From positions 1 to 59,563 of the forward strand of contig NZ_CAMCBS010000014.1 in NCBI RefSeq assembly GCF_945873075.1: a DNA stretch of 59,563 nucleotides. The letters are read 5' to 3'. Below are positions 1 to 59,563 of the stretch, one piece after another (position 1 is the first letter of the stretch; each line of letters opens with the position of its first letter). This DNA comes from an uncultured Moraxella sp. Lineage in GTDB: Bacteria > Pseudomonadota > Gammaproteobacteria > Pseudomonadales > Moraxellaceae. Below the pieces are notes generated by a model that saw only the letters and a program-made list of their open reading frames with translations, did not search any database and was not told where the DNA came from. The position numbers and the translations under genes were made by a program.

Positions 1-569
1 TATTTGACAAAGACAAGTTCACTCGTACCTTCTACTGGAACCCAGTAGATCCTGTTGATGGTGCTTGCCCACCAGCACAACCAGCACCAGAAGTCATCGT
101 CAAAGAAGTACCAGCACCAGTAGCACCAGCACCAGCTGCACCACAGCTACAACGCTACACCCTAAACGCTGATGCACTATTTGCCTTTGACAAGCACACC
201 CTAACTGATATGCTACCAGGTGGTCGTCGTGACCTAGATGAGCTAGCAGCTCGCCTAAAAACGTTCGATCAACTAAATGCAGTGATCGTCACCGGTCATA
301 CTGACCTACTAGGTACTGATGCTTATAACCAACGCCTATCACAAAACCGTGCACAAACTGTAGTTAATTACCTAGTCAATCAAGGCATCCCAGCCAACCT
401 AATCCGTTCATACGGTGCTGGTGAAACTGAACAAATCAAAGCCTGTGATATGAAACTACCACGCCCACAACTGATCGAATGTCTACAGCCTAACCGCCGT
501 GTGACTGTCGATGTAGATGGCTCAGGTATCCTAAACCCAGGTGAAACTGCACCAGTGATTCGTAAGTAA
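1..569 (+). CDS. ompA: OmpA-family outer-membrane protein, 3' part
   Basis: Only the C-terminal end of the gene is present; the frame is open from the window edge. The visible part begins with a beta-barrel end (FTRTFYWNPVD), followed by a Pro/Ala-rich linker with repeated PAP units, then an OmpA_C peptidoglycan-binding domain. That domain shows the FAFDKHTL entry, VTGHTD, the NxxLSQNRAQTVVNYL helix and the GxGE turn. This is the standard arrangement of OmpA/OprF porins, which anchor the outer membrane to peptidoglycan. Nearly every leucine is CTA, the pattern of the most strongly expressed genes in this window. A rho-independent terminator follows. Confident in family; the exact porin name cannot be fixed without the N-terminus. 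Confidence 0.9.
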   Translation, partial: FDKDKFTRTFYWNPVDPVDGACPPAQPAPEVIVKEVPAPVAPAPAAPQLQRYTLNADALFAFDKHTLTDMLPGGRRDLDELAARLKTFDQLNAVIVTGHTDLLGTDAYNQRLSQNRAQTVVNYLVNQGIPANLIRSYGAGETEQIKACDMKLPRPQLIECLQPNRRVTVDVDGSGILNPGETAPVIRK

Positions 570-592
570 TACGCATCACCAAAGAATACGAA

Positions 593-620
593 ACACTGCC
601 ACTCTGTGGCGGTGTTTTTT
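593..620 (+). terminator. Rho-independent terminator after ompA
   Basis: An ACACTGCCAC stem pairs with GTGGCGGTGT (one G-T pair) around a three-base loop and is followed by six T. It lies 24 bases after the ompA stop. Confidence 0.85.
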
Positions 621-740
621 GTTGGGTGAGAAATAAGAAGTGATCAACGAATCATTCACCATCGTATCATTGTATCAATCCAATGCATGAATGATGTGAG
701 TAGTGTGAGTCATGTGAGTAATGCAGGTGGTATAAGATAA

Positions 741-767
741 AAAATCAGCCCTTGAGTGGGCTGATTT
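741..767 (-). terminator. Terminator of the TSUP gene
   Basis: AATCAGCCC and GGGCTGATT form a stem 26 bases beyond the TSUP stop. On the minus strand the stem is followed by a run of six T. Confidence 0.8.
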
Positions 768-792
768 GGCGTTGTGTGATGGACTGCTTGAC

Positions 793-1599
793 TTACAGCC
801 AGCCACTCACCATCAGCTGTACGCCGACGACCATCAGTAGTACGCCAAAGGCACGCTTGAGCGTCTGTGCAGGTAGGGCGTGTGCTAGGCGTGCACCGAC
901 CTTTGCCATGATAAAGCTTGCGATACTGATGCTGACAAATGCACCAATATGCACAAAGCCAAGCGTGCCATCGACTTGTAGATTGGCGATATCAGCTTGA
1001 CCGAACCAAATAAAGCCAAGCGCACCTGCGATGGCGATCGGCAGACCGCAGGCGGCTGATGTGCCGACGGCTTGTTTCATCGGTACGCCGTTTTGGCTTA
1101 GGTAAGGCACAGTCAGACTGCCACCACCGATACCAAAGATGGCGGATAATGCACCGATGATGACGCCGGCAAAGGCTTGCTTATACGCCACAGGGGGCGG
1201 GATGTCCAGTCGCTCTTGGTTGGGGAAAAATAGCATCTTGACCGCCATCAAGATTGCGCCACCGCCTAGGATGGCTTGGAGCATCGCACCATCAATGAGT
1301 GTCGCCACCCAAGCACCGACCAGACTACCAAGCACCAGACCCTTTGCCATATTCTTAAAGATTTCCCAGCGGACACCACCACGCTTATGGTGTGCTGACA
1401 TGGAGCTGATCGAAGTCAAAATGATGGTCGCAAGCGCCGTACCGACCGCCACATGGGGCACGATGTCGCTTGGCATCCCATAATACGCCAAAATCCAAAT
1501 CAGTGCAGGTACAATCACCATACCGCCACCGACACCAAACAGACCTGCGCACAGGCCTGCTACTATCCCTGCTAGGGTGAACCATAGATAGATCATCAT
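793..1599 (-). CDS. TSUP/TauE-SafE family sulfite exporter
   Basis: A 268-residue, highly hydrophobic protein with about eight membrane segments in two related halves. Each half opens with the family's glycine-rich signature (GLFGVGGGMVIVP near residue 20; IFGIGGGSLTVPYLS near residue 160). This is the TauE/SafE (DUF81) family of inner-membrane carriers that export sulfite, sulfoacetate or related organosulfur anions. The substrate cannot be read from sequence. Two adjacent ATG codons lie at the start; the gene is divergent from birA and ends at its own terminator. Confidence 0.9.
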   Translation of the reverse strand: MMIYLWFTLAGIVAGLCAGLFGVGGGMVIVPALIWILAYYGMPSDIVPHVAVGTALATIILTSISSMSAHHKRGGVRWEIFKNMAKGLVLGSLVGAWVATLIDGAMLQAILGGGAILMAVKMLFFPNQERLDIPPPVAYKQAFAGVIIGALSAIFGIGGGSLTVPYLSQNGVPMKQAVGTSAACGLPIAIAGALGFIWFGQADIANLQVDGTLGFVHIGAFVSISIASFIMAKVGARLAHALPAQTLKRAFGVLLMVVGVQLMVSGWL

Positions 1600-1670
1600 A
1601 TTTAACCCATATTTGTGCGTAAATTGTGCTATTATAACGCAATTTTATCATTTTTGTGGATGCATTTTCG

Positions 1671-2570
1671 ATGGATTATTTGGGTGGGGCGTGGGATTTT
1701 GCGCCGATTTGGGCAGAGATTTGTCGCCATCATCGGCATGATGCGCTAACTGATAGCACCAACACACAGCTGATACAGGCGGTGAGTACAGGAAGGCTTG
1801 ATTATCGTCATCATCATCTGCATACTTGTGATGCTCAAAGTGCAGGGCGTGGACAGCATGGCAGATCGTGGGTGAGTGTTCAGGGTAATGTGTTTTTGTC
1901 GCTTTATACGCCGATGCAGGCGATGAGCAATGATGGCTTTGGGCTTGTCCGCTTGGATGGCTTTTTGTCATTGGCGGTGGGGTATTATTTGGCACAGCTT
2001 GAGATTGTCCAAGCTATCAATGCCGAGCGTATTAAGCAAGGCTTATCAATCATCGGTGTCAAATGGGCAAATGATGTCGGCTACTATGACGATACAGCGC
2101 ACCTATTCCAAAAGCTGTGCGGCATTTTGATCGAGCCTGTCTATGCCAAAGTCGATGACAAAACTCGTCTGGTCGGCGTGGTCACAGGCGTGGGGATGAA
2201 TGTTGAGATGAGTCCTGCCATCGCTGATGGACTGTATCAAGCCACCTGCCTAAGACAGCTAGCAGATATGGCAAATCTTGAGTGCGTACCTAGCTATCAA
2301 GCACTATATCAGCCGATTTGCCAAGCCATCTGTCAGGCAGTGTATCAGCACAATCAGCTGTCTGATGATACTGCCAAATCAGCATTCATCGATGCGTTCA
2401 ACCGTGCTCATGTCTTGACAGGCAAAGCGGTCAATGTCTATGCCAGAGATGAGATGCAGGTGGTGAGCCAGTCGGGGCGATGTATTGGCATTGATTATGA
2501 TGGGGCGTTATTGCTTGAGCAGGCGGGCAGTATCCAGCGTGTCTTGGCAGGCATGATACAGTCTTCATAA
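1671..2570 (+). CDS. birA: Biotin--[acetyl-CoA-carboxylase] ligase
   Basis: About 299 residues. It joins biotin to the BCCP subunit of acetyl-CoA carboxylase through biotinyl-AMP. The biotin-binding loop GRGQHGRSW, the following GNVFLSLY strand and the KWANDV motif (usually KWPND) identify the catalytic domain. A short SH3-like C-terminal domain follows. There is no N-terminal winged helix, so it is a catalysis-only ligase and not a biotin-operon repressor. The ATG at 1671 is preferred to an upstream GTG at 1656 because neither has a strong ribosome-binding site and the ATG gives the normal N-terminus. It is 31 bases upstream of coaX, a common pairing. Confidence 0.92.
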   Translation: MDYLGGAWDFAPIWAEICRHHRHDALTDSTNTQLIQAVSTGRLDYRHHHLHTCDAQSAGRGQHGRSWVSVQGNVFLSLYTPMQAMSNDGFGLVRLDGFLSLAVGYYLAQLEIVQAINAERIKQGLSIIGVKWANDVGYYDDTAHLFQKLCGILIEPVYAKVDDKTRLVGVVTGVGMNVEMSPAIADGLYQATCLRQLADMANLECVPSYQALYQPICQAICQAVYQHNQLSDDTAKSAFIDAFNRAHVLTGKAVNVYARDEMQVVSQSGRCIGIDYDGALLLEQAGSIQRVLAGMIQSS

Positions 2571-2601
2571 TGTAGATAATCTAAATTTATAAAGGACAAC
2601 T

Positions 2602-3336
2602 ATGATTGCGCTGTGGCTAGACTTGGGCAATACACGACTAAAATACTGGCTGATCGACGATGGTGAAGTCATCGCATCGGATGCCAAAGAACACCTAAAA
2701 GCACCCAATGAGCTACTGATGGGTCTGTTTGGGACTTTTGTGCAATTTCATCCACAGTTTGTGGGTATCTCAAGCGTACTTGGCGAAAAAATCAACGCTA
2801 AAATCGCCGATACGCTCAGACAGCTTGGCGTGCCGTTTGAGTTTGCCAAAGTCAATGACAAGCATCTAATGCTACACAGTCATTATGATCCGCTGCAGCT
2901 GGGTGTCGATCGCTGGCTACAGATGCTCGGCGCGGTCAATGGCGCTAAGCAGTGCGTGGTGGGCTGTGGTACGGCATTGACCATTGATATCATTGATGGC
3001 GGTGTGCATTTGGGCGGGTATATCTTGCCCAATGCCTATATGCAGCGACACGCACTGTATGCAGGGACACAGCAGATTGGCGTCAAGCAGGGGCGGTTTG
3101 ACAGTCTGGAGCTTGGGCGTACGACGGATGATGCGGTGCATCACGGCATTTTGTTTGGGATTGTCGGTGCGATCAAGTCGATACAGGCAAATTATCCTGA
3201 CTTTGAGCTTGTTTTGACAGGGGGTGGGGCGATGACGCTTGCACCGCACTTGCACGGTGCTATCGTCGATGAAGGGTTGATTTTGACAGGCTTACAGCGG
3301 TATTTTGAGCGTTGTCGTGATGGTGAATTTGCCTAA
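2602..3336 (+). CDS. coaX: Type III pantothenate kinase
   Basis: A 244-residue protein that phosphorylates pantothenate, the first step of coenzyme A synthesis. Type III kinases belong to the ASKHA superfamily: the phosphate-1 motif DLGNTRLKYW lies at residues 7-16, GVDRW (pantothenate/dimer site) near residue 100 and the phosphate-2 motif VVGCGTALTID near residue 119. LTGGGA marks the C-terminal adenosine site. The ribosome-binding site AAAGGA precedes the ATG. It follows birA closely, so the two are probably co-transcribed. Confidence 0.95.
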   Translation: MIALWLDLGNTRLKYWLIDDGEVIASDAKEHLKAPNELLMGLFGTFVQFHPQFVGISSVLGEKINAKIADTLRQLGVPFEFAKVNDKHLMLHSHYDPLQLGVDRWLQMLGAVNGAKQCVVGCGTALTIDIIDGGVHLGGYILPNAYMQRHALYAGTQQIGVKQGRFDSLELGRTTDDAVHHGILFGIVGAIKSIQANYPDFELVLTGGGAMTLAPHLHGAIVDEGLILTGLQRYFERCRDGEFA

Positions 3337-3349
3337 AATTTAACTATCT

Positions 3350-3901
3350 TTAGGGTGTCATCAGATGCACGGGATGGGCTTGATTGTCCAAGCCCTCTTG
3401 CAAGTCATCCAAGAGATGTTGCCAAATATATAAGGTATTTGGCTTAAGATGACCTTTTTGGACAATCAGCTCAAGGGCTAAAGCCTGCAAGCTTTTGGCG
3501 AGCTCCAGCTGTCCACACCAAGCCAGTGAACGCATGATTCGGCTGATTTTCTTTTCTTGATGACCGACTTCTTTGAGCCAATAATCCCGGAGCTTAAGCG
3601 TATCGTTGGCAAAGACTTGATTGCCAACTCGCTCAATCCCAAAGTAGTGCATGATTTTATCAAAGGATGTTAAGAATTTTTGCTGAATTTCAGGATTGCT
3701 TTGAAAAAACAGCAAGTCATCACCGTGCAGGGTCGGCACGGTTCTGTTCCATTTGGATGCGTGATCCACAGGAAATAGCCACTCAATATAAAAATACTGC
3801 ACGCCAATCATGCTAGGTGGCAATTCCCATAGATCTTCTAGGGTGCAATCAAATGCCGTCGTCTTGCGTAGGCCTAAATAAAATTCATTAATCGGATGCA
3901 T
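3350..3901 (-). CDS. OGFr-domain protein (opioid growth factor receptor-like)
   Basis: A 183-residue soluble protein. The first 110 residues match the conserved region first named in the vertebrate opioid growth factor receptor and also found in bacteria: FYLGL near the start, an IEWLFPV segment at about residue 40, SKWNRTVPTL, and a hydrophobic DKIMHYFGI helix. The remainder is helical, with a KISRIMRSL stretch. The bacterial function is unknown. It converges on coaX with only 13 bases between stops and no obvious operon partner. Family assignment is by motif pattern only. Confidence 0.7.
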   Translation of the reverse strand: MHPINEFYLGLRKTTAFDCTLEDLWELPPSMIGVQYFYIEWLFPVDHASKWNRTVPTLHGDDLLFFQSNPEIQQKFLTSFDKIMHYFGIERVGNQVFANDTLKLRDYWLKEVGHQEKKISRIMRSLAWCGQLELAKSLQALALELIVQKGHLKPNTLYIWQHLLDDLQEGLDNQAHPVHLMTP

Positions 3902-4010
3902 ATCATCTGCCAGTGTTTGCTTGGTTTATTATCAACTATAACATGATGGTGCGACAAACTGTGTCGCCTGTATCTCAAACCCAAGCGATGGCGTATCAGC
4001 TACACCCTAG

Positions 4011-4436
4011 CTACACCCCGAACCAAAACGCAAAGGCAAACAGCCCAAGCGTGCACAGCATCGACAGTAGCCAGTTCACCGAGCGTAGCATACCAAGATT
4101 GGCGGCATAGCTTGCGATATAGCCAATACGAAACAGCACATAGCCTGCCGCCAATAAGTTCACCACCGCCATCGGCACAAAGGTATAAATCGCAATCAGC
4201 ACCGCCGCCAAAAATACCGGCAAAGTCTCATAGCTATTGGCCTGCGCATGATTAAATCTAGCGGAGATGCCTTGTGATAATGCCAAAAAAGCACGGGGGT
4301 CTTGGTTGTGCTTACCAAAGCGAAAACCGCCACTGACTTTGGCAAGTACCGAGCACAGCCACGGCAGCAAGCTTGCGATGACCATCAAGATGATGGCAAG
4401 TTTGATACCAGTTTGGGCAAAGAATGAAATAATCAT
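4011..4436 (-). CDS. MAPEG-family membrane protein
   Basis: A 141-residue protein with four predicted membrane helices. The conserved cytoplasmic-loop region carries RFNHAQANSYETLPVFLAA and a following R-IGY pattern, typical of MAPEG (membrane-associated proteins in eicosanoid and glutathione metabolism). Bacterial members are glutathione-transferase-like or of unknown role. It starts 17 bases after the OsmC gene on the same strand, so the two probably form a small operon with a thiol or peroxide theme. Confidence 0.85.
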   Translation of the reverse strand: MIISFFAQTGIKLAIILMVIASLLPWLCSVLAKVSGGFRFGKHNQDPRAFLALSQGISARFNHAQANSYETLPVFLAAVLIAIYTFVPMAVVNLLAAGYVLFRIGYIASYAANLGMLRSVNWLLSMLCTLGLFAFAFWFGV

Positions 4437-4453
4437 AAAATACAGCTTAATAA

Positions 4454-4867
4454 TTAAGCAGGAATGATTTTAAAATCATGAGTGATATTCACGCCACCTG
4501 CTGACAGCATACGAGATGCCGAGCAGTATTTTTCGGCAGATAATTCAATGGCTTTGGCGACTTGGGTGTCTTTGATGTTGGTGCCTGTCACCACAAAATG
4601 CAGATGAATATCGGTAAACACCGCAGGCACACTATCGGCACGCACCGCACGCATCTCACAGCGGACATCTTGGACATCTTGGCGAGATTTTTTCAAAATT
4701 GTCACCACATCGTAGCTGGCACAGCCGCCCAAACCGAGCAAAATCAGCTCCATTGGGCTTGCGCCTTGTTCTTTGTTGCCATCAAGCTGTACGATATGAC
4801 CTGATGGGGAAGTGCCTTCAAAATGCACACCGTCTTTCCACACCAAGCTTGCGTTTAATTCTGCCAT
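4454..4867 (-). CDS. OsmC-family peroxiredoxin-like protein
   Basis: A 137-residue OsmC/Ohr-fold protein. Members reduce organic hydroperoxides through two cysteines. Both are visible: one in GLGGCASYDV (about residue 50) and one in the C-terminal helix KYCSASRML (about residue 114). The length is standard. It resembles the YhfA-type OsmC subgroup more than Ohr. A good ribosome-binding site (AAGGAA) lies 7 bases before the ATG. It is the first gene of a pair with the downstream MAPEG gene. Confidence 0.88.
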   Translation of the reverse strand: MAELNASLVWKDGVHFEGTSPSGHIVQLDGNKEQGASPMELILLGLGGCASYDVVTILKKSRQDVQDVRCEMRAVRADSVPAVFTDIHLHFVVTGTNIKDTQVAKAIELSAEKYCSASRMLSAGGVNITHDFKIIPA

Positions 4868-5153
4868 GAGACATTCCTTATAAAAAAATATTCAAATCAT
4901 TGTAATGGTTTTGATGGGCTTTGGCAACTTGCATCCAAACTTGTGTTGAGCTTATTTTGGATGCTATTCACCAAAGCGATGATGGCTAAATTGGGGCGAA
5001 ATGCGATTTTTCTAGCGGTTTTTGGCGAAAAAGCCAAATTATTTTAAAAAACATTACACATTTGCTCGTTTTTTTGGTTTAATAGTCATTAAGTAAAGTC
5101 ATCGGTAAAAAAACTGGTGATATTTCAATGATTTATAAATTAAGAGTTTAGTT

Positions 5154-5633
5154 ATGATTGATGCAGACGGTTTTCGACCGAATGTCGGCATCATCTTGGT
5201 AAATGCACAAGGGCAGGTTCTGTGGGCAAAACGCATCGGACATGACAGTTGGCAATTTCCCCAAGGGGGGATTAACCGTGGCGAGACACCGCTTGAAGCG
5301 ATGTATCGTGAGCTGTACGAAGAAGTTGGCTTGTTGCCTGAGCACGTCAAAGTGCTTGCTGTGACACGCGATTGGCTACGCTATCGACTGCCAAAACGCT
5401 ATGTACGAGCAGGGCAAGAGCCATTGTGTATCGGACAAAAACAAAAATGGTTTTTGTTGTATCTGGATGATGCTTATACCGACCATATCCGCTTTGATGT
5501 GGGTGTGCCTGAGTTTGATGATTGGCAGTGGGTGAGCTATTGGTATCCATTGACGGGCGTTGTACCGTTCAAAAAATCGGTTTATCAGCGAGCTTTGGCA
5601 GAGTTAATCCCTGCTGTGCCATTGGCAGACTAA
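5154..5633 (+). CDS. rppH: RNA pyrophosphohydrolase (NudH/RppH)
   Basis: A 159-residue Nudix hydrolase that removes pyrophosphate from the 5' end of mRNA, starting 5'-end-dependent decay. The N-terminus [11 protein letters not shown] and the Nudix box ([12 protein letters not shown]...REL.EEVGL, residues 38-60) with all glutamates present are diagnostic of RppH rather than other Nudix enzymes. The RYRLPKRY substrate loop is also present. Monocistronic, with its own terminator. Confidence 0.95.
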
Positions 5634-5648
5634 AACGCAATTTGACAA

Positions 5649-5683
5649 AAAATCACCGTATCAAGCGATGCGGTGATTTTTTT
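5649..5683 (+). terminator. Terminator after rppH
   Basis: AAATCACCG pairs with CGGTGATTT around a 12-base loop, followed by a T run. It lies 16 bases beyond the rppH stop. Confidence 0.85.
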
Positions 5684-5763
5684 ATGGCTATTATTAGCAT
5701 AATTGGCTAAGTAAATTGGATGGATAAATTAGAGAAGTAATTGGCTTAATCCTATGCCTTATT

Positions 5764-7287
5764 CTATTCCCCAACTTGCGAATCGGTATCGCTGACGGCA
5801 CGCTTGATGTCGCCAAAGCGTTTTTTGTTGCGACCAAAAAAATGCCGAGCGGATTTTATCAGACGCATCGCCTTAGCCAATCGCCCTTCGGTGAATTTGG
5901 CATCGCCATCAGGGATGGTGACCACATTGCCGTGCTCATCGATGGTGCGTCGTGCTTTTGGCTCATAGCCGTTGTTGTCGCTTCGCTCGATACTGTCTTG
6001 GCTCTCGATACTGATGATGGGCTGTTTTTCACGCAGGGGTGTGCTGTCAAATAGCACGCCAAGCGGTAGATGAAGTTCGTGACTGGCGGTTTTTTCGATT
6101 TTGATTAAGTGGTCATACAGCTCAACGAACCACGGATCATAGTCGGCGGACTTGAGTTGATCCAGTTCACTGCGGATTGGCAGTGGATAGGGTAGGCTTT
6201 TATAAAATTGCCATAGATTAACTGTATTTAAATCAGTCTTTAGGGTATAGTGATTATCCTTAGTTGGGGTAATCAGATTGTTATCGAGTAGTAGGTTGAG
6301 ATAAGTGTGCCATTTTGGTAGTTCTTTACGCCCGAGCAATTGACGCAGAGCATCTTCGCTGACTGTGTTGCCTTTTTGATAATTTTTATAAGTAAAATTA
6401 AGCATATCAAGCAGGCTAAGCAGTGGGTGGCGTACGGGCACTTCTTTGGTGTCAAAGATGGTCAAGGTGTAGCTGATTTGTACGCCAAGCAAAATCAAAT
6501 TCCACGACAAATAAATCCACAGCAGAAAAATCGGCAACGCAGCAAACGCCCCATAGATGGCTTCATAACTGGTGAAGTTGCTCATCGCAACGCCAAAGAC
6601 TTTTTTGAGTAGCTCAAATAATACGGCAATCACCACCCCTGCGATGACGGCATTTTTGATGGGGACTTGCGCTTTTGGGATAAACCAATACATCCCAATA
6701 AAGCCAAGCACCATCAGCCCAAAAGATAGAATGTATGCCCAAACGCCCCAGTCAATGCCATAGCCTGCGATTTTTTGGTTCAAAAAGTTCAGACTAGCAA
6801 TCGCACTCGATGCACCAAACACCACACCAAGCACAATCGGGCCAAGCGTAATCATCACCCAATAGCGGATGATGCTTGCCATGCCACCTGAGCGGTCATC
6901 GACACGCCAAATCTTATTGAACGCCTGCTCAATGGTAATCAAGGTCAAAATCGCCGTAACGAACAAGCCGACCACACCGATGATACCAAGATTGCTTGAT
7001 TTTTCGATAAAGCTTTGGATATGTTGGCTAATCTGCGCACCTGATGACGGGATAAAGTTGTTATAAATCGCCATCTGTAGCTGTTCACGCACGCCTTCGA
7101 GTGCAGGCACGCTCGAAAAAATCACCAAAGTCACCGTCAAGACAGGCACGATGGCAAGTAAGGTGGTGTAAGTTAGGCTGGCAGCTTTTTGCATACACTC
7201 ATCTTCATCAAAATGTCGGATGAGCAAGCAAAGATACATAAACCATGCATGATGTGCAAAGGGTAATTTGTTCAAAAACTGGGTCAT
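5764..7287 (-). CDS. YihY/BrkB-family inner-membrane protein
   Basis: A 507-residue protein. The first 270 residues contain six membrane segments and the YihY/BrkB signatures: KAASLTYTTLLAIVPVL at residues 34-50, FNKIWRVDDRSG near residue 125 and a GAFAALPIFLLWIYLSW segment near residue 245. The cytoplasmic tail of about 230 residues is hydrophilic and includes a winged-helix-like part. The family was once called RNase BN (rbn), which is now known to be wrong; its function is unsettled. Monocistronic. Confidence 0.88.
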   Translation of the reverse strand: MTQFLNKLPFAHHAWFMYLCLLIRHFDEDECMQKAASLTYTTLLAIVPVLTVTLVIFSSVPALEGVREQLQMAIYNNFIPSSGAQISQHIQSFIEKSSNLGIIGVVGLFVTAILTLITIEQAFNKIWRVDDRSGGMASIIRYWVMITLGPIVLGVVFGASSAIASLNFLNQKIAGYGIDWGVWAYILSFGLMVLGFIGMYWFIPKAQVPIKNAVIAGVVIAVLFELLKKVFGVAMSNFTSYEAIYGAFAALPIFLLWIYLSWNLILLGVQISYTLTIFDTKEVPVRHPLLSLLDMLNFTYKNYQKGNTVSEDALRQLLGRKELPKWHTYLNLLLDNNLITPTKDNHYTLKTDLNTVNLWQFYKSLPYPLPIRSELDQLKSADYDPWFVELYDHLIKIEKTASHELHLPLGVLFDSTPLREKQPIISIESQDSIERSDNNGYEPKARRTIDEHGNVVTIPDGDAKFTEGRLAKAMRLIKSARHFFGRNKKRFGDIKRAVSDTDSQVGE

Positions 7288-7419
7288 GGGTCGTCATTTT
7301 TTCATCAGTATTTAGACTAGTGTAACAAACTCATCAGCGATTGCTAACCCTTAATTTGTGAAAATATGTGAATATTTGGCGGTAGATGATGTGTCAGGCG
7401 TGGGCATTGGTGGATTTTT

Positions 7420-7428
7420 TGGTATAAT
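7420..7428 (+). promoter_or_regulatory. Extended -10 promoter of wrbA
   Basis: TGGTATAAT is a perfect extended -10 element 36 bases upstream of the wrbA ATG. No good -35 is visible, as is common with the TGN extension. Confidence 0.55.
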
Positions 7429-7464
7429 GATGGCTCATTTTTGGACGATGAATGGATAATTTTC

Positions 7465-8076
7465 ATGACACAAGCCTATGTGTTGGTGCTGTATGACAGC
7501 AATAAAGGGGCGACCAAAGAACTTGCTTATCTGATTGCTCAAGGGGTGATGGATAGTGGTGTTGCGGTGAAAATTCGCCGAGTGCCCAAAGTCTCTGCCG
7601 TGTGCGAGCAAGTGGCAGATAGCATCCCTGATGATGGCGATTTGTATTGCACCCAAGATGACTTGGCGGATTGTGCTGGGCTTGCACTGGGTAGCCCGAC
7701 GCATTTTGGCAATATGTCAGCGAGCATGAAGTATTTTTGGGACAATACGGTGAGTAGCTGGCTGTCAGGCGCATTACAGGGCAAGCCTGCGTGTGTGTTC
7801 ACGAGCACTGGTAGCCTGCATGGCGGTCAAGAGACGACGCTTATTACCATGATGATGCCACTACTGCATCATGGGATGCTACTGATGGGCTTGCCTTATG
7901 CGCATCCTGAACTATCGACGACGGCTCGTGGTGGTACGCCTTATGGGGCAAGCCATGTGGCAGGTGCTCGCCAAGAATTTCCCTTGACTCAAGATGAAAA
8001 GACGCTCGCCATCGCTCAAGGTGCAAGACTTGCAGGTCTTGTCAAACAGCTAAACGCACAGCAAGGTGGCGTATGA
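7465..8076 (+). CDS. wrbA: WrbA-type NAD(P)H:quinone oxidoreductase
   Basis: A 203-residue flavodoxin-like protein. The FMN phosphate loop YDSNKGATKELA starts at about residue 10. GSPTHFGNMSASMKYFWD (residues 80-97) and FTSTGSLHGGQETT (about residue 112) are the WrbA signatures. The enzyme reduces quinones by two electrons to limit oxidative stress. The ATG at 7465 is chosen over an in-frame TTG at 7441 because MTQAYVLVLYDS gives the normal flavodoxin N-terminus. It overlaps the next gene by four bases (ATGA), showing translational coupling. Confidence 0.92.
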   Translation: MTQAYVLVLYDSNKGATKELAYLIAQGVMDSGVAVKIRRVPKVSAVCEQVADSIPDDGDLYCTQDDLADCAGLALGSPTHFGNMSASMKYFWDNTVSSWLSGALQGKPACVFTSTGSLHGGQETTLITMMMPLLHHGMLLMGLPYAHPELSTTARGGTPYGASHVAGARQEFPLTQDEKTLAIAQGARLAGLVKQLNAQQGGV

Positions 8077-8501
8077 AAAAATCCAACAAACCTGCCAAAC
8101 CTGCCAAACCTGTACAGACGGCACTGCGTCATACTTGGTGGCTATGGCTTGTGATGGTATTGATTGCTTATCCTGTGGCGGTGTGGCTCTCGACAGGGGC
8201 GTCCTTGTGGGCAGGCGTGGGCGTACAGCTACTTGGCTTGATACCGGCTTTGCTATGCACACCTGCCATTTGGCGGGGGAATTCGCCTTATGCGCTTATG
8301 TGGGTGAGTATGGTGGCGCTGGTTTATCTTGGGCTTGCAGGGGTGATGTCGCTACTGCGTATCTATGAAGCAGCACCTGTGGCGGTGTGGGCGGTGCAAT
8401 GCGTTGAAGCGGTTTTGTTATTGCTCATCAATTGCCAATTATTCGTACTACTCAAGCGTCTGCCTGCGATGCATAAGCAAAATGCTCAATCCCAATCTTA
8501 A
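8073..8501 (+). CDS. DUF2069 small membrane protein
   Basis: A 142-residue protein with a basic N-terminus (KKSNKPAKPAKP) and four predicted transmembrane helices. Length, topology and position immediately after wrbA match the DUF2069 family of proteobacterial membrane proteins of unknown function. The overlap with wrbA suggests a linked role, perhaps in quinone redox balance (inference). A strong bidirectional terminator follows. Confidence 0.8.
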   Translation: MKKSNKPAKPAKPVQTALRHTWWLWLVMVLIAYPVAVWLSTGASLWAGVGVQLLGLIPALLCTPAIWRGNSPYALMWVSMVALVYLGLAGVMSLLRIYEAAPVAVWAVQCVEAVLLLLINCQLFVLLKRLPAMHKQNAQSQS

Positions 8502-8520
8502 TGGCAAGACAAATCAATGC

Positions 8521-8550
8521 AAAAGCCCTGACGATATATCAGGGCTTTTG
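8521..8550. terminator. Bidirectional terminator between DUF2069 and DUF3108 genes
   Basis: AAAAGCCCTGA pairs perfectly with TCAGGGCTTTT around a seven-base loop, giving an 11-bp stem. The flanking A and T runs serve both convergent genes. Confidence 0.88.
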
Positions 8551-8573
8551 TTTATGTAGGTAGTGAAATTGGA

Positions 8574-9266
8574 TTAATTCACTTTGGTTAATTCCATCGA
8601 AATCACCTTGCCATCAGCGGTTTGGCTGACCTTGATAGGTAGGTAGTTGAGACTTGGGGCAAGCCAAAAGCTTGTCGCACGGTTACGGTCATCATGGATG
8701 CGGTCGATACGCACCACATCATAAGTCCCTGCAGGCACGGTGATTTTGGTGTTGCCCGCTTTTTTGAATTTAGTGGTCTCAATCTCAGTACGCTTGACCA
8801 ATGGGTATGAACCGCTGAATTTACCATTAATCAGTTCTTGGCGGATTTGCGCTTCCATACTTAGGTCGTCATAGGCTTGGCGTGGCATAGCGATGGTGGT
8901 GGCGTTGCCTTTGTAGGTGCTGACCACCGTTTTTGAGCTATTATTAAAGCGGATATTGTGCGTATTGCCCACGCCAAGAATTTTGGCAGACATGGTGGCA
9001 GTGCTTGGCACGATGCGACCATTTGACAGGTTAAAATTCGCTTCTTGGTTCAGGCTGGCAATGCCAAGCGCACGACCATTGACGGTATATTTGTAGCTAT
9101 TGCCCGTCTTAATCAGTGTGCGTGTGGCAGTGCCTGTTTTGCCATCGGCACTGACTTTATAAGTGGCCGAAAATGCAGGCAAATCAGCCGCTTGTGCCAC
9201 AATCGGCGTGACGGCAGTAGCGGTAAGTGCGGCTGTGCCAAGTAGGGTTTTGAGTTTATTAATCAT
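8574..9266 (-). CDS. DUF3108 periplasmic protein
   Basis: About 230 residues with a Sec signal peptide (MINKLKTLLG..., cleavage after AQA near residue 26). The mature protein starts LPAFSATYKVSADGKTGTATRTL and contains the alternating beta-strand pattern and VPAGTYDVVRI segment typical of DUF3108. Members are exported beta-rich proteins of unknown role. The ATG at 9266 has a GGAG ribosome-binding site seven bases upstream. A longer in-frame start at 9317 lacks both that site and a sensible signal peptide. Confidence 0.85.
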   Translation of the reverse strand: MINKLKTLLGTAALTATAVTPIVAQAADLPAFSATYKVSADGKTGTATRTLIKTGNSYKYTVNGRALGIASLNQEANFNLSNGRIVPSTATMSAKILGVGNTHNIRFNNSSKTVVSTYKGNATTIAMPRQAYDDLSMEAQIRQELINGKFSGSYPLVKRTEIETTKFKKAGNTKITVPAGTYDVVRIDRIHDDRNRATSFWLAPSLNYLPIKVSQTADGKVISMELTKVN

Positions 9267-9496
9267 TATCGTACTCCAAAAATTTGCGGTATTAAACCAT
9301 GTGTTTATAATGGACAAATTTTGTTACAAATTCAAGTGCGTATTGATAATAAATTGTCGTGTTTGTGTATGGTTAATTTGCAATTTCTATCAAAAGCATC
9401 AATTTGGTTAAGCACTGCAAGGATCAAGAAGGGCGGTTTGGCGGATGGTGCTTGATAGATTTGCCGATAATTTTCATGAAATTTTTGGCAAATTGG

Positions 9497-9528
9497 CTTG
9501 AAAATTGCAGGGATAAACACCACTTTAT
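9497..9528 (+). promoter_or_regulatory. Candidate sigma-32 heat-shock promoter of groESL
   Basis: The 329-base gap between the DUF3108 gene and groES holds CTTGAAA at 9497-9503 and, 14 bases later, CACCACTTTAT. Compared with the sigma-32 consensus (CTTGAAA, 13-17 bases, CCCCATNT), the -35 is perfect and six of eight -10 positions fit. It lies 68 bases before the groES ATG. No CIRCE/HrcA operator is seen in this gap, so control is probably by RpoH. Confidence 0.5.
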
Positions 9529-9595
9529 CAAGCAATTGCACTTAGATAGCAAGTTTTATAGCGCATTTTTGAAATAATCATTCCAAGGAGTTCTT

Positions 9596-9883
9596 ATGAA
9601 AATTCGTCCACTACACGACCGTATCGTTGTTCGTCGCACCGAAGAAGAGCAAAAAACTGCAGGCGGTATCCTACTACCGGGCTCTGCCCAAGAAAAACCA
9701 CAACAAGGCGAAGTCATCGCTGTGGGTAATGGTCAAATCACCGATGCAGGTGTGCGTGCACTTGATGTCAAAGTTGGCGATACCGTACTATTTAGCCAAT
9801 ACGCAGGTCAGACGGTCAAGGTCGATGGCGAAGAGCTACTTATCATGAAAGAAGCGGATGTATTGGGCGTGCTAGAAGCCTAA
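9596..9883 (+). CDS. groES: Co-chaperonin GroES
   Basis: A 95-residue Gro[16 protein letters not shown] at the start, the mobile loop [17 protein letters not shown] (residues 19-35) and a closing LGVLEA. It caps the GroEL ring to form the folding chamber in the cytoplasm. A perfect AAGGAG ribosome-binding site precedes the ATG. It is 59 bases upstream of groEL in the usual operon. Leucine is almost only CTA. Confidence 0.98.
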
Positions 9884-9921
9884 TTATCGGTTTTTATAAC
9901 TTTATAAATTATCTAAATTAA

Positions 9922-11581
<1,660 letters not shown>

Positions 11582-11583
<2 letters not shown>

Positions 11584-11792
11584 AAAATCGTCCGATTGCG
11601 GGCTGCTGCGTCGTTAGGCTCACTTGATGTACTAGTTGTACACCTGCATTCGCCTGCCTAGCATCAGTCGCGCACTCAAACGATTTTTGCTTGTCTATTA
11701 TGGATTATTGCTTCGTTGGACTCGCTCGATGTACTAGATGTACACCGTCGCTCGTCCGCCTAGCACTAACCTGACACTAAGCATCGTAAAAT
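11582..11792. repeat. Two imperfect copies of an ~85-bp intergenic repeat after groEL
   Basis: Copy A (about 11604-11688) and copy B (about 11706-11792) share a gcttcgttgg/gctgcgtcgttaggc-like start, a ct[tc]GATGTACTAG core with a TGTAC/GTACA palindrome, a CGCCTGCCTAGCA/CCGCCTAGCA segment and an AACGATTTTT/CATCGTAAAAT end. Copy A is also flanked by an inverted AAAAATCGT/ACGATTTTT pair, so the RNA could fold into a long hairpin. No reading frame is conserved. It may be a dispersed intergenic repeat or an mRNA-end structure for groESL. Confidence 0.65.
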
Positions 11793-11812
11793 CCGCTTTT
11801 AAGCACCAAACC

Positions 11813-11850
11813 AAAATCCCCAAAATCTTGATAGTTTTGGGGATTTTTAT
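11813..11850. terminator. Strong terminator between groEL region and next gene
   Basis: AAAATCCCCAAAA pairs perfectly with TTTTGGGGATTTT around a nine-base loop, followed by a T run. It probably ends the groESL transcript, about 230 bases after the groEL stop. Confidence 0.88.
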
Positions 11851-11935
11851 TGGCTAAATGATTGAGCAAAATTGCTTTCGTGATGCGTTTTGGTTATGAT
11901 AAGTTTATTTTACTGATGATTAATTGGAGTATCTG

Positions 11936-12409
11936 ATGAGACAGTTTTTGGTAGGATTGGCGTTAATCATGACAATTCCTACAGCCTATGCCAATACAGC
12001 ACATTATCCCAAATTGGCGGTGGGTGATTGGTTGTGCCGCTTTGAATATCGGTCATCAGGTGCTGACAATTTTCAATTTGAAAAGTCTTATTCGTACATC
12101 AAGCTATCCAATAATGGTCGCTTTATAGCAGATGCAGTTGGGCAAGTGCGTAAAGATAATGTTGATGGTGTTTATCGTTTTAAGGCTGAAGGTAATTGGC
12201 GGATTGATGGTAACCGATATCATTGGGAAACGACCAAGATATTACAGCTGGACTACTCAGACCGCTTAGAGCTGGTTGGTTTTGGTGAGTTGATGAATGA
12301 GCTGATAACTGTGTCCGAAAAAATTATCCGATTGGATGATAAGCATTTTGATACGGTCGATGATACCGATGAGTCCGATCCTTTATATAATGACTGCACA
12401 CGGCTATAA
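11936..12409 (+). CDS. Small exported protein of unknown family
   Basis: A 157-residue protein with a clear signal peptide (MRQFLVGLALIMTIPTAYA, cleavage after residue 19). The mature part has a GDWLCRFEY start, several beta-strand-like stretches and an acidic end containing a second cysteine (LYNDCTRL), so one disulfide is possible. It resembles small lipocalin-like or META-type periplasmic proteins in style, but no family is recognised. The ATG at 11936 follows TTGGAGT at good spacing; an in-frame TTG at 11924 is rejected. Bounded by terminators on both sides, so monocistronic. Confidence 0.7.
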   Translation: MRQFLVGLALIMTIPTAYANTAHYPKLAVGDWLCRFEYRSSGADNFQFEKSYSYIKLSNNGRFIADAVGQVRKDNVDGVYRFKAEGNWRIDGNRYHWETTKILQLDYSDRLELVGFGELMNELITVSEKIIRLDDKHFDTVDDTDESDPLYNDCTRL

Positions 12410-12430
12410 ACTTAAGCCAAGATCAATAAA

Positions 12431-12470
12431 AAAAAGACCAAAAAGCATTTACCTTTTGGTCTTTGTTTTT
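12431..12470. terminator. Bidirectional terminator between the exported protein and xerC
   Basis: AAAGACCAAAA pairs with TTTTGGTCTTT, with A runs before and T runs after the stem. It serves both convergent genes. Confidence 0.85.
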
Positions 12471-12479
12471 TTGGATGGT

Positions 12480-13499
12480 TTATTTAGCGGGATTTTTGGA
12501 TTTGATAGATGCTCTGGGGTGGGCATTGTCATAGACACGGCTAAGCGCACCAAAATCCACTTGGGTGTAGATCTGGGTGGTGCTGATATTTTGGTGGCCA
12601 AGCATATCTTGGATGGCTCGCAGATCGCCACTAGCGGATAGTAGATGTGATGCAAAGCAGTGGCGTAGTAGATGTGGATGTAGGTTGAGATCAATGCCTG
12701 CCATCGTCGCACAGACCTTGAGCCGTAGCTGTACTGCTCGCACCGACAGCCGAGTGCCGTGCCGTTCGCTGATGAATAGTGCGGGCGAGTTTTGCTCTTG
12801 CCATAGATCACGATGGGGCAGATAGTCGATGATGGCTTGGCAGGCACGCTGACCGACAGGGACTTGGCGAGCCTTGTTGCCTTTACCGATGACACGCACG
12901 ACTCGCTCATGCAAATCGACATCGCCCACATCTAGACCGACAAGCTCAGAGACACGCAGACCGCTGCTGTACATCAGCTCAAACATGGCTTTGTCACGCA
13001 CCCATAGCCGAGCCTTGTTGCTCTCTTCTGGCATGGGCTGGTCAAGTAGTTGACGCATCAGATCTTCATCGGCGACGGTGGGTAATTTTCGTGGGGCGGA
13101 CTTTAGGCGATAGCCTGTGGTGGGATCAATGGTGGTGAGCTGCCTTTCGATCAAGTACTGATAAAAGCGTCGCACCGCAGTCAAGGCAAGCTTGGCGCTG
13201 ATGGGCTTGATGGCGTCTTCTTCGAGCCGAGTGCCAAAAAACCGTGTCAAATCCTGCCGAGTACAGCCAAAGATATCGCCATGAAGTTTTTTGTCTTGAT
13301 CAACGAAGTTTAAAAACTGCATCAATGCCAGCTGATAAGTATCAATGGTGCGAGCCGAATAATTTTGGCGAGTTAATTCACCAAGCCAATCGGACAAATA
13401 ACCCCAAGCCACAGAACTCCCCGACGGATTTGCCGACAGGTTGTCTGTTGATGGCTTGGGGCTTTGATTGAGTTGGGTTAGGATATTGGCAAGTCGCAT
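12480..13499 (-). CDS. xerC: Tyrosine recombinase XerC
   Basis: A 339-residue site-specific recombinase that resolves chromosome dimers at dif with XerD. The N-terminal SAM-like core-binding domain (ARTIDTYQLALMQFL) is followed by the catalytic domain with all residues visible: Arg in SSGLRVSELVGL, Lys in GKGNKARQVPVG, His-x-x-Arg in HLLRHCFASHLL, His in LGHQ and the nucleophile Tyr in STTQIYTQ. It is longer than E. coli XerC (298) by an N-terminal extension rich in Ser/Pro/Asn. Its ATG overlaps the dapF stop (TAATG), so the two are coupled, as in many gammaproteobacteria. Confidence 0.94.
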   Translation of the reverse strand: MRLANILTQLNQSPKPSTDNLSANPSGSSVAWGYLSDWLGELTRQNYSARTIDTYQLALMQFLNFVDQDKKLHGDIFGCTRQDLTRFFGTRLEEDAIKPISAKLALTAVRRFYQYLIERQLTTIDPTTGYRLKSAPRKLPTVADEDLMRQLLDQPMPEESNKARLWVRDKAMFELMYSSGLRVSELVGLDVGDVDLHERVVRVIGKGNKARQVPVGQRACQAIIDYLPHRDLWQEQNSPALFISERHGTRLSVRAVQLRLKVCATMAGIDLNLHPHLLRHCFASHLLSASGDLRAIQDMLGHQNISTTQIYTQVDFGALSRVYDNAHPRASIKSKNPAK

Positions 13500-14398
13500 T
13501 AATAGACATTATCCGCATCAGGATCAAGCTTAATCCCTGCTGATGCTGCCAGTCCATCTGGGCTAAACACCCCTTCATAGACAAAGGCTGTCGGGCCTGT
13601 CATCATCAGCGAATAGCCATCTTGCCAACGGATTGCAAGACTGCCACCATACAGCTGTGCACGGATATCCACGCCTTCATCAAGCCAGCCTTCACGGATA
13701 CCGGTTGCGACCGCAGCACACGCCCCTGTACCACAGGCTTGGGTTTCGCCGACGCCGCGCTCAAAGACTCTTAGGCGGATATGACGCTGATTGACCACCT
13801 GCATAAAGCCGACATTGACACGCTCAGGGAAGGCTTCATGCGACTCAATCAGTGCACCAAGTCGCTCAACATCGGCAGACAGTACATCATCGACCTTGAT
13901 GACGGCGTGCGGATTGCCCATATTTGCCACATACAGCTGTACAGGCGTGCCATCGACATCTAGGCGATAGGCATTGCCGATTTTGGTGATGGCTTTTGGG
14001 GCAAAAGGAATTTCATCAGGCTCAAACTTTGGCTTACCCATATCTACCTGCACCCAGCCATAGCGGTCAGTAGTCAGCACGATAATACCGCTAGCAGTCT
14101 CGACACGCAGACGCTGTTTGAATGACAGCTTGCGTGCTTGTACAAAGGATGCAAAACAGCGTGCGCCATTGCCGCATTGTGAGACTTCTGAGCCATCAGC
14201 ATTAAAAATACGGTATTTAAAATCCACATCAGGACGGCTCGGCGGCTCGACGATCAACAGCTGATCAAAGCCAACACCGATACGGCGATCGGCAAGCAGT
14301 CGTACCAGTTCGGGGGTGAGTGTCATGCGCTGAGTGACTAGGTCGATGACCATAAAGTCATTGCCAAGTCCATGCATTTTGGTAAATTCGATAAGCAT
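13499..14398 (-). CDS. dapF: Diaminopimelate epimerase
   Basis: A 299-residue enzyme that converts LL- to meso-diaminopimelate for lysine and peptidoglycan. The start [14 protein letters not shown] is diagnostic. The two catalytic cysteines lie in SQCGNGARC and [11 protein letters not shown]. The ATG at 14398 has AAGGA eight bases upstream and gives the standard N-terminus, so the start five codons further up is rejected. It overlaps xerC downstream by one base. Confidence 0.96.
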
Positions 14399-14577
14399 TG
14401 TTATGTCCTTCATTTTTATTTATTGCCACCTTATCTTATCATGAATGATTGGTGGTTGGCTAGGTTTATGGGGATTTATTTACTGAAGTTAAAGTGGATA
14501 CAGATTGATAAAATCAATGATGGAATTATCAATTGATGATGATTAATTTGATGGATGTATGGGTGGGTTTATACCAC

Positions 14578-15498
14578 TTATACCACTGCCAATCGGGTGC
14601 GATGGCGAAGTGGGGCATTGTCCCAATGAGCGACGGCGTACGCCAAAATTTCGCTTGGCGTGGCTGATAGCATCTCGGGCGTGGTGTCTTGACCCAGCAG
14701 GGTGAGTGCCTGATACAGTAGCTTGGCAGGCTGTGTGGTATCAATCGGTGTGGCAAGATTTTGCTTGGAGAGCTTTTGACCATCTTGATTGTACAATAGG
14801 GGCAGATGATAAAAATGGCTCGGCACAGGCAGGTGGCATAGCTTTAGAATATCAATCTGCGCCACCGTCATCGGCATGATATCAAGCCCGCGCATGATGT
14901 GGGTGATGCCTTGTAGTCCATCATCGATGGCGCAGGCTAGGATGTAGTTAATCATCTGATTTTGGCGTTTGACCACGACATCGCCTAGACTTGTGGCAGG
15001 ATTGTCCCAAATTAGACCTTGTAGCCCATCGACAAATGCAGTGGTGACATCAGGCAGTTGCAGACGGATTTTGCTATCAGGATGATGCCAATCAAGATGC
15101 TTGTGCAGACATAGGCGAGGATAGACAATGGGGGTGTTGAGTCCATGCGGTACAGGGTTGGCTAGACGATGGGCATCGAGCTGTTTGCGAGAGCAGTGAC
15201 AAGCATAGCTGACATGGGCTAACCGCTCATGCAAAAATTCATCATAAATCGCCACACGATCCGACTGATAGATGACCGCATCATCCCAGTGCAGCCCAAG
15301 CGCATCCAAGTCATACAAAATACTGTCAGCATACTCAGATTTACAGCGTTCAAAATCAACATCTTCGATACGCAGCAGCCATTTGCCACCCAAAGACTTG
15401 ATATGACAAAAGCTCGCCACGGCAGTCGTCAGCGAGCCTAAGTGTAGATGATGTGTCGGTGATGGGGCAAACCGCCCAATCGCAGTGCTTGGCATCAT
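14578..15498 (-). CDS. gluQ: Glutamyl-Q tRNA(Asp) synthetase
   Basis: About 306 residues. It is a shortened class I glutamyl-tRNA synthetase that attaches glutamate to the queuosine base of tRNA-Asp. Visible are GRFAPSPTHHLHLGS (the HIGH motif) near the start, LLRIEDVDFERC, the zinc site CHCS...YPRLC around residues 100-128 and the KMSKS-like KLSKQN near residue 243. The anticodon-binding domain is missing, as expected. It lies 24 bases after dksA on the same strand, the usual dksA-gluQ operon. Confidence 0.94.
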   Translation of the reverse strand: MMPSTAIGRFAPSPTHHLHLGSLTTAVASFCHIKSLGGKWLLRIEDVDFERCKSEYADSILYDLDALGLHWDDAVIYQSDRVAIYDEFLHERLAHVSYACHCSRKQLDAHRLANPVPHGLNTPIVYPRLCLHKHLDWHHPDSKIRLQLPDVTTAFVDGLQGLIWDNPATSLGDVVVKRQNQMINYILACAIDDGLQGITHIMRGLDIMPMTVAQIDILKLCHLPVPSHFYHLPLLYNQDGQKLSKQNLATPIDTTQPAKLLYQALTLLGQDTTPEMLSATPSEILAYAVAHWDNAPLRHRTRLAVV

Positions 15499-15522
15499 CA
15501 CGATATCTTGATGAGTGGTCGA

Positions 15523-15942
15523 TTATTGACCGTGATTTTGTTTTTCTTTGATTTCGGACAGAGTCTTGCAATCGATACACTGAGTGGCGGTTGGTCGTGC
15601 TTCTAGGCGACGTAGACCGATTTCGGTGCCGCAAGTCTCACAGTAGCCATAATCGCCGGTTTCGATTTCTGCCAAAGATTTTTCGATTTTGCGAATCAGT
15701 TTGCGTTCACGGTCACGAGTACGCAAAGCGAGTGCAAATTCTTCTTCTTGGGTAGCACGGTCATTGATGTCCGGCATGGTGTTGGTTTCTTCATGAATGT
15801 GTTGTTTGGTACGCTCGGCTTCGGTCACCAATTCTTCACGCCAATTGGTCAAAATGGTGCGAAAATGTGCCAATTGCGCATCAGACATATAGTCTTCGTC
15901 TTTGGCAGGTTGGTATGGTGCAAAAGTAGTTGCGTTGCTCAT
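15523..15942 (-). CDS. dksA: RNA polymerase-binding transcription factor DksA
   Basis: A 139-residue DksA that enters the RNA polymerase secondary channel and mediates the stringent response with ppGpp. The coiled-coil tip DINDRATQEEE carries the two aspartates and alanine needed for function. The zinc finger CETC...CIDC closes the protein. The ATG at 15942 gives MSNATTFAPYQPAKDEDYM; an in-frame start 17 codons upstream would only add an unlikely extension. First gene of the dksA-gluQ pair. Confidence 0.95.
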   Translation of the reverse strand: MSNATTFAPYQPAKDEDYMSDAQLAHFRTILTNWREELVTEAERTKQHIHEETNTMPDINDRATQEEEFALALRTRDRERKLIRKIEKSLAEIETGDYGYCETCGTEIGLRRLEARPTATQCIDCKTLSEIKEKQNHGQ

Positions 15943-16091
15943 GCCCTGTGAGTCCTTATGGGTGAGTTGAGTTGAAAAAGTTACGCTGATCAATGCAAAA
16001 TTTGCATGACATTATCAGTCGTATTGATAATCTTTCAAATAAAAATGCCCTAATTTAACAAAAATATCGTCCAAATGCCAATACTTTTTTG

Positions 16092-16967
16092 TCAAATGGG
16101 GAAAATTGGTTGCCTATTTTGCACATTTTTTATGTAACTTGATAGGTGTGCTGTGTTGCTCAACTGTATCATGCGAAACCCTGCGGGGGCATTATCTAGG
16201 GTAAATTCATCACAAAATGGCGTAAACTGCCGATCGGTTGATGGGCAAGTGAGTAGCTGTACAGGGTGGTGGGTAAAAGGGCGGATGTCATGCACTTGGT
16301 GCACATGACCGCACAGTACGGTGTGTGCGTGGGGGTGTTTGAGTAACACTTGCCAAAATTCTTCTTTATTACCAAGAATATACGCATCCATCCATGCTGA
16401 GCGCATTAGCACAGGATGATGATGCAGAGCGATGAGTGTCGGGTGTGGATGATGGTGTAGCTCATCATCTAGCCAATCCAGTGATGTGTGTGGCAATGAG
16501 CCGTGTGTCTCGCCATTGACTGTGCTATTTAATAATAGCACTCGCCACAGGCAGTCACCGACACGGATATCCATGCTATGACAATCACACAGCCTACTAT
16601 CGGGCGTGATGGGAATGTGCTGTCGCTCGGCAAAGGGCAATCCTGTCCCAATTTCGTGCGTCACATCATGATTGCCAGCGATACAGACAAAGGGCAAGCG
16701 TGTGGCACGCAACTGCTCAAATAGCCAATCATACGCACTGCTATTACCATCATTGACCAAATCTCCTGTCAATAGTAGCAAATCAGGTGCATCATCAATA
16801 GCAAGGCTTAGCACTTGCAAAAATCGTTGATAGCTTGGTGCGCTACCCACCTGACCCGTCAGATGCAAATCTGAAATTTGAGCAATGTCAAAGCTGAGCT
16901 TGCTTGTCGCAAGATGGGTGGGTGGATAGGTCAAATAGGTCATTGGCTTTGGACAATCTGTTGTCAT
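16092..16967 (-). CDS. cpdA: CpdA-type metallophosphoesterase (3',5'-cAMP phosphodiesterase)
   Basis: About 291 residues. The metallophosphoesterase motifs are in order: AQISDLHL, LLTGDLVND, AGNHD, ALHHHPV and LCGHVHQ, as in CpdA of enterics and Acinetobacter, which hydrolyses cAMP. Substrate is inferred from family. The ATG at 16967 is used because the upstream in-frame start (17018) is TTG. It follows znuB by 86 bases on the same strand and could be read from the zur-znuCB transcript. Confidence 0.85.
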   Translation of the reverse strand: MTTDCPKPMTYLTYPPTHLATSKLSFDIAQISDLHLTGQVGSAPSYQRFLQVLSLAIDDAPDLLLLTGDLVNDGNSSAYDWLFEQLRATRLPFVCIAGNHDVTHEIGTGLPFAERQHIPITPDSRLCDCHSMDIRVGDCLWRVLLLNSTVNGETHGSLPHTSLDWLDDELHHHPHPTLIALHHHPVLMRSAWMDAYILGNKEEFWQVLLKHPHAHTVLCGHVHQVHDIRPFTHHPVQLLTCPSTDRQFTPFCDEFTLDNAPAGFRMIQLSNTAHLSSYIKNVQNRQPIFPI

Positions 16968-17053
16968 GATACTCTGCGAATTGATTGAATCATTTAAATC
17001 AGGATGAAAATCAAACAATGCAACAGTGTAGCGTAATCAAGATGGGTGGTCAA

Positions 17054-17866
17054 TCAGCCGCGCTGAATCATGCGACCGCTCAGCTTGAGTATGGTAAAAG
17101 ATACAAAAAACCCAACGGCCAGCATCAGCACGATGGCAAGACCTGTCTGAATATCTAGCCAGATACTGCCCCAAACACCACCAGTGACGGCGATTTGGGC
17201 GAATATCATGGCAAATAGTACCATCATGGCAGGGGATTTGGCATACAATCGAGCAATCAGCGCAGGCAAAATCAACAACCCGCTAATCAATAGACTGCCA
17301 ACAGCCTGCAACGCCACTGCACAAAATCCTGCTAAAAGCCCCATAAAAAACAGATGTTGATGTGCAGGGTTGATGCCTTGGATTTGGGCAAGTGCTTCTG
17401 AGGTAGCCAGTTTGACCTGCGCCTGCCAAATCAATGCCAAAATCACAAGACCAAGCACAATGAGTAGGGCAAGTCGTGACAAATCTGCCCAATCGATATC
17501 CAAGAGACTGCCAAATAAAAAGCCTAACACATTGGCCTGTTGCTGAGTCAGCTGAGTCAGGGTTAACAACCCAAGGCAAAGTAACGTCGATGCTAATACC
17601 GCAAGTGTGGCATCATTAGGCAGGCGAGTGTCTTTGATGAATGTCAGGATAAGTATCACCACCACACTGATCACCCCGATGCCGATGTCGGCAGGTAGGC
17701 TCAGCGCTGATGCCAAAGCTACCCCGAGTAATGCGCCATGCGCCAAGGTATCCGAAAAAAACGCCATACGACGCCACAGCACCAGACAGCCAAGTGGTGC
17801 GGAGAGTAGAGCGATGAGCGTACCTGCAATCCAAGCAGGAGCAATGATGGGTAGCCAATCAGTCAT
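17054..17866 (-). CDS. znuB: Zinc ABC transporter permease ZnuB
   Basis: A 270-residue membrane protein with about eight helices, of the metal-ABC permease family (ZnuB/MntB type). Signatures include FFSDTLAHGALLGVALA near residue 35 and the QAVGSLLISGLLILPALIARL helix near residue 185. It forms the inner-membrane channel for Zn(II) with the ATPase ZnuC six bases upstream. Together with znuA across the divergent promoter it completes a zinc uptake system. Confidence 0.94.
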   Translation of the reverse strand: MTDWLPIIAPAWIAGTLIALLSAPLGCLVLWRRMAFFSDTLAHGALLGVALASALSLPADIGIGVISVVVILILTFIKDTRLPNDATLAVLASTLLCLGLLTLTQLTQQQANVLGFLFGSLLDIDWADLSRLALLIVLGLVILALIWQAQVKLATSEALAQIQGINPAHQHLFFMGLLAGFCAVALQAVGSLLISGLLILPALIARLYAKSPAMMVLFAMIFAQIAVTGGVWGSIWLDIQTGLAIVLMLAVGFFVSFTILKLSGRMIQRG

Positions 17867-17872
17867 AAATCG

Positions 17873-18634
17873 TCAGTGCGTGTGATGGTGCTCATCATGA
17901 TCTAGATGATGTTCACAGTGGGTGTGTTGGTGGATGTACGGTGCTTGATAACCGAATAATTGTACAAACTCAGGCGAGATGGCGATTTGGCTTGGCACGC
18001 CTTGACAGCAGATGTGTTTGTTCAGGCAAATCACACGCCGAGAGCCTTTCATCACCCAGTGCAAATCATGCGACACGACAAGCATGGCACACTGTAAAAA
18101 ATCCGGCAAAGTATCCAAAAACTGATACAGCCAAGCTTCGCTTTCGGGGTCTAGCCCCTGCATGGGTTCGTCCAGGATAAGTAAATCAGGTTTATCAAGC
18201 AAAGCACGAGCCAATAGCACACGCTGAGTTTCACCGCCTGATAGGTGATGCATCTGACGCTCAAGCAGCGGCTCAATGGACAGCTTATCATAGATATAGG
18301 CTTTTTGGTCAGCGTTTAGGCGTTTGCGATTGGCCTGAGCAAGTAAATCAACCGCCCGCAGTGGCAAAATTGTCGGCACGCTAAATCGCTGTGGCACATA
18401 GCTGATACGATTGGTTTGCTTATTGATACGCCCTGTGGTGGGCTTAAGCAGCCCCAAGATAAGCTTGACAAGGGTGGATTTGCCTGCACCATTTGGGCCG
18501 ATAAGACTAATCATCTCACCGGCTTTGATATCAAATGTGATGTCATGCACCAAGTGGCTACCGTCAGAAGTCTGATAGCCGACTTGGTCAATGCCAAGCA
18601 CGACCGATGCGTTATTCGGCAGGTCGGCAGTCAC
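17873..18634 (-). CDS. znuC: Zinc ABC transporter ATP-binding protein ZnuC
   Basis: A 253-residue ABC ATPase. Walker A is GPNGAGKSTLVKL, the signature motif is LSGGETQRVLLARALL and Walker B is LLILDEP, with the switch His in VVSHDLHW. The C-terminal tail is very rich in His, with alternating His/Glu/Asp ending HHHTH, probably a zinc-buffering or sensing tail. The GTG start at 18634 overlaps the zur 3' end by 23 bases; a second GTG lies 11 codons on. The operon is zur-znuC-znuB. Confidence 0.93.
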   Translation of the reverse strand: MTADLPNNASVVLGIDQVGYQTSDGSHLVHDITFDIKAGEMISLIGPNGAGKSTLVKLILGLLKPTTGRINKQTNRISYVPQRFSVPTILPLRAVDLLAQANRKRLNADQKAYIYDKLSIEPLLERQMHHLSGGETQRVLLARALLDKPDLLILDEPMQGLDPESEAWLYQFLDTLPDFLQCAMLVVSHDLHWVMKGSRRVICLNKHICCQGVPSQIAISPEFVQLFGYQAPYIHQHTHCEHHLDHDEHHHTH

Positions 18635-19151
18635 GGCAGATGCCTTTTAGCTCGATGACACTGCGTTCGATGGTGAATTTGGCATCATCGGTGGCGAAGT
18701 CCATCATGGCATTGACAGGTAGGTTGCTGCATTCTTCGACTTTTTCACACACACGGCAAATCAAAAATGCCGCAGCGTGGTTTGAGCGTGGATGACAGCA
18801 TGGGACATAGGCGTTCATTGAGCTTAGCTGATGGATCAAGCCTTCGTTCAACAAAAACTCAAGCGAGCGATAAATCGTCGGCGGGGCGATGTTTTTGTTT
18901 TTATCACCGATGGTTTTGCTTTTTTGGCGGCTAAATTGTAGTGCGCTGATCAAATCATAAGCACCCATTGGCTTGTCAGCAGCCAAGATCAGTGCATAAA
19001 CTTCTTCACGCAAAGGGGTAAATCGTACGCCACGCTCCAGACAGTGATCTTTGGCTTCTTGCATGCGCTTGATTGGATCGTTGTGATGTCCATGATAGAC
19101 ATCATGTTGGTGAAATTGACAGGAAAGATCAGTAGAGTGAGTGGCTGGCAT
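18612..19151 (-). CDS. zur: Zinc uptake regulator Zur (Fur family)
   Basis: A 179-residue Fur-family repressor. A His-rich N-terminus is followed by the winged helix (RFTPLREEVYALIL, PPTIYRSLEFLLNEGLIHQL). The structural zinc cysteines lie in CRVC and CRDC, with a further CCHPRSNHAAAF metal site. It represses zinc uptake genes when zinc is sufficient. The ATG at 19151 has GGGG seven bases upstream. It leads the znuCB operon and faces znuA, so autoregulation is expected. Candidate operators are listed separately. Confidence 0.93.
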   Translation of the reverse strand: MPATHSTDLSCQFHQHDVYHGHHNDPIKRMQEAKDHCLERGVRFTPLREEVYALILAADKPMGAYDLISALQFSRQKSKTIGDKNKNIAPPTIYRSLEFLLNEGLIHQLSSMNAYVPCCHPRSNHAAAFLICRVCEKVEECSNLPVNAMMDFATDDAKFTIERSVIELKGICRDCRPAE

Positions 19152-19258
19152 AATAAACCCCAGATGATGGTACAACTTTGACTCGTTACAGCTTGGTCAT
19201 CCATCAGTAAAACAAAAAATAACGCCCAAGAACAAGTGTCCCAAGGCGTCCAAACTGC

Positions 19259-19272
19259 GTTATATTATATGC
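19259..19272. promoter_or_regulatory. Candidate Zur box before zur-znuCB
   Basis: GTTATATTATATGC is a near-palindrome close to the core GTTATANTATAAC of gammaproteobacterial Zur operators. It lies 108 bases upstream of the zur ATG in the 334-base zur/znuA gap and is itself AT-rich enough to overlap a -10. Confidence 0.5.
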
Positions 19273-19381
19273 TACTTATCGCAGTATGCCTATACAACTT
19301 TTTGTATCTTTATGAAAACAATGTAGCATTCTTGTAAATAATTTGATTAATATATAACCAATTATTCAAATCCAAAATACA

Positions 19382-19424
19382 GATACAGTATAACATAAAA
19401 ATTTGATTTGTGCTATACTGTATC
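19382..19424. promoter_or_regulatory. Perfect 11-bp inverted repeat in the znuA promoter
   Basis: GATACAGTATA and TATACTGTATC form a perfect inverted repeat with 21 bases between, about 60 bases before znuA. The left arm runs into TATAACATAAA, which resembles a Zur half site. The arms include TATACT, so the -10 of znuA may be part of the right arm. Likely a regulator-binding site for the divergent pair. Confidence 0.5.
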
Positions 19425-19485
19425 CGCACTTGCAATTTTACCAATTTACAGTATGATGATTGACTTACTATAAGGTGGTACAGTT

Positions 19486-20364
19486 ATGAAGAATACAATA
19501 AAATCTAGCTTAAAATCAAGTTTGAAACTTAGCCTGGCTGCGATGGCAATCGGTGGTATCGTAGCGACAAATGTCGCACTGGCAGGTACGGTGACGGTGA
19601 GTAATTATCCGTTGGCACTGCTGTCAAAAGCCGTCACACAGGGTAATCACGACGCACAAGTACTGCTCGGTGCGGGTGATGTGGGTCATCATGGCTCACT
19701 TGCACCAAGCAAAGTCAAGCTTGTCGAAGACAGTGATTTTGTGGTGTGGTTTGGAGCGGATTTGGAACAAAATTTGGTCAAGACACTTGATAAAGCACCA
19801 AATGCCATCTCGTTATTGCAGTTCAATGCCTTTACCCGCTATCCACAGCGTAACATCGACGGTACTGCCAAGCCTGATACGCTAGACCCGCATATTTGGC
19901 TAGACCCAACCAACGCCAAAGCCATTGTCATGGCACTAGCCGTCATTCATGGCCATGCCAATCCTGATGCCAAAGAAGAATACCAAAAAAATGCACAAGC
20001 ATTTATTGCGAAGATGGATGAAATCAGCGCCAAAGTCGCTGCACCAACGCCAGTTGCGTATTGGGCGTATCATGATGCTTATCAATATCTTGAGCCATCA
20101 GCAGGGCTGAAATTTGCCGGTGCGCTCACACCTGACCATCATCTGAACCCAAAAGCTAGTCAGTTCAAGCTACTGAATAGCACACGACCAACGCCGCATA
20201 TGTGCCTAGTATCACAAGGCCCTGTGTCAGATGGTATCAAAAACAAGCTTGGCAATGTGACTGTCACTATCCAACAAGAAGATATGAGCGGCGGTGAAGC
20301 GGATTTTGTCGGGGCATGGCAGACGCTTGTGACAAGTATCCAGCAGTGTGTGAATGCAAAATAA
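19486..20364 (+). CDS. znuA: Zinc ABC transporter substrate-binding protein ZnuA
   Basis: A 292-residue cluster A-I metal-binding protein with a signal peptide ending ATNVALA (about residue 34). Metal ligands are likely His in GHHGSLAPSK, His in LDPHIWLDP, His in YWAYHDAY and the acidic C-terminal region. It lacks the long His/Asp-rich loop of many ZnuA proteins. It delivers Zn(II) from the periplasm to ZnuBC. Divergent from zur, it ends at its own terminator. Confidence 0.92.
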   Translation: MKNTIKSSLKSSLKLSLAAMAIGGIVATNVALAGTVTVSNYPLALLSKAVTQGNHDAQVLLGAGDVGHHGSLAPSKVKLVEDSDFVVWFGADLEQNLVKTLDKAPNAISLLQFNAFTRYPQRNIDGTAKPDTLDPHIWLDPTNAKAIVMALAVIHGHANPDAKEEYQKNAQAFIAKMDEISAKVAAPTPVAYWAYHDAYQYLEPSAGLKFAGALTPDHHLNPKASQFKLLNSTRPTPHMCLVSQGPVSDGIKNKLGNVTVTIQQEDMSGGEADFVGAWQTLVTSIQQCVNAK

Positions 20365-20401
20365 CACTTGCCCAAGCAAATGGTGCTATTTATAATACAA
20401 C

Positions 20402-20430
20402 GACTTGGTAAATTGCCAAGTCTTTTTTTA
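20402..20430 (+). terminator. Terminator after znuA
   Basis: ACTTGG pairs with CCAAGT around a seven-base loop, then a run of seven T. It separates znuA from atpI. Confidence 0.82.
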
Positions 20431-20463
20431 TTGGCCAATCCATCGGTTCTAAAGGCATTTGTC

Positions 20464-20865
20464 ATGACCCAACCTGCCAAGCGCACTCATCAGACACTTA
20501 TTTTTCAGCGCCAAAGACGCCAAAGCTATGCCGTACTTGGTGTGATTGTGATTGGTATCATTATAAGCCTTGTGATGGGTGATACTCAGCATACCATCGC
20601 CAAAGGGATGGCGATGGGTAGTATCGTGGCTTACATCGCCCAAAGTGCTTTTACCTATATTGCATATCATACGACAGGCGCTCGGCATGCTCGGCAGATT
20701 ATGCTTAATATGTATCTAGGGCAGATGACCAAGTGGCTTATCACTTTGGTGGGGCTTGCGCTCACCTTTATATATTTGCCGACGGCGAATGAGATTGCTG
20801 TTATTATTGGTTATTTGTTGATGATGATCGCACATAGTGTGACAATGTTTTTTACAAAAACCTGA
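20464..20865 (+). CDS. atpI: ATP synthase subunit I
   Basis: A 133-residue protein with four predicted membrane helices, of the AtpI/ATP synthase I family that helps assemble the c-ring. It has a basic N-terminus (MTQPAKRTHQTLIFQRQRRQSY). The ATG at 20464 is used; the longer in-frame start at 20368 would run through the znuA terminator. It lies upstream of atpB in the usual place, but with a 405-base gap that holds a separate promoter. Confidence 0.85.
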   Translation: MTQPAKRTHQTLIFQRQRRQSYAVLGVIVIGIIISLVMGDTQHTIAKGMAMGSIVAYIAQSAFTYIAYHTTGARHARQIMLNMYLGQMTKWLITLVGLALTFIYLPTANEIAVIIGYLLMMIAHSVTMFFTKT

Positions 20866-20997
20866 TTAAATCAAAGCCTAACAAGCCAAAATTGCATCAA
20901 AATGTTACCAAATCAGAAAAACCCAATAAAAAACACTGTTTTTATCAAAAAGCATCATAAATTTGCAAAATTTCGGTAATAAAAACCACATTAGCTC

Positions 20998-21026
20998 TTT
21001 ACATATCGCCTACACTAAAGTAATAT
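20998..21026 (+). promoter_or_regulatory. Candidate main promoter of the atp operon
   Basis: The 405-base gap between atpI and atpB contains TTTACA, 17 bases, then TAATAT (overlapping TATACT). This implies a 5' leader of about 235 bases before atpB. The rest of the gap is AT-rich and holds a weak A/T hairpin near 21152-21172 and no plausible gene. Confidence 0.5.
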
Positions 21027-21255
21027 ACTCATTTAGTTACAAATGCAATTTATTGTTTAGCTTCGCCGCAGTTTGGGCAAGTCTCTCATTAATCATCGTA
21101 TCACACTAAGTCAGACACATCGCTTGGTGATTTATCTACGAGATGGGATTTCCAAAAAATAGTTTTTTTTGGTGACAATGGATTGAATGTGTTGATATGG
21201 TAACTTCGTTTTTGATTTGGCGTATTTTCTCCAATCTTTCTTTTGTTTGAGTTAA

Positions 21256-22140
<885 letters not shown>

Positions 22141-22182
22141 TTTGAAAACTTTTTCACTAACCCTTTTATTTTAGGTCATTAA

Positions 22183-22437
<255 letters not shown>

Positions 22438-22459
22438 GCTGAAACCGTCAGTTTAACGA

Positions 22460-22492
22460 CCACCTTTGTGTTGATAACTCAAGCAAAGGTGG
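22460..22492 (+). other. Stem-loop between atpE and atpF
   Basis: CCACCTTTG pairs perfectly with CAAAGGTGG around a 15-base loop, with no T run. It is therefore more likely an mRNA-stability or attenuation structure than a terminator, and could protect the atpE message. Confidence 0.65.
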
Positions 22493-22528
22493 GTATCACC
22501 TGACTTTCACTAACAACGAGGTGATTGG

Positions 22529-22996
22529 ATGATCAATTCTACCATTATCGGTCAGATGATTGCGTTTGCGATTTTTGTGCTATTTTGCATGAAATTCGTA
22601 TGGCCGCCACTGATCGGCGCGATTAATGAGCGTCAAAGAAAAATCCAAGACGGCTTAACTGCCGCAGAAAAAGCGAAAGCAGACCTAGCTTCTGCTGATA
22701 AGCAAATCGAACAAGAATTTGCCGCAGCAAAAACCGAAGCAGCTTCTATCATTGAGCGTGCAAACAAAACTGCCAACCAAATGATCGAAGATGCAAAAGC
22801 TCAAGCACGCCTAGAAGGCGAGCGCATCATTGCACAAGCACACGCAACTATCGAGCAAGAAGTTGCTCAGTCTCGTGATCAGCTTCGTAAGCAAGTCGCT
22901 CAATTGGCTGTGTTAGGTGCAGAAAAGATTTTGCAAGACAAAGTCAATGAACAAGAACACGCCAGCATGCTTGACCAGTTGGCGGCTAAGCTGTAA
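22529..22996 (+). CDS. atpF: ATP synthase Fo subunit b
   Basis: A 155-residue stator protein with one N-terminal membrane helix ([22 protein letters not shown]). A long charged helix follows, rich in Ala, Lys, Glu and Gln, that dimerises as the peripheral stalk. AGGTG lies before the ATG. Confidence 0.97.
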
Positions 22997-23008
22997 TTAG
23001 AGGATAAC

Positions 23009-23557
23009 ATGGCTGAACTATCTACCTTAGCAAGACCATATGCCAAAGCAGCATTTGACTACGCTAAAGAGCAAAATGCAATTAACAACTGGGAGACCTA
23101 TTTGTCAGTTGCAAGCAGTATTGTGCGTAATGAAGACTTTGCTTCACTACTAAGCAATCCAGCCATTTCTGCAGATCAAAAGGCAGATATTTTGATTGAT
23201 GCCTGCAATAAACTATCAGCAGAAGAAGCTTCTCAAGCGTTGGGTAATTTTACCAAACAGCTAGCAGAGCATGACCGTTTGGCGCTATTGCCAGAAATTC
23301 ATGCGCTTTACAGTAAGCTAAAATCACAAGAGCTAAAACAGGTTGACGCTTACGTTACTTCAGCCTATCCGCTAACAGAAGCCCAGCGTAAAAACCTGCA
23401 AGAGCGCCTTGCTATTTCGACAGGCTCTATCGTTATCTTGCATGAAGAAGTTGATCCAGAGCTACTTGGTGGGGCGACGATTAAAGTGGGCGACAAGTTT
23501 ACTGATGGCTCAGTGCGTGGCAAGTTAAAACAATTAAAGACTCAGCTAACTGCGTAA
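23009..23557 (+). CDS. atpH: ATP synthase F1 subunit delta
   Basis: A 182-residue protein beginning LARPYAKAAFDYA, the OSCP/delta signature. The C-terminal part includes DPELLGGATIKVGDKFTDGSVRGKL. It links the b-stalk to the F1 head. Twelve bases separate it from atpF. Confidence 0.97.
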   Translation: MAELSTLARPYAKAAFDYAKEQNAINNWETYLSVASSIVRNEDFASLLSNPAISADQKADILIDACNKLSAEEASQALGNFTKQLAEHDRLALLPEIHALYSKLKSQELKQVDAYVTSAYPLTEAQRKNLQERLAISTGSIVILHEEVDPELLGGATIKVGDKFTDGSVRGKLKQLKTQLTA

Positions 23558-23591
23558 GCGGTCGGCTGTCTAATTTAAAGGAAACAAGGCA

Positions 23592-25136
23592 ATGCAACAA
23601 TTGAATCCAGCCGAAATCAGCAATCTGATTAAGCAGCGTATTCAAGACCTTGACGTAGGCGCAACTGTAAAAACTGAAGGCGTTATCGTCAGTGTCTCTG
23701 ATGGTATTGTGCAGATTCATGGCCTAGAAGAGGCAATGTATGGCGAGATGATCGAGTTTGAAGGCGGTGTCTATGGTATGGCACTTAACCTTGAACAAGA
23801 TTCAGTCGGTGCAGTTGTACTGGGTGAATATCTAAGCCTACAAGAAGGTCAAAAAGCTTATTGCACAGGCCGTATTTTGGAAGTTCCAGTTGGACCAGAA
23901 CTTCTAGGTCGTGTCGTTGACGCTTTGGGCAACCCAATCGATGGTAAAGGCCCAATCAATGCGAAACTCACTGATAAAGTTGAAAAAATCGCACCAGGCG
24001 TTATTGCTCGTCAATCAGTCGATGAGCCTGTAATGACTGGCTATAAAGCAGTAGATACCATGATTCCAATCGGTCGTGGTCAGCGTGAGCTAATCATTGG
24101 CGACCGCCAAACTGGTAAAACTGCACTAGCAATCGATGCGATCATCGCTCAAAAAGATTCTGGCATCAAGTGTGTGTATGTTGCCGTTGGTCAAAAGCGT
24201 TCAACCATCGCAAACGTTGTGCGTAAGCTAGAAGAGACTGGCGCATTGGCATATACGACCGTTGTTGTTGCATCTGCTTCTGAGCCTGCTGCACTACAGT
24301 ACATCGCGCCTTATTCAGGCTGTACAATGGGCGAATACTTCCGTGATCGCGGTGAAGATGCACTGATTGTTTATGATGATCTGTCAAAACAAGCGGTTGC
24401 TTATCGTCAAATTTCATTGCTACTACGTCGTCCACCAGGACGTGAAGCATATCCAGGTGACGTATTCTATCTACACTCACGCCTACTAGAGCGTGCGTCA
24501 CGTGTCAATGCTGACTATGTTGAAGCATTCACCAATGGCGAAGTAAAAGGCAAAACTGGTTCTTTGACCGCATTGCCTATCATTGAAACCCAAGCTGGTG
24601 ACGTTTCTGCATTCGTACCAACAAACGTAATTTCGATTACTGACGGTCAGATTTTCCTTGAGTCAAACCTATTTAACTCAGGTATCCGTCCTGCGGTGAA
24701 CGCTGGTATTTCGGTATCTCGTGTTGGTGGTGCTGCACAAACCAAAATCATCAAAAAGCTATCAGGCGGTATCCGTACTGCGCTAGCTCAGTATCGTGAA
24801 CTCGCAGCGTTTGCTCAGTTTGCTTCTGACCTTGATGATGCAACCAAGCAACAGCTAGAGCATGGTGTTCGTGTTACTGAGCTAATGAAGCAAAAGCAAT
24901 ACGCACCAATGTCTATCGCTGACCAAGCAGCTGTCATCTATGCTTCAAACGAAGGCTATTTGGCTGATGTTGCTGTAGAAAAAATTGGCGCGTTCGAAGA
25001 GTCGTTCCTACGTTATCTACGTACCGAACACGCTGCATTGATGACTGAAATCGACGAAACTGCTAACTATAACGATGACATCGAAGGTCGTCTAAAAGCT
25101 GCAGTTGAAGCGTTCAAAGCATCACACAGCTTCTAA
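23592..25136 (+). CDS. atpA: ATP synthase F1 subunit alpha
   Basis: A 514-residue subunit of normal length. The Walker A loop is [11 protein letters not shown] (about residue 170) and the signature [17 protein letters not shown] is near residue 366. It holds the non-catalytic nucleotide sites of the F1 hexamer. Confidence 0.98.
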
Positions 25137-25151
25137 GCTGTATTCAAGCAA

Positions 25152-25185
25152 TATGGTGTGTTAAGCGTTGTTTTAACGCACCATA
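25152..25185 (+). other. Stem-loop between atpA and atpG
   Basis: TATGGTGTGTTAA pairs with TTAACGCACCATA (one G-T) around an eight-base loop, 16 bases after the atpA stop. There is no T run, so it is more likely an mRNA processing or stability element than a terminator. Confidence 0.65.
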
Positions 25186-25221
25186 AACCCATTCTAAGAT
25201 AAGTCCAGTATTGGAATAACT

Positions 25222-26094
25222 ATGGCAAGCTTAAAAGAAATTCGTGCAAAAGTAACCAGCATTAAAAGCACGCAGAAGATTACTCGTGCAATGCAAATGG
25301 TGGCTGCCAGTAAAATGCGTCGTGCTCAAGAGCGAATGGAAGCAGGTCGTCCTTATGCTGACGGTATGCGTCGCGTTATCTCGCATTTAGTGCAGGCACA
25401 ATCGGACTACAAGCACCCATATATGGTAAGCCGTCCTGTCAATCGTGTTGGCTTTGTGGTGGTTACTTCTGACCGTGGCTTGGCAGGTGGCTTGAACATT
25501 AACTTGTTCAAAAACTTGCTTAAAAAAGTCAAAAGTTATCAAGAGCAATCTGTTGAGATTGAGTTTGCTGTTATTGGTGCAAAAGGCGTTGGATTTTTTA
25601 AAAACTTTGGTGGCAAAGTAACTTCTGCCGTAACCGATTACGGTGACAATCCATCACTTGAGCAAATTAACACGCCAGTTCAAGCGATGCTTGATGACTA
25701 CCTAAATGGTAAGTTGGATCGCATTTATTTGGTGTACAACCAATTTATCAATGCAATGGCTCAAAAGCCAGTAACTGAGCAAATTGTACCTTTGGCAGAA
25801 GCAGAATTTGATGATGCTAAGCTACAAGCACATAGCTGGGATTATATCTACGAGCCTGATACCAAGACGCTAATTGATAGCCTGCTATTGCGCTACATTG
25901 AATCGATTGTTTATCAATCAGTGCGTGAAAACATTGCATCAGAACAATCAGCGCGTATGGTAGCAATGAAGGCAGCAACAGATAATGCTGGTAACTTAAT
26001 TAAAGAACTACAGTTGGTTTATAACAAGCTGCGTCAAGCGGCGATTACCCGAGAGATTTCGGAAATCGTTGGCGGTGCTGCCGCTGTTTCTTAA
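25222..26094 (+). CDS. atpG: ATP synthase F1 subunit gamma
   Basis: A 290-residue central-stalk subunit. The N-terminal helix [20 protein letters not shown], the [11 protein letters not shown] core and the C-terminal helix ([20 protein letters not shown]) are characteristic. It rotates within the alpha-beta hexamer. Confidence 0.97.
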
Positions 26095-26117
26095 TTGACT
26101 AAATTATAGAAAAATAG

Positions 26118-27551
<1,434 letters not shown>

Positions 27552-27559
27552 TTGTGCCA

Positions 27560-27593
27560 AATCAGATGATTGCCAGTGTGCAGTCATCTGATT
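27560..27593 (+). other. Stem-loop between atpD and atpC
   Basis: AATCAGATGA pairs perfectly with TCATCTGATT around a 14-base loop, just after the atpD stop. No T run follows. It may lower or separate atpC expression relative to atpD. Confidence 0.65.
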
Positions 27594-27631
27594 CAACTTA
27601 GAACCGTTCCTAGTTATTATGGGAGATTATC

Positions 27632-28051
27632 ATGGCAACTTTTAAATGCCGAGTTGTAAGTGCTCGCGAAGAGTTGTATTCTGGCGATGTTAGCATGCTA
27701 ATCGCATCGGGTCATGGTGGTGAAATCGGTATTTTGGCAGGTCATACGCCATTAATCACGCTTTTAAAACCAGGTGCAATGCGTCTAAAATCAGCTGATG
27801 GCACATCTGAAGAAGTCATCTATGTTTCAGGTGGCGTGCTAGAAGTTCAACCAAATGTGGTAACTGTCCTAGCCGATAGTGCTGATCGTGCCAAAGATCT
27901 TGATGAAGCTAAGATCGCTGAAGCTCGCCGTGCAGCAGAGCAAATGCTTGTCAATCAGACTGATACATTGCAAACAAACGCTGCATTAGCTGCATTAGCA
28001 GAATCTGTGGCTCAGCTACAAACTATCCAAAAGTACAAAAACCGTGCCTAA
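27632..28051 (+). CDS. atpC: ATP synthase F1 subunit epsilon
   Basis: A 139-residue subunit. The N-terminal beta-sandwich (MATFKCRVVSAREELYSGDV, ILAGHTPLITLLKPG) is followed by a helical C-terminal pair that inhibits ATPase activity. It is the last gene of the operon; no terminator is visible between it and bfmR. Confidence 0.96.
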   Translation: MATFKCRVVSAREELYSGDVSMLIASGHGGEIGILAGHTPLITLLKPGAMRLKSADGTSEEVIYVSGGVLEVQPNVVTVLADSADRAKDLDEAKIAEARRAAEQMLVNQTDTLQTNAALAALAESVAQLQTIQKYKNRA

Positions 28052-28090
28052 TCGGTTTATGAGTTAAGTAATCCGCTTTAAGGATCAATC

Positions 28091-28810
28091 ATGACTGCAA
28101 CTCCAGAAAAAGAAGGTATGCCAAGAATTCTCATCGTTGAAGATGATGAACGTTTGGCAATGCTCACCCAAGATTATCTGCGTCGCAATGATTTAGATGT
28201 TGCGATTGAGACTGATGGCACTCGTGCTATCCGTCGTATCATTACAGAACAGCCAGACTTAGTAGTGCTTGATGTGATGCTGCCTGGTAGTGATGGATTG
28301 ACAGTCTGCCGAGAAGTGCGAGCGCATTATCAACAGCCGATTTTGATGCTGACAGCTCGTACTGACGATATGGATCAAGTGCTTGGTCTTGAGATGGGTG
28401 CTGATGACTATGTAGCCAAGCCTGTTCAGCCCCGTGTCCTTTTGGCTCGTATTCGTGCCTTACTTCGTCGTTCTGATTCTGCACCAAGTGATGATTCACC
28501 ACAGCGCCTTGAGTTTGGTGATTTGGTGATTGATAACGGCGGTCGTTCGGTCACACTTAATGATGAATTGGTTGACTTCACCAGCGCTGAATATGACTTG
28601 TTGTGGCTATTGGCTTCAAATGCTGGTCGTATTCTGTCTCGCGAAGATATTTTTGAGCGTTTGCGTGGCATCGAATATGATGGTCAAGATCGCTCAATCG
28701 ATGTGCGTATCTCTCGTATTCGTCCAAAGATTGGTGATGATCCTGAGAATCCAAAGCGCATCAAGACAGTACGAAGCAAAGGCTACCTGTTTGTCAAAGA
28801 AGGCAACTGA
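28091..28810 (+). CDS. bfmR: OmpR-family response regulator BfmR (RstA-like)
   Basis: A 239-residue response regulator. The receiver domain has the acidic pair EDD near residue 18, the phosphorylated Asp in VVLDVMLPGSDG and the Lys in YVAKPVQP. A winged-helix domain follows, with DRSIDVRISRIRPKIGDD. The whole protein reads nearly like BfmR of Acinetobacter, the master regulator of envelope, capsule and biofilm genes; function here is by homology. It starts 39 bases after atpC with no visible terminator, so read-through from the atp operon is possible. Confidence 0.9.
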   Translation: MTATPEKEGMPRILIVEDDERLAMLTQDYLRRNDLDVAIETDGTRAIRRIITEQPDLVVLDVMLPGSDGLTVCREVRAHYQQPILMLTARTDDMDQVLGLEMGADDYVAKPVQPRVLLARIRALLRRSDSAPSDDSPQRLEFGDLVIDNGGRSVTLNDELVDFTSAEYDLLWLLASNAGRILSREDIFERLRGIEYDGQDRSIDVRISRIRPKIGDDPENPKRIKTVRSKGYLFVKEGN

Positions 28811-28827
28811 TCTTTATCATGTTAACA

Positions 28828-28859
28828 CAAAAGCTGGCTTAATGGCTGGCTTTTGTTAT
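28828..28859 (+). terminator. Weak terminator or attenuator between bfmR and bfmS
   Basis: AAAAGCTGGC can pair with GCTGGCTTTT (two G-T pairs) followed by GTTATTTC. It may reduce kinase relative to regulator expression. Confidence 0.45.
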
Positions 28860-28878
28860 TTCAACTCATCGGTGACAT

Positions 28879-30561
28879 ATGGCTCGACTTACCTTAACCG
28901 AACGAAGCATTTTTTTTAGAATCTATGCTGGACTCTTGCTAGTTTGTATTTCGGTTGCTTTTTTTGCATATTTATTGGTGGATACGCTCAATCAAGAACG
29001 GGTGCAAAATTATCGTGAAACTGTTGCAACTGGCGTTTTTTATTTGATTGGGCAGGGGGTGACTAACCAAAGCACGCCCGCTGCTCGTACTTATTGGCTT
29101 GATGATGCCAGTCGTTTATTTGGTAGCAAGTTTGAGATTGTTCAGATAGATGATGTTAAGCTTAAGGCTCGAGAATTGCGTCGATTGGAGCAAGAGCAGA
29201 CGGTAGTACGCTATGACAGTAGTGTCAATGAATACTTGGTCTATCATCGCATCAGCGGTGAGAATAATTTGCTTACCGTTCGTGTGTCACAAGTCGGCGA
29301 GCGTCAGGTACGAGCTTTGGCTATTTTTTTGTTGGATGATTTGTCGTATTATCCTACACAAGAAGCCAAAGAAGCTCGGTTGCATTTTTTAAGCGAGAAA
29401 TTTTCTTTTCCGATTCGCTTATCTGAGCTCGAAAAACTGAGCCTTGATCAAGATCAAATTGCTAGATTGCGTCGTGATGAGCCAGTGATTATTTTTAATG
29501 ATGGCAATGGTATTAGTTCATACATCAGTGTAGTTGCCCCATCAGATGTCGAAGGGCGGATGATTGTCATCGGTCCGATTTCTTTGTTTAATTGGTTTCC
29601 ATTTAACCTGCTTGCTAGCGTGGTGCTCATTTGCATGTTGCTCATCGCCTTGGGCGTGTACGGCTTGATTTTCCCATTAGAGCGTCGCTTAAGATTGTTA
29701 CAAGCAGGTGTTGATCAAGTTTCCAAAGGGAATCTTGACACCAAGGTGCAAGTGGTAGGTCATGATGATATTGCACGCCTGTCGATGACTTTTAATGCGA
29801 TGACTGGGCATATTAAGCGACTTATCGAGTCGCAGCGAGAGCTGACTCGTGCAGTATCGCATGAACTGCGTACGCCGGTGGCTCGTATTCGCTTTGCGGT
29901 GGATATGCTTGCTGATACCGATGATGCTGATTCTCGTCAATTGCAAAAGAACTTTATCGATGAAGATATTGAATCGTTAAATGATTTGATTGATGAGATT
30001 TTGACTTATGCCAAGCTTGAAGAAGGCTCGCCAAAACTGGATTGGGAAATGGTCAATTTGTCACAACTGCTCGAGCAAATCGAACGAGAGACCAATGCAC
30101 TCGGTAAGCCAATCAATATTCGTTGCATCTTACCATCACCAAAAATGGAAGCGATGGCAGATCGTCGCTATCTGCATCGTGTGGTACAAAATTTGGTCGG
30201 CAATGCGATGCGCTATGCATCATCGACGGTACAAGTCAGTGGTGGTATCGAAAAAGGTATGGCTTATATCTGCGTTGAAGACGATGGTCATGGTATTGCT
30301 GAAGTAGATCGTGAGAAGATTTTTGTGCCGTTTGCAAGACTTGATGATAGTCGTACCCGCACTTCTGGGGGCTATGGTTTAGGCTTGTCAATTGTGAGCC
30401 GCATTGCATTTTGGTTCAATGCCAATTTATCTGTCGATGAAAGTCCATCACTTAAGGGTGCGCGCTTTATTATGCGATGGCCAATTAGACAGGTAGGTGT
30501 GACTATTGCAGCAGATGAGCTGACCCAAGAGCGCGTCGAATTGACAATTAATCGGTCTTAG
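28879..30561 (+). CDS. bfmS: Sensor histidine kinase BfmS (RstB-like)
   Basis: A 560-residue membrane kinase. One membrane helix lies at residues 12-34, then a periplasmic sensor of about 210 residues, a second helix near residues 247-270 and a HAMP region. The phospho-acceptor His is in RAVSHELRTPVARIRF. The ATPase domain shows N (NLVGNAMRY), G1 (EDDGHGIAE), F (FVPFARLD) and G2 (GGYGLGLSIV) boxes. It pairs with bfmR 68 bases upstream. It converges on the envZ-like gene and shares its terminator. Confidence 0.9.
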   Translation: MARLTLTERSIFFRIYAGLLLVCISVAFFAYLLVDTLNQERVQNYRETVATGVFYLIGQGVTNQSTPAARTYWLDDASRLFGSKFEIVQIDDVKLKARELRRLEQEQTVVRYDSSVNEYLVYHRISGENNLLTVRVSQVGERQVRALAIFLLDDLSYYPTQEAKEARLHFLSEKFSFPIRLSELEKLSLDQDQIARLRRDEPVIIFNDGNGISSYISVVAPSDVEGRMIVIGPISLFNWFPFNLLASVVLICMLLIALGVYGLIFPLERRLRLLQAGVDQVSKGNLDTKVQVVGHDDIARLSMTFNAMTGHIKRLIESQRELTRAVSHELRTPVARIRFAVDMLADTDDADSRQLQKNFIDEDIESLNDLIDEILTYAKLEEGSPKLDWEMVNLSQLLEQIERETNALGKPINIRCILPSPKMEAMADRRYLHRVVQNLVGNAMRYASSTVQVSGGIEKGMAYICVEDDGHGIAEVDREKIFVPFARLDDSRTRTSGGYGLGLSIVSRIAFWFNANLSVDESPSLKGARFIMRWPIRQVGVTIAADELTQERVELTINRS

Positions 30562-30577
30562 ATAATTGACACAAGCT

Positions 30578-30608
30578 GCCCATCAGATCTCTGATTGGGC
30601 GATTTTTT
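30578..30608 (+). terminator. Terminator after bfmS, overlapping the envZ 3' end
   Basis: GCCCATCAG pairs with CTGATTGGGC, one bulged base, around ATCT, then six T. The stem includes the last bases of the convergent kinase gene. Confidence 0.75.
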
Positions 30609-31968
30609 CGCTCACAATTTCAGTCATCAAAGGAATGCTAACACTGACTTCAAGTCCACCATCAGGATGGTTGCGTGCATTGACACTGCCTTGATGTAAG
30701 TGGGCGATACGACTGACGATGGCAAGCCCAAGTCCGCTGCCTTGTGTGGTGCGTGCCGACTCTCCCCGCTCAAAGGGCTGCATGATGCGCTCCAGCTGAT
30801 CTTCAGCGACGCCATCACCTTCGTCTTTGACGCATAGCACCAATGTCGGAAAACTGCCTTCAATCTCACCATCAGCAGCCAAAATCGTCGCTGATAGGTG
30901 AATGGGCTCGCTGCCGTAGCGGATGGCATTATTGACCAAATTAATAATTAGTCTCTTGATGGACAACGGTCTGACTGGCACAGACTGCTCAATATCACTC
31001 TCATAAATAAAACGAGTGCCATCAAACTGAATCATGATTTCCTTAAAAATCGTATCGAGATTGGTTAATTTGACAGGCTCATCCGAACCATCTTTCATAA
31101 ATGAAATGAACTGATCCAAAATCGCATCCATATCTTCGATGTCATAGACTAAGCCTTCACGGAAAAACTCATCCGGTAGCATCTCGGCAGTCAGGCGCAT
31201 CCGTGTCAATGGCGTACGCAGGTCATGACTGATGCCTGCTAGCATGATGGTGCGCTCTTTTTGGGCTTGGCTAAGTGTAGTAAAGAGTCGGTTAAAAGCA
31301 GTATTCACTTGGCGGATCTCGCTTGGGCCTGTTTGGGTTGGCAGTGTGGTGGCATGACCTTGGCTGATATAATCGCCTGCTGCACGCTCAAGACGCTTCA
31401 ATGGACGGTTCAAGCCACGAATCAGCACCCAAATCGTCAATATCGTCAAAAATGGAATGCCAAAAATAAATCCAGCCAGTACCCCCGTGCTGTACTGAGA
31501 GTAGTGCATCATCGGCTCACGAATCCAAATGTTGGGATGAGCACTGTCTTGAATCCACAGCTTTGGCACCGGCTTGAATTTAAAATACACCTTGACTTCA
31601 CGCCCAAGACTGCGTTCAAGCTCATCAGCAAATACTTGTGTAATACTGGTAATCAGCACCTTGTCAGTGACATCAGGAAACTGCGTCGGGTCGCTGATGA
31701 TTTCAATGTGCGTGTTATCCTGTAGCCATCGCAAAAATTCTGGATTATTACGCCACTCTTCTTTGGCGGATGTTAAAAGCTTGATTTCGCTCGCTAGATA
31801 ACTTGCATGGTTTTGAATTTCAGGCTGGTATAGACTTCGCCAAAACAGCCACAAAGACAGCGTCACGCTCACAAAGACAATGAAAAATACCATAGCAACC
31901 GTCTGCATGGTGTTTGAATGAAGTCGATAACGAAGTCGTGAAAAAAAATGGCGTGTCTTGGTGCTCAT
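30583..31968 (-). CDS. envZ: EnvZ-type sensor histidine kinase
   Basis: About 461 residues. A membrane helix near residues 22-45, a periplasmic loop of about 125 residues, a second helix and HAMP (RPLKRLERAAGDYISQG) lead to the dimerisation motif MLAGISHDLRTPLTRMRL, very close to EnvZ. N (NLVNNAIRYG), G1 (DEGDGVAE), F and G2 (GSGLGLAIV) boxes are intact. EnvZ phosphorylates OmpR to set porin expression. No ompR lies next to it here; upstream is the divergent rpsP. The ATG at 31968 is used because 31992 is TTG. Confidence 0.8.
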   Translation of the reverse strand: MSTKTRHFFSRLRYRLHSNTMQTVAMVFFIVFVSVTLSLWLFWRSLYQPEIQNHASYLASEIKLLTSAKEEWRNNPEFLRWLQDNTHIEIISDPTQFPDVTDKVLITSITQVFADELERSLGREVKVYFKFKPVPKLWIQDSAHPNIWIREPMMHYSQYSTGVLAGFIFGIPFLTILTIWVLIRGLNRPLKRLERAAGDYISQGHATTLPTQTGPSEIRQVNTAFNRLFTTLSQAQKERTIMLAGISHDLRTPLTRMRLTAEMLPDEFFREGLVYDIEDMDAILDQFISFMKDGSDEPVKLTNLDTIFKEIMIQFDGTRFIYESDIEQSVPVRPLSIKRLIINLVNNAIRYGSEPIHLSATILAADGEIEGSFPTLVLCVKDEGDGVAEDQLERIMQPFERGESARTTQGSGLGLAIVSRIAHLHQGSVNARNHPDGGLEVSVSIPLMTEIVSEKIAQSEI

Positions 31969-32060
31969 AGGATTTTGACAAAAGTGGTGCAAGAATGCTC
32001 ATTGTACCACAGCTTTTGTGGTGGATTTGTATAATATGATCAAAAGATAAAAATTTTACT

Positions 32061-32088
32061 TTAAAGATGACAAAATCCTTGCTATAAT
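32061..32088 (+). promoter_or_regulatory. Promoter of the rpsP operon
   Basis: A perfect TATAAT lies at 32083-32088 with a weak TTAAAG -35 16 bases upstream. The leader before rpsP is about 115 bases. Confidence 0.55.
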
Positions 32089-32208
32089 TAACGCCTTTTA
32101 GTGGTTCAGGTTCGTAAACGGCTCATCCTCAACTTCATCGAATCTGTATCATGCTCTAATTCTTGCACAAATTATTTTTTTGTTTTTAAACTTTTAAAGA
32201 GAGTTATC

Positions 32209-32457
32209 ATGGTAGTTATTCGTCTAGCCCGTGGCGGTTCAAAAAAGCGTCCATTTTATCAAGTCGTAGTTGCTGACAAGCGTGCAGCTCGTGACGGTCG
32301 CTTTATCGAAAAAATCGGTTTCTTCAACCCACTAGCTCGTGGTCAAGAAGTTGAAACTCGTATCGACCTAGAAGCTTACAATGCGTGGATTGCAAAAGGC
32401 GCACAGCCAACTGACCGCGTTGCTTCATTGGTTAAAGCATTGAACAAAGCTGCTTAA
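32209..32457 (+). CDS. rpsP: 30S ribosomal protein bS16
   Basis: An 82-residue ribosomal protein starting [18 protein letters not shown] with [14 protein letters not shown] following, both diagnostic. The ATG at 32209 has AAAGAGAG upstream; the longer frame to 32101 is only leader. First gene of the rpsP-rimM-trmD-rplS operon. Confidence 0.97.
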
Positions 32458-32566
32458 TTTGCAATTTTGTCCCAACGGTTTGCACCATCACAGGCATGAG
32501 CTTGTATGCAGGGTGTAAGCCGTTTTGTGCTATCAAATCCTATTGTTTTTTAAAATAAGCCAAATC

Positions 32567-33130
32567 GTGACTGTTTCAAAACCGAATTTATCTCGTCAAA
32601 GTAGCGCACCAGATGCATCGACATTGGTCAAGATTGCTACGCTAAAAAAACCCTACGGCATCAAAGGCTGGCTTTGGGTGTTTAGCGAAACCGACGAACG
32701 CTCGGGTATTTTTGAGATGTCGCCATGGTGGATGAAAACAGCCACAGGATTTAAGCCATTAACCGTCAAAGACTGGCGTACTCAAGGTCAAGGCTTGGTT
32801 GCCTGCTTTGAAGAGATTGCTGATCGCAATGTCGCTGAAACCATGAATGGTACAACCATTTGGGTGTCCAAAGATAGCTTCCCTGAGCTTGGCGACGATG
32901 AGTATTATTGGTCAGATTTGATTGGACTGACTGTGATTAACGAACAAGGTGAAAATCTTGGCGTAATCAAAGAGATGTTTGAAACAGGTGCGCATGAGAT
33001 CATTTCTGTCAAGCCAACTACTGACAGTATTGATGCCGAAGAGCGCCTAATCCCGTGGCATCGTGATGTGGTGCTGTCGGTGGATTTGTCAGCCAAAACC
33101 ATGCTCGTGGCATGGGGCGCTGATTACTAA
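32567..33130 (+). CDS. rimM: Ribosome maturation factor RimM
   Basis: About 187 residues. It binds S19 in 30S head assembly. The N-terminal RimM barrel shows KIATLKKPYGIKGWLWV, and the PRC-barrel half shows EYYWSDLIGLTV and RLIPWHRDVV. The start is uncertain: a GTG at 32567 gives a normal N-terminus, while the next upstream start at 32525 has no ribosome-binding site. It sits between rpsP and trmD as usual. Confidence 0.92.
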   Translation: MTVSKPNLSRQSSAPDASTLVKIATLKKPYGIKGWLWVFSETDERSGIFEMSPWWMKTATGFKPLTVKDWRTQGQGLVACFEEIADRNVAETMNGTTIWVSKDSFPELGDDEYYWSDLIGLTVINEQGENLGVIKEMFETGAHEIISVKPTTDSIDAEERLIPWHRDVVLSVDLSAKTMLVAWGADY

Positions 33131-33206
33131 AGTGTGATTGTCAAAAGCTGATTAAGACAGCCGTCAAGACTCACCAATTAACCAAATTTAGGATAAGCCA
33201 ACTGCC

Positions 33207-33959
33207 GTGTTTTTTGCTGTCATCAGTATTTTGCCTGAGATGTTCACTGCGATGACCGACTTTGGGGTCGTGGGGCGAGCCATCAAACGACAGCAGGCAA
33301 GCGTTGTGCTGATTAATCCTAGGGATTTTACAACAGATAATTATCGCCGTATTGATGAGCGTCCCTTTGGTGGCGGACCGGGTATGGTGATGATGGCAGA
33401 ACCGCTTGAAAAGGCGATTTTGCACGCCAAAGACTTGGCAAGACAAGCTGGATGCCGAGTTGATGACGGTGCGTGCCCTGTGGTATATTTATCCCCACAA
33501 GGCAAACAGCTCGATGAACCGAGCGTGGTACAGATGGCGTCATTGGATGGCATGATTTTGTTATGCGGTCGTTATGAAGGGATTGATGAGCGACTGCTTA
33601 AGCACTATGTCGATGCCGAAATATCCATCGGTGATTATGTGCTGACAGGTGGTGAGCTACCTGCGATGGTGGTCATGGATAGTGTGATACGCAGACTGCC
33701 ACAGGTGATGGGCGATGACTTGTCCGCTCTGCAAGATTCCTTTGTTGATGGCTTGCTGGATTGTCCGCACTATACCAAACCGCTTGATTTTCATGGCGAC
33801 GCTGTGCCAGAAGTACTGCTATCAGGTCATCATGCCAATATTGCCAAATGGCGATTTTTGGAGCAGGTCAAACGCACCCAAGCACGCCGACCTGACTTGT
33901 GGGCAAAATTTAGCCCCACCAAACAGCAACTCAAGTGGCTCAAAGACTTGAAAGATTGA
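33207..33959 (+). CDS. trmD: tRNA (guanine-N1)-methyltransferase TrmD
   Basis: A 250-residue SPOUT methyltransferase that makes m1G37 in tRNAs and prevents frameshifting. Visible are [17 protein letters not shown] (residues 47-63), the knot segment [14 protein letters not shown] and [16 protein letters not shown]. The start codon is GTG at 33207. Third gene of the rpsP operon. Confidence 0.96.
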
Positions 33960-34094
33960 TTTTGCCTGTGTGGTTCAGGTGCTGCGTCAATAGACGCTTT
34001 ATGTAACGATGGTATGCGGTCTTTTAACCATGATTAATCATAAGATTGATAAAAAAGACTTTTTAGCCTATGCCATGATAATTGGAGAATTTCC

Positions 34095-34466
34095 ATGAGC
34101 AACAAACATCCACTAGTACAAGTTGTTGAAAATGCACAACTTAAAGACCATCCTTCATTCGGCCCAGGTGACACTGTTGTCGTTCAAGTAAAAGTTCGTG
34201 AAGGTGACCGTGAGCGTCTGCAAGCGTTTGAAGGCGTGGTGATCGCTAAGCGTAACCGTGGTCTAAACTCAGCATTCACCGTGCGTAAAATCTCAAGCGG
34301 CGTTGGCGTTGAGCGTGCATTCCAACTACACTCACCACTAATCGCAAGCATCGAAGTGAAACGCCGTGGTGATGTACGCCGTGCGAAGCTTTACTACCTG
34401 CGTGAGCGTTCAGGTAAGTCTGCTCGTATCAAAGAAAAATTGGGCGCGCGTAAAGAAGCACAGTAA
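34095..34466 (+). CDS. rplS: 50S ribosomal protein bL19
   Basis: A 123-residue ribosomal protein with [33 protein letters not shown] and a basic tail ([18 protein letters not shown]). It closes the operon and is followed by a terminator. A 135-base gap separates it from trmD, with an ATTGGAGAA ribosome-binding region. Confidence 0.97.
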
Positions 34467-34488
34467 TCTTGCGACTTGCTTAATTTTC

Positions 34489-34521
34489 AAAACCCCCAAG
34501 TTTGCGCTTAGGGGTTTTAGT
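34489..34521 (+). terminator. Terminator after rplS
   Basis: AAAACCCCCAAG and CTTAGGGGTTTT form a 12-bp stem with one mismatch around a six-base loop, then a T-rich stretch. Confidence 0.85.
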
Positions 34522-34554
34522 TTGGTGTTTTTTTAGCTACTACTTACTACTGTA

Positions 34555-34588
34555 TAAAAAAATTCCCAAAGTGCAAGCACGATGGGAA
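34555..34588 (-). terminator. Terminator of the cytochrome gene
   Basis: TTCCCA and TGGGAA, with an inner GTGC/GCAC pair, form a stem that is followed by seven or more T on the minus strand. Confidence 0.8.
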
Positions 34589-34612
34589 CTGTGTGGTACG
34601 ACAATCGAGTGA

Positions 34613-35098
34613 TTAGTCGTTGCGGAATGCTTTATGGCATGAGCCACAGGTGCTTGCCATTTCGCCAAATTGTTTTTCGACATCGGCAGCTGATTGAGCG
34701 GTCGCAGCAGCGGTTGCTAGTGCGGTCGCAGCAGCGTTGAATTTCTCGGTTTCGGCTTTGAATGCTGCTGCATCAGTCCAGATGGCGTCTTTGGCTTCGC
34801 CGCCCTTGGCTGCATCACCTTCAAAGTGCTTCCACATATCTGCGGTGCTGTTTGCGATGGTGTCAGCATTTTGTTTAAAAGTGGCTGCATCAAAGCTTGA
34901 TGGGTTTTCTAGCATGCCTTTCATGGTTTCGTTGGCACGACGCCAATCTTTCATTAGATTTTCACGAGCTTCTACAGGGTTTGCGCCTGCTTCGGCGGTG
35001 TTTGTCGCAGGTGCGGCAGCGGTTTCTGTTTTGCTACAAGCGCTGATGGCTAGTGCTGATGCAAGTAGTGCAGTAAGTACAAGTTTTTTGTTAAACAT
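34613..35098 (-). CDS. Cytochrome c'-like haem lipoprotein
   Basis: A 161-residue protein. The signal peptide ends in a lipobox (LAISAC, Cys at about residue 21), so it should be lipid-anchored. An Ala/Thr/Pro-rich linker leads to a four-helix domain with a C-terminal haem-binding site CGSCH near residue 154, the arrangement of cytochrome c'. Such proteins bind NO or related ligands. A lipidated cytochrome c' is unusual, since most are soluble periplasmic dimers. A perfect 12-bp inverted repeat sits in its promoter. Confidence 0.85.
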   Translation of the reverse strand: MFNKKLVLTALLASALAISACSKTETAAAPATNTAEAGANPVEARENLMKDWRRANETMKGMLENPSSFDAATFKQNADTIANSTADMWKHFEGDAAKGGEAKDAIWTDAAAFKAETEKFNAAATALATAAATAQSAADVEKQFGEMASTCGSCHKAFRND

Positions 35099-35152
35099 GG
35101 GGCTTCCTTATTTGGTGAATTGAATACACAATTTGCTCAATATCGGTGGCAT

Positions 35153-35187
35153 AACAATTTATCACCAACGAGCGATGATAAATTGTT
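35153..35187. promoter_or_regulatory. Perfect 12-bp inverted repeat upstream of the cytochrome gene
   Basis: AACAATTTATCA and TGATAAATTGTT are exact inverted repeats separated by 11 bases, 55 bases before the ATG. No T run follows on the cytochrome side, so it reads as an operator and not a terminator. It does not match the FNR or Fur consensus. Confidence 0.55.
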
Positions 35188-35291
35188 CCCATTGTACCCA
35201 AAAAATCAATAAAAAGCTGTATTTTTAACCAAAAAAGCACAAAATAACAATAAATAGTGATTTTATCAAACTAAGACATCAAATCAAGACA

Positions 35292-36242
35292 TCAAAGTGC
35301 CAGCCAGTCTTTTGGCTTAAGATAAAAATCCGTCAGTTCAAATTCAGGCGTGCCTGCCGTCGGCTCATAGCGATATTCCCACGCAGCCAGTGGTGGCATC
35401 GATACCAAAATCGACTCGGTGCGACCATTGGACTGTAAGCCAAACAGCGTGCCACGGTCATACACCAAATTGTACTCAACATAGCGACCACGACGATACA
35501 GCTGAAAATTGCGTTCACGCTCGCCATAGGCACGGTGTTTGTTATTTTCAAAAATCGGTACAATGCCATCGATATAGCCTTGACCCACCGCCTGCATGAA
35601 TTTAAAGCAAGTGTCAAAATCCCAGCCCGTGCTGTCTGTGTTGACATCATCATAAAACAGTCCGCCCACGCCACGACATTCGCCACGGTGCTTGAGATAA
35701 AAATACTCATCGCACCATGCTTTGTATTTGTTATAGACACCATCGCCAAAGGGCTGACATAAGTCATGCGCCACCTTGTGCCAATGCTTAACATCATCCA
35801 ATGCAGGATAAAACGGCGTCAAATCAAAACCACCGCCAAACCACCAAATCGGCGCACCGCCATCGGTTGGGGTGGCAACAAATAAACGCACATTGGCATG
35901 GCTCGTTGGTACATACGGATTTTTTGGGTGGATAACAAGCGAAACGCCAAGCGCCTGCGCTTTTGCGCCAGCAAGCTGTGGATGGCGAGTGGTAGCAGAT
36001 GCAGGCATCTGATTGATGTGAATATGGCTGAACATCACGCCGGCTTTTTCGATGACTTGACCGCCTGCGAACACGCATGAGCGACCACCACCGCCTTCGG
36101 GACGCTCCCACACATCAGCAATAAATTTGGTATCGCTACGACCATCAACACCGCCTGTATGTTCTTGATTTTCAAGCGCTTTGATGATGTTATCTTGTAG
36201 GCTTAATAAAAATTCTCGCACAGCGGCAATTTGCTTTTCCAT
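35292..36242 (-). CDS. hemF: Oxygen-dependent coproporphyrinogen-III oxidase
   Basis: A 316-residue enzyme that decarboxylates coproporphyrinogen III in haem synthesis. Visible are [58 protein letters not shown] and [16 protein letters not shown], all HemF signatures. Monocistronic or paired with ribA 66 bases upstream on the same strand. Confidence 0.97.
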
Positions 36243-36308
36243 TGGTTTTTTTCCGTAGATTTTAAAATATGTTTAAAATATTCTTGATAGTTTTTGGTTA
36301 ATCACTTA

Positions 36309-36971
36309 TTAATGCGTATCCAAATCATCGGCATTAATAAAGTGATTCATCTTCACGCCTTTGGTGGTTAAGTAGTCTTGATTGTGCTCATTGACACCGA
36401 CAATCAGCGGACGACGCTCAACGACTTCAAAGCCTTGTTCCACCAAGTCATTGACTTTATTGGGATTATTGGTCATCAATGCCAGTCGTGTAACGCCTAA
36501 ATGCGTGAGCATCACTTGACACATCTCATAGGTGCGCGCATCGGCAGGCAGACCTAGTAGCAGGTTGGCGTCCAGCGTGTCATGACCTTGGTCTTGTAGG
36601 GCGTAGGCACGGATTTTATTGGTCAAGCCAATGCCACGACCTTCTTGGCGTAGGTACAAAATCACGCCGCAGCCATGTGCTTGGATGGCTTGCATGGCGG
36701 CATTGAGCTGTGGGCCGCAGTCGCATTTGAGCGAACCAAAAGCATCGCCTGTCAGGCACTCTGAATGAATACGCACCAGTGGTAAGGTGGTAGGGTCAGT
36801 GCTTGGCAGCCCAAAGCTTAGGGCGATGTGCTCTTGTCCGTTTTCGTTTTCGAATACATGAATGTCAAATTCGCCATGAATGGTTGGCAATTTGGCTTGG
36901 GTGATAAATTGATACAAAATTTGCCCCTTGTTGTGGGATTGGCTGTGATGATTTTGCCCAAAATCAGGCAT
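36309..36971 (-). CDS. ribA: GTP cyclohydrolase II
   Basis: About 220 residues. It opens GTP in the first step of riboflavin synthesis. The zinc cysteines are in [20 protein letters not shown], and the catalytic region [20 protein letters not shown] is intact. The N-terminus is about 20 residues longer than E. coli RibA. The ATG at 36971 is chosen because the upstream in-frame codon at 36980 is TTG. No FMN riboswitch is seen upstream. Divergent from dxs. Confidence 0.95.
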
Positions 36972-37209
36972 AATTGTCAAAAATCACACAGCAAAAGTCG
37001 ATATTTAGTAATTTTTGATGAAAATTCTAGGAATAAATGGGGTTTTTCTAGCAAAAACAAAGGCTATCTTGTAAAATAGTCGCTTAATGGCAAATGAAGT
37101 TTGGGCATCGCTCATGATAAAATCATTCGCCTTACATCATCAAAAATGCTATTATGCCACACTATTTTCGATGATGAAATAAACTTATTTTGTTGGAAGT
37201 TAGCCAGTC

Positions 37210-39300
37210 ATGTCAGATTTTGCACCAGCTCACCAAAAATCGTATTCCGCTCAAGTCTTTGATGAGATTTTGACGGTGCGTCCTAATACGCCGATTTTGG
37301 ATCGGGTGGCATCGCCTGCCGATTTAAAGCATTTATCCAGTGATGAACTGATTGGGCTTGCTGATGAATTGCGTGCGTATCTGCTGTACTCGACAGGCGT
37401 GAGCGGTGGGCATTTTGGTGCCAATCTTGGCGTGGTTGAGCTGACGATTGCGCTACATACTGTGCTAAATACACCTTATGATAAGCTCGTGTGGGATGTC
37501 GGTCATCAGGCCTATGCCCACAAGGTACTGACAGGTCGCCGTGAGCGTCTGCCAAGCATTCGCTCAAAAGATGGCTTGACGGCATTTCCCGAGCGTAACG
37601 AAAGCGAATACGATACCTTTGGCGTCGGTCATTCATCGACATCGATTTCAGCAGCGCTTGGTATGAGTCTAGCTGCCCGATTGCTTGGCGAAAATCGCAA
37701 AGTCGCTGCCGTGATTGGCGATGGGGCGATGACAGGCGGTATGGCGTTTGAAGCGATGAATGACGCTGTACAACAAAATGCCGATTTGCTCGTCGTGCTC
37801 AATGATAATGATATGTCCATCTCGGCGGCGATTGGCGGATTTTCACGCCATTTGGCACGCCTATGGCAGCGTGGGCTTGCGATGGATATCGATAAGCATG
37901 GCAATATCTTGATGGTCAAGCGTGATATTTCATCCGATGACCGCCGTATTCGCCATTATCTACACATGGCAAATGAAGCGTTTGAAGATGTCTCAAGCCG
38001 TCTGCCAAGCAAGATTGGTGAGAAAATCAGCGGACTGTTTAGTGGTACGCCATCGTCGCCACTGCCTGATAAGATTGCCGAGAAAATTGGCGATAAATTA
38101 TTTGCAGATAACCTGTTTAAGGCGATTGGCTTTACTTATCTTGGGCCGTTTGATGGGCATGATTTGCCAAAGCTTGTCAGTGTGCTTGAGCGAGCAAGTA
38201 AGCTCAAAGGCGCGGTGCTTGTCCATGTGCATACGGTCAAGGGCAAGGGCTTTTTGCCGGCTGAAGCTGATCCGATTGGTTATCACGCCATTGGTAAATT
38301 ACCAAAAACAACTGATGTCGCTCATGCAAGCAAGCCAAGTACGCCACCTGCCAAAAAATATTCACAAATCTTTGGCGAATGGCTCATGCACACCGCCAAA
38401 GCCGATGATAAGCTTGTCGCCATCACCCCTGCGATGGCAGAAGGCTCGGGCATGGTTGAGTATACCAAAGCATTCCCTGAGCGGTTTTTTGATGTGGCGA
38501 TTGCCGAACAGCACGCTGTGACTTTGGCAGCAGGTATGGCGACGAGCGTGCTCAAGCCTGTGGTGGCGATTTATTCGACATTTTTGCAGCGTGGCTATGA
38601 TCAGCTGATTCATGATGTGGCATTACAAAATCTTGATGTCACCTTTGCCATCGACCGAGCGGGGCTCGTGGGTGAAGATGGGGCGACACACGCCGGTGTG
38701 TTTGATTTGGCGTATTTACGCTGTGTGCCAAATATCATCATCGCAGCACCAAGTGATGAGCATGAGTGCCATCAGCTCCTGAATGCGTGCTATCAGTATC
38801 AAGGCACGGCGGCGGTACGCTATCCACGGGGCGCAGGCATTGGGCGTGCGGTGGATGTGGCAGATACGCCAATTCAGATTGGTAAAGCCAATATCGTGTG
38901 GCGCTCGGATAATGCTGAGTCAGAACAAGCGCAAAAGCTTGCCGTGCTTGCCTTTGGGACACGCCTAGCTGATGCTAAGCGTGCTGCCATGCGTTTGGCT
39001 GATAAGGGCGTGGCGGTCGTTGTGGTTGATATGCGCTGGGTTAAGCCACTGGATACTGCGCTGATTGATATACTGATTGCCGAAGGCGTGACGCACTTTG
39101 CGACAGTCGAAGAGCATCAAATCGCAGGCGGCGCAGGCAGTGCGGTCAATGAATATATGATTGCACAGGGCTATCCAGTCAAGCTCAAAAATCTTGGCAT
39201 TACTGATCGTTTTATTGAGCACGCCAGCCACGAACAGCAACTGGCTGCTTGCGGTCTGGATGCAGATGGGATTTATCAGTCTTTGGCAGATTGGCTATAA
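37210..39300 (+). CDS. dxs: 1-deoxy-D-xylulose-5-phosphate synthase
   Basis: A 696-residue thiamine-diphosphate enzyme that starts the MEP isoprenoid pathway from pyruvate and glyceraldehyde 3-phosphate. Visible are [15 protein letters not shown], the ThDP motif GDGAMTGG near residue 175, [18 protein letters not shown] near residue 480 and a C-terminal transketolase domain. It is somewhat longer than E. coli Dxs (620), with an insertion near residues 260-300. Confidence 0.97.
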
Positions 39301-39310
39301 ACAAATTGCC

Positions 39311-39374
39311 CATCATCATGACGAATGATGATGTATTATTTAACTTTGATTTTAACTTTGATTTTTAACTTTAG
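39311..39374 (+). repeat. Hairpin and triple TTTAACTTTGA tandem repeat between dxs and suhB
   Basis: CATCATCAT and ATGATGATG form a perfect nine-bp stem just after dxs. Directly after it come three near-identical units of TTTAACTTTGA (units of 11-13 bases). The repeat lies 25 bases before the suhB ATG and could be slippage-prone. Confidence 0.6.
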
Positions 39375-39397
39375 TCATTTACTTGTAAAGGTGAGTT

Positions 39398-40231
39398 ATG
39401 GAACCGATGGTTGTCATGGCGGCAAATGCTGCCAAAAAAGTGGGTCATGAAATTTTGCGTGCGCATCAAAATCGCCACCGCCTAGATTTGGCGGTTGAGT
39501 CCAAAGGGCTTGATGGTTTGGTGACGCAAATCGATCGTTATGCTGAAGAGCTGACCATCGCCACGCTCAAAGAAAGCTACCCAAATCATTCTTATTTGGG
39601 CGAAGAATTTGGGCTACAAGAAGGCAAAGGCAACGATGCCGACTGGTGCTGGGTGATTGATCCGCTTGATGGCACGCAAAACTTCGTGCATGGTGTACCG
39701 CATTTTTGTGTTTCGATCGCTGTCCAAAAAAATGGCGTCACCGAGCATGGCGTGGTCTATGACCCTGTGCGTGATGAGCTGTTCTCTGCCAGTCGTGGCC
39801 GTGGCGCACTGATGAACCAGCGTCGCCTACAGGTGAGCGAACGCAAAACCATCGAAGGCGGTCTATTCACCACTGGTCATCCATACGAGCGTATGGTGGG
39901 CGAAGAGCGTGTGAGCTTTGCTCGTCAGCATTTTGCTAGCCTACAAGCCATCTGTGAAAATGGCGGTCAAGTGCGCCGTTTTGGTTCGGCGGCACTGGAT
40001 TTGTGCTATGTGGCAGCGGGTCGCTTTGATGGCTATTTTGAAATGTCACTCAAGCCTTGGGATGTGGCGGCAGGCGAGCTGATCGTCACCGAAGCGCGTG
40101 GTGTCGTCGTCGATCATAAAGGCGCGCCAAACGCCATGACCACAGGCTCAGTCTTTGCGTGTAATATGAAGCTACTTAAGCCATTGATGCAGCTGGTTGT
40201 CCCACGCTGGGAAAATGCACTGGTTGGCTGA
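39398..40231 (+). CDS. suhB: Inositol monophosphatase family protein SuhB
   Basis: A 277-residue phosphatase-fold protein. The metal sites are visible: GEEFG near residue 68, WVIDPLDGTQNFVHG at about residues 84-98 and WDVAAGELIVTEA near residue 222. SuhB dephosphorylates inositol-1-phosphate and is also a ribosomal RNA antitermination factor with NusA. A good ribosome-binding site (AAAGGTGAG) precedes the ATG. Terminator downstream. Confidence 0.95.
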   Translation: MEPMVVMAANAAKKVGHEILRAHQNRHRLDLAVESKGLDGLVTQIDRYAEELTIATLKESYPNHSYLGEEFGLQEGKGNDADWCWVIDPLDGTQNFVHGVPHFCVSIAVQKNGVTEHGVVYDPVRDELFSASRGRGALMNQRRLQVSERKTIEGGLFTTGHPYERMVGEERVSFARQHFASLQAICENGGQVRRFGSAALDLCYVAAGRFDGYFEMSLKPWDVAAGELIVTEARGVVVDHKGAPNAMTTGSVFACNMKLLKPLMQLVVPRWENALVG

Positions 40232-40256
40232 TTTGGCGTATTGAGCCACGCTTATC

Positions 40257-40284
40257 AAGCACTCGAGCAATCGGGTGCTTTTTT
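40257..40284 (+). terminator. Terminator after suhB
   Basis: AAGCACTCG pairs with CGGGTGCTT (one G-T pair), followed by six T. Confidence 0.85.
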
Positions 40285-40430
40285 GTTGACAACATTAATC
40301 AAATCAATGCGTAACAAGACTCATTATTATTAAACAGGCGTTAAACAACTGTTTTTCGTCAAATATGACAAACTGTGTCAAAAATGAAACAAGTGTTTAC
40401 ACTTTATCGGGTTAAAATCGCAATAAGTCG

Positions 40431-40460
40431 TTGTGTACATTCGTAAACTTAGGTTATACT
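40431..40460 (+). promoter_or_regulatory. Promoter of the 45-residue small gene
   Basis: TTGTGT, 18 bases, then TATACT. It lies 66 bases upstream of the small ATG. The gap before it (40285-40430) is AT-rich, contains ACAAACTGTGTCA-like segments and has no other feature I can support. Confidence 0.6.
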
Positions 40461-40525
40461 ACATCCATCAAATAAATACAGTGTCGAAAGCATCGCGCCA
40501 TCGACCATAAGATGAGGAAATCACA

Positions 40526-40663
40526 ATGGCAACAGCGACCAATATTACCGAAATGAATGTGCTATCAAAAGGTAAAGAACAGCCAATCACCAGCGAGATG
40601 ATTGTTGCCGTACTAAAGAAATTGGCACAAGGCAATCCAAAGCCACTGGCGATGACTGCCTAA
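40526..40663 (+). CDS. Small protein of 45 residues, unknown
   Basis: A short reading frame (MATATNITEMNVLSKGKEQP... ending PKPLAMTA). It has a strong ribosome-binding site (GAGGAAA, seven bases before the ATG), a promoter upstream and a hairpin terminator 44 bases downstream, so it is a complete transcription unit. The product is mildly basic, with one amphipathic helix around ITSEMIVAVLKKLAQG and no membrane segment or signal peptide. No family is recognised. Codon use (CTA, GGT) fits a real gene. Confidence 0.65.
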   Translation: MATATNITEMNVLSKGKEQPITSEMIVAVLKKLAQGNPKPLAMTA

Positions 40664-40706
40664 GCAGTATTTAGCTTAGCTAATAAGTTTCATAAATTGG
40701 GTTTAT

Positions 40707-40733
40707 AAAAAAGTCGCTTTTGGCGGCTTTTTT
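40707..40733 (+). terminator. Terminator of the small gene
   Basis: AAAAAAGTCGC and GCGGCTTTTTT form a stem with one G-T pair around a five-base loop, ending in a T run. Confidence 0.8.
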
Positions 40734-40836
40734 GTTTGTGAGGTATTGCTTTTTTTGGTAGATTGGATGTTTGGCAGTGCTGTTGATTATTAAACTTGGC
40801 AAAGCCTGTACTGCGACAGTTGCCAAGCTTATTTGG

Positions 40837-42207
40837 CTAATTGATTGGCTTATCTTTAGGTAATAAATTTTCGTAAATCTGCAAACCTTCTTCAATCAGC
40901 CCAATCAGCTTATCACTATGTGGCAGGGCGCTTGGGCAGGCAGTGATACCAAAATCAATACGATTTTGATAATTGGTAAAGCTGATGTTGAGCGCCTGAC
41001 CGTCAAACAGCACGGACGCAGGATAGATGCCCGTGAGCCGTGCGCCATTGAGATACAGCGGCGTGTCATCCCCGGGAACATTGGAGATAATCAGATTAAA
41101 GGCTTGCTTGGTGGGTAGTGCACCTGTGGCAAGGTTTAGTCCCGCCCAGCCGTAGCTGAGCGCCGTATAATTAATCACACCGGCAAATGACAGCCGATTA
41201 AAGCGATTTTTGCCATCTTGGATGCTTTGGTGAATGTCCATCAGCCGAGTGAGAGCGTCATCTTGGTGGGTGCTAAGATTGGTTGGCACAAATGAGATTT
41301 GATTGCCAAAAGCGCTGTCATTTTTGCGCAGTGAAATCGGCACAAAGGCAATCAGTGGTTGGCTTGGTAGCTGATTTTCGCCAAGCAAATACTGACGCAG
41401 TGCATGAGCGCACACCGCTAGGATAACATCATTGGTGCTGACATCGAAGGCTTTGGCAATCAGGACAAATCGCTCTTTATCAAATGGGCGAAATCCCAGA
41501 CGGCGAGCCGTGCCAATACGCTGATTGAGAATGGATTTTGGCGCATCAAAGCTACTGATAAACGGCGTGTTTTGTGCGTATTTTTTGGCAAAATCTTGCA
41601 TAATCTCACGGCACACAGGACGGATGCTATCAAGCTGTTCACGGGCGGTTTGCTTGATGGTTTTGGGTGTTTGTACAAGATTTTTTTGGCGTTTTAGATT
41701 GTGTGCCCACACAGGCAGGATGTTTTTATCCTGTGGATTTTGGGAAAGTGAACGCTGAAATAGGCGCATGGCAGCGACACCATCGGTCAAGGCGTGATGC
41801 ACTTTCATAAATAAAGCAAATCGCTTGGGCGCACCCAGTGTCTCGGGCAGTAGATTGTCAATCAAATGTAGCGACCATAGCGGGCGAGTACGCTCAAGCC
41901 GTCTTTCATGAATGTGCGAAATCAGCGTCATCAGCTCATCATCGCTGCCCGTCTCAAGCTTGTGATAATGGCAATGATGATACAGCTGAAAATCATCTGA
42001 AGTACGCCAAAACAATCGGCGATACAGCACTTGATTAAACGGGAAATTCGGCAGTGCGTCGGTGTTGATTTCGCTAATCAGCTTGGCGACAAAGCCATCA
42101 TCGCCATCGGCTGGGATTTCAAATGTACAAAGGCCTGCCACGTGCATGGGCTGCTTGGCATTTTCCAAAATCAAAAAAAGCAAATCAACGATGCTTAAGG
42201 CACGCAC
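40837..42207 (-). CDS. Wax ester synthase/diacylglycerol acyltransferase (WS/DGAT)
   Basis: A 456-residue protein of the bacterial WS/DGAT family, which makes wax esters or triacylglycerol from acyl-CoA. The active-site HHxxxDG motif is present as VHHALTDG (about residue 138). The N-terminus MRALSIVDLLFLILENAKQP aligns with Acinetobacter AtfA, supporting the GTG start at 42207. The C-terminal domain (NLIISNVPGDDTPLYLNGA) is also typical. Whether storage lipid is made cannot be told. It follows thiG by 81 bases on the same strand. Confidence 0.9.
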   Translation of the reverse strand: MRALSIVDLLFLILENAKQPMHVAGLCTFEIPADGDDGFVAKLISEINTDALPNFPFNQVLYRRLFWRTSDDFQLYHHCHYHKLETGSDDELMTLISHIHERRLERTRPLWSLHLIDNLLPETLGAPKRFALFMKVHHALTDGVAAMRLFQRSLSQNPQDKNILPVWAHNLKRQKNLVQTPKTIKQTAREQLDSIRPVCREIMQDFAKKYAQNTPFISSFDAPKSILNQRIGTARRLGFRPFDKERFVLIAKAFDVSTNDVILAVCAHALRQYLLGENQLPSQPLIAFVPISLRKNDSAFGNQISFVPTNLSTHQDDALTRLMDIHQSIQDGKNRFNRLSFAGVINYTALSYGWAGLNLATGALPTKQAFNLIISNVPGDDTPLYLNGARLTGIYPASVLFDGQALNISFTNYQNRIDFGITACPSALPHSDKLIGLIEEGLQIYENLLPKDKPIN

Positions 42208-42288
42208 AATCTTGTCTCACCTGTGGCTAAATTGAGCCATGATAACAAAATTTCACCACTTTGATAAGCGTATTGGCGCAAGTTTTTG

Positions 42289-43077
42289 TTATTTGGTGAA
42301 AAAATACCCCGTCTGCGGACTGCTTGCCTGTGCCATATAGCGAGCAGGCATACGACCTGCCAGATAAGCTTCACGACCTGCGATGACGGCGTGTTTCATG
42401 GCAGATGCCATCAGTACAGGATTTTTGGCATGGGCGATGGCGGTGTTCATCAGTACACCATCACAGCCAAGCTCCATCGCAATGGTAGCATCTGATGCCG
42501 TGCCGACGCCAGCATCGACCAGTACAGGCACTTGGGTTTGTTCGATGATAAGGCTCAGTGTGTGGTGGTTGAGTAGTCCAAGTCCTGAGCCAATCAGACT
42601 GCCCAATGGCATGATGGCGACACAGCCCATGCTCTCAAGCTCTTTGGCGACGATGGGGTCATCTGAGGTATAGACCATCACTTCAAAGCCATCGTCAATC
42701 AGCACTTGGGCGGCCTTGACAGTTTCGATGACATTGGGATAGAGATTTTTGTCATCGCCAAGCACTTCTAGCTTGACTAGATTGTGCCCATCAAGCAGTT
42801 CACGAGCCAGCATACAGGTACGCACCGCACTATCAGCATCAAAACAGCCTGCGGTATTTGGCAAAATGGTATAACGCTCAGGCGAGATGACATCAAGTAG
42901 ATTTGGCTCATCTTTGTTTTGACCGATATTGGTGCGACGAATGGCGACGGTGACGATCTCAGCACCGCTGGCATCGATGGCGGCAGCGGTTTCGTTTAAG
43001 TCTTTATATTTGCCTGTGCCGACCAGCAGGCGAGAGCCAAGGGTGCGAGAGCCGATGGTGAGTAAGTCTGCGCTCAT
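42289..43077 (-). CDS. thiG: Thiazole synthase ThiG
   Basis: A 262-residue TIM-barrel enzyme that forms the thiazole phosphate of thiamine. The start [19 protein letters not shown] carries the family pattern, with the Schiff-base Lys in LVKLEVLGD and the phosphate site [15 protein letters not shown]. The ribosome-binding site AAGGAT precedes the ATG. thiS, usually adjacent, is not in this window. No TPP riboswitch is visible in the leader. Confidence 0.95.
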
Positions 43078-43135
43078 GGATAATCCTTATTGTATGAATC
43101 AGCTGATATGCTCAAATTATGCTCAAATATTGTAC

Positions 43136-43164
43136 AGTATAACGGCTCTCGATGCGATGGTAAA
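43136..43164 (-). promoter_or_regulatory. Promoter of thiG with a tandem repeat in the leader
   Basis: On the minus strand TTTACC, 17 bases, TATACT. The early leader contains two head-to-tail copies of ATTTGAGCAT (about 43108-43128). Confidence 0.6.
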
Positions 43165-43225
43165 GGATTTTTGGCAAAATGATGGGTATGGGAATAAAGG
43201 GGTGGGAATGGGTAAACAGATAAGC

Positions 43226-43254
43226 AAAAAGCCCACCGAATATCGATGAGCTTT
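43226..43254 (-). terminator. Terminator after tRNA-His
   Basis: AAAGCTCATCGA pairs with TCGGTGGGCTTT (several G-T pairs) around a three-base loop, followed by T on the minus strand. It ends the tRNA transcript. Confidence 0.82.
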
Positions 43255-43260
43255 GATAAA

Positions 43261-43337
43261 TGGGGCGACTGATGGGACTCGAACCCACGACAACCGAGAT
43301 CACAACCCGGGGCTCTACCAACTGAGCTACAGCCGCC
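43261..43337 (-). tRNA. tRNA-His (anticodon GTG)
   Basis: A 77-base cloverleaf including an encoded CCA. The extra 5' G of tRNA-His is present (GGCGGCTGTAGC). The anticodon loop TTGTGAT has GTG at its centre, and the T-arm is GTGGGTTCGAGTCCCAT. Confidence 0.95.
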
Positions 43338-43359
43338 ATAATTTTATGTAGCAGGCAAA

Positions 43360-43436
43360 TGGCGCGCCTGGCAGGATTCGAACCTGCGACCACCTGCTTA
43401 GAAGGCAGATGCTCTATCCAACTGAGCTACAGGCGC
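43360..43436 (-). tRNA. tRNA-Arg (anticodon TCT)
   Basis: A 77-base tRNA with CCA encoded. The acceptor GCGCCTG pairs with CAGGCGC. The anticodon loop CTTCTAA reads AGA codons, and the T-arm is GCAGGTTCGAATCCTGC. It lies 22 bases upstream of tRNA-His in the transcript. Confidence 0.95.
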
Positions 43437-43471
43437 TCTAGTGGCTTAGGATGTTGGTGTCTTTACCAACA

Positions 43472-43492
43472 AAAAAAGCCTGTTCGGCTTTA
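43472..43492 (-). terminator. Hairpin with T run between tRNA-Pro and tRNA-Arg
   Basis: AAAGCC pairs with GGCTTT, followed by TTTT on the minus strand, directly after tRNA-Pro. It looks like a full terminator inside the tRNA cluster. Confidence 0.65.
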
Positions 43493-43496
43493 AAAC

Positions 43497-43573
<77 letters not shown>

Positions 43574-43626
43574 AATTTTTCTTTAACTTCGAGCATTTTG
43601 TTCAGTAGCTCGTCGTTGTGGTGCGT

Positions 43627-43655
43627 ATGATACAGTGAAGTGCCTATGGTGTCAA
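43627..43655 (-). promoter_or_regulatory. Strong promoter of the tRNA cluster
   Basis: Minus strand TTGACA, 17 bases, TATCAT, 54 bases before tRNA-Pro. It is followed by a GC-rich CGCACCACAACG discriminator region. The remaining gap to 43853 is AT-rich and shows no gene. Confidence 0.75.
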
Positions 43656-43853
43656 CAACAAATTTCTAAAATTTTGCATAAAGTTTATAACTTGTTGATT
43701 TTTATATATTTAATTTGATAATTACTCAATGCTTGAGATATTGCCATCATGTTTGTCATGCATATATGGATGTGTCATGGCGCGCATGATGGCAACATGG
43801 CTCATATTTCACTCTTTATAAAGATTGCGAGATTTTTGGTTTTTATTACCAAT

Positions 43854-44168
43854 TTAGCCTTGTGGTTCTGCGACAATGGTCATGCCACACGCTGCTGCAC
43901 CACGAGTACCGCCTGTCAGATGGATGATGGTGCGTGTCGGGTCAAGCTCGTTCAATAGCTCCACCGCTTTGACCGCCTTAGTGCCGCCGCCGCACAGCAC
44001 ATAGATGTCGCCTTCGGTAGCGTCAAGCAGGGCTTGATTGAGTGTATCAAGCGGCTGCGACTTGGCGTGTTCGATATGACCTTCACGGTATTTGTCCGCA
44101 TCACGCACATCCCAAATGACCTTATCAGCAGTTGGGGTGAATTGGCTAATTTCTAATGTCTGAATCAT
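43854..44168 (-). CDS. Single-domain rhodanese
   Basis: A 104-residue rhodanese (PspE/GlpE size). IWDVRDADKYREGHIEHAKS is the CH2A-type entry, and the active-site Cys is in YVLCGGGTKAVKA. Such proteins transfer sulfane sulfur. The ATG at 44168 has AAGGAG seven bases upstream, so the longer in-frame extension is rejected. The IS607-type element starts about 80-120 bases upstream and may have replaced its promoter. Confidence 0.85.
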   Translation of the reverse strand: MIQTLEISQFTPTADKVIWDVRDADKYREGHIEHAKSQPLDTLNQALLDATEGDIYVLCGGGTKAVKAVELLNELDPTRTIIHLTGGTRGAAACGMTIVAEPQG

Positions 44169-44287
44169 AAAAAACTCCTTGCTTGTCAAATTGGTTAGCA
44201 TCAAAAAAATCAAGGCTTTAGTATTGCAAACCAACGCCAATAATGTTATTATAAATATAACTAAATAACCATATATTACCACAAGCC

Positions 44288-44893
44288 ATGCAATACATCA
44301 AGCTAAAAGACTGGGCTATCCAACATGGATACAGCTACATGGGTGCTTATAAAGCATACCGTGCTGGTCGTATTGCAGGTGCTTTTCAACAGGGCGAGCG
44401 GGGTGCTGTGCTTGTCCCAGTTGCGGATAATACTGAAATTCGTGATAGTGGCAATGCCTCACCAACAGTATTCATTTACAGCCGTGTATCCTCCGCAAAA
44501 CAAAAAGCAGATTTAGACCGACAAAAACAACGATTAAACGAGTTTTGTTTTAACAAAGGTCTATCTGTATCTCATAGCTACAGTGAAGTCGCATCAGGTT
44601 TAAACGATAATCGCCGTGAGTTGTTTCGTTTGATAGATAAGGTAAAAAAGCAACCTAATTCTATCTTGGTTATTGAGCATAAAGACAGACTCACCCGCTT
44701 TGGTTACAACTACCTAGAACGCCTATTTACTGAGCTTAACTGTCAAATCATTGTGGTAAATGCCACCCAAACCGATGAGCAAGATTTGGTTGCTGACCTA
44801 TCATCTGTTATCTACTCATTCTGCGCCAAGCTGTATACCAAACGCAAAGCCGCCAACAAAGTTAAACAGGTCATGTCGATTATCTATGAGTGA
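44288..44893 (+). CDS. tnpA: IS607-type serine recombinase TnpA
   Basis: A 201-residue transposase. An N-terminal MerR-like helix-turn-helix (YIKLKDWAIQHGYSYMGAYKAY, GRI) precedes the small serine recombinase domain. The catalytic Ser is probably Ser68 in YSRVSSAKQKADLDRQ, with the conserved Arg region EHKDRLTRFG near residue 138. The order HTH-then-catalytic is the IS607 arrangement. It appears complete. Confidence 0.9.
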   Translation: MQYIKLKDWAIQHGYSYMGAYKAYRAGRIAGAFQQGERGAVLVPVADNTEIRDSGNASPTVFIYSRVSSAKQKADLDRQKQRLNEFCFNKGLSVSHSYSEVASGLNDNRRELFRLIDKVKKQPNSILVIEHKDRLTRFGYNYLERLFTELNCQIIVVNATQTDEQDLVADLSSVIYSFCAKLYTKRKAANKVKQVMSIIYE

Positions 44894-46391
44894 CAATCCA
44901 GTAATTGCCAAAAGACCTAAAGGCGTGCGCAAAGGCTTGTCCAAAAAGGTCGCTAAAAAGCGTCAAAAAGGCGATATTGTTAGAACCGCTCGCCTAAGCT
45001 TTGACCATCTTAATACCGGTAAAAAGCAGTTGATTCAACTACTTTTAAAAGAAAGTAAAAGGATACTAAGTATCCTTATTGAACAAGCTTGGATTGGCTA
45101 TGGCTTAGATAAATGTAATACCAAAGCCAATCACAATACCCCTAAATTCTATGAATTTGACACCAGCGACATTGAGACTTGCCTGTCAGCACGCTTTATC
45201 AAATGCTTATGCACTCAAGCACAGGGCATGATTAATGCTGCAACCGCTAAGAATAAAAAAAGATTATTTGCATTGGGTGAAAAGCAAGCCGAACTTCAAG
45301 AGATACTAAGATCAGATGTGGTTACGGTACGCACAGAACAAGAAGTAAAACACTTAAATAACCTGTGCAAAGCCATTAAAACCATGCAAAGACGCTTTGC
45401 TAAGCTACATACGCAACCATCTGTACCAACCAATATCAAAATTGAGATAAATAGCTTGGTGATTGAGCAAGCATCAGAGAACAACACGCAGTTTGATGTG
45501 CTGATGACGCTAAAATCCTTGTTCAAACGCAGTTATATCAAAGAAAACGGCTTGGATAAAACCAAATTTCACCTACCGTTTAAGCTACACCGTCAATATA
45601 ACAAACTAGCCTCCGACGGCGAAAAATTAAATTCCTATCTGCTTGGTGTACAAGGGCTAGATTGCCGTTTTGTACTACCTAAAGCAGAGGTGACTGGCAA
45701 AGGCATTTTGGCGATTGACCAAGGGGTTAGAAGTCTGTTGACCGCCTCGCAGAGAATTGATGACAAGGTCACAAGCTTTGATGAGCAAGATATTACAGGT
45801 GAATATTATTACAATAAGCTATTACAGCAACTGGCAACAACGCCACAAGGAACGCCTAAATATCGCCGCTTAATCAAACAGCGAGATAATTATGTCAACA
45901 GCGTTTTAAAACACCTAGATTTAACTGATATACAGGAAGTGCGTCTAGAACATTTATTTGATATTAAGCGAAATAAGCGTGGCGTGTTTCGTCATAACAA
46001 TCCTTTTAGAAAAGTGATGTTCTTTGCTTCAAAGGCCATCACTACAAGTCTGCGTAGTCATTGTGAGATGCACGGTGTCCGTCTAGTCTTACAATCGTCA
46101 GCCTATCGCTCACAGCGGTGCTCACAATGCGGATTTGTCCACACCAAGAATCGTTTAGGCAAATCATTTCATTGTCAAAGTTGCGGTTATCGCAATGATG
46201 CTGATGTTAATGCGTCCTTGAACCATTTGGCTAACTTAAAGCCGATTGTCAACGGTGTGTCGAGACAATTTCCAGATGGCTTCATCTGGAATGAGTCGGG
46301 GGTCTTTGCAGTGCCCCCTGCCAATAGAATTAGGCAAACCAAACCAGTAACCAATGACCTAGGTTGGCTTAGGGTAATCGATGGTTATTGA
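44886..46391 (+). CDS. tnpB: TnpB RNA-guided endonuclease (Cas12-like)
   Basis: A 501-residue TnpB. The RuvC aspartate is at about residue 278 (LAIDQGVRSLL), the glutamate near residue 355 (VRLEHLFDIKR), and the last aspartate near residue 440 (NDADVNASLN). Between the last two is the zinc ribbon CSQC...CQSC. All catalytic residues are present, so it may be active. A tail of about 50 residues after the RuvC motif overlaps the hairpins of the presumed guide RNA. The ATG at 44886 overlaps the tnpA stop; the earlier in-frame ATG at 44760 lies inside tnpA and is rejected. Confidence 0.9.
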   Translation: MSDNPVIAKRPKGVRKGLSKKVAKKRQKGDIVRTARLSFDHLNTGKKQLIQLLLKESKRILSILIEQAWIGYGLDKCNTKANHNTPKFYEFDTSDIETCLSARFIKCLCTQAQGMINAATAKNKKRLFALGEKQAELQEILRSDVVTVRTEQEVKHLNNLCKAIKTMQRRFAKLHTQPSVPTNIKIEINSLVIEQASENNTQFDVLMTLKSLFKRSYIKENGLDKTKFHLPFKLHRQYNKLASDGEKLNSYLLGVQGLDCRFVLPKAEVTGKGILAIDQGVRSLLTASQRIDDKVTSFDEQDITGEYYYNKLLQQLATTPQGTPKYRRLIKQRDNYVNSVLKHLDLTDIQEVRLEHLFDIKRNKRGVFRHNNPFRKVMFFASKAITTSLRSHCEMHGVRLVLQSSAYRSQRCSQCGFVHTKNRLGKSFHCQSCGYRNDADVNASLNHLANLKPIVNGVSRQFPDGFIWNESGVFAVPPANRIRQTKPVTNDLGWLRVIDGY

Positions 46392-46400
46392 GTTTGGGAC
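46262..46400 (+). ncRNA. Candidate omega (guide scaffold) RNA at the tnpB 3' end
   Basis: Three consecutive hairpins lie in the last 130 bases of tnpB: TTCCAGATG/CATCTGGAA with a GCTT tetraloop (46270-46291), GGGGG/CCCCC (46298-46318) and CCTA/TTAGG (about 46358-46374). TnpB omega RNAs are made from exactly this region and end at the right end of the element, which then supplies the guide. The structure is seen; the function is inferred. Confidence 0.5.
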
Positions 46401-46455
46401 TGTAGCATATATGATATGATGGTAAAAATGGATTTTATAACACTGCGTGATTGCG

Positions 46456-47574
46456 ATGCCAAGCTTACCAAAATTCCTACAAAAATCCTATCATCAGACA
46501 GCTGACACCAAGCCAAAATCGACTCGCCATCGACTGACAAGTGTGGCGACGCATTGTGCATTTGGGCTGTGGACGGCATGGGGCGGTCTTGTATTGTGGG
46601 TGCATAAGCCCTTTGGCATGGCGACCTATCCTACGATAGCGCTGATGGCATCTGCATATGGGCTAAGTCTGCACCCTAGATATCGTCATGCGAGAGTGGC
46701 ATTGGCGGTGGGGCTTGGTGCAATTAGTGTGTGGCTATTATTATCGACACCGAGCAATGATAGAGCGTGGCAAGATGATGTCGCACGCCAGCTAAGCTAT
46801 GACAAAGCAGGTGATATGATTACCATTCATAATGTGCGTAATTTTGAGTGGGTGAGCGAATTTAATTATCAGCCACGCTGGGAGACTCGTCAGTATGATT
46901 TATCTAAGCTTGCGACACTCGATTTGATTATCTCGATTTGGGATAATGATAATATTGCCCATACGCTATTGTCGTTTGGCTTTGATGATGGGCAGTATCT
47001 GACTTTTTCGGTGGAAATTCGCAAAGAAATCGGCGAATCTTTCTCATCAGTGGGTGGCTTTGTGCGGCAGTACGAGATGACTGTCATCGCCGCTGACGAA
47101 AAAGACATCATCTATACCCGCAGTAATGCCCGTGATGAGCGAGTATATCTGTATCCGCTTCGCTATCCCAAGCAAAAAATCCGTCAGCTGTTTGTGGCAC
47201 TGCTTGAACAAGCAGATGCGCTTAGACTTGAGCCCGAATGGTACAATACGCTGACTGCCAACTGCACCACAGCGTTATTTGAGCTCGTTCGCCAGATTGA
47301 CCCTGTGCCGATGGATTATCGAGTGCTATTGTCGGGGCGACTGCCTGAATATCTGTACGAGCTTGGTGCGATTGATAATCGCTTGCCTTTTGATGAGTGG
47401 CGGCAGCTTGCCTTGATTAATACCAAAGTATCAAGTACGCCTGAGCAGCTGGCGACAACGGCAACTTTGTCATCGGCTGAATTTTCACGACTGATTCGAG
47501 CGGATTTGCCAAATCGTCAGACATTGAGCCGTCAAGCATTGACAAAACAAAAAGCGGACAAGGCGGATAAGTGA
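46456..47574 (+). CDS. DUF4105 (Lnb N-terminal domain-like) membrane protein
   Basis: About 372 residues. Two or three membrane helices occupy residues 20-95. A periplasmic domain follows with DDVARQLSYDKAGDMITIHNVRNFEWVSE, WDNDNIAHTLLSFGF and the conserved NCTTALFELVR (Cys near residue 275). This is the DUF4105 family, whose members include the N-terminal half of the lipoprotein N-acyltransferase Lnb. A cysteine or His/Cys catalytic role is likely but unproven. The C-terminal 40 residues are low in complexity and Lys/Thr-rich. Confidence 0.8.
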   Translation: MPSLPKFLQKSYHQTADTKPKSTRHRLTSVATHCAFGLWTAWGGLVLWVHKPFGMATYPTIALMASAYGLSLHPRYRHARVALAVGLGAISVWLLLSTPSNDRAWQDDVARQLSYDKAGDMITIHNVRNFEWVSEFNYQPRWETRQYDLSKLATLDLIISIWDNDNIAHTLLSFGFDDGQYLTFSVEIRKEIGESFSSVGGFVRQYEMTVIAADEKDIIYTRSNARDERVYLYPLRYPKQKIRQLFVALLEQADALRLEPEWYNTLTANCTTALFELVRQIDPVPMDYRVLLSGRLPEYLYELGAIDNRLPFDEWRQLALINTKVSSTPEQLATTATLSSAEFSRLIRADLPNRQTLSRQALTKQKADKADK

Positions 47575-47669
47575 TATAAAATGCTTAAAAATCATCAATA
47601 TTAAACCGTGTAAAATCAATAAGTTATAAACTATTTTTTGATTTATGACAAATTTGTCAAAAAAAATGC

Positions 47670-47697
47670 TTGCCAAAATTTCAAAACTCTATATAAT
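47670..47697 (+). promoter_or_regulatory. Promoter of tRNA-Leu
   Basis: TTGCCA, 16 bases, TATAAT, about 52 bases before the tRNA. Confidence 0.7.
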
Positions 47698-47748
47698 ACG
47701 CACCATCAAGACGACGCAGTGATGCGAATAACTTGATAATCAAAACTT

Positions 47749-47833
47749 GGGGTCGTGGCGGAATTGGTAGACGCACTGGATTTAGGTTCCAGCGCCGCGA
47801 GGTGTGAGAGTTCGAGTCTCTCCGACCCCACCA
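47749..47833 (+). tRNA. tRNA-Leu (anticodon TAG)
   Basis: An 85-base class II tRNA with CCA encoded. The acceptor GGGGTCG pairs with CGACCCC. The anticodon loop TTTAGGT carries TAG, reading CTA/CTN leucine. The variable arm is CGCCGCGAGGTG, and the T-arm is GAGAGTTCGAGTCTCTC. Confidence 0.95.
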
Positions 47834-47844
47834 AATTCCAAAAG

Positions 47845-47869
47845 AGACTGGCGAAAGCTGGTCTTTTTT
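47845..47869 (+). terminator. Terminator after tRNA-Leu
   Basis: AGACTGGC pairs with GCTGGTCT around a GAAA tetraloop, followed by six T. Confidence 0.85.
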
Positions 47870-48055
47870 ATTGCCAAAATTTTGCCCATATAGCCAATTA
47901 TACCGATAAGACTGATAAGATAAGCGATTTGATTGATCACTTGATATGGGCAAAAAAGCGTTAAATTACAAGGCTTTGGGCAATTTAAGCATTGAGTGCT
48001 AATGATGGGTGATGTATCATGGTGCACTTGTGCTTGAATGGCGTTGATTTTGGAT

Positions 48056-48919
48056 TTAGGGCTTGGCGGAATTTGACGCTGGTATGCCCACCGAACACAG
48101 CGCCGAACCAATCACCAATGCAATACCAAGCCACGACAGCCAAGGCAGGCTATCGCCAAATGCAATCATCGCCATCACAAGTCCAATCACAGGCTCTAAT
48201 GCTAACAAAAATCCTGCGATGACGGCATTGGATTTTGCCAATCCTTTATTCCAAAACACCATTGCCAAATAGCTACACACCACGCCCAGATAGAGCACCG
48301 ATGAGAGTGCTGTTGTGGTGGTGGGTAGTTGCCATTGTTTGGCAAAAATCACGGTCAAAGGCAGACAGCTAATCGCCCCAAACACAATGCTGACCGTCGT
48401 ATAAGCTTGTGATGGCATCTGTGCGATGATGGATTTGCTGACAAACATACAAAGGATAAAGCTAAGACAACCAAGCATCACCAGCAGACATCCCAATAGA
48501 CTGATTTGTCCACTGCCTTTGGCGGCAAAAATCATCATAAAAATCCCCACAAATGCCACAATGCTCAGCACAAAATCCATCATGCGTGCCCGCAGTCCAA
48601 AACAAAAATGTCCCACAAGCACGGATAGCAAAGGATTGAGCCCCAAAATAGCAATCGCACTCGATGCCGAAGTCATCGATAGACCCATAAACTGCAACAC
48701 AAAGCAAACAGGCAATGTCAAAAATGACAATAGCCATACCATCGGCTGTTTGCCCGTTGGGATACGGCGATATGCAGGCAAAAATATAGGCAGGACAATC
48801 AGCGCACCAATCATAAGCCGAATCTGCACCAGTAGCACAGGGTCAAGTTCACTGGTGGCACTTTTGCCAACAATGAATGAGCTTGCCCAGATGATGATAC
48901 AAAGTAGCAGATAAATCAT
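48056..48919 (-). CDS. EamA/DMT-family transporter
   Basis: A 287-residue membrane protein with ten predicted helices in two EamA repeats. The first starts IIWASSFIVGKSA and the second includes GVVCSYLAMVFWNKGLAKSNA and LLALEPVIGLVMA. This is the drug/metabolite transporter superfamily; the substrate cannot be told from sequence. Confidence 0.88.
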   Translation of the reverse strand: MIYLLLCIIIWASSFIVGKSATSELDPVLLVQIRLMIGALIVLPIFLPAYRRIPTGKQPMVWLLSFLTLPVCFVLQFMGLSMTSASSAIAILGLNPLLSVLVGHFCFGLRARMMDFVLSIVAFVGIFMMIFAAKGSGQISLLGCLLVMLGCLSFILCMFVSKSIIAQMPSQAYTTVSIVFGAISCLPLTVIFAKQWQLPTTTTALSSVLYLGVVCSYLAMVFWNKGLAKSNAVIAGFLLALEPVIGLVMAMIAFGDSLPWLSWLGIALVIGSALCSVGIPASNSAKP

Positions 48920-48979
48920 GATAAATGGCTGATAGTGTGGTCAGTTGGTCAGTTGCATATTCCACTCCAAATGATCATC

Positions 48980-49071
48980 CATTCCACTCTTCACGTGACC
49001 ACTTATTCCACTCTTATTTGACCGCCCCATAAAAAACCACCAGCCAAGTCAATTTGCTCAACTGATGGTTT
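48980..49071. repeat. Direct repeat, left copy (92 bp)
   Basis: Nearly identical to 51191-51281 with only four or five differences. It contains two ATTCCACTC units 24 bases apart, with a third just outside at 48959, and a hairpin formed by AAACCACCAG and CTGATGGTTT. The two copies bracket the IS30 remnant, the small RNA and the DUF3800 operon. Confidence 0.9.
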
Positions 49072-49673
49072 GTATCAGTGCAATCTATGGTGATACAGCC
49101 AAAAGCGGTGACCTGCATACCCATCTACGCTGTCAAAAAACCTATCGTAAACGCGGCTACAAAGCCCATGACAGACGTGGGCAAATTACCAATCGTAAAG
49201 ACATTGGTGATAGACCGCACATCATTGAACAACGACAACGATTGGGTGATTATGAAGGAGATACCGTGGTTGGCAAAAGACATCAAGGGGTATTAGTGAC
49301 TTTGGTGGATAGAACCACACGAGAAGTCAAAATAAAAGCACTGCCAAACCGCAAAGCAATACTGGTGGCACACACTTGTATTGATTTACTCAAAGATGAA
49401 CAAGTGCAAAGCATCACCTTTGATAATGGTAAAGAGTTTGCATTGCATGAACATATAGAGCAAGCACTAAACACCCAAGTTTACTTTGCCAGACCGTACC
49501 ACTCATGGGAGAGAGGAACCAATGAAAACACCAATAGACTAATTCGTCAGTTTTTACCCAAGTCGATTAGATTGGACAATCTTGATGAGGAACAAATTAA
49601 GCAAATTGAGTCTAATTTGAACAACAGACCAAGAAAAGTGCTAGGATTTAAAACACCTCTTGAGGTTGTTTGA
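49065..49673 (+). pseudogene. 5'-truncated IS30-family transposase
   Basis: About 200 residues of an IS30 transposase C-terminal part. The DDE residues are present (D in GDYEGDTVVG, D in TFDNGKEF, E in GTNENTNRLIRQFLP), as is the end ESNLNNRPRKVLGFKTPLEVV. The N-terminal helix-turn-helix of about 100-150 residues is missing: homology begins around IYGDTAKSGDL, a few bases after the left direct repeat. It is therefore a remnant, not an active transposase. Confidence 0.85.
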
Positions 49674-49778
49674 AAAATGATTGACCGGTACAGACCCAAT
49701 CTGACAGTTTTTACGCATAAACGTATGCGAAACCAAAACCCCGAATGGCATGTTTTATAAAAGAGTTACACTTTTTCC

Positions 49779-49809
49779 TTGACAATTAAATTTTGTATAG
49801 TAATATAAT
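49779..49809 (+). promoter_or_regulatory. Promoter of a very small RNA
   Basis: A perfect TTGACA is followed by AT-rich TAATAT (16 bases) or TATAAT (19 bases). The sequence before it (49674-49778) contains no gene. Confidence 0.55.
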
Positions 49810-49811
49810 AA

Positions 49812-49878
49812 TTAGCTCATCAACCTATGGCTGAAGGAGTTACGAAACCGTCTTTTTAAGACGGTTTCAGCTTTTTTT
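49812..49878 (+). ncRNA. Candidate ~65-nt small RNA or leader with terminator
   Basis: Downstream of a TTGACA promoter is about 30 bases of sequence (CAACCTATGGCTGAAGGAGT). A perfect 11-bp stem GAAACCGTCTT/AAGACGGTTTC with a TTT loop follows, then AGC and seven T. Only a ten-codon frame (MAEGVTKPSF) fits inside. The terminator stem overlaps the stop codon of the convergent 166-residue gene, so the RNA is antisense to that gene's 3' end by about a dozen bases. Confidence 0.45.
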
Positions 49879-50367
49879 GACGCGCCAGTAATTCTCATAT
49901 CTCTTTTTAAGTTTCCGTCTTTGGTGTTCATATTCTACCAAGAAGGCCGTCCATGGCAACACAAAATCCTTACGAATAGCAACCACCACAAGGTAGCTAA
50001 AATCCATTAAGGCAAGATGGAATCTTTCTTCACCTTTTTTCTTTTCTATCCACCAAGCGATGTCATTGCTCGATTGAGCAGGGTCGAACTTTTCCATGAT
50101 TGGCTTTATCCAGCCAATTCTTTCACAGCGTCTTATGTCAGGTATTCTTTCGGATTCAACTTCACCTTCTGATATCATATGCCAAAAAGTAGCGCTTTTG
50201 TTGTCGCACAAAGGATGTCTTTTTAATTTAACAACATAATTGCCAAACTTAGGCTTCGAATACTCAAAATCCTTTTCAAAAACTTTATACACCACTTCCA
50301 GATATTCATTAGCGGAATAGTCTTGTAACAATATTAAGGGAGGCAACCAACCTGGGTTATCCACCAT
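49867..50367 (-). CDS. 166-residue protein of unknown family, coupled to DUF3800
   Basis: Starts at ATG 50367 (VDNPGWLPPLILLQDY), 11 bases inside the DUF3800 gene; its AAGGAGG ribosome-binding site is encoded by the last DUF3800 codons. Features: an HPLCDNKSATFWHMISEG segment, then ERIPDIRRCERIGWIKPIME, an AWWIEKKKGEERFHLAL strand, YLVVVAIRKDFVLPWTAF and a basic C-terminal helix ending YENYWRVKK. The conserved-looking His, Arg and Thr with alternating strands recall small BECR-fold RNases of the barnase/RelE kind, but this is a pattern impression and not a match. AT-rich compared with the neighbours. Confidence 0.6.
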   Translation of the reverse strand: MVDNPGWLPPLILLQDYSANEYLEVVYKVFEKDFEYSKPKFGNYVVKLKRHPLCDNKSATFWHMISEGEVESERIPDIRRCERIGWIKPIMEKFDPAQSSNDIAWWIEKKKGEERFHLALMDFSYLVVVAIRKDFVLPWTAFLVEYEHQRRKLKKRYENYWRVKKS

Positions 50368-51061
50368 AATAACCTCCTTGCCAATAAAAAATATTGAATT
50401 TTTGTTCACTTGGCAGGGTGCTAGCATGCAGTTGATAACCTGAACGTTCTTTTACTCTATTAATGATAGCTTGTTTAGCCTTATTGCCTTGCAATTTTCG
50501 ATTAAGATAACACAACGAACCAAGCAATAAATCAGCAACTTGCATTTGCTCTACATGATGTGATTCAACAATCTGAACACGCTTGATTTTTTCTTGTTTA
50601 AAATCATACTGACTATTACAAAGAACATCATGCAATTTTCTAACCTTTTCTCCGCTCTGAGTGTCTTTTTTGTCTAAATAAATAAAAGATGTTGCGTTTG
50701 GCTTAATGATATTTTTTAACAATAAAAACATCATTTTATAATACCAGTCATCGTGAATCTGACGATATTTATCGTGATTTATAGATTTTTTATCAATAAT
50801 TACACAACGGAAAGCAAAGTCGTCATCATCAAAGAAATAATCAACAATATCCAAATAAAACTGAGCTTTGGAATTGGATACCTTGCCCCATTTTATTTCA
50901 AAATTTGGATGCAGCCCATGTTTGATTTTTATCTCTCGCAATCTTTTGGCGATCTCTTTGGTTTTATCAACAGGGCAGCTTGTTGCTCCTAAAACCATTA
51001 CACTCATACCATCATTAGGTAGATGGCACGATTCATCACAATAAATATTAAAACTTATCAT
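50357..51061 (-). CDS. DUF3800 protein (RNase H-like fold)
   Basis: A 234-residue protein with DUF3800 hallmarks: the acidic start FNIYCDESCH (Asp9, Glu10), EIKWGKVSN, YLDKKDT near residue 148 and QVADLLLGSLCYLN near residue 190. The family is predicted to have an RNase H-like fold with metal-binding acids, and occurs in phages, mobile elements and defence-like islands; function is not established. It leads a two-gene operon with a nine-bp inverted repeat in its promoter. Confidence 0.88.
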   Translation of the reverse strand: MISFNIYCDESCHLPNDGMSVMVLGATSCPVDKTKEIAKRLREIKIKHGLHPNFEIKWGKVSNSKAQFYLDIVDYFFDDDDFAFRCVIIDKKSINHDKYRQIHDDWYYKMMFLLLKNIIKPNATSFIYLDKKDTQSGEKVRKLHDVLCNSQYDFKQEKIKRVQIVESHHVEQMQVADLLLGSLCYLNRKLQGNKAKQAIINRVKERSGYQLHASTLPSEQKFNIFYWQGGYYGG

Positions 51062-51116
51062 TTGGATTTCCTATTGTTTTTTTTACAATATATAGTATTC
51101 TTACAAAAAAATCTAC

Positions 51117-51145
51117 TAGAAAATCGCTAGATATATGATTTTCTA
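51117..51145. promoter_or_regulatory. Inverted repeat upstream of the DUF3800 operon
   Basis: TAGAAAATC and GATTTTCTA form a perfect nine-bp inverted repeat with an 11-base spacer, 56 bases before the ATG, in an AT-rich promoter region. Likely an operator. Confidence 0.5.
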
Positions 51146-51190
51146 TCAGAAAGCAGATTAGTGCGAATAGTATGCCACATCAGATATGCA

Positions 51191-51281
51191 CATTCCACTC
51201 TTCACGTGACCACTTATTCCACTCTTATTTAACCACCCATAAAAAACCACCAGCCAAGCCAATTTGCTCAACTGATGGTTT
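51191..51281. repeat. Direct repeat, right copy (91 bp), including the tpsB terminator
   Basis: Matches 48980-49071. The ATTCCACTC units are at 51192 and 51216. This copy sits directly downstream of tpsB, where its hairpin works as the terminator. Confidence 0.9.
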
Positions 51282-51282
51282 T
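51242..51282 (-). terminator. Terminator of tpsB
   Basis: On the minus strand AAACCATCAG and CTGGTGGTTT form a stem around a long loop, then six T. It lies 17 bases after the tpsB stop. Confidence 0.65.
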
Positions 51283-51297
51283 GATGTCAACTTGCTT

Positions 51298-53289
51298 TTA
51301 AAAACTCATCCCCAAGCTCACACCACTGACCCAATCTTTGTTGGAAAAACCCGTGGGCTCGCTGATTGCTTTTGAAGTAAAGATGTCATAGTTAAAACTT
51401 AGGTAGGGGTTATTTGTATTTGGTGTGTATTGTCCTTTAATGCCTATGGCAGCACCTGCTAGATGTTGTCCAAGCAATAGCTCATTTTGGCTTTTGTCGT
51501 GGTTAGTGATATAGCCTGCGTCCAGTCCTAGATAGATGGCATGGTTTGATTGGCTGTTTGTTTTGTTTGCCTGCGTATTATTTGTAGTGCTCTGATTATT
51601 TGCTTGTTGTTGATTAAGCCAGTTTGGATAAAAGCTGATATCTTGTCTGATTAGGATACCATTATCCGCAGATAATGAACGCTCCCCATCAAAGCCTCTG
51701 ACGGTGTATCTGCCACCAATAGCCATTTTTAAATCTGGTGTTAGACTGTCTGTAGCGTATTGGGCTTTGAGTGTGGTGCTGTGGATGATGGGCAGTGGTT
51801 TGTTGTTAATGCTTGGGTTGTATTTACTTGTTAGATTGGCGTTTAATTGATAAATGCCAACACGAGCTGAGCCTTCATCAAACAGCTCTTCTGGTGAGGG
51901 TAAGGCATTAAAAGCGGCGGTACCACGCTTATAAGAAATATCGGTGCTTAGGCTATGATTAGCTTGTTTACCAAAAGTGGTCTCATGGCTAATGCCAAAT
52001 AAATACCCTGCGGTTTTACGGGTTTGTACATCAATGATTGTACCATCAATATCACTTTCTTGGGATTTGACATAACCACCAGCATACACATAGCTTTTGC
52101 TATGAGCATCTCTGTGTACCAGATGAGACAGCTTAGCGTTGTATCCACTGGATTTACCGCCATAGATATAATCTTGGGTACTACCTGCTACGGTTTGATG
52201 ATAGGTGTAGCGATTAGCACCTAATTGCAGCACGCTGTTTTTAATCGGCAGTATGAAGCCCGCCCCATAATTCTTAGAGCCTTTGCTCTTATCAGAGGGG
52301 TAATCTTTGTCATCATTGATTTGATTACCCAAATCTCGCCCAAAGCTAAGATAGAATAAATCGTTTAAATTTGCCAAATTATCCACACTAAGTGTCGCCA
52401 CGCCTTGATATTTCCCTGTGGATTTAGAGCCTGAATCATCAATGCTTAGACTGCCACGAATACGGCGGTGTTGGGTATAATCAATTAAAATATCGCTAAT
52501 GCCAATGCCGTTACCAGTAGGTTTATTGTTTTTATTGTTGCCAATTGCTTGTAACTCATCAGACGGTGCAATCTTAAAAGTAGCATCAGCACTTGGCACA
52601 CGTTTAAAATTCTCAAGCGTGGTTTCTAAATCACGGATGTTTAATAGCTTGCCTGGTTGTGTGGTGAGTGCTGTGTCCAAGATAGCAGGCTGAGTGATGG
52701 CAGGATAAGACTGATTGGCTGTGTCTTTGACTGTGTTTTTAACATAGACAGGCACTTTACTATCCGCTGTATTCACCACCACCTGAGCGATTTTACCTGG
52801 GATTAGAGTTAATCTTAGCTCCCCATCCGCCAAATTCTGATTACCTACCATAATACGACTGGTGACATAGCCTTGTTCAATCAAGCGGTTTTGCACACGA
52901 GTGGCAATAGCATTGATGTCAGCAACTGTCATGCACTTGCCTAATACACTGCTGTTGCCCATGATTTCAGGCATGAGTGCAAAGCCAAGCTTGTCTGCAA
53001 AGACAATATCATCTTGGGATAACACTGAATAACCAATCTTATGAATATCAAAGCAAATGGCGTTATCTGCTGTTGGTTGTTCTTGGATTTGGGTGGCGGT
53101 ATCAGCAATACCAACACTAGTATCAATGCCATCCACCACCACACTTGGATTTGGCACCAATTGCTCTAGCAGTGCCTGATTGCGAGAATCTTGAGCTTGG
53201 ATTAGGGTTTGGTTGGTGGTGTTGGCAGAGACGGTGTTATGAACCAAAATTGCAGTAATTGTGGTGGCAAGGATTGTTGGTCTAATCAT
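51298..53289 (-). CDS. Two-partner secretion transporter TpsB (FhaC/ShlB family)
   Basis: A 663-residue outer-membrane protein with a signal peptide ending NTVSA (about residue 22). A long Gln/Asn/Thr-rich linker and two POTRA-like segments (ICFDIHKIGYSVL; VTSRIMVGNQNLADGELRL) lead to a 16-strand barrel. The lid-loop motif VRGF lies at about residue 529, the family signature. Two Asn/Gln/Thr-rich stretches occur in extracellular loops. It exports the TpsA protein encoded divergently 143 bases away. It resembles the MhaC transporter of M. catarrhalis. Confidence 0.92.
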   Translation of the reverse strand: MIRPTILATTITAILVHNTVSANTTNQTLIQAQDSRNQALLEQLVPNPSVVVDGIDTSVGIADTATQIQEQPTADNAICFDIHKIGYSVLSQDDIVFADKLGFALMPEIMGNSSVLGKCMTVADINAIATRVQNRLIEQGYVTSRIMVGNQNLADGELRLTLIPGKIAQVVVNTADSKVPVYVKNTVKDTANQSYPAITQPAILDTALTTQPGKLLNIRDLETTLENFKRVPSADATFKIAPSDELQAIGNNKNNKPTGNGIGISDILIDYTQHRRIRGSLSIDDSGSKSTGKYQGVATLSVDNLANLNDLFYLSFGRDLGNQINDDKDYPSDKSKGSKNYGAGFILPIKNSVLQLGANRYTYHQTVAGSTQDYIYGGKSSGYNAKLSHLVHRDAHSKSYVYAGGYVKSQESDIDGTIIDVQTRKTAGYLFGISHETTFGKQANHSLSTDISYKRGTAAFNALPSPEELFDEGSARVGIYQLNANLTSKYNPSINNKPLPIIHSTTLKAQYATDSLTPDLKMAIGGRYTVRGFDGERSLSADNGILIRQDISFYPNWLNQQQANNQSTTNNTQANKTNSQSNHAIYLGLDAGYITNHDKSQNELLLGQHLAGAAIGIKGQYTPNTNNPYLSFNYDIFTSKAISEPTGFSNKDWVSGVSLGMSF

Positions 53290-53432
53290 AGGTGCATTCC
53301 AGCATCGTATTCAAGAATATTACATATTGTAACTATATAAATACAATCTTGCAAGCTCATCTAAATTACCATTGCTACATTTATACATATTTGTTACAAT
53401 ATTATTGCTATTTATTTTAAAAGGAAATTTTT

Positions 53433-56400
53433 ATGAACCATGTATACAAAACCGTCTTTAACAAATCCACACAGACTTGGATGGCGGTTTGTGAATATGC
53501 TCGTAGTGTTGGTTGTGGCAGTGCAAGTGGTGGCAGCAAATCTGTGACACGAGGCGTAGTTGGTTCTATTACTTTTTTATCCTTTGCAGTACTTATGGCT
53601 TTGCAGTCAGCCCATGCCAACACCCCCACCACCATCATTGCAGATAAATCCGCCGATAAAGCCTTACAGCCGATTGTATTAAATACCGCAAGTGGTGTTG
53701 TGTCTGTTAATATCGCAACCCCCAATGCTCGTGGCTTATCCAATAACCATTACAGCCAGTTTGATGTGGGTAGTACAGGCGCTGTATTAAATAACAACCG
53801 TAAAGCTGTTGATACCCAAATCGCAGGCTTTGTGGCAGCTAACCCCTATATGGCTCGTGGGGAAGCTTCTACCATCTTAAATCAAGTCAATTCCAACAAC
53901 CCAAGTCATTTGAATGGCTTTATTGAAGTGGCAGGTAAAAAGGCGGATGTGATTATCGCAAACCCATCAGGCTTGGTTGTCAATGGTGCTGGGTTTATTA
54001 ATGCTGGCAATGTCCATCTGGCGGCAGCAAATAGCCAAGTTAATCAAGGGCAAGTAACAGGTTATGAAGTTGGCACAGGTCATATTGCTGCTCATGGTAA
54101 ATTAAACCTACAAGGCACCGATTATGCTGCGCTCATTGCCAAGACCGCCCAAATCAATGATGAGATTTATGCAGGCAAACAACTTGATGTTATTCTAGGT
54201 GAAAACAGTGTTAGCCTACAAGATGGCGATTTAACACAACTAACCGCCATCAATAAGCAAACAAGCACGCCATCTGCCAATCAAACCACCAATAAAGAGC
54301 AACAAGGCACCGCCCCAACACTGGCATTAGACATCTCAAATCTTGGCGGAATGTACGCAGGTAAAATCCATCTGATTGGTACAGATAAAGGCTTTGGGGT
54401 GAATAACCAAGGGGTTATCACAGCAACTGGCAAGGGACAACCGCTTGGCACAGGTACACTCACCTTGGACAGCCAAGGCAATCTTGTTAATACCGGTAAA
54501 ATCCTAGCCAAAGATGCTGTCACCATCAACACCCATGATAACACTGCTCAAAACGACGGCACCTTGTTAAGCGAACAAGCTGATATTGCCATTAATACCG
54601 CAAGTCTTAATAACACAGGCATCATTCACAGCACCCAAACCGCCAAGATTGCAGCCAAACAAGCGATTGAAAACCGGGGCAGTGTCTATGGCGGTGTTTT
54701 ACAAGTTCATACGGATAAGCTTAATAACACCGGTCAGCTTATCCAAACTGGCACAGGTAAGCTTGATATCACCACCGATACATTCATCAACACTGATAAA
54801 GCGGTTATCGGTCAAAGTCTGTATGGACAAACCAGTATCCCCGCACCTTCTACCCCAAGTAGTGATCAAAGTGCTGGTAGTATCAGCAATGAGCTGGCAG
54901 ATAATACAGCAGGCAGTACGGGTCATTTGGGGACGGACCCACAGCCGCCTGCTTTAAGTGACTCTGGTGCAAACACTCAAACCAAACCCGTCCCAACTGC
55001 TCGTGGTCATATCACTGCCACGAGCAGTATTCACAACACAGGTAGTCAAGCACTCATCACCGCCACAGGTGATATTGGTATCAGTGCCAATCAAACCAGT
55101 AATACCAAGCAAGCATCGATTGATGTACAAAGCCTAAATACCAACACTCTTGTCAATACTGACAGTAAAATCGCCTTAGATGATATCAATTGGCAATTAA
55201 GCCGCTTTGACAACAGCAAAGGTAGTATCACTGCTAGAAATGGCATGGTGATTGACAGTGGTTCTGATATGATTAATACAGGCGGTCAATTATCTGCCAC
55301 TGGTACTGTGGCGTTATCTGCTGTTGGCGCGCTTGATAATACCCAAGGGGTGATTGTAAGTGGTGGTGATACTGCTATCAGCACTGATGGTGTGAATAAT
55401 CAGGCTGGTACGATCATGAGTACTGGCAATGTATCTATTGCCAGCAAAGATAAGTTAACGAATGATAAAGGCGTCATCTCTGCACAAGCTAATACCACAT
55501 TGAGCGTTGGGACAGCATTGAGCAATCATGATGGCAATATCTTTGGCAATCAACACCTAACCATCTATAGCCAAGATTTGACAAACAGCGGTCAGGTTTA
55601 TGGGGGTAAAAGCACTACCCTGACTACTTCACAGACCCTAAGCAACAGTCAAACAGGACTGATTGCCAGCGGTGGTGATACCACCATCAGCACTCATACC
55701 ATCACTCATGCCGGCAGCATCATTGCTGGCATGGACCGTGAAGGCAAATTAGGGCAGCCTGCCAATCTTAGCATCCAAAGTACGGGCAATCTGGTCAGCA
55801 CAGGCACACACATTGCCACCCAAGCGATGGTGATGACAGGCAACATGCTTGACTTAAGCGATAGTCATAGTGAAGCGGTTAATATCAATCTAAATAGCCA
55901 AACTGATGTCAACACCACCAATGCTACCGCCATTGCTGCTGATACACTACACATCAGCACACCTGGTCAGCTTAATAACACCCAAGGGCAATTGTCCGCC
56001 AAACACCTGATGATTGATGGCAGCAAACTCATCAACCATCAAGGCAATATCAGCCATAGCGGTACGCAGGCACTGACATTAAACTTCAATCAAGGTCTGG
56101 ACAACCGCCAAGGCAATATCAGCAGTAACAGCCAAGTACTGAGCATTAATACAGGTGCCGCCGCTTTAAACAACCAGCAAGGCAGTATTACTCATACAGG
56201 CAGTACGCTGACTGTGAGTACGCAGCATCTAGGCAACCATCAAGGTAAACTACTTAGCACTGGCAATCAAAGTCTTACGGTGGCTACAGATATCAATAAC
56301 TCTGAAGGTGTCATTCAAGCAGATGCTTTAGCAATCAGTGCTCAAAGTATCAATAACCATCAAGGCAAGCTACTTAGCACCGCCAATCAGTCTTTAAGCA

Positions 56401-59400
56401 CCCAAGAGGATATCAATAACCACCAAGGCATCATTCAAGCAAGTGGCTTTACTATTGATGCCAAAGCGTTTAACAACCATCAAGGCAGCGTATTTGCCAC
56501 TGATGAAACAGCACAAAGCCGTATTACATTAACTGGCAATTTAAGTAATAGCAATGGCAATAGCAATGTTGATGCCAATGCCGATACACAAACCGCCACC
56601 ATTGCCACACTAGGCGCTTTGGCCATCAGTGCCAACACGTTGGATAATACAGGACAAATCAGCACCAAAGCCTTAACTGTAGATGCCAATACCATCAACA
56701 ATAGCGGTAGCATCAGCAGTCAAGAAGCAACCAGCATTCAAGCTAAGGATGCGCTTAACAACCGTGCGACAGGCAGTCTGTATGCAGGTACAGATTTGAC
56801 ACTAAACAGCCAAGGACACCTCAGCCATCATGGTAAAGCCTTGGTGGGCAATCGTTTTAGTGCCACCGCTGCCACGCTTGATTTGACCGACTCACACAAT
56901 GAAGCAGACAGCATCAGCTATGACTCTCAAGGCGATATCATCCATCATAATGCCACAAGTTTGGCTGCACAAAACATCCGCATCGACAATACCCAAGGCG
57001 TTTTGAGCAATCAAGCGGGCAATCTGACGGCTAAAACCGTAGATATCCATACTGAATCTTTACAAAATGGTGGGGTGATCACCGCTAAAGAAATGACGAT
57101 TAGCCAAACTAAGGATTATACACACACCAGTAATGATACCTTAACTGCGGATACGCTGACATTCACCACTCAAGGCAACTTTAGCAATCAGCACAGCTTT
57201 GGGGCAACAGATAGCCTAACGCTTACAGCAGCCAGTATCCACAACCACCAAGATGCCACCATTACAAGTAGCAATACCACGCTACATAGCCAAACAAACA
57301 TCACCAACCAAGGCTTAATTAATGGTGATACGACTATCGTTAAAGCCGCAAACACCATCAACAACTTGGCTGGTGGTCGTATCTATGGCACACAACTTGC
57401 GATACAGGCTGATACGCTGAATAATGCGCCAGCAAAAGCTGCCAACCAGCAAACCAATCAAGAAAACGACCATCACACCGCCCCTGTGATTGCTGCAAGA
57501 GAGCGTCTGGACATTGGTGTTAACACCCTAAACAACAACCCCAACCCTGACAGAGCGGGCAAATTCAACGAAGATTTCGACAATCAAGCGTTAATCACAA
57601 GTCTTGGCAGTCTGCACATTGGCGGCAGTCTAGACGACAATCATCATGCCACAGGCAAAGCACAGACGGTGGTCAATAAAGGTGCGACCATCCAGTCTGG
57701 TGGGCAGATGGTGATTGGTGCCAAAACCTTGCTAAACACCAATGCTGACTTTAAAAAGCATACGGTTGAAGTGGTGGCAGAATCTGTTTATGAACAAACG
57801 CTTTACCGTGCTCACAAACAAGCGGACACCATCCCCGCCGCCCAAAAAAGCACTGATGTTGCTGATTTGGGCAACAAGCCAATGGCGGGTTTATTTGACT
57901 GCCCTGAAGGTAGTGAGTGTATTGTCAATTATGATTATGACTCTACGATTTGGTCATACTTTAACATTACAGCACCAGCTGAGCCTGCACCAGTCATTGC
58001 TGTCGAAAACCGCTTGGATGAGCCTGAGCTACCAAAGAATGAAACCGCTGAAAGTTGTGCGTTAGCAGAGGCAAGCAACCAAGCTTGTACACAGTACAAT
58101 GAAGCATTGGCCAATTATACCAAGGTCATGGGTCCTTTATTAAAATGGGAAGAGGACAATGCCGCTGCCATTGAAGCGTTAGAACTGGCTATCAGGGAAT
58201 ATAATCGCCAATTTACCACAAATAAAAGCGATGTTGATTTAGCCCTAAATATCTACACCACCGATGAAGCAAAACTTGGACCAACCAGCAAAAAAGGTGC
58301 GCCAGATGGTGCTTTGTATGTCAAAGACGCCAATGGTAATTTCCACTTTGTTACCGAAGAGGTAGATGTCATTACTACTGACTTTGTCGTCTATGAAGAT
58401 AAAACCCTAGCTTCTGACCCAGCTCGTATGGTAGCAGGACAAAATCTTGCCATACATGGCGACACTCTGATTAATGATAAAAGCCAAATGAATGCAGGTG
58501 CAGGCTTTGCAGTGATTGGCGATACTGTCATTCAAACACCTGACAATGGCTTGTATGGTGAAAAAACCAAAGTCACCGAAAATGGTCGCTTTACCCGATA
58601 TAGCGTATTTCCCTCGGGAATTAACCGCCACAAGCGCAGAGCAATTGGTGGTGGCAGCTTTACACAATCCTTTGCGCCACTAGCAACATATGAGCTCCCC
58701 ATCTTAAACGCCACCATCAACAAAACCCCATCGGTCATAACAATTGACCAATCAGCCCTAGCCAGTGGTGATGTGGAGACAGTGCTTGCTGCTTTAAAAG
58801 CCAATCAAGCTGCCTTATCCCTTGATGCTCAGCAACAGCTATCAAAGCTACTTGCTGCCAAAGAGCAAGGGCAAGCTGTTGATGAAGCAATCTTATCAGA
58901 GTTGACCAAAGCATTGTCCCAAAGCGTTGATGCTAAACAGGTCTCTGTGATCAGTGCCGACTTCTCACAGCTGACCATCCCTAGCTCAGCTTTGTACATC
59001 ATCAATGCCGACGACCCCAATCTGCCACTGATTCAAACTGACCCTGCGTTCACCGATTACAAACAGTGGCTATCGTCTGATTATATGCTAAAAGCCCTAC
59101 AATCAGACCCAAATCACATCCACAAGCGCCTATCTGATGGCTATGGTGAGCAACAGCGCATTAAAGATCAGTATTATCACTTAACAGGCAGAAACATCAA
59201 CACCGATTACCGCAGTAACGAAGAAGCCTATAAAGCCTTGATGGATAATGGCATCACAGCAGCCAAAGCCTTCGGCTACACGCTTGGCACTGCACTCACC
59301 GCCGAGCAGATGGCAAACTTAACCACCGACATCGTTTGGCTGGTTAAACAGTCCATTACCTATACCACCAAAGACAAAGATGGTAATAGCATCACCAAAA

Positions 59401-59563
59401 CCCAAGACGCTTTAGTACCCAAGCTATATCTACGTTCTGCCAATATCGCTACAGGTGCGCTTACTCCTGATGGTAGATATGCTGCCATGTCTAGCAAAAG
59501 CATGGATATACAGCTGACTGGCAATTTGGATAACAATGGTAATATCATTGCCAAAGATACCGC
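53433..59563 (+). CDS. Two-partner secretion exoprotein TpsA (filamentous haemagglutinin-like), 5' part
   Basis: The frame is open to the window edge, at least 2,043 codons. Residues 1-62 form an extended signal peptide (MNHVYKTVFNKSTQTWMAVC, cleavage after SAHA), the ESPR type. The TPS domain follows, with NPYM (about residue 138) and NPSGL (about residue 177). From about residue 400 come many short beta-helix repeats of the LNNxxG / INNHQGKLLST kind. Around residue 1,430 a non-repeat part starts (TVEVVAESVYEQTLYR), with Cys pairs, and later a DPNHIHKRLSDGYGEQQRI segment seen in large haemagglutinins and CdiA. The C-terminal end, and so any toxin, lies outside. It is exported by the adjacent TpsB. 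Confidence 0.92.
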   Translation, partial: MNHVYKTVFNKSTQTWMAVCEYARSVGCGSASGGSKSVTRGVVGSITFLSFAVLMALQSAHANTPTTIIADKSADKALQPIVLNTASGVVSVNIATPNARGLSNNHYSQFDVGSTGAVLNNNRKAVDTQIAGFVAANPYMARGEASTILNQVNSNNPSHLNGFIEVAGKKADVIIANPSGLVVNGAGFINAGNVHLAAANSQVNQGQVTGYEVGTGHIAAHGKLNLQGTDYAALIAKTAQINDEIYAGKQLDVILGENSVSLQDGDLTQLTAINKQTSTPSANQTTNKEQQGTAPTLALDISNLGGMYAGKIHLIGTDKGFGVNNQGVITATGKGQPLGTGTLTLDSQGNLVNTGKILAKDAVTINTHDNTAQNDGTLLSEQADIAINTASLNNTGIIHSTQTAKIAAKQAIENRGSVYGGVLQVHTDKLNNTGQLIQTGTGKLDITTDTFINTDKAVIGQSLYGQTSIPAPSTPSSDQSAGSISNELADNTAGSTGHLGTDPQPPALSDSGANTQTKPVPTARGHITATSSIHNTGSQALITATGDIGISANQTSNTKQASIDVQSLNTNTLVNTDSKIALDDINWQLSRFDNSKGSITARNGMVIDSGSDMINTGGQLSATGTVALSAVGALDNTQGVIVSGGDTAISTDGVNNQAGTIMSTGNVSIASKDKLTNDKGVISAQANTTLSVGTALSNHDGNIFGNQHLTIYSQDLTNSGQVYGGKSTTLTTSQTLSNSQTGLIASGGDTTISTHTITHAGSIIAGMDREGKLGQPANLSIQSTGNLVSTGTHIATQAMVMTGNMLDLSDSHSEAVNINLNSQTDVNTTNATAIAADTLHISTPGQLNNTQGQLSAKHLMIDGSKLINHQGNISHSGTQALTLNFNQGLDNRQGNISSNSQVLSINTGAAALNNQQGSITHTGSTLTVSTQHLGNHQGKLLSTGNQSLTVATDINNSEGVIQADALAISAQSINNHQGKLLSTANQSLSTQEDINNHQGIIQASGFTIDAKAFNNHQGSVFATDETAQSRITLTGNLSNSNGNSNVDANADTQTATIATLGALAISANTLDNTGQISTKALTVDANTINNSGSISSQEATSIQAKDALNNRATGSLYAGTDLTLNSQGHLSHHGKALVGNRFSATAATLDLTDSHNEADSISYDSQGDIIHHNATSLAAQNIRIDNTQGVLSNQAGNLTAKTVDIHTESLQNGGVITAKEMTISQTKDYTHTSNDTLTADTLTFTTQGNFSNQHSFGATDSLTLTAASIHNHQDATITSSNTTLHSQTNITNQGLINGDTTIVKAANTINNLAGGRIYGTQLAIQADTLNNAPAKAANQQTNQENDHHTAPVIAARERLDIGVNTLNNNPNPDRAGKFNEDFDNQALITSLGSLHIGGSLDDNHHATGKAQTVVNKGATIQSGGQMVIGAKTLLNTNADFKKHTVEVVAESVYEQTLYRAHKQADTIPAAQKSTDVADLGNKPMAGLFDCPEGSECIVNYDYDSTIWSYFNITAPAEPAPVIAVENRLDEPELPKNETAESCALAEASNQACTQYNEALANYTKVMGPLLKWEEDNAAAIEALELAIREYNRQFTTNKSDVDLALNIYTTDEAKLGPTSKKGAPDGALYVKDANGNFHFVTEEVDVITTDFVVYEDKTLASDPARMVAGQNLAIHGDTLINDKSQMNAGAGFAVIGDTVIQTPDNGLYGEKTKVTENGRFTRYSVFPSGINRHKRRAIGGGSFTQSFAPLATYELPILNATINKTPSVITIDQSALASGDVETVLAALKANQAALSLDAQQQLSKLLAAKEQGQAVDEAILSELTKALSQSVDAKQVSVISADFSQLTIPSSALYIINADDPNLPLIQTDPAFTDYKQWLSSDYMLKALQSDPNHIHKRLSDGYGEQQRIKDQYYHLTGRNINTDYRSNEEAYKALMDNGITAAKAFGYTLGTALTAEQMANLTTDIVWLVKQSITYTTKDKDGNSITKTQDALVPKLYLRSANIATGALTPDGRYAAMSSKSMDIQLTGNLDNNGNIIAKDT

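Follow-up and report, generated by a model that had tools for sequence, protein, structure and literature searches.

The candidate defence system PDC-M04, as represented in PADLOC-DB 2.0.0, consists of two proteins, A and B, and has no RNA model; a literature search under that name found no paper. Related proteins are encoded by phage P1 (RlfA and RlfB; RapB in P7), and the features given in the P1 record at the end of rlfB do not include an RNA of the kind described below. The first protein of each pair belongs to the DUF3800 family, whose fold is stated to be RNase H-like in PMC10910872, and Rfam lists several motifs (e.g. RF03075, DUF3800-VIII) of small structured RNAs that take their name from DUF3800 genes. 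A further point of comparison is provided by ToxIN and other RNA antitoxin systems, in which an RNA is the partner of an endoribonuclease; phage PhiTE carries an RNA copy, pseudo-ToxI, that mimics the antitoxin and permits escape from ToxIN (PMC3475682). Here we describe a gene pair of the PDC-M04 type from an uncultured Moraxella sp., report that a small structured RNA accompanies it across relatives of many phyla and recurs in phages apart from the pair, and consider what this association may mean. The window analysed is the whole stretch of 59,563 nucleotides; its relevant features are collected in Table 1.

Table 1. Features of the window at the gene pair and its RNA (dot, no strand assigned).
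Feature	Position	Strand	Description
Left tpsB 3'-flank repeat	48954..49071	.	118 bp; TTCCACTC iterons and terminator
IS30-family transposase remnant	49065..49673	+	lacks 5' part; NF033563 positions 80-267 of 267, E 1.3e-67
RNA promoter	49779..49809	+	TTGACA 49779-49784, TATAAT 49804-49809, spacer 19
Small RNA	49814..49876	+	hairpin CUC-(U)CUAC/GUAGA-GAG with AAGGAG element, then terminator hairpin
Gene B, partner (PDC-M04B)	49867..50367	-	166 aa; P1 RlfB homologue; BECR-like predicted fold
Gene A, DUF3800 gene (PDC-M04A)	50357..51061	-	234 aa; P1 RlfA homologue
Inverted repeat	51117..51145	.	9-bp arms, 11-base centre; upstream of DUF3800 gene; putative operator
Right tpsB 3'-flank repeat	51187..51281	.	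includes leading TGCA; directly behind the window tpsB gene

Gene A matches the Pfam DUF3800 model (E 1e-12, 49.4 bits, cut-off 21) and, in PADLOC, PDC-M04A (E 1.7e-91); gene B matches PDC-M04B (E 3.7e-60, the best among 12 models of that name), in the order of the described candidate. Their products share 51% and 34-35% identity with RlfA and RlfB of P1, respectively, and the gene order is again the same, whereas the P1 genes lie behind repL under a phage repressor site and those of the window are on a chromosome and preceded by a different region. By these matches the pair is assigned to the PDC-M04/RlfAB family, already known as a defence candidate, and the partner, whose length of 166 residues the first-pass annotation had given correctly, is not the unknown protein for which it had been taken. 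The two reading frames overlap by 11 bases with AAGGAGG immediately before the ATG of B, bearing out the operon described there. Residues D9, E10, E55, D130 and D177 of A are identical in 100 of 100 alignment rows, a set of acidic positions that would fit metal-dependent catalysis, and A is probably an RNase H-like nuclease.

In the genus, one of 22 genomes (its own) yielded gene A, and in the class a match to B came from seven of 369, the window's own genome included. A scan of GTDB species genomes with A alone retrieved at least 568 relatives, of which the best 80 were examined. In all 80, B follows A directly on the same strand, so that the tight coupling proposed from the window holds where only A had been searched for; the A-B gap, with starts chosen by script, ranges from -25 to +14 bases in all but two loci (78 of 80) and is most commonly -4 (34 loci). 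The relatives, mostly on cellular contigs and many of them metagenome-assembled, include, going by their record titles, Proteobacteria, Actinobacteria, Chloroflexi, Bacteroidetes, Acidobacteria, Cyanobacteria, Verrucomicrobia-type, Planctomycetes-type and candidate phyla. Among 63 viral loci, several of which are copies of the same contigs, A was found in 62 and B in 58 of those 62. In three loci (L095, L097 and L046) gene B is in two pieces.

The genes around the pair were analysed in 75 of the 80 loci, five (L028, L039, L059, L069 and L071) having been dropped where the gene caller lost gene A. Neighbour clusters interpreted as HsdR (33 loci), HsdS (30 loci) and HsdM (27 loci) were present close to the pair; as to the hsdR count, 16 of 20 host genomes have one to eight HSDR_N matches somewhere, so that an enrichment near the pair is at most apparent. 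An HsdS-like gene stands directly upstream of A in many loci with a 4-base overlap, and the order hsdS-A-B is likewise present in a genome of the class (L003). PADLOC, given 82 of the 124 genes near the pair and, as a positional control, 60 of the 170 lying far from it, identified type I specificity subunits in 19 of the 82 near genes and none among the 25 families listed for the 60 far genes, in which restriction genes also occur (MTase_I in two, REase_I in one). These counts support a defence neighbourhood, with the pair often beside type I restriction genes, as the first-pass annotation had anticipated.

Converging on the pair is the promoter-terminator unit of Table 1, whose terminator stem (49844-49868) is followed by a T run; the U tail of the RNA overlaps the 3' end of gene B, and the conserved 5' hairpin lies outside that gene. 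Promoter-like and terminator-like sites in this stretch of the window (4 and 2, against shuffled means of 8.8 and 2.1) are not in excess of shuffled sequence, so that the unit alone could be a product of chance; its conservation in relatives, missed in the first pass, shows that it is not, and the unit noticed there proves to be real. A blastn search with the unit gave hits immediately beyond the end of B, on the other strand, in relatives from many phyla. A CTCATCTACC-like motif is present in 115 of 119 distinct downstream segments, and 108 of these 115 also contain a AGAAGGAG-like motif. Unguided folding of an alignment of 83 RNAs, drawn from 97 non-redundant sequences, returned the hairpin CUC-UCUAC...GUAGA-GAG followed by the terminator hairpin, with changes on both sides at 11 of 13 predicted base pairs. 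In an 18-pair version of the structure 92.5% of cells pair (82.4 when shuffled) and 142 cells carry compensatory both-side changes (shuffled mean 40.4); none of 500 shuffles reached the observed values of pairing and covariation, and pairing was halved when the partner positions were slid along. The variable parts of the RNA are the hairpin loop and the terminator stem.

A covariance model (R1) built from the 83 sequences, the window copy among them, finds a sole match in the window (cmsearch; 62.8 bits, E 1.1e-17). Applied to 1.02 Mb from the 80 loci, R1 yields 79 matches, one per locus except L064, where the contig ends inside B; all 79 are situated at the end of B on the opposite strand, tail-to-tail with it, and 21 come from loci outside the model. 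The same RNA lies behind rlfB in P1 (54.6 bits), and each of 22 sequences scored for their best candidates (20 host genomes, the window's own genome and P1) has exactly one match. Among 53 further loci R1 matches in 43 and gives no match in ten (L007, L008, L123, L125, L146, L147, L149, L152, L153 and L155): for L146, L147, L152, L153 and L155 little or no contig is left beyond the genes, and gene B is short in L123 and L125. L007 and L008 form a distant branch of the pair without the R1 RNA, and by eye both show another, common hairpin-plus-terminator in its place (L007:1438-1960, L008:1300-1434).

Upstream of the RNA, a promoter score of at least 9 of 12 is attained in 54 of 90 copies, compared with a shuffled mean of 4.9 and maximum of 10. 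TAnnTTTG, the promoter form of Bacteroidota, precedes four of six Bacteroidota copies and five of 98 others. From this we conclude that the RNA has its own transcription and belongs to the module as constantly as the two proteins do. Known DUF3800 motifs notwithstanding, the window-type RNA matched none of the Rfam models: no match at gathering score lies at its place in the window, L003-L008, L039, L073, L087, L064 or L030, and in the viral loci scanned a single weak L20_leader hit overlapping the RNA of L218 (23.9 bits, cut-off 58.7, E 0.76) was taken as chance. The promoter-terminator unit is a conserved third component of the module, new with respect to the two-protein PDC-M04.

The AlphaFold model of B (pLDDT 94.7, pTM 0.88) places helices before a four-stranded sheet, an arrangement that may correspond to that of the BECR RNases RelE, HigB and colicin D, from which it would differ by additional N-terminal and C-terminal helices. 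Across 94 aligned rows H63 and R80 are invariant and R74, R83 and T140 nearly so, a pattern that recalls the conserved His, Arg and Thr of BECR RNases. Whole-domain structure matches comprise colicin D, HigB1, YafQ and RelE, all with weak scores; at the sequence level, BECR families gave a single PBECR3 hit (E 0.06, in one of the 94 members), and PDB sequence searches returned nothing convincing. PBECR3 itself is present in two of 143 genomes, and the viral relative search came to one locus, too few for profile comparison. The BECR-like partner suggested by the first-pass annotation stands as the best whole-domain match, of RelE/colicin D-like type, but with weak scores; on the predicted model B most resembles this architecture and is probably an endoribonuclease.

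The RNA also occurs apart from the pair. Viral contigs scanned by RNA motif provided at least 120 stretches, from which 80 loci were kept, and R1 matches 67 of those 80. A or B lies near the RNA in four of the 67 listed loci, one of them weakly, and both genes are absent near it in 63; 45 of the 63 offer 1.5 kb or more of sequence at the place expected for B. Two RNA copies are present in 11 of the 63, among the matches listed, and in none of the 28 viral loci checked does an ORF of at least 130 aa contain the RNA. Several of 43 proteins encoded near viral RNAs match phage families (terminase, portal, major head protein, exonuclease). A DUF3800-VIII RNA follows directly on the same strand in eight of 23 viral loci scanned (L273, L229, L251, L281, L267, L224, L238 and L289, several being near-identical phages). 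In L230 an abiF RNA stands 135 bases before the RNA and tRNA clusters are also present; in L225, L233 and L283 the RNA is itself enclosed by tRNA clusters. The tRNA cluster of L225 that holds the solitary RNA also contains a drum RNA of Rfam (5820-5927). Stand-alone viral copies show no promoter signal (2 of 32, shuffled mean 1.0), and so would need to be produced from longer transcripts. One viral contig (L148 and L250) has two tandem RNAs beside an intact-looking pair.

In three cellular genomes (G227, G332 and G102) the RNA occurs with neither A nor B in the surrounding 1.5 kb or so. Next to the solitary cellular copy at L198 is a gene read as phage terminase; another copy, at L195 around 1501-1570, lies behind a 261-aa gene resembling upstream neighbours of the pair (e.g. 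in L073), and is perhaps a remnant.

We consider it fairly probable that the pair and the RNA together form a phage-defence module of three components, in which the RNA controls nucleases and to which the phage RNAs are decoys. The analysis shows the gene pair and its coupling, the RNA with its structure and position, and the stand-alone viral copies; that the RNA is bound, that the proteins are active nucleases, that the module defends and that the phage copies act as decoys is what we infer. The operon would supply the DUF3800 protein, as an RNase H-like nuclease, and the BECR-like endoribonuclease, and the convergent gene an RNA of 60-70 nt composed of a hairpin with the purine-rich AAGGAG and then the terminator hairpin. 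Much like an RNA antitoxin, the RNA would bind one or both proteins and keep them inactive, or it would join their complex; infection would disturb the balance and release the nuclease, and the stand-alone, sometimes tandem RNA copies of phages would serve as decoys. The possession of the RNA by phages without the two genes suggests an RNA-based arms race. Several results weigh against the proposed reading: three cellular genomes have the RNA with no pair nearby, ten of the 53 further loci lack an R1 match, the stand-alone viral copies show no promoter signal, HSDR_N matches are spread over 16 of 20 host genomes, and a few restriction genes also lie far from the pair. Such a module would be akin to ToxIN in having an RNA as partner of a (here predicted) endoribonuclease, but its proteins are different, a DUF3800 second protein is always present, and the RNA is single, convergent and 3' of B, whereas ToxIN-type RNA repeats precede the toxin gene on its own strand. 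The AAGGAG element resembles a ribosome-binding site; because T4 RegB, an RNase of related fold, cleaves at GGAG, the element might, as a speculation, be a bait or cleavage site.

These observations can be read in other ways. Rather than an inhibitor, the RNA may be a structural cofactor, a guide or scaffold that the nuclease complex needs, and phage copies would then soak the proteins into dead complexes. The single RNA per locus with its conserved core is in keeping with this, as is the association of DUF3800 proteins with putative RNAs and their occurrence with Cas12 (PMC10910872); the RNA nevertheless has no variable guide-like stretch, its variation being confined to hairpin loop and terminator stem, and we think the cofactor reading unlikely. 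An RNA whose own end is a terminator lying across the 3' end of B could also do no more than regulate the operon, as terminator and antisense, or have a housekeeping role of which phages too make use. Its conserved 5' hairpin, however, is located outside B and constrained far beyond the needs of a terminator, phages hold it in stand-alone form away from B, and genomes carry it once, together with the pair; a role of this kind seems to us quite improbable.

The annotation of P1 offers a further reading, that the pair is a phage lytic replication module: the P1 record has rlfA and rlfB as 'possibly associated with lytic replication', next to repL. In PMC10695390, plating on CRISPRi knock-down was 1.3 for rlfA and 0.88 for rlfB, and both were called non-essential; since plating was not lowered, this speaks against a needed replication role. 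The 80 relatives, moreover, are mostly on cellular contigs, many with type I restriction genes nearby, and we regard a replication module as very improbable.

The RNA-controlled nuclease module, if correct, would give an RNA component to a defence candidate so far described by its two proteins alone, offer a function to aim at for P1 rlfA and rlfB, which are labelled replication genes for lack of better, and account within a single model for the recurrent association of DUF3800 genes with small RNAs. Should the phage copies be decoys, clusters of tRNAs and small RNAs in phages would become a readable list of the RNA-based defences they have met. We advance more tentatively, as somewhat short of an even chance, the broader proposal that M04 is an RNA-antitoxin or RNA-scaffolded two-nuclease defence whose phage decoys are gathered in small arrays with decoys directed at other RNA-bound defences (DUF3800-VIII, abiF), often in tRNA clusters; if true, arrays of this sort would represent a general mode of counter-defence by RNA. 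A literature search of one collection found no paper joining DUF3800 or abiF with phage RNA decoys or anti-defence RNA.

The setting of the pair in the window differs in part from the first-pass reading, which is supported as to coupling, defence context and, at weak scores, a BECR-like architecture, and not supported as to an unknown partner and the ends of the island. The IS30 remnant is as described, and the two direct repeats of 91-92 bp are present (48980-49071 and 51191-51281, 95.7% identical across 92 columns), the left copy in fact extending over 118 bp (48954-49071) and the right lacking one 24-bp repeat unit; in their full extent both copies begin TGCA. The 118-bp left repeat recurs, whole or in part, in 10 of the 22 genomes of the genus, and in all ten fetched regions tpsB sequence adjoins it, which identifies the repeat as the 3' flank of two-partner-secretion transporter genes and rules out the repeats as ends of an island proper to the pair. 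The repeats had first been thought of as possible IS21 ends. In the window the tpsB 3' flank has thus been duplicated around the IS30 remnant and the gene pair, and the pair could be deletable through recombination between the copies. An empty-site search with the flanking EamA gene found no relative above 41% identity in the seven of 22 genus genomes listed. The AT-rich composition remarked on earlier is evident in four 500-base bins from 49501 to 51500 (G+C 0.32-0.37, against 0.37-0.49 in the remaining 14 bins of 46001 to 55000), and the operator-like repeat upstream of A is present, its operator role being putative.

Three minor observations concern the surroundings. The tpsB gene of the window, for a ShlB/FhaC-type transporter, lies beside the pair at 51298-53289. 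In another genome (G389:C3, L170:4319-6830) a different 2.4-kb stretch, carrying three genes of no assigned family, separates the two halves of the tpsB 3'-flank repeat; the proteins of this stretch matched no PADLOC model, as if the tpsB 3' flank were a recurrent cargo site. Elsewhere in the window, at 44760-46391, a 543-aa ORF resembles by eye a transposon nuclease of the TnpB/OrfB type.
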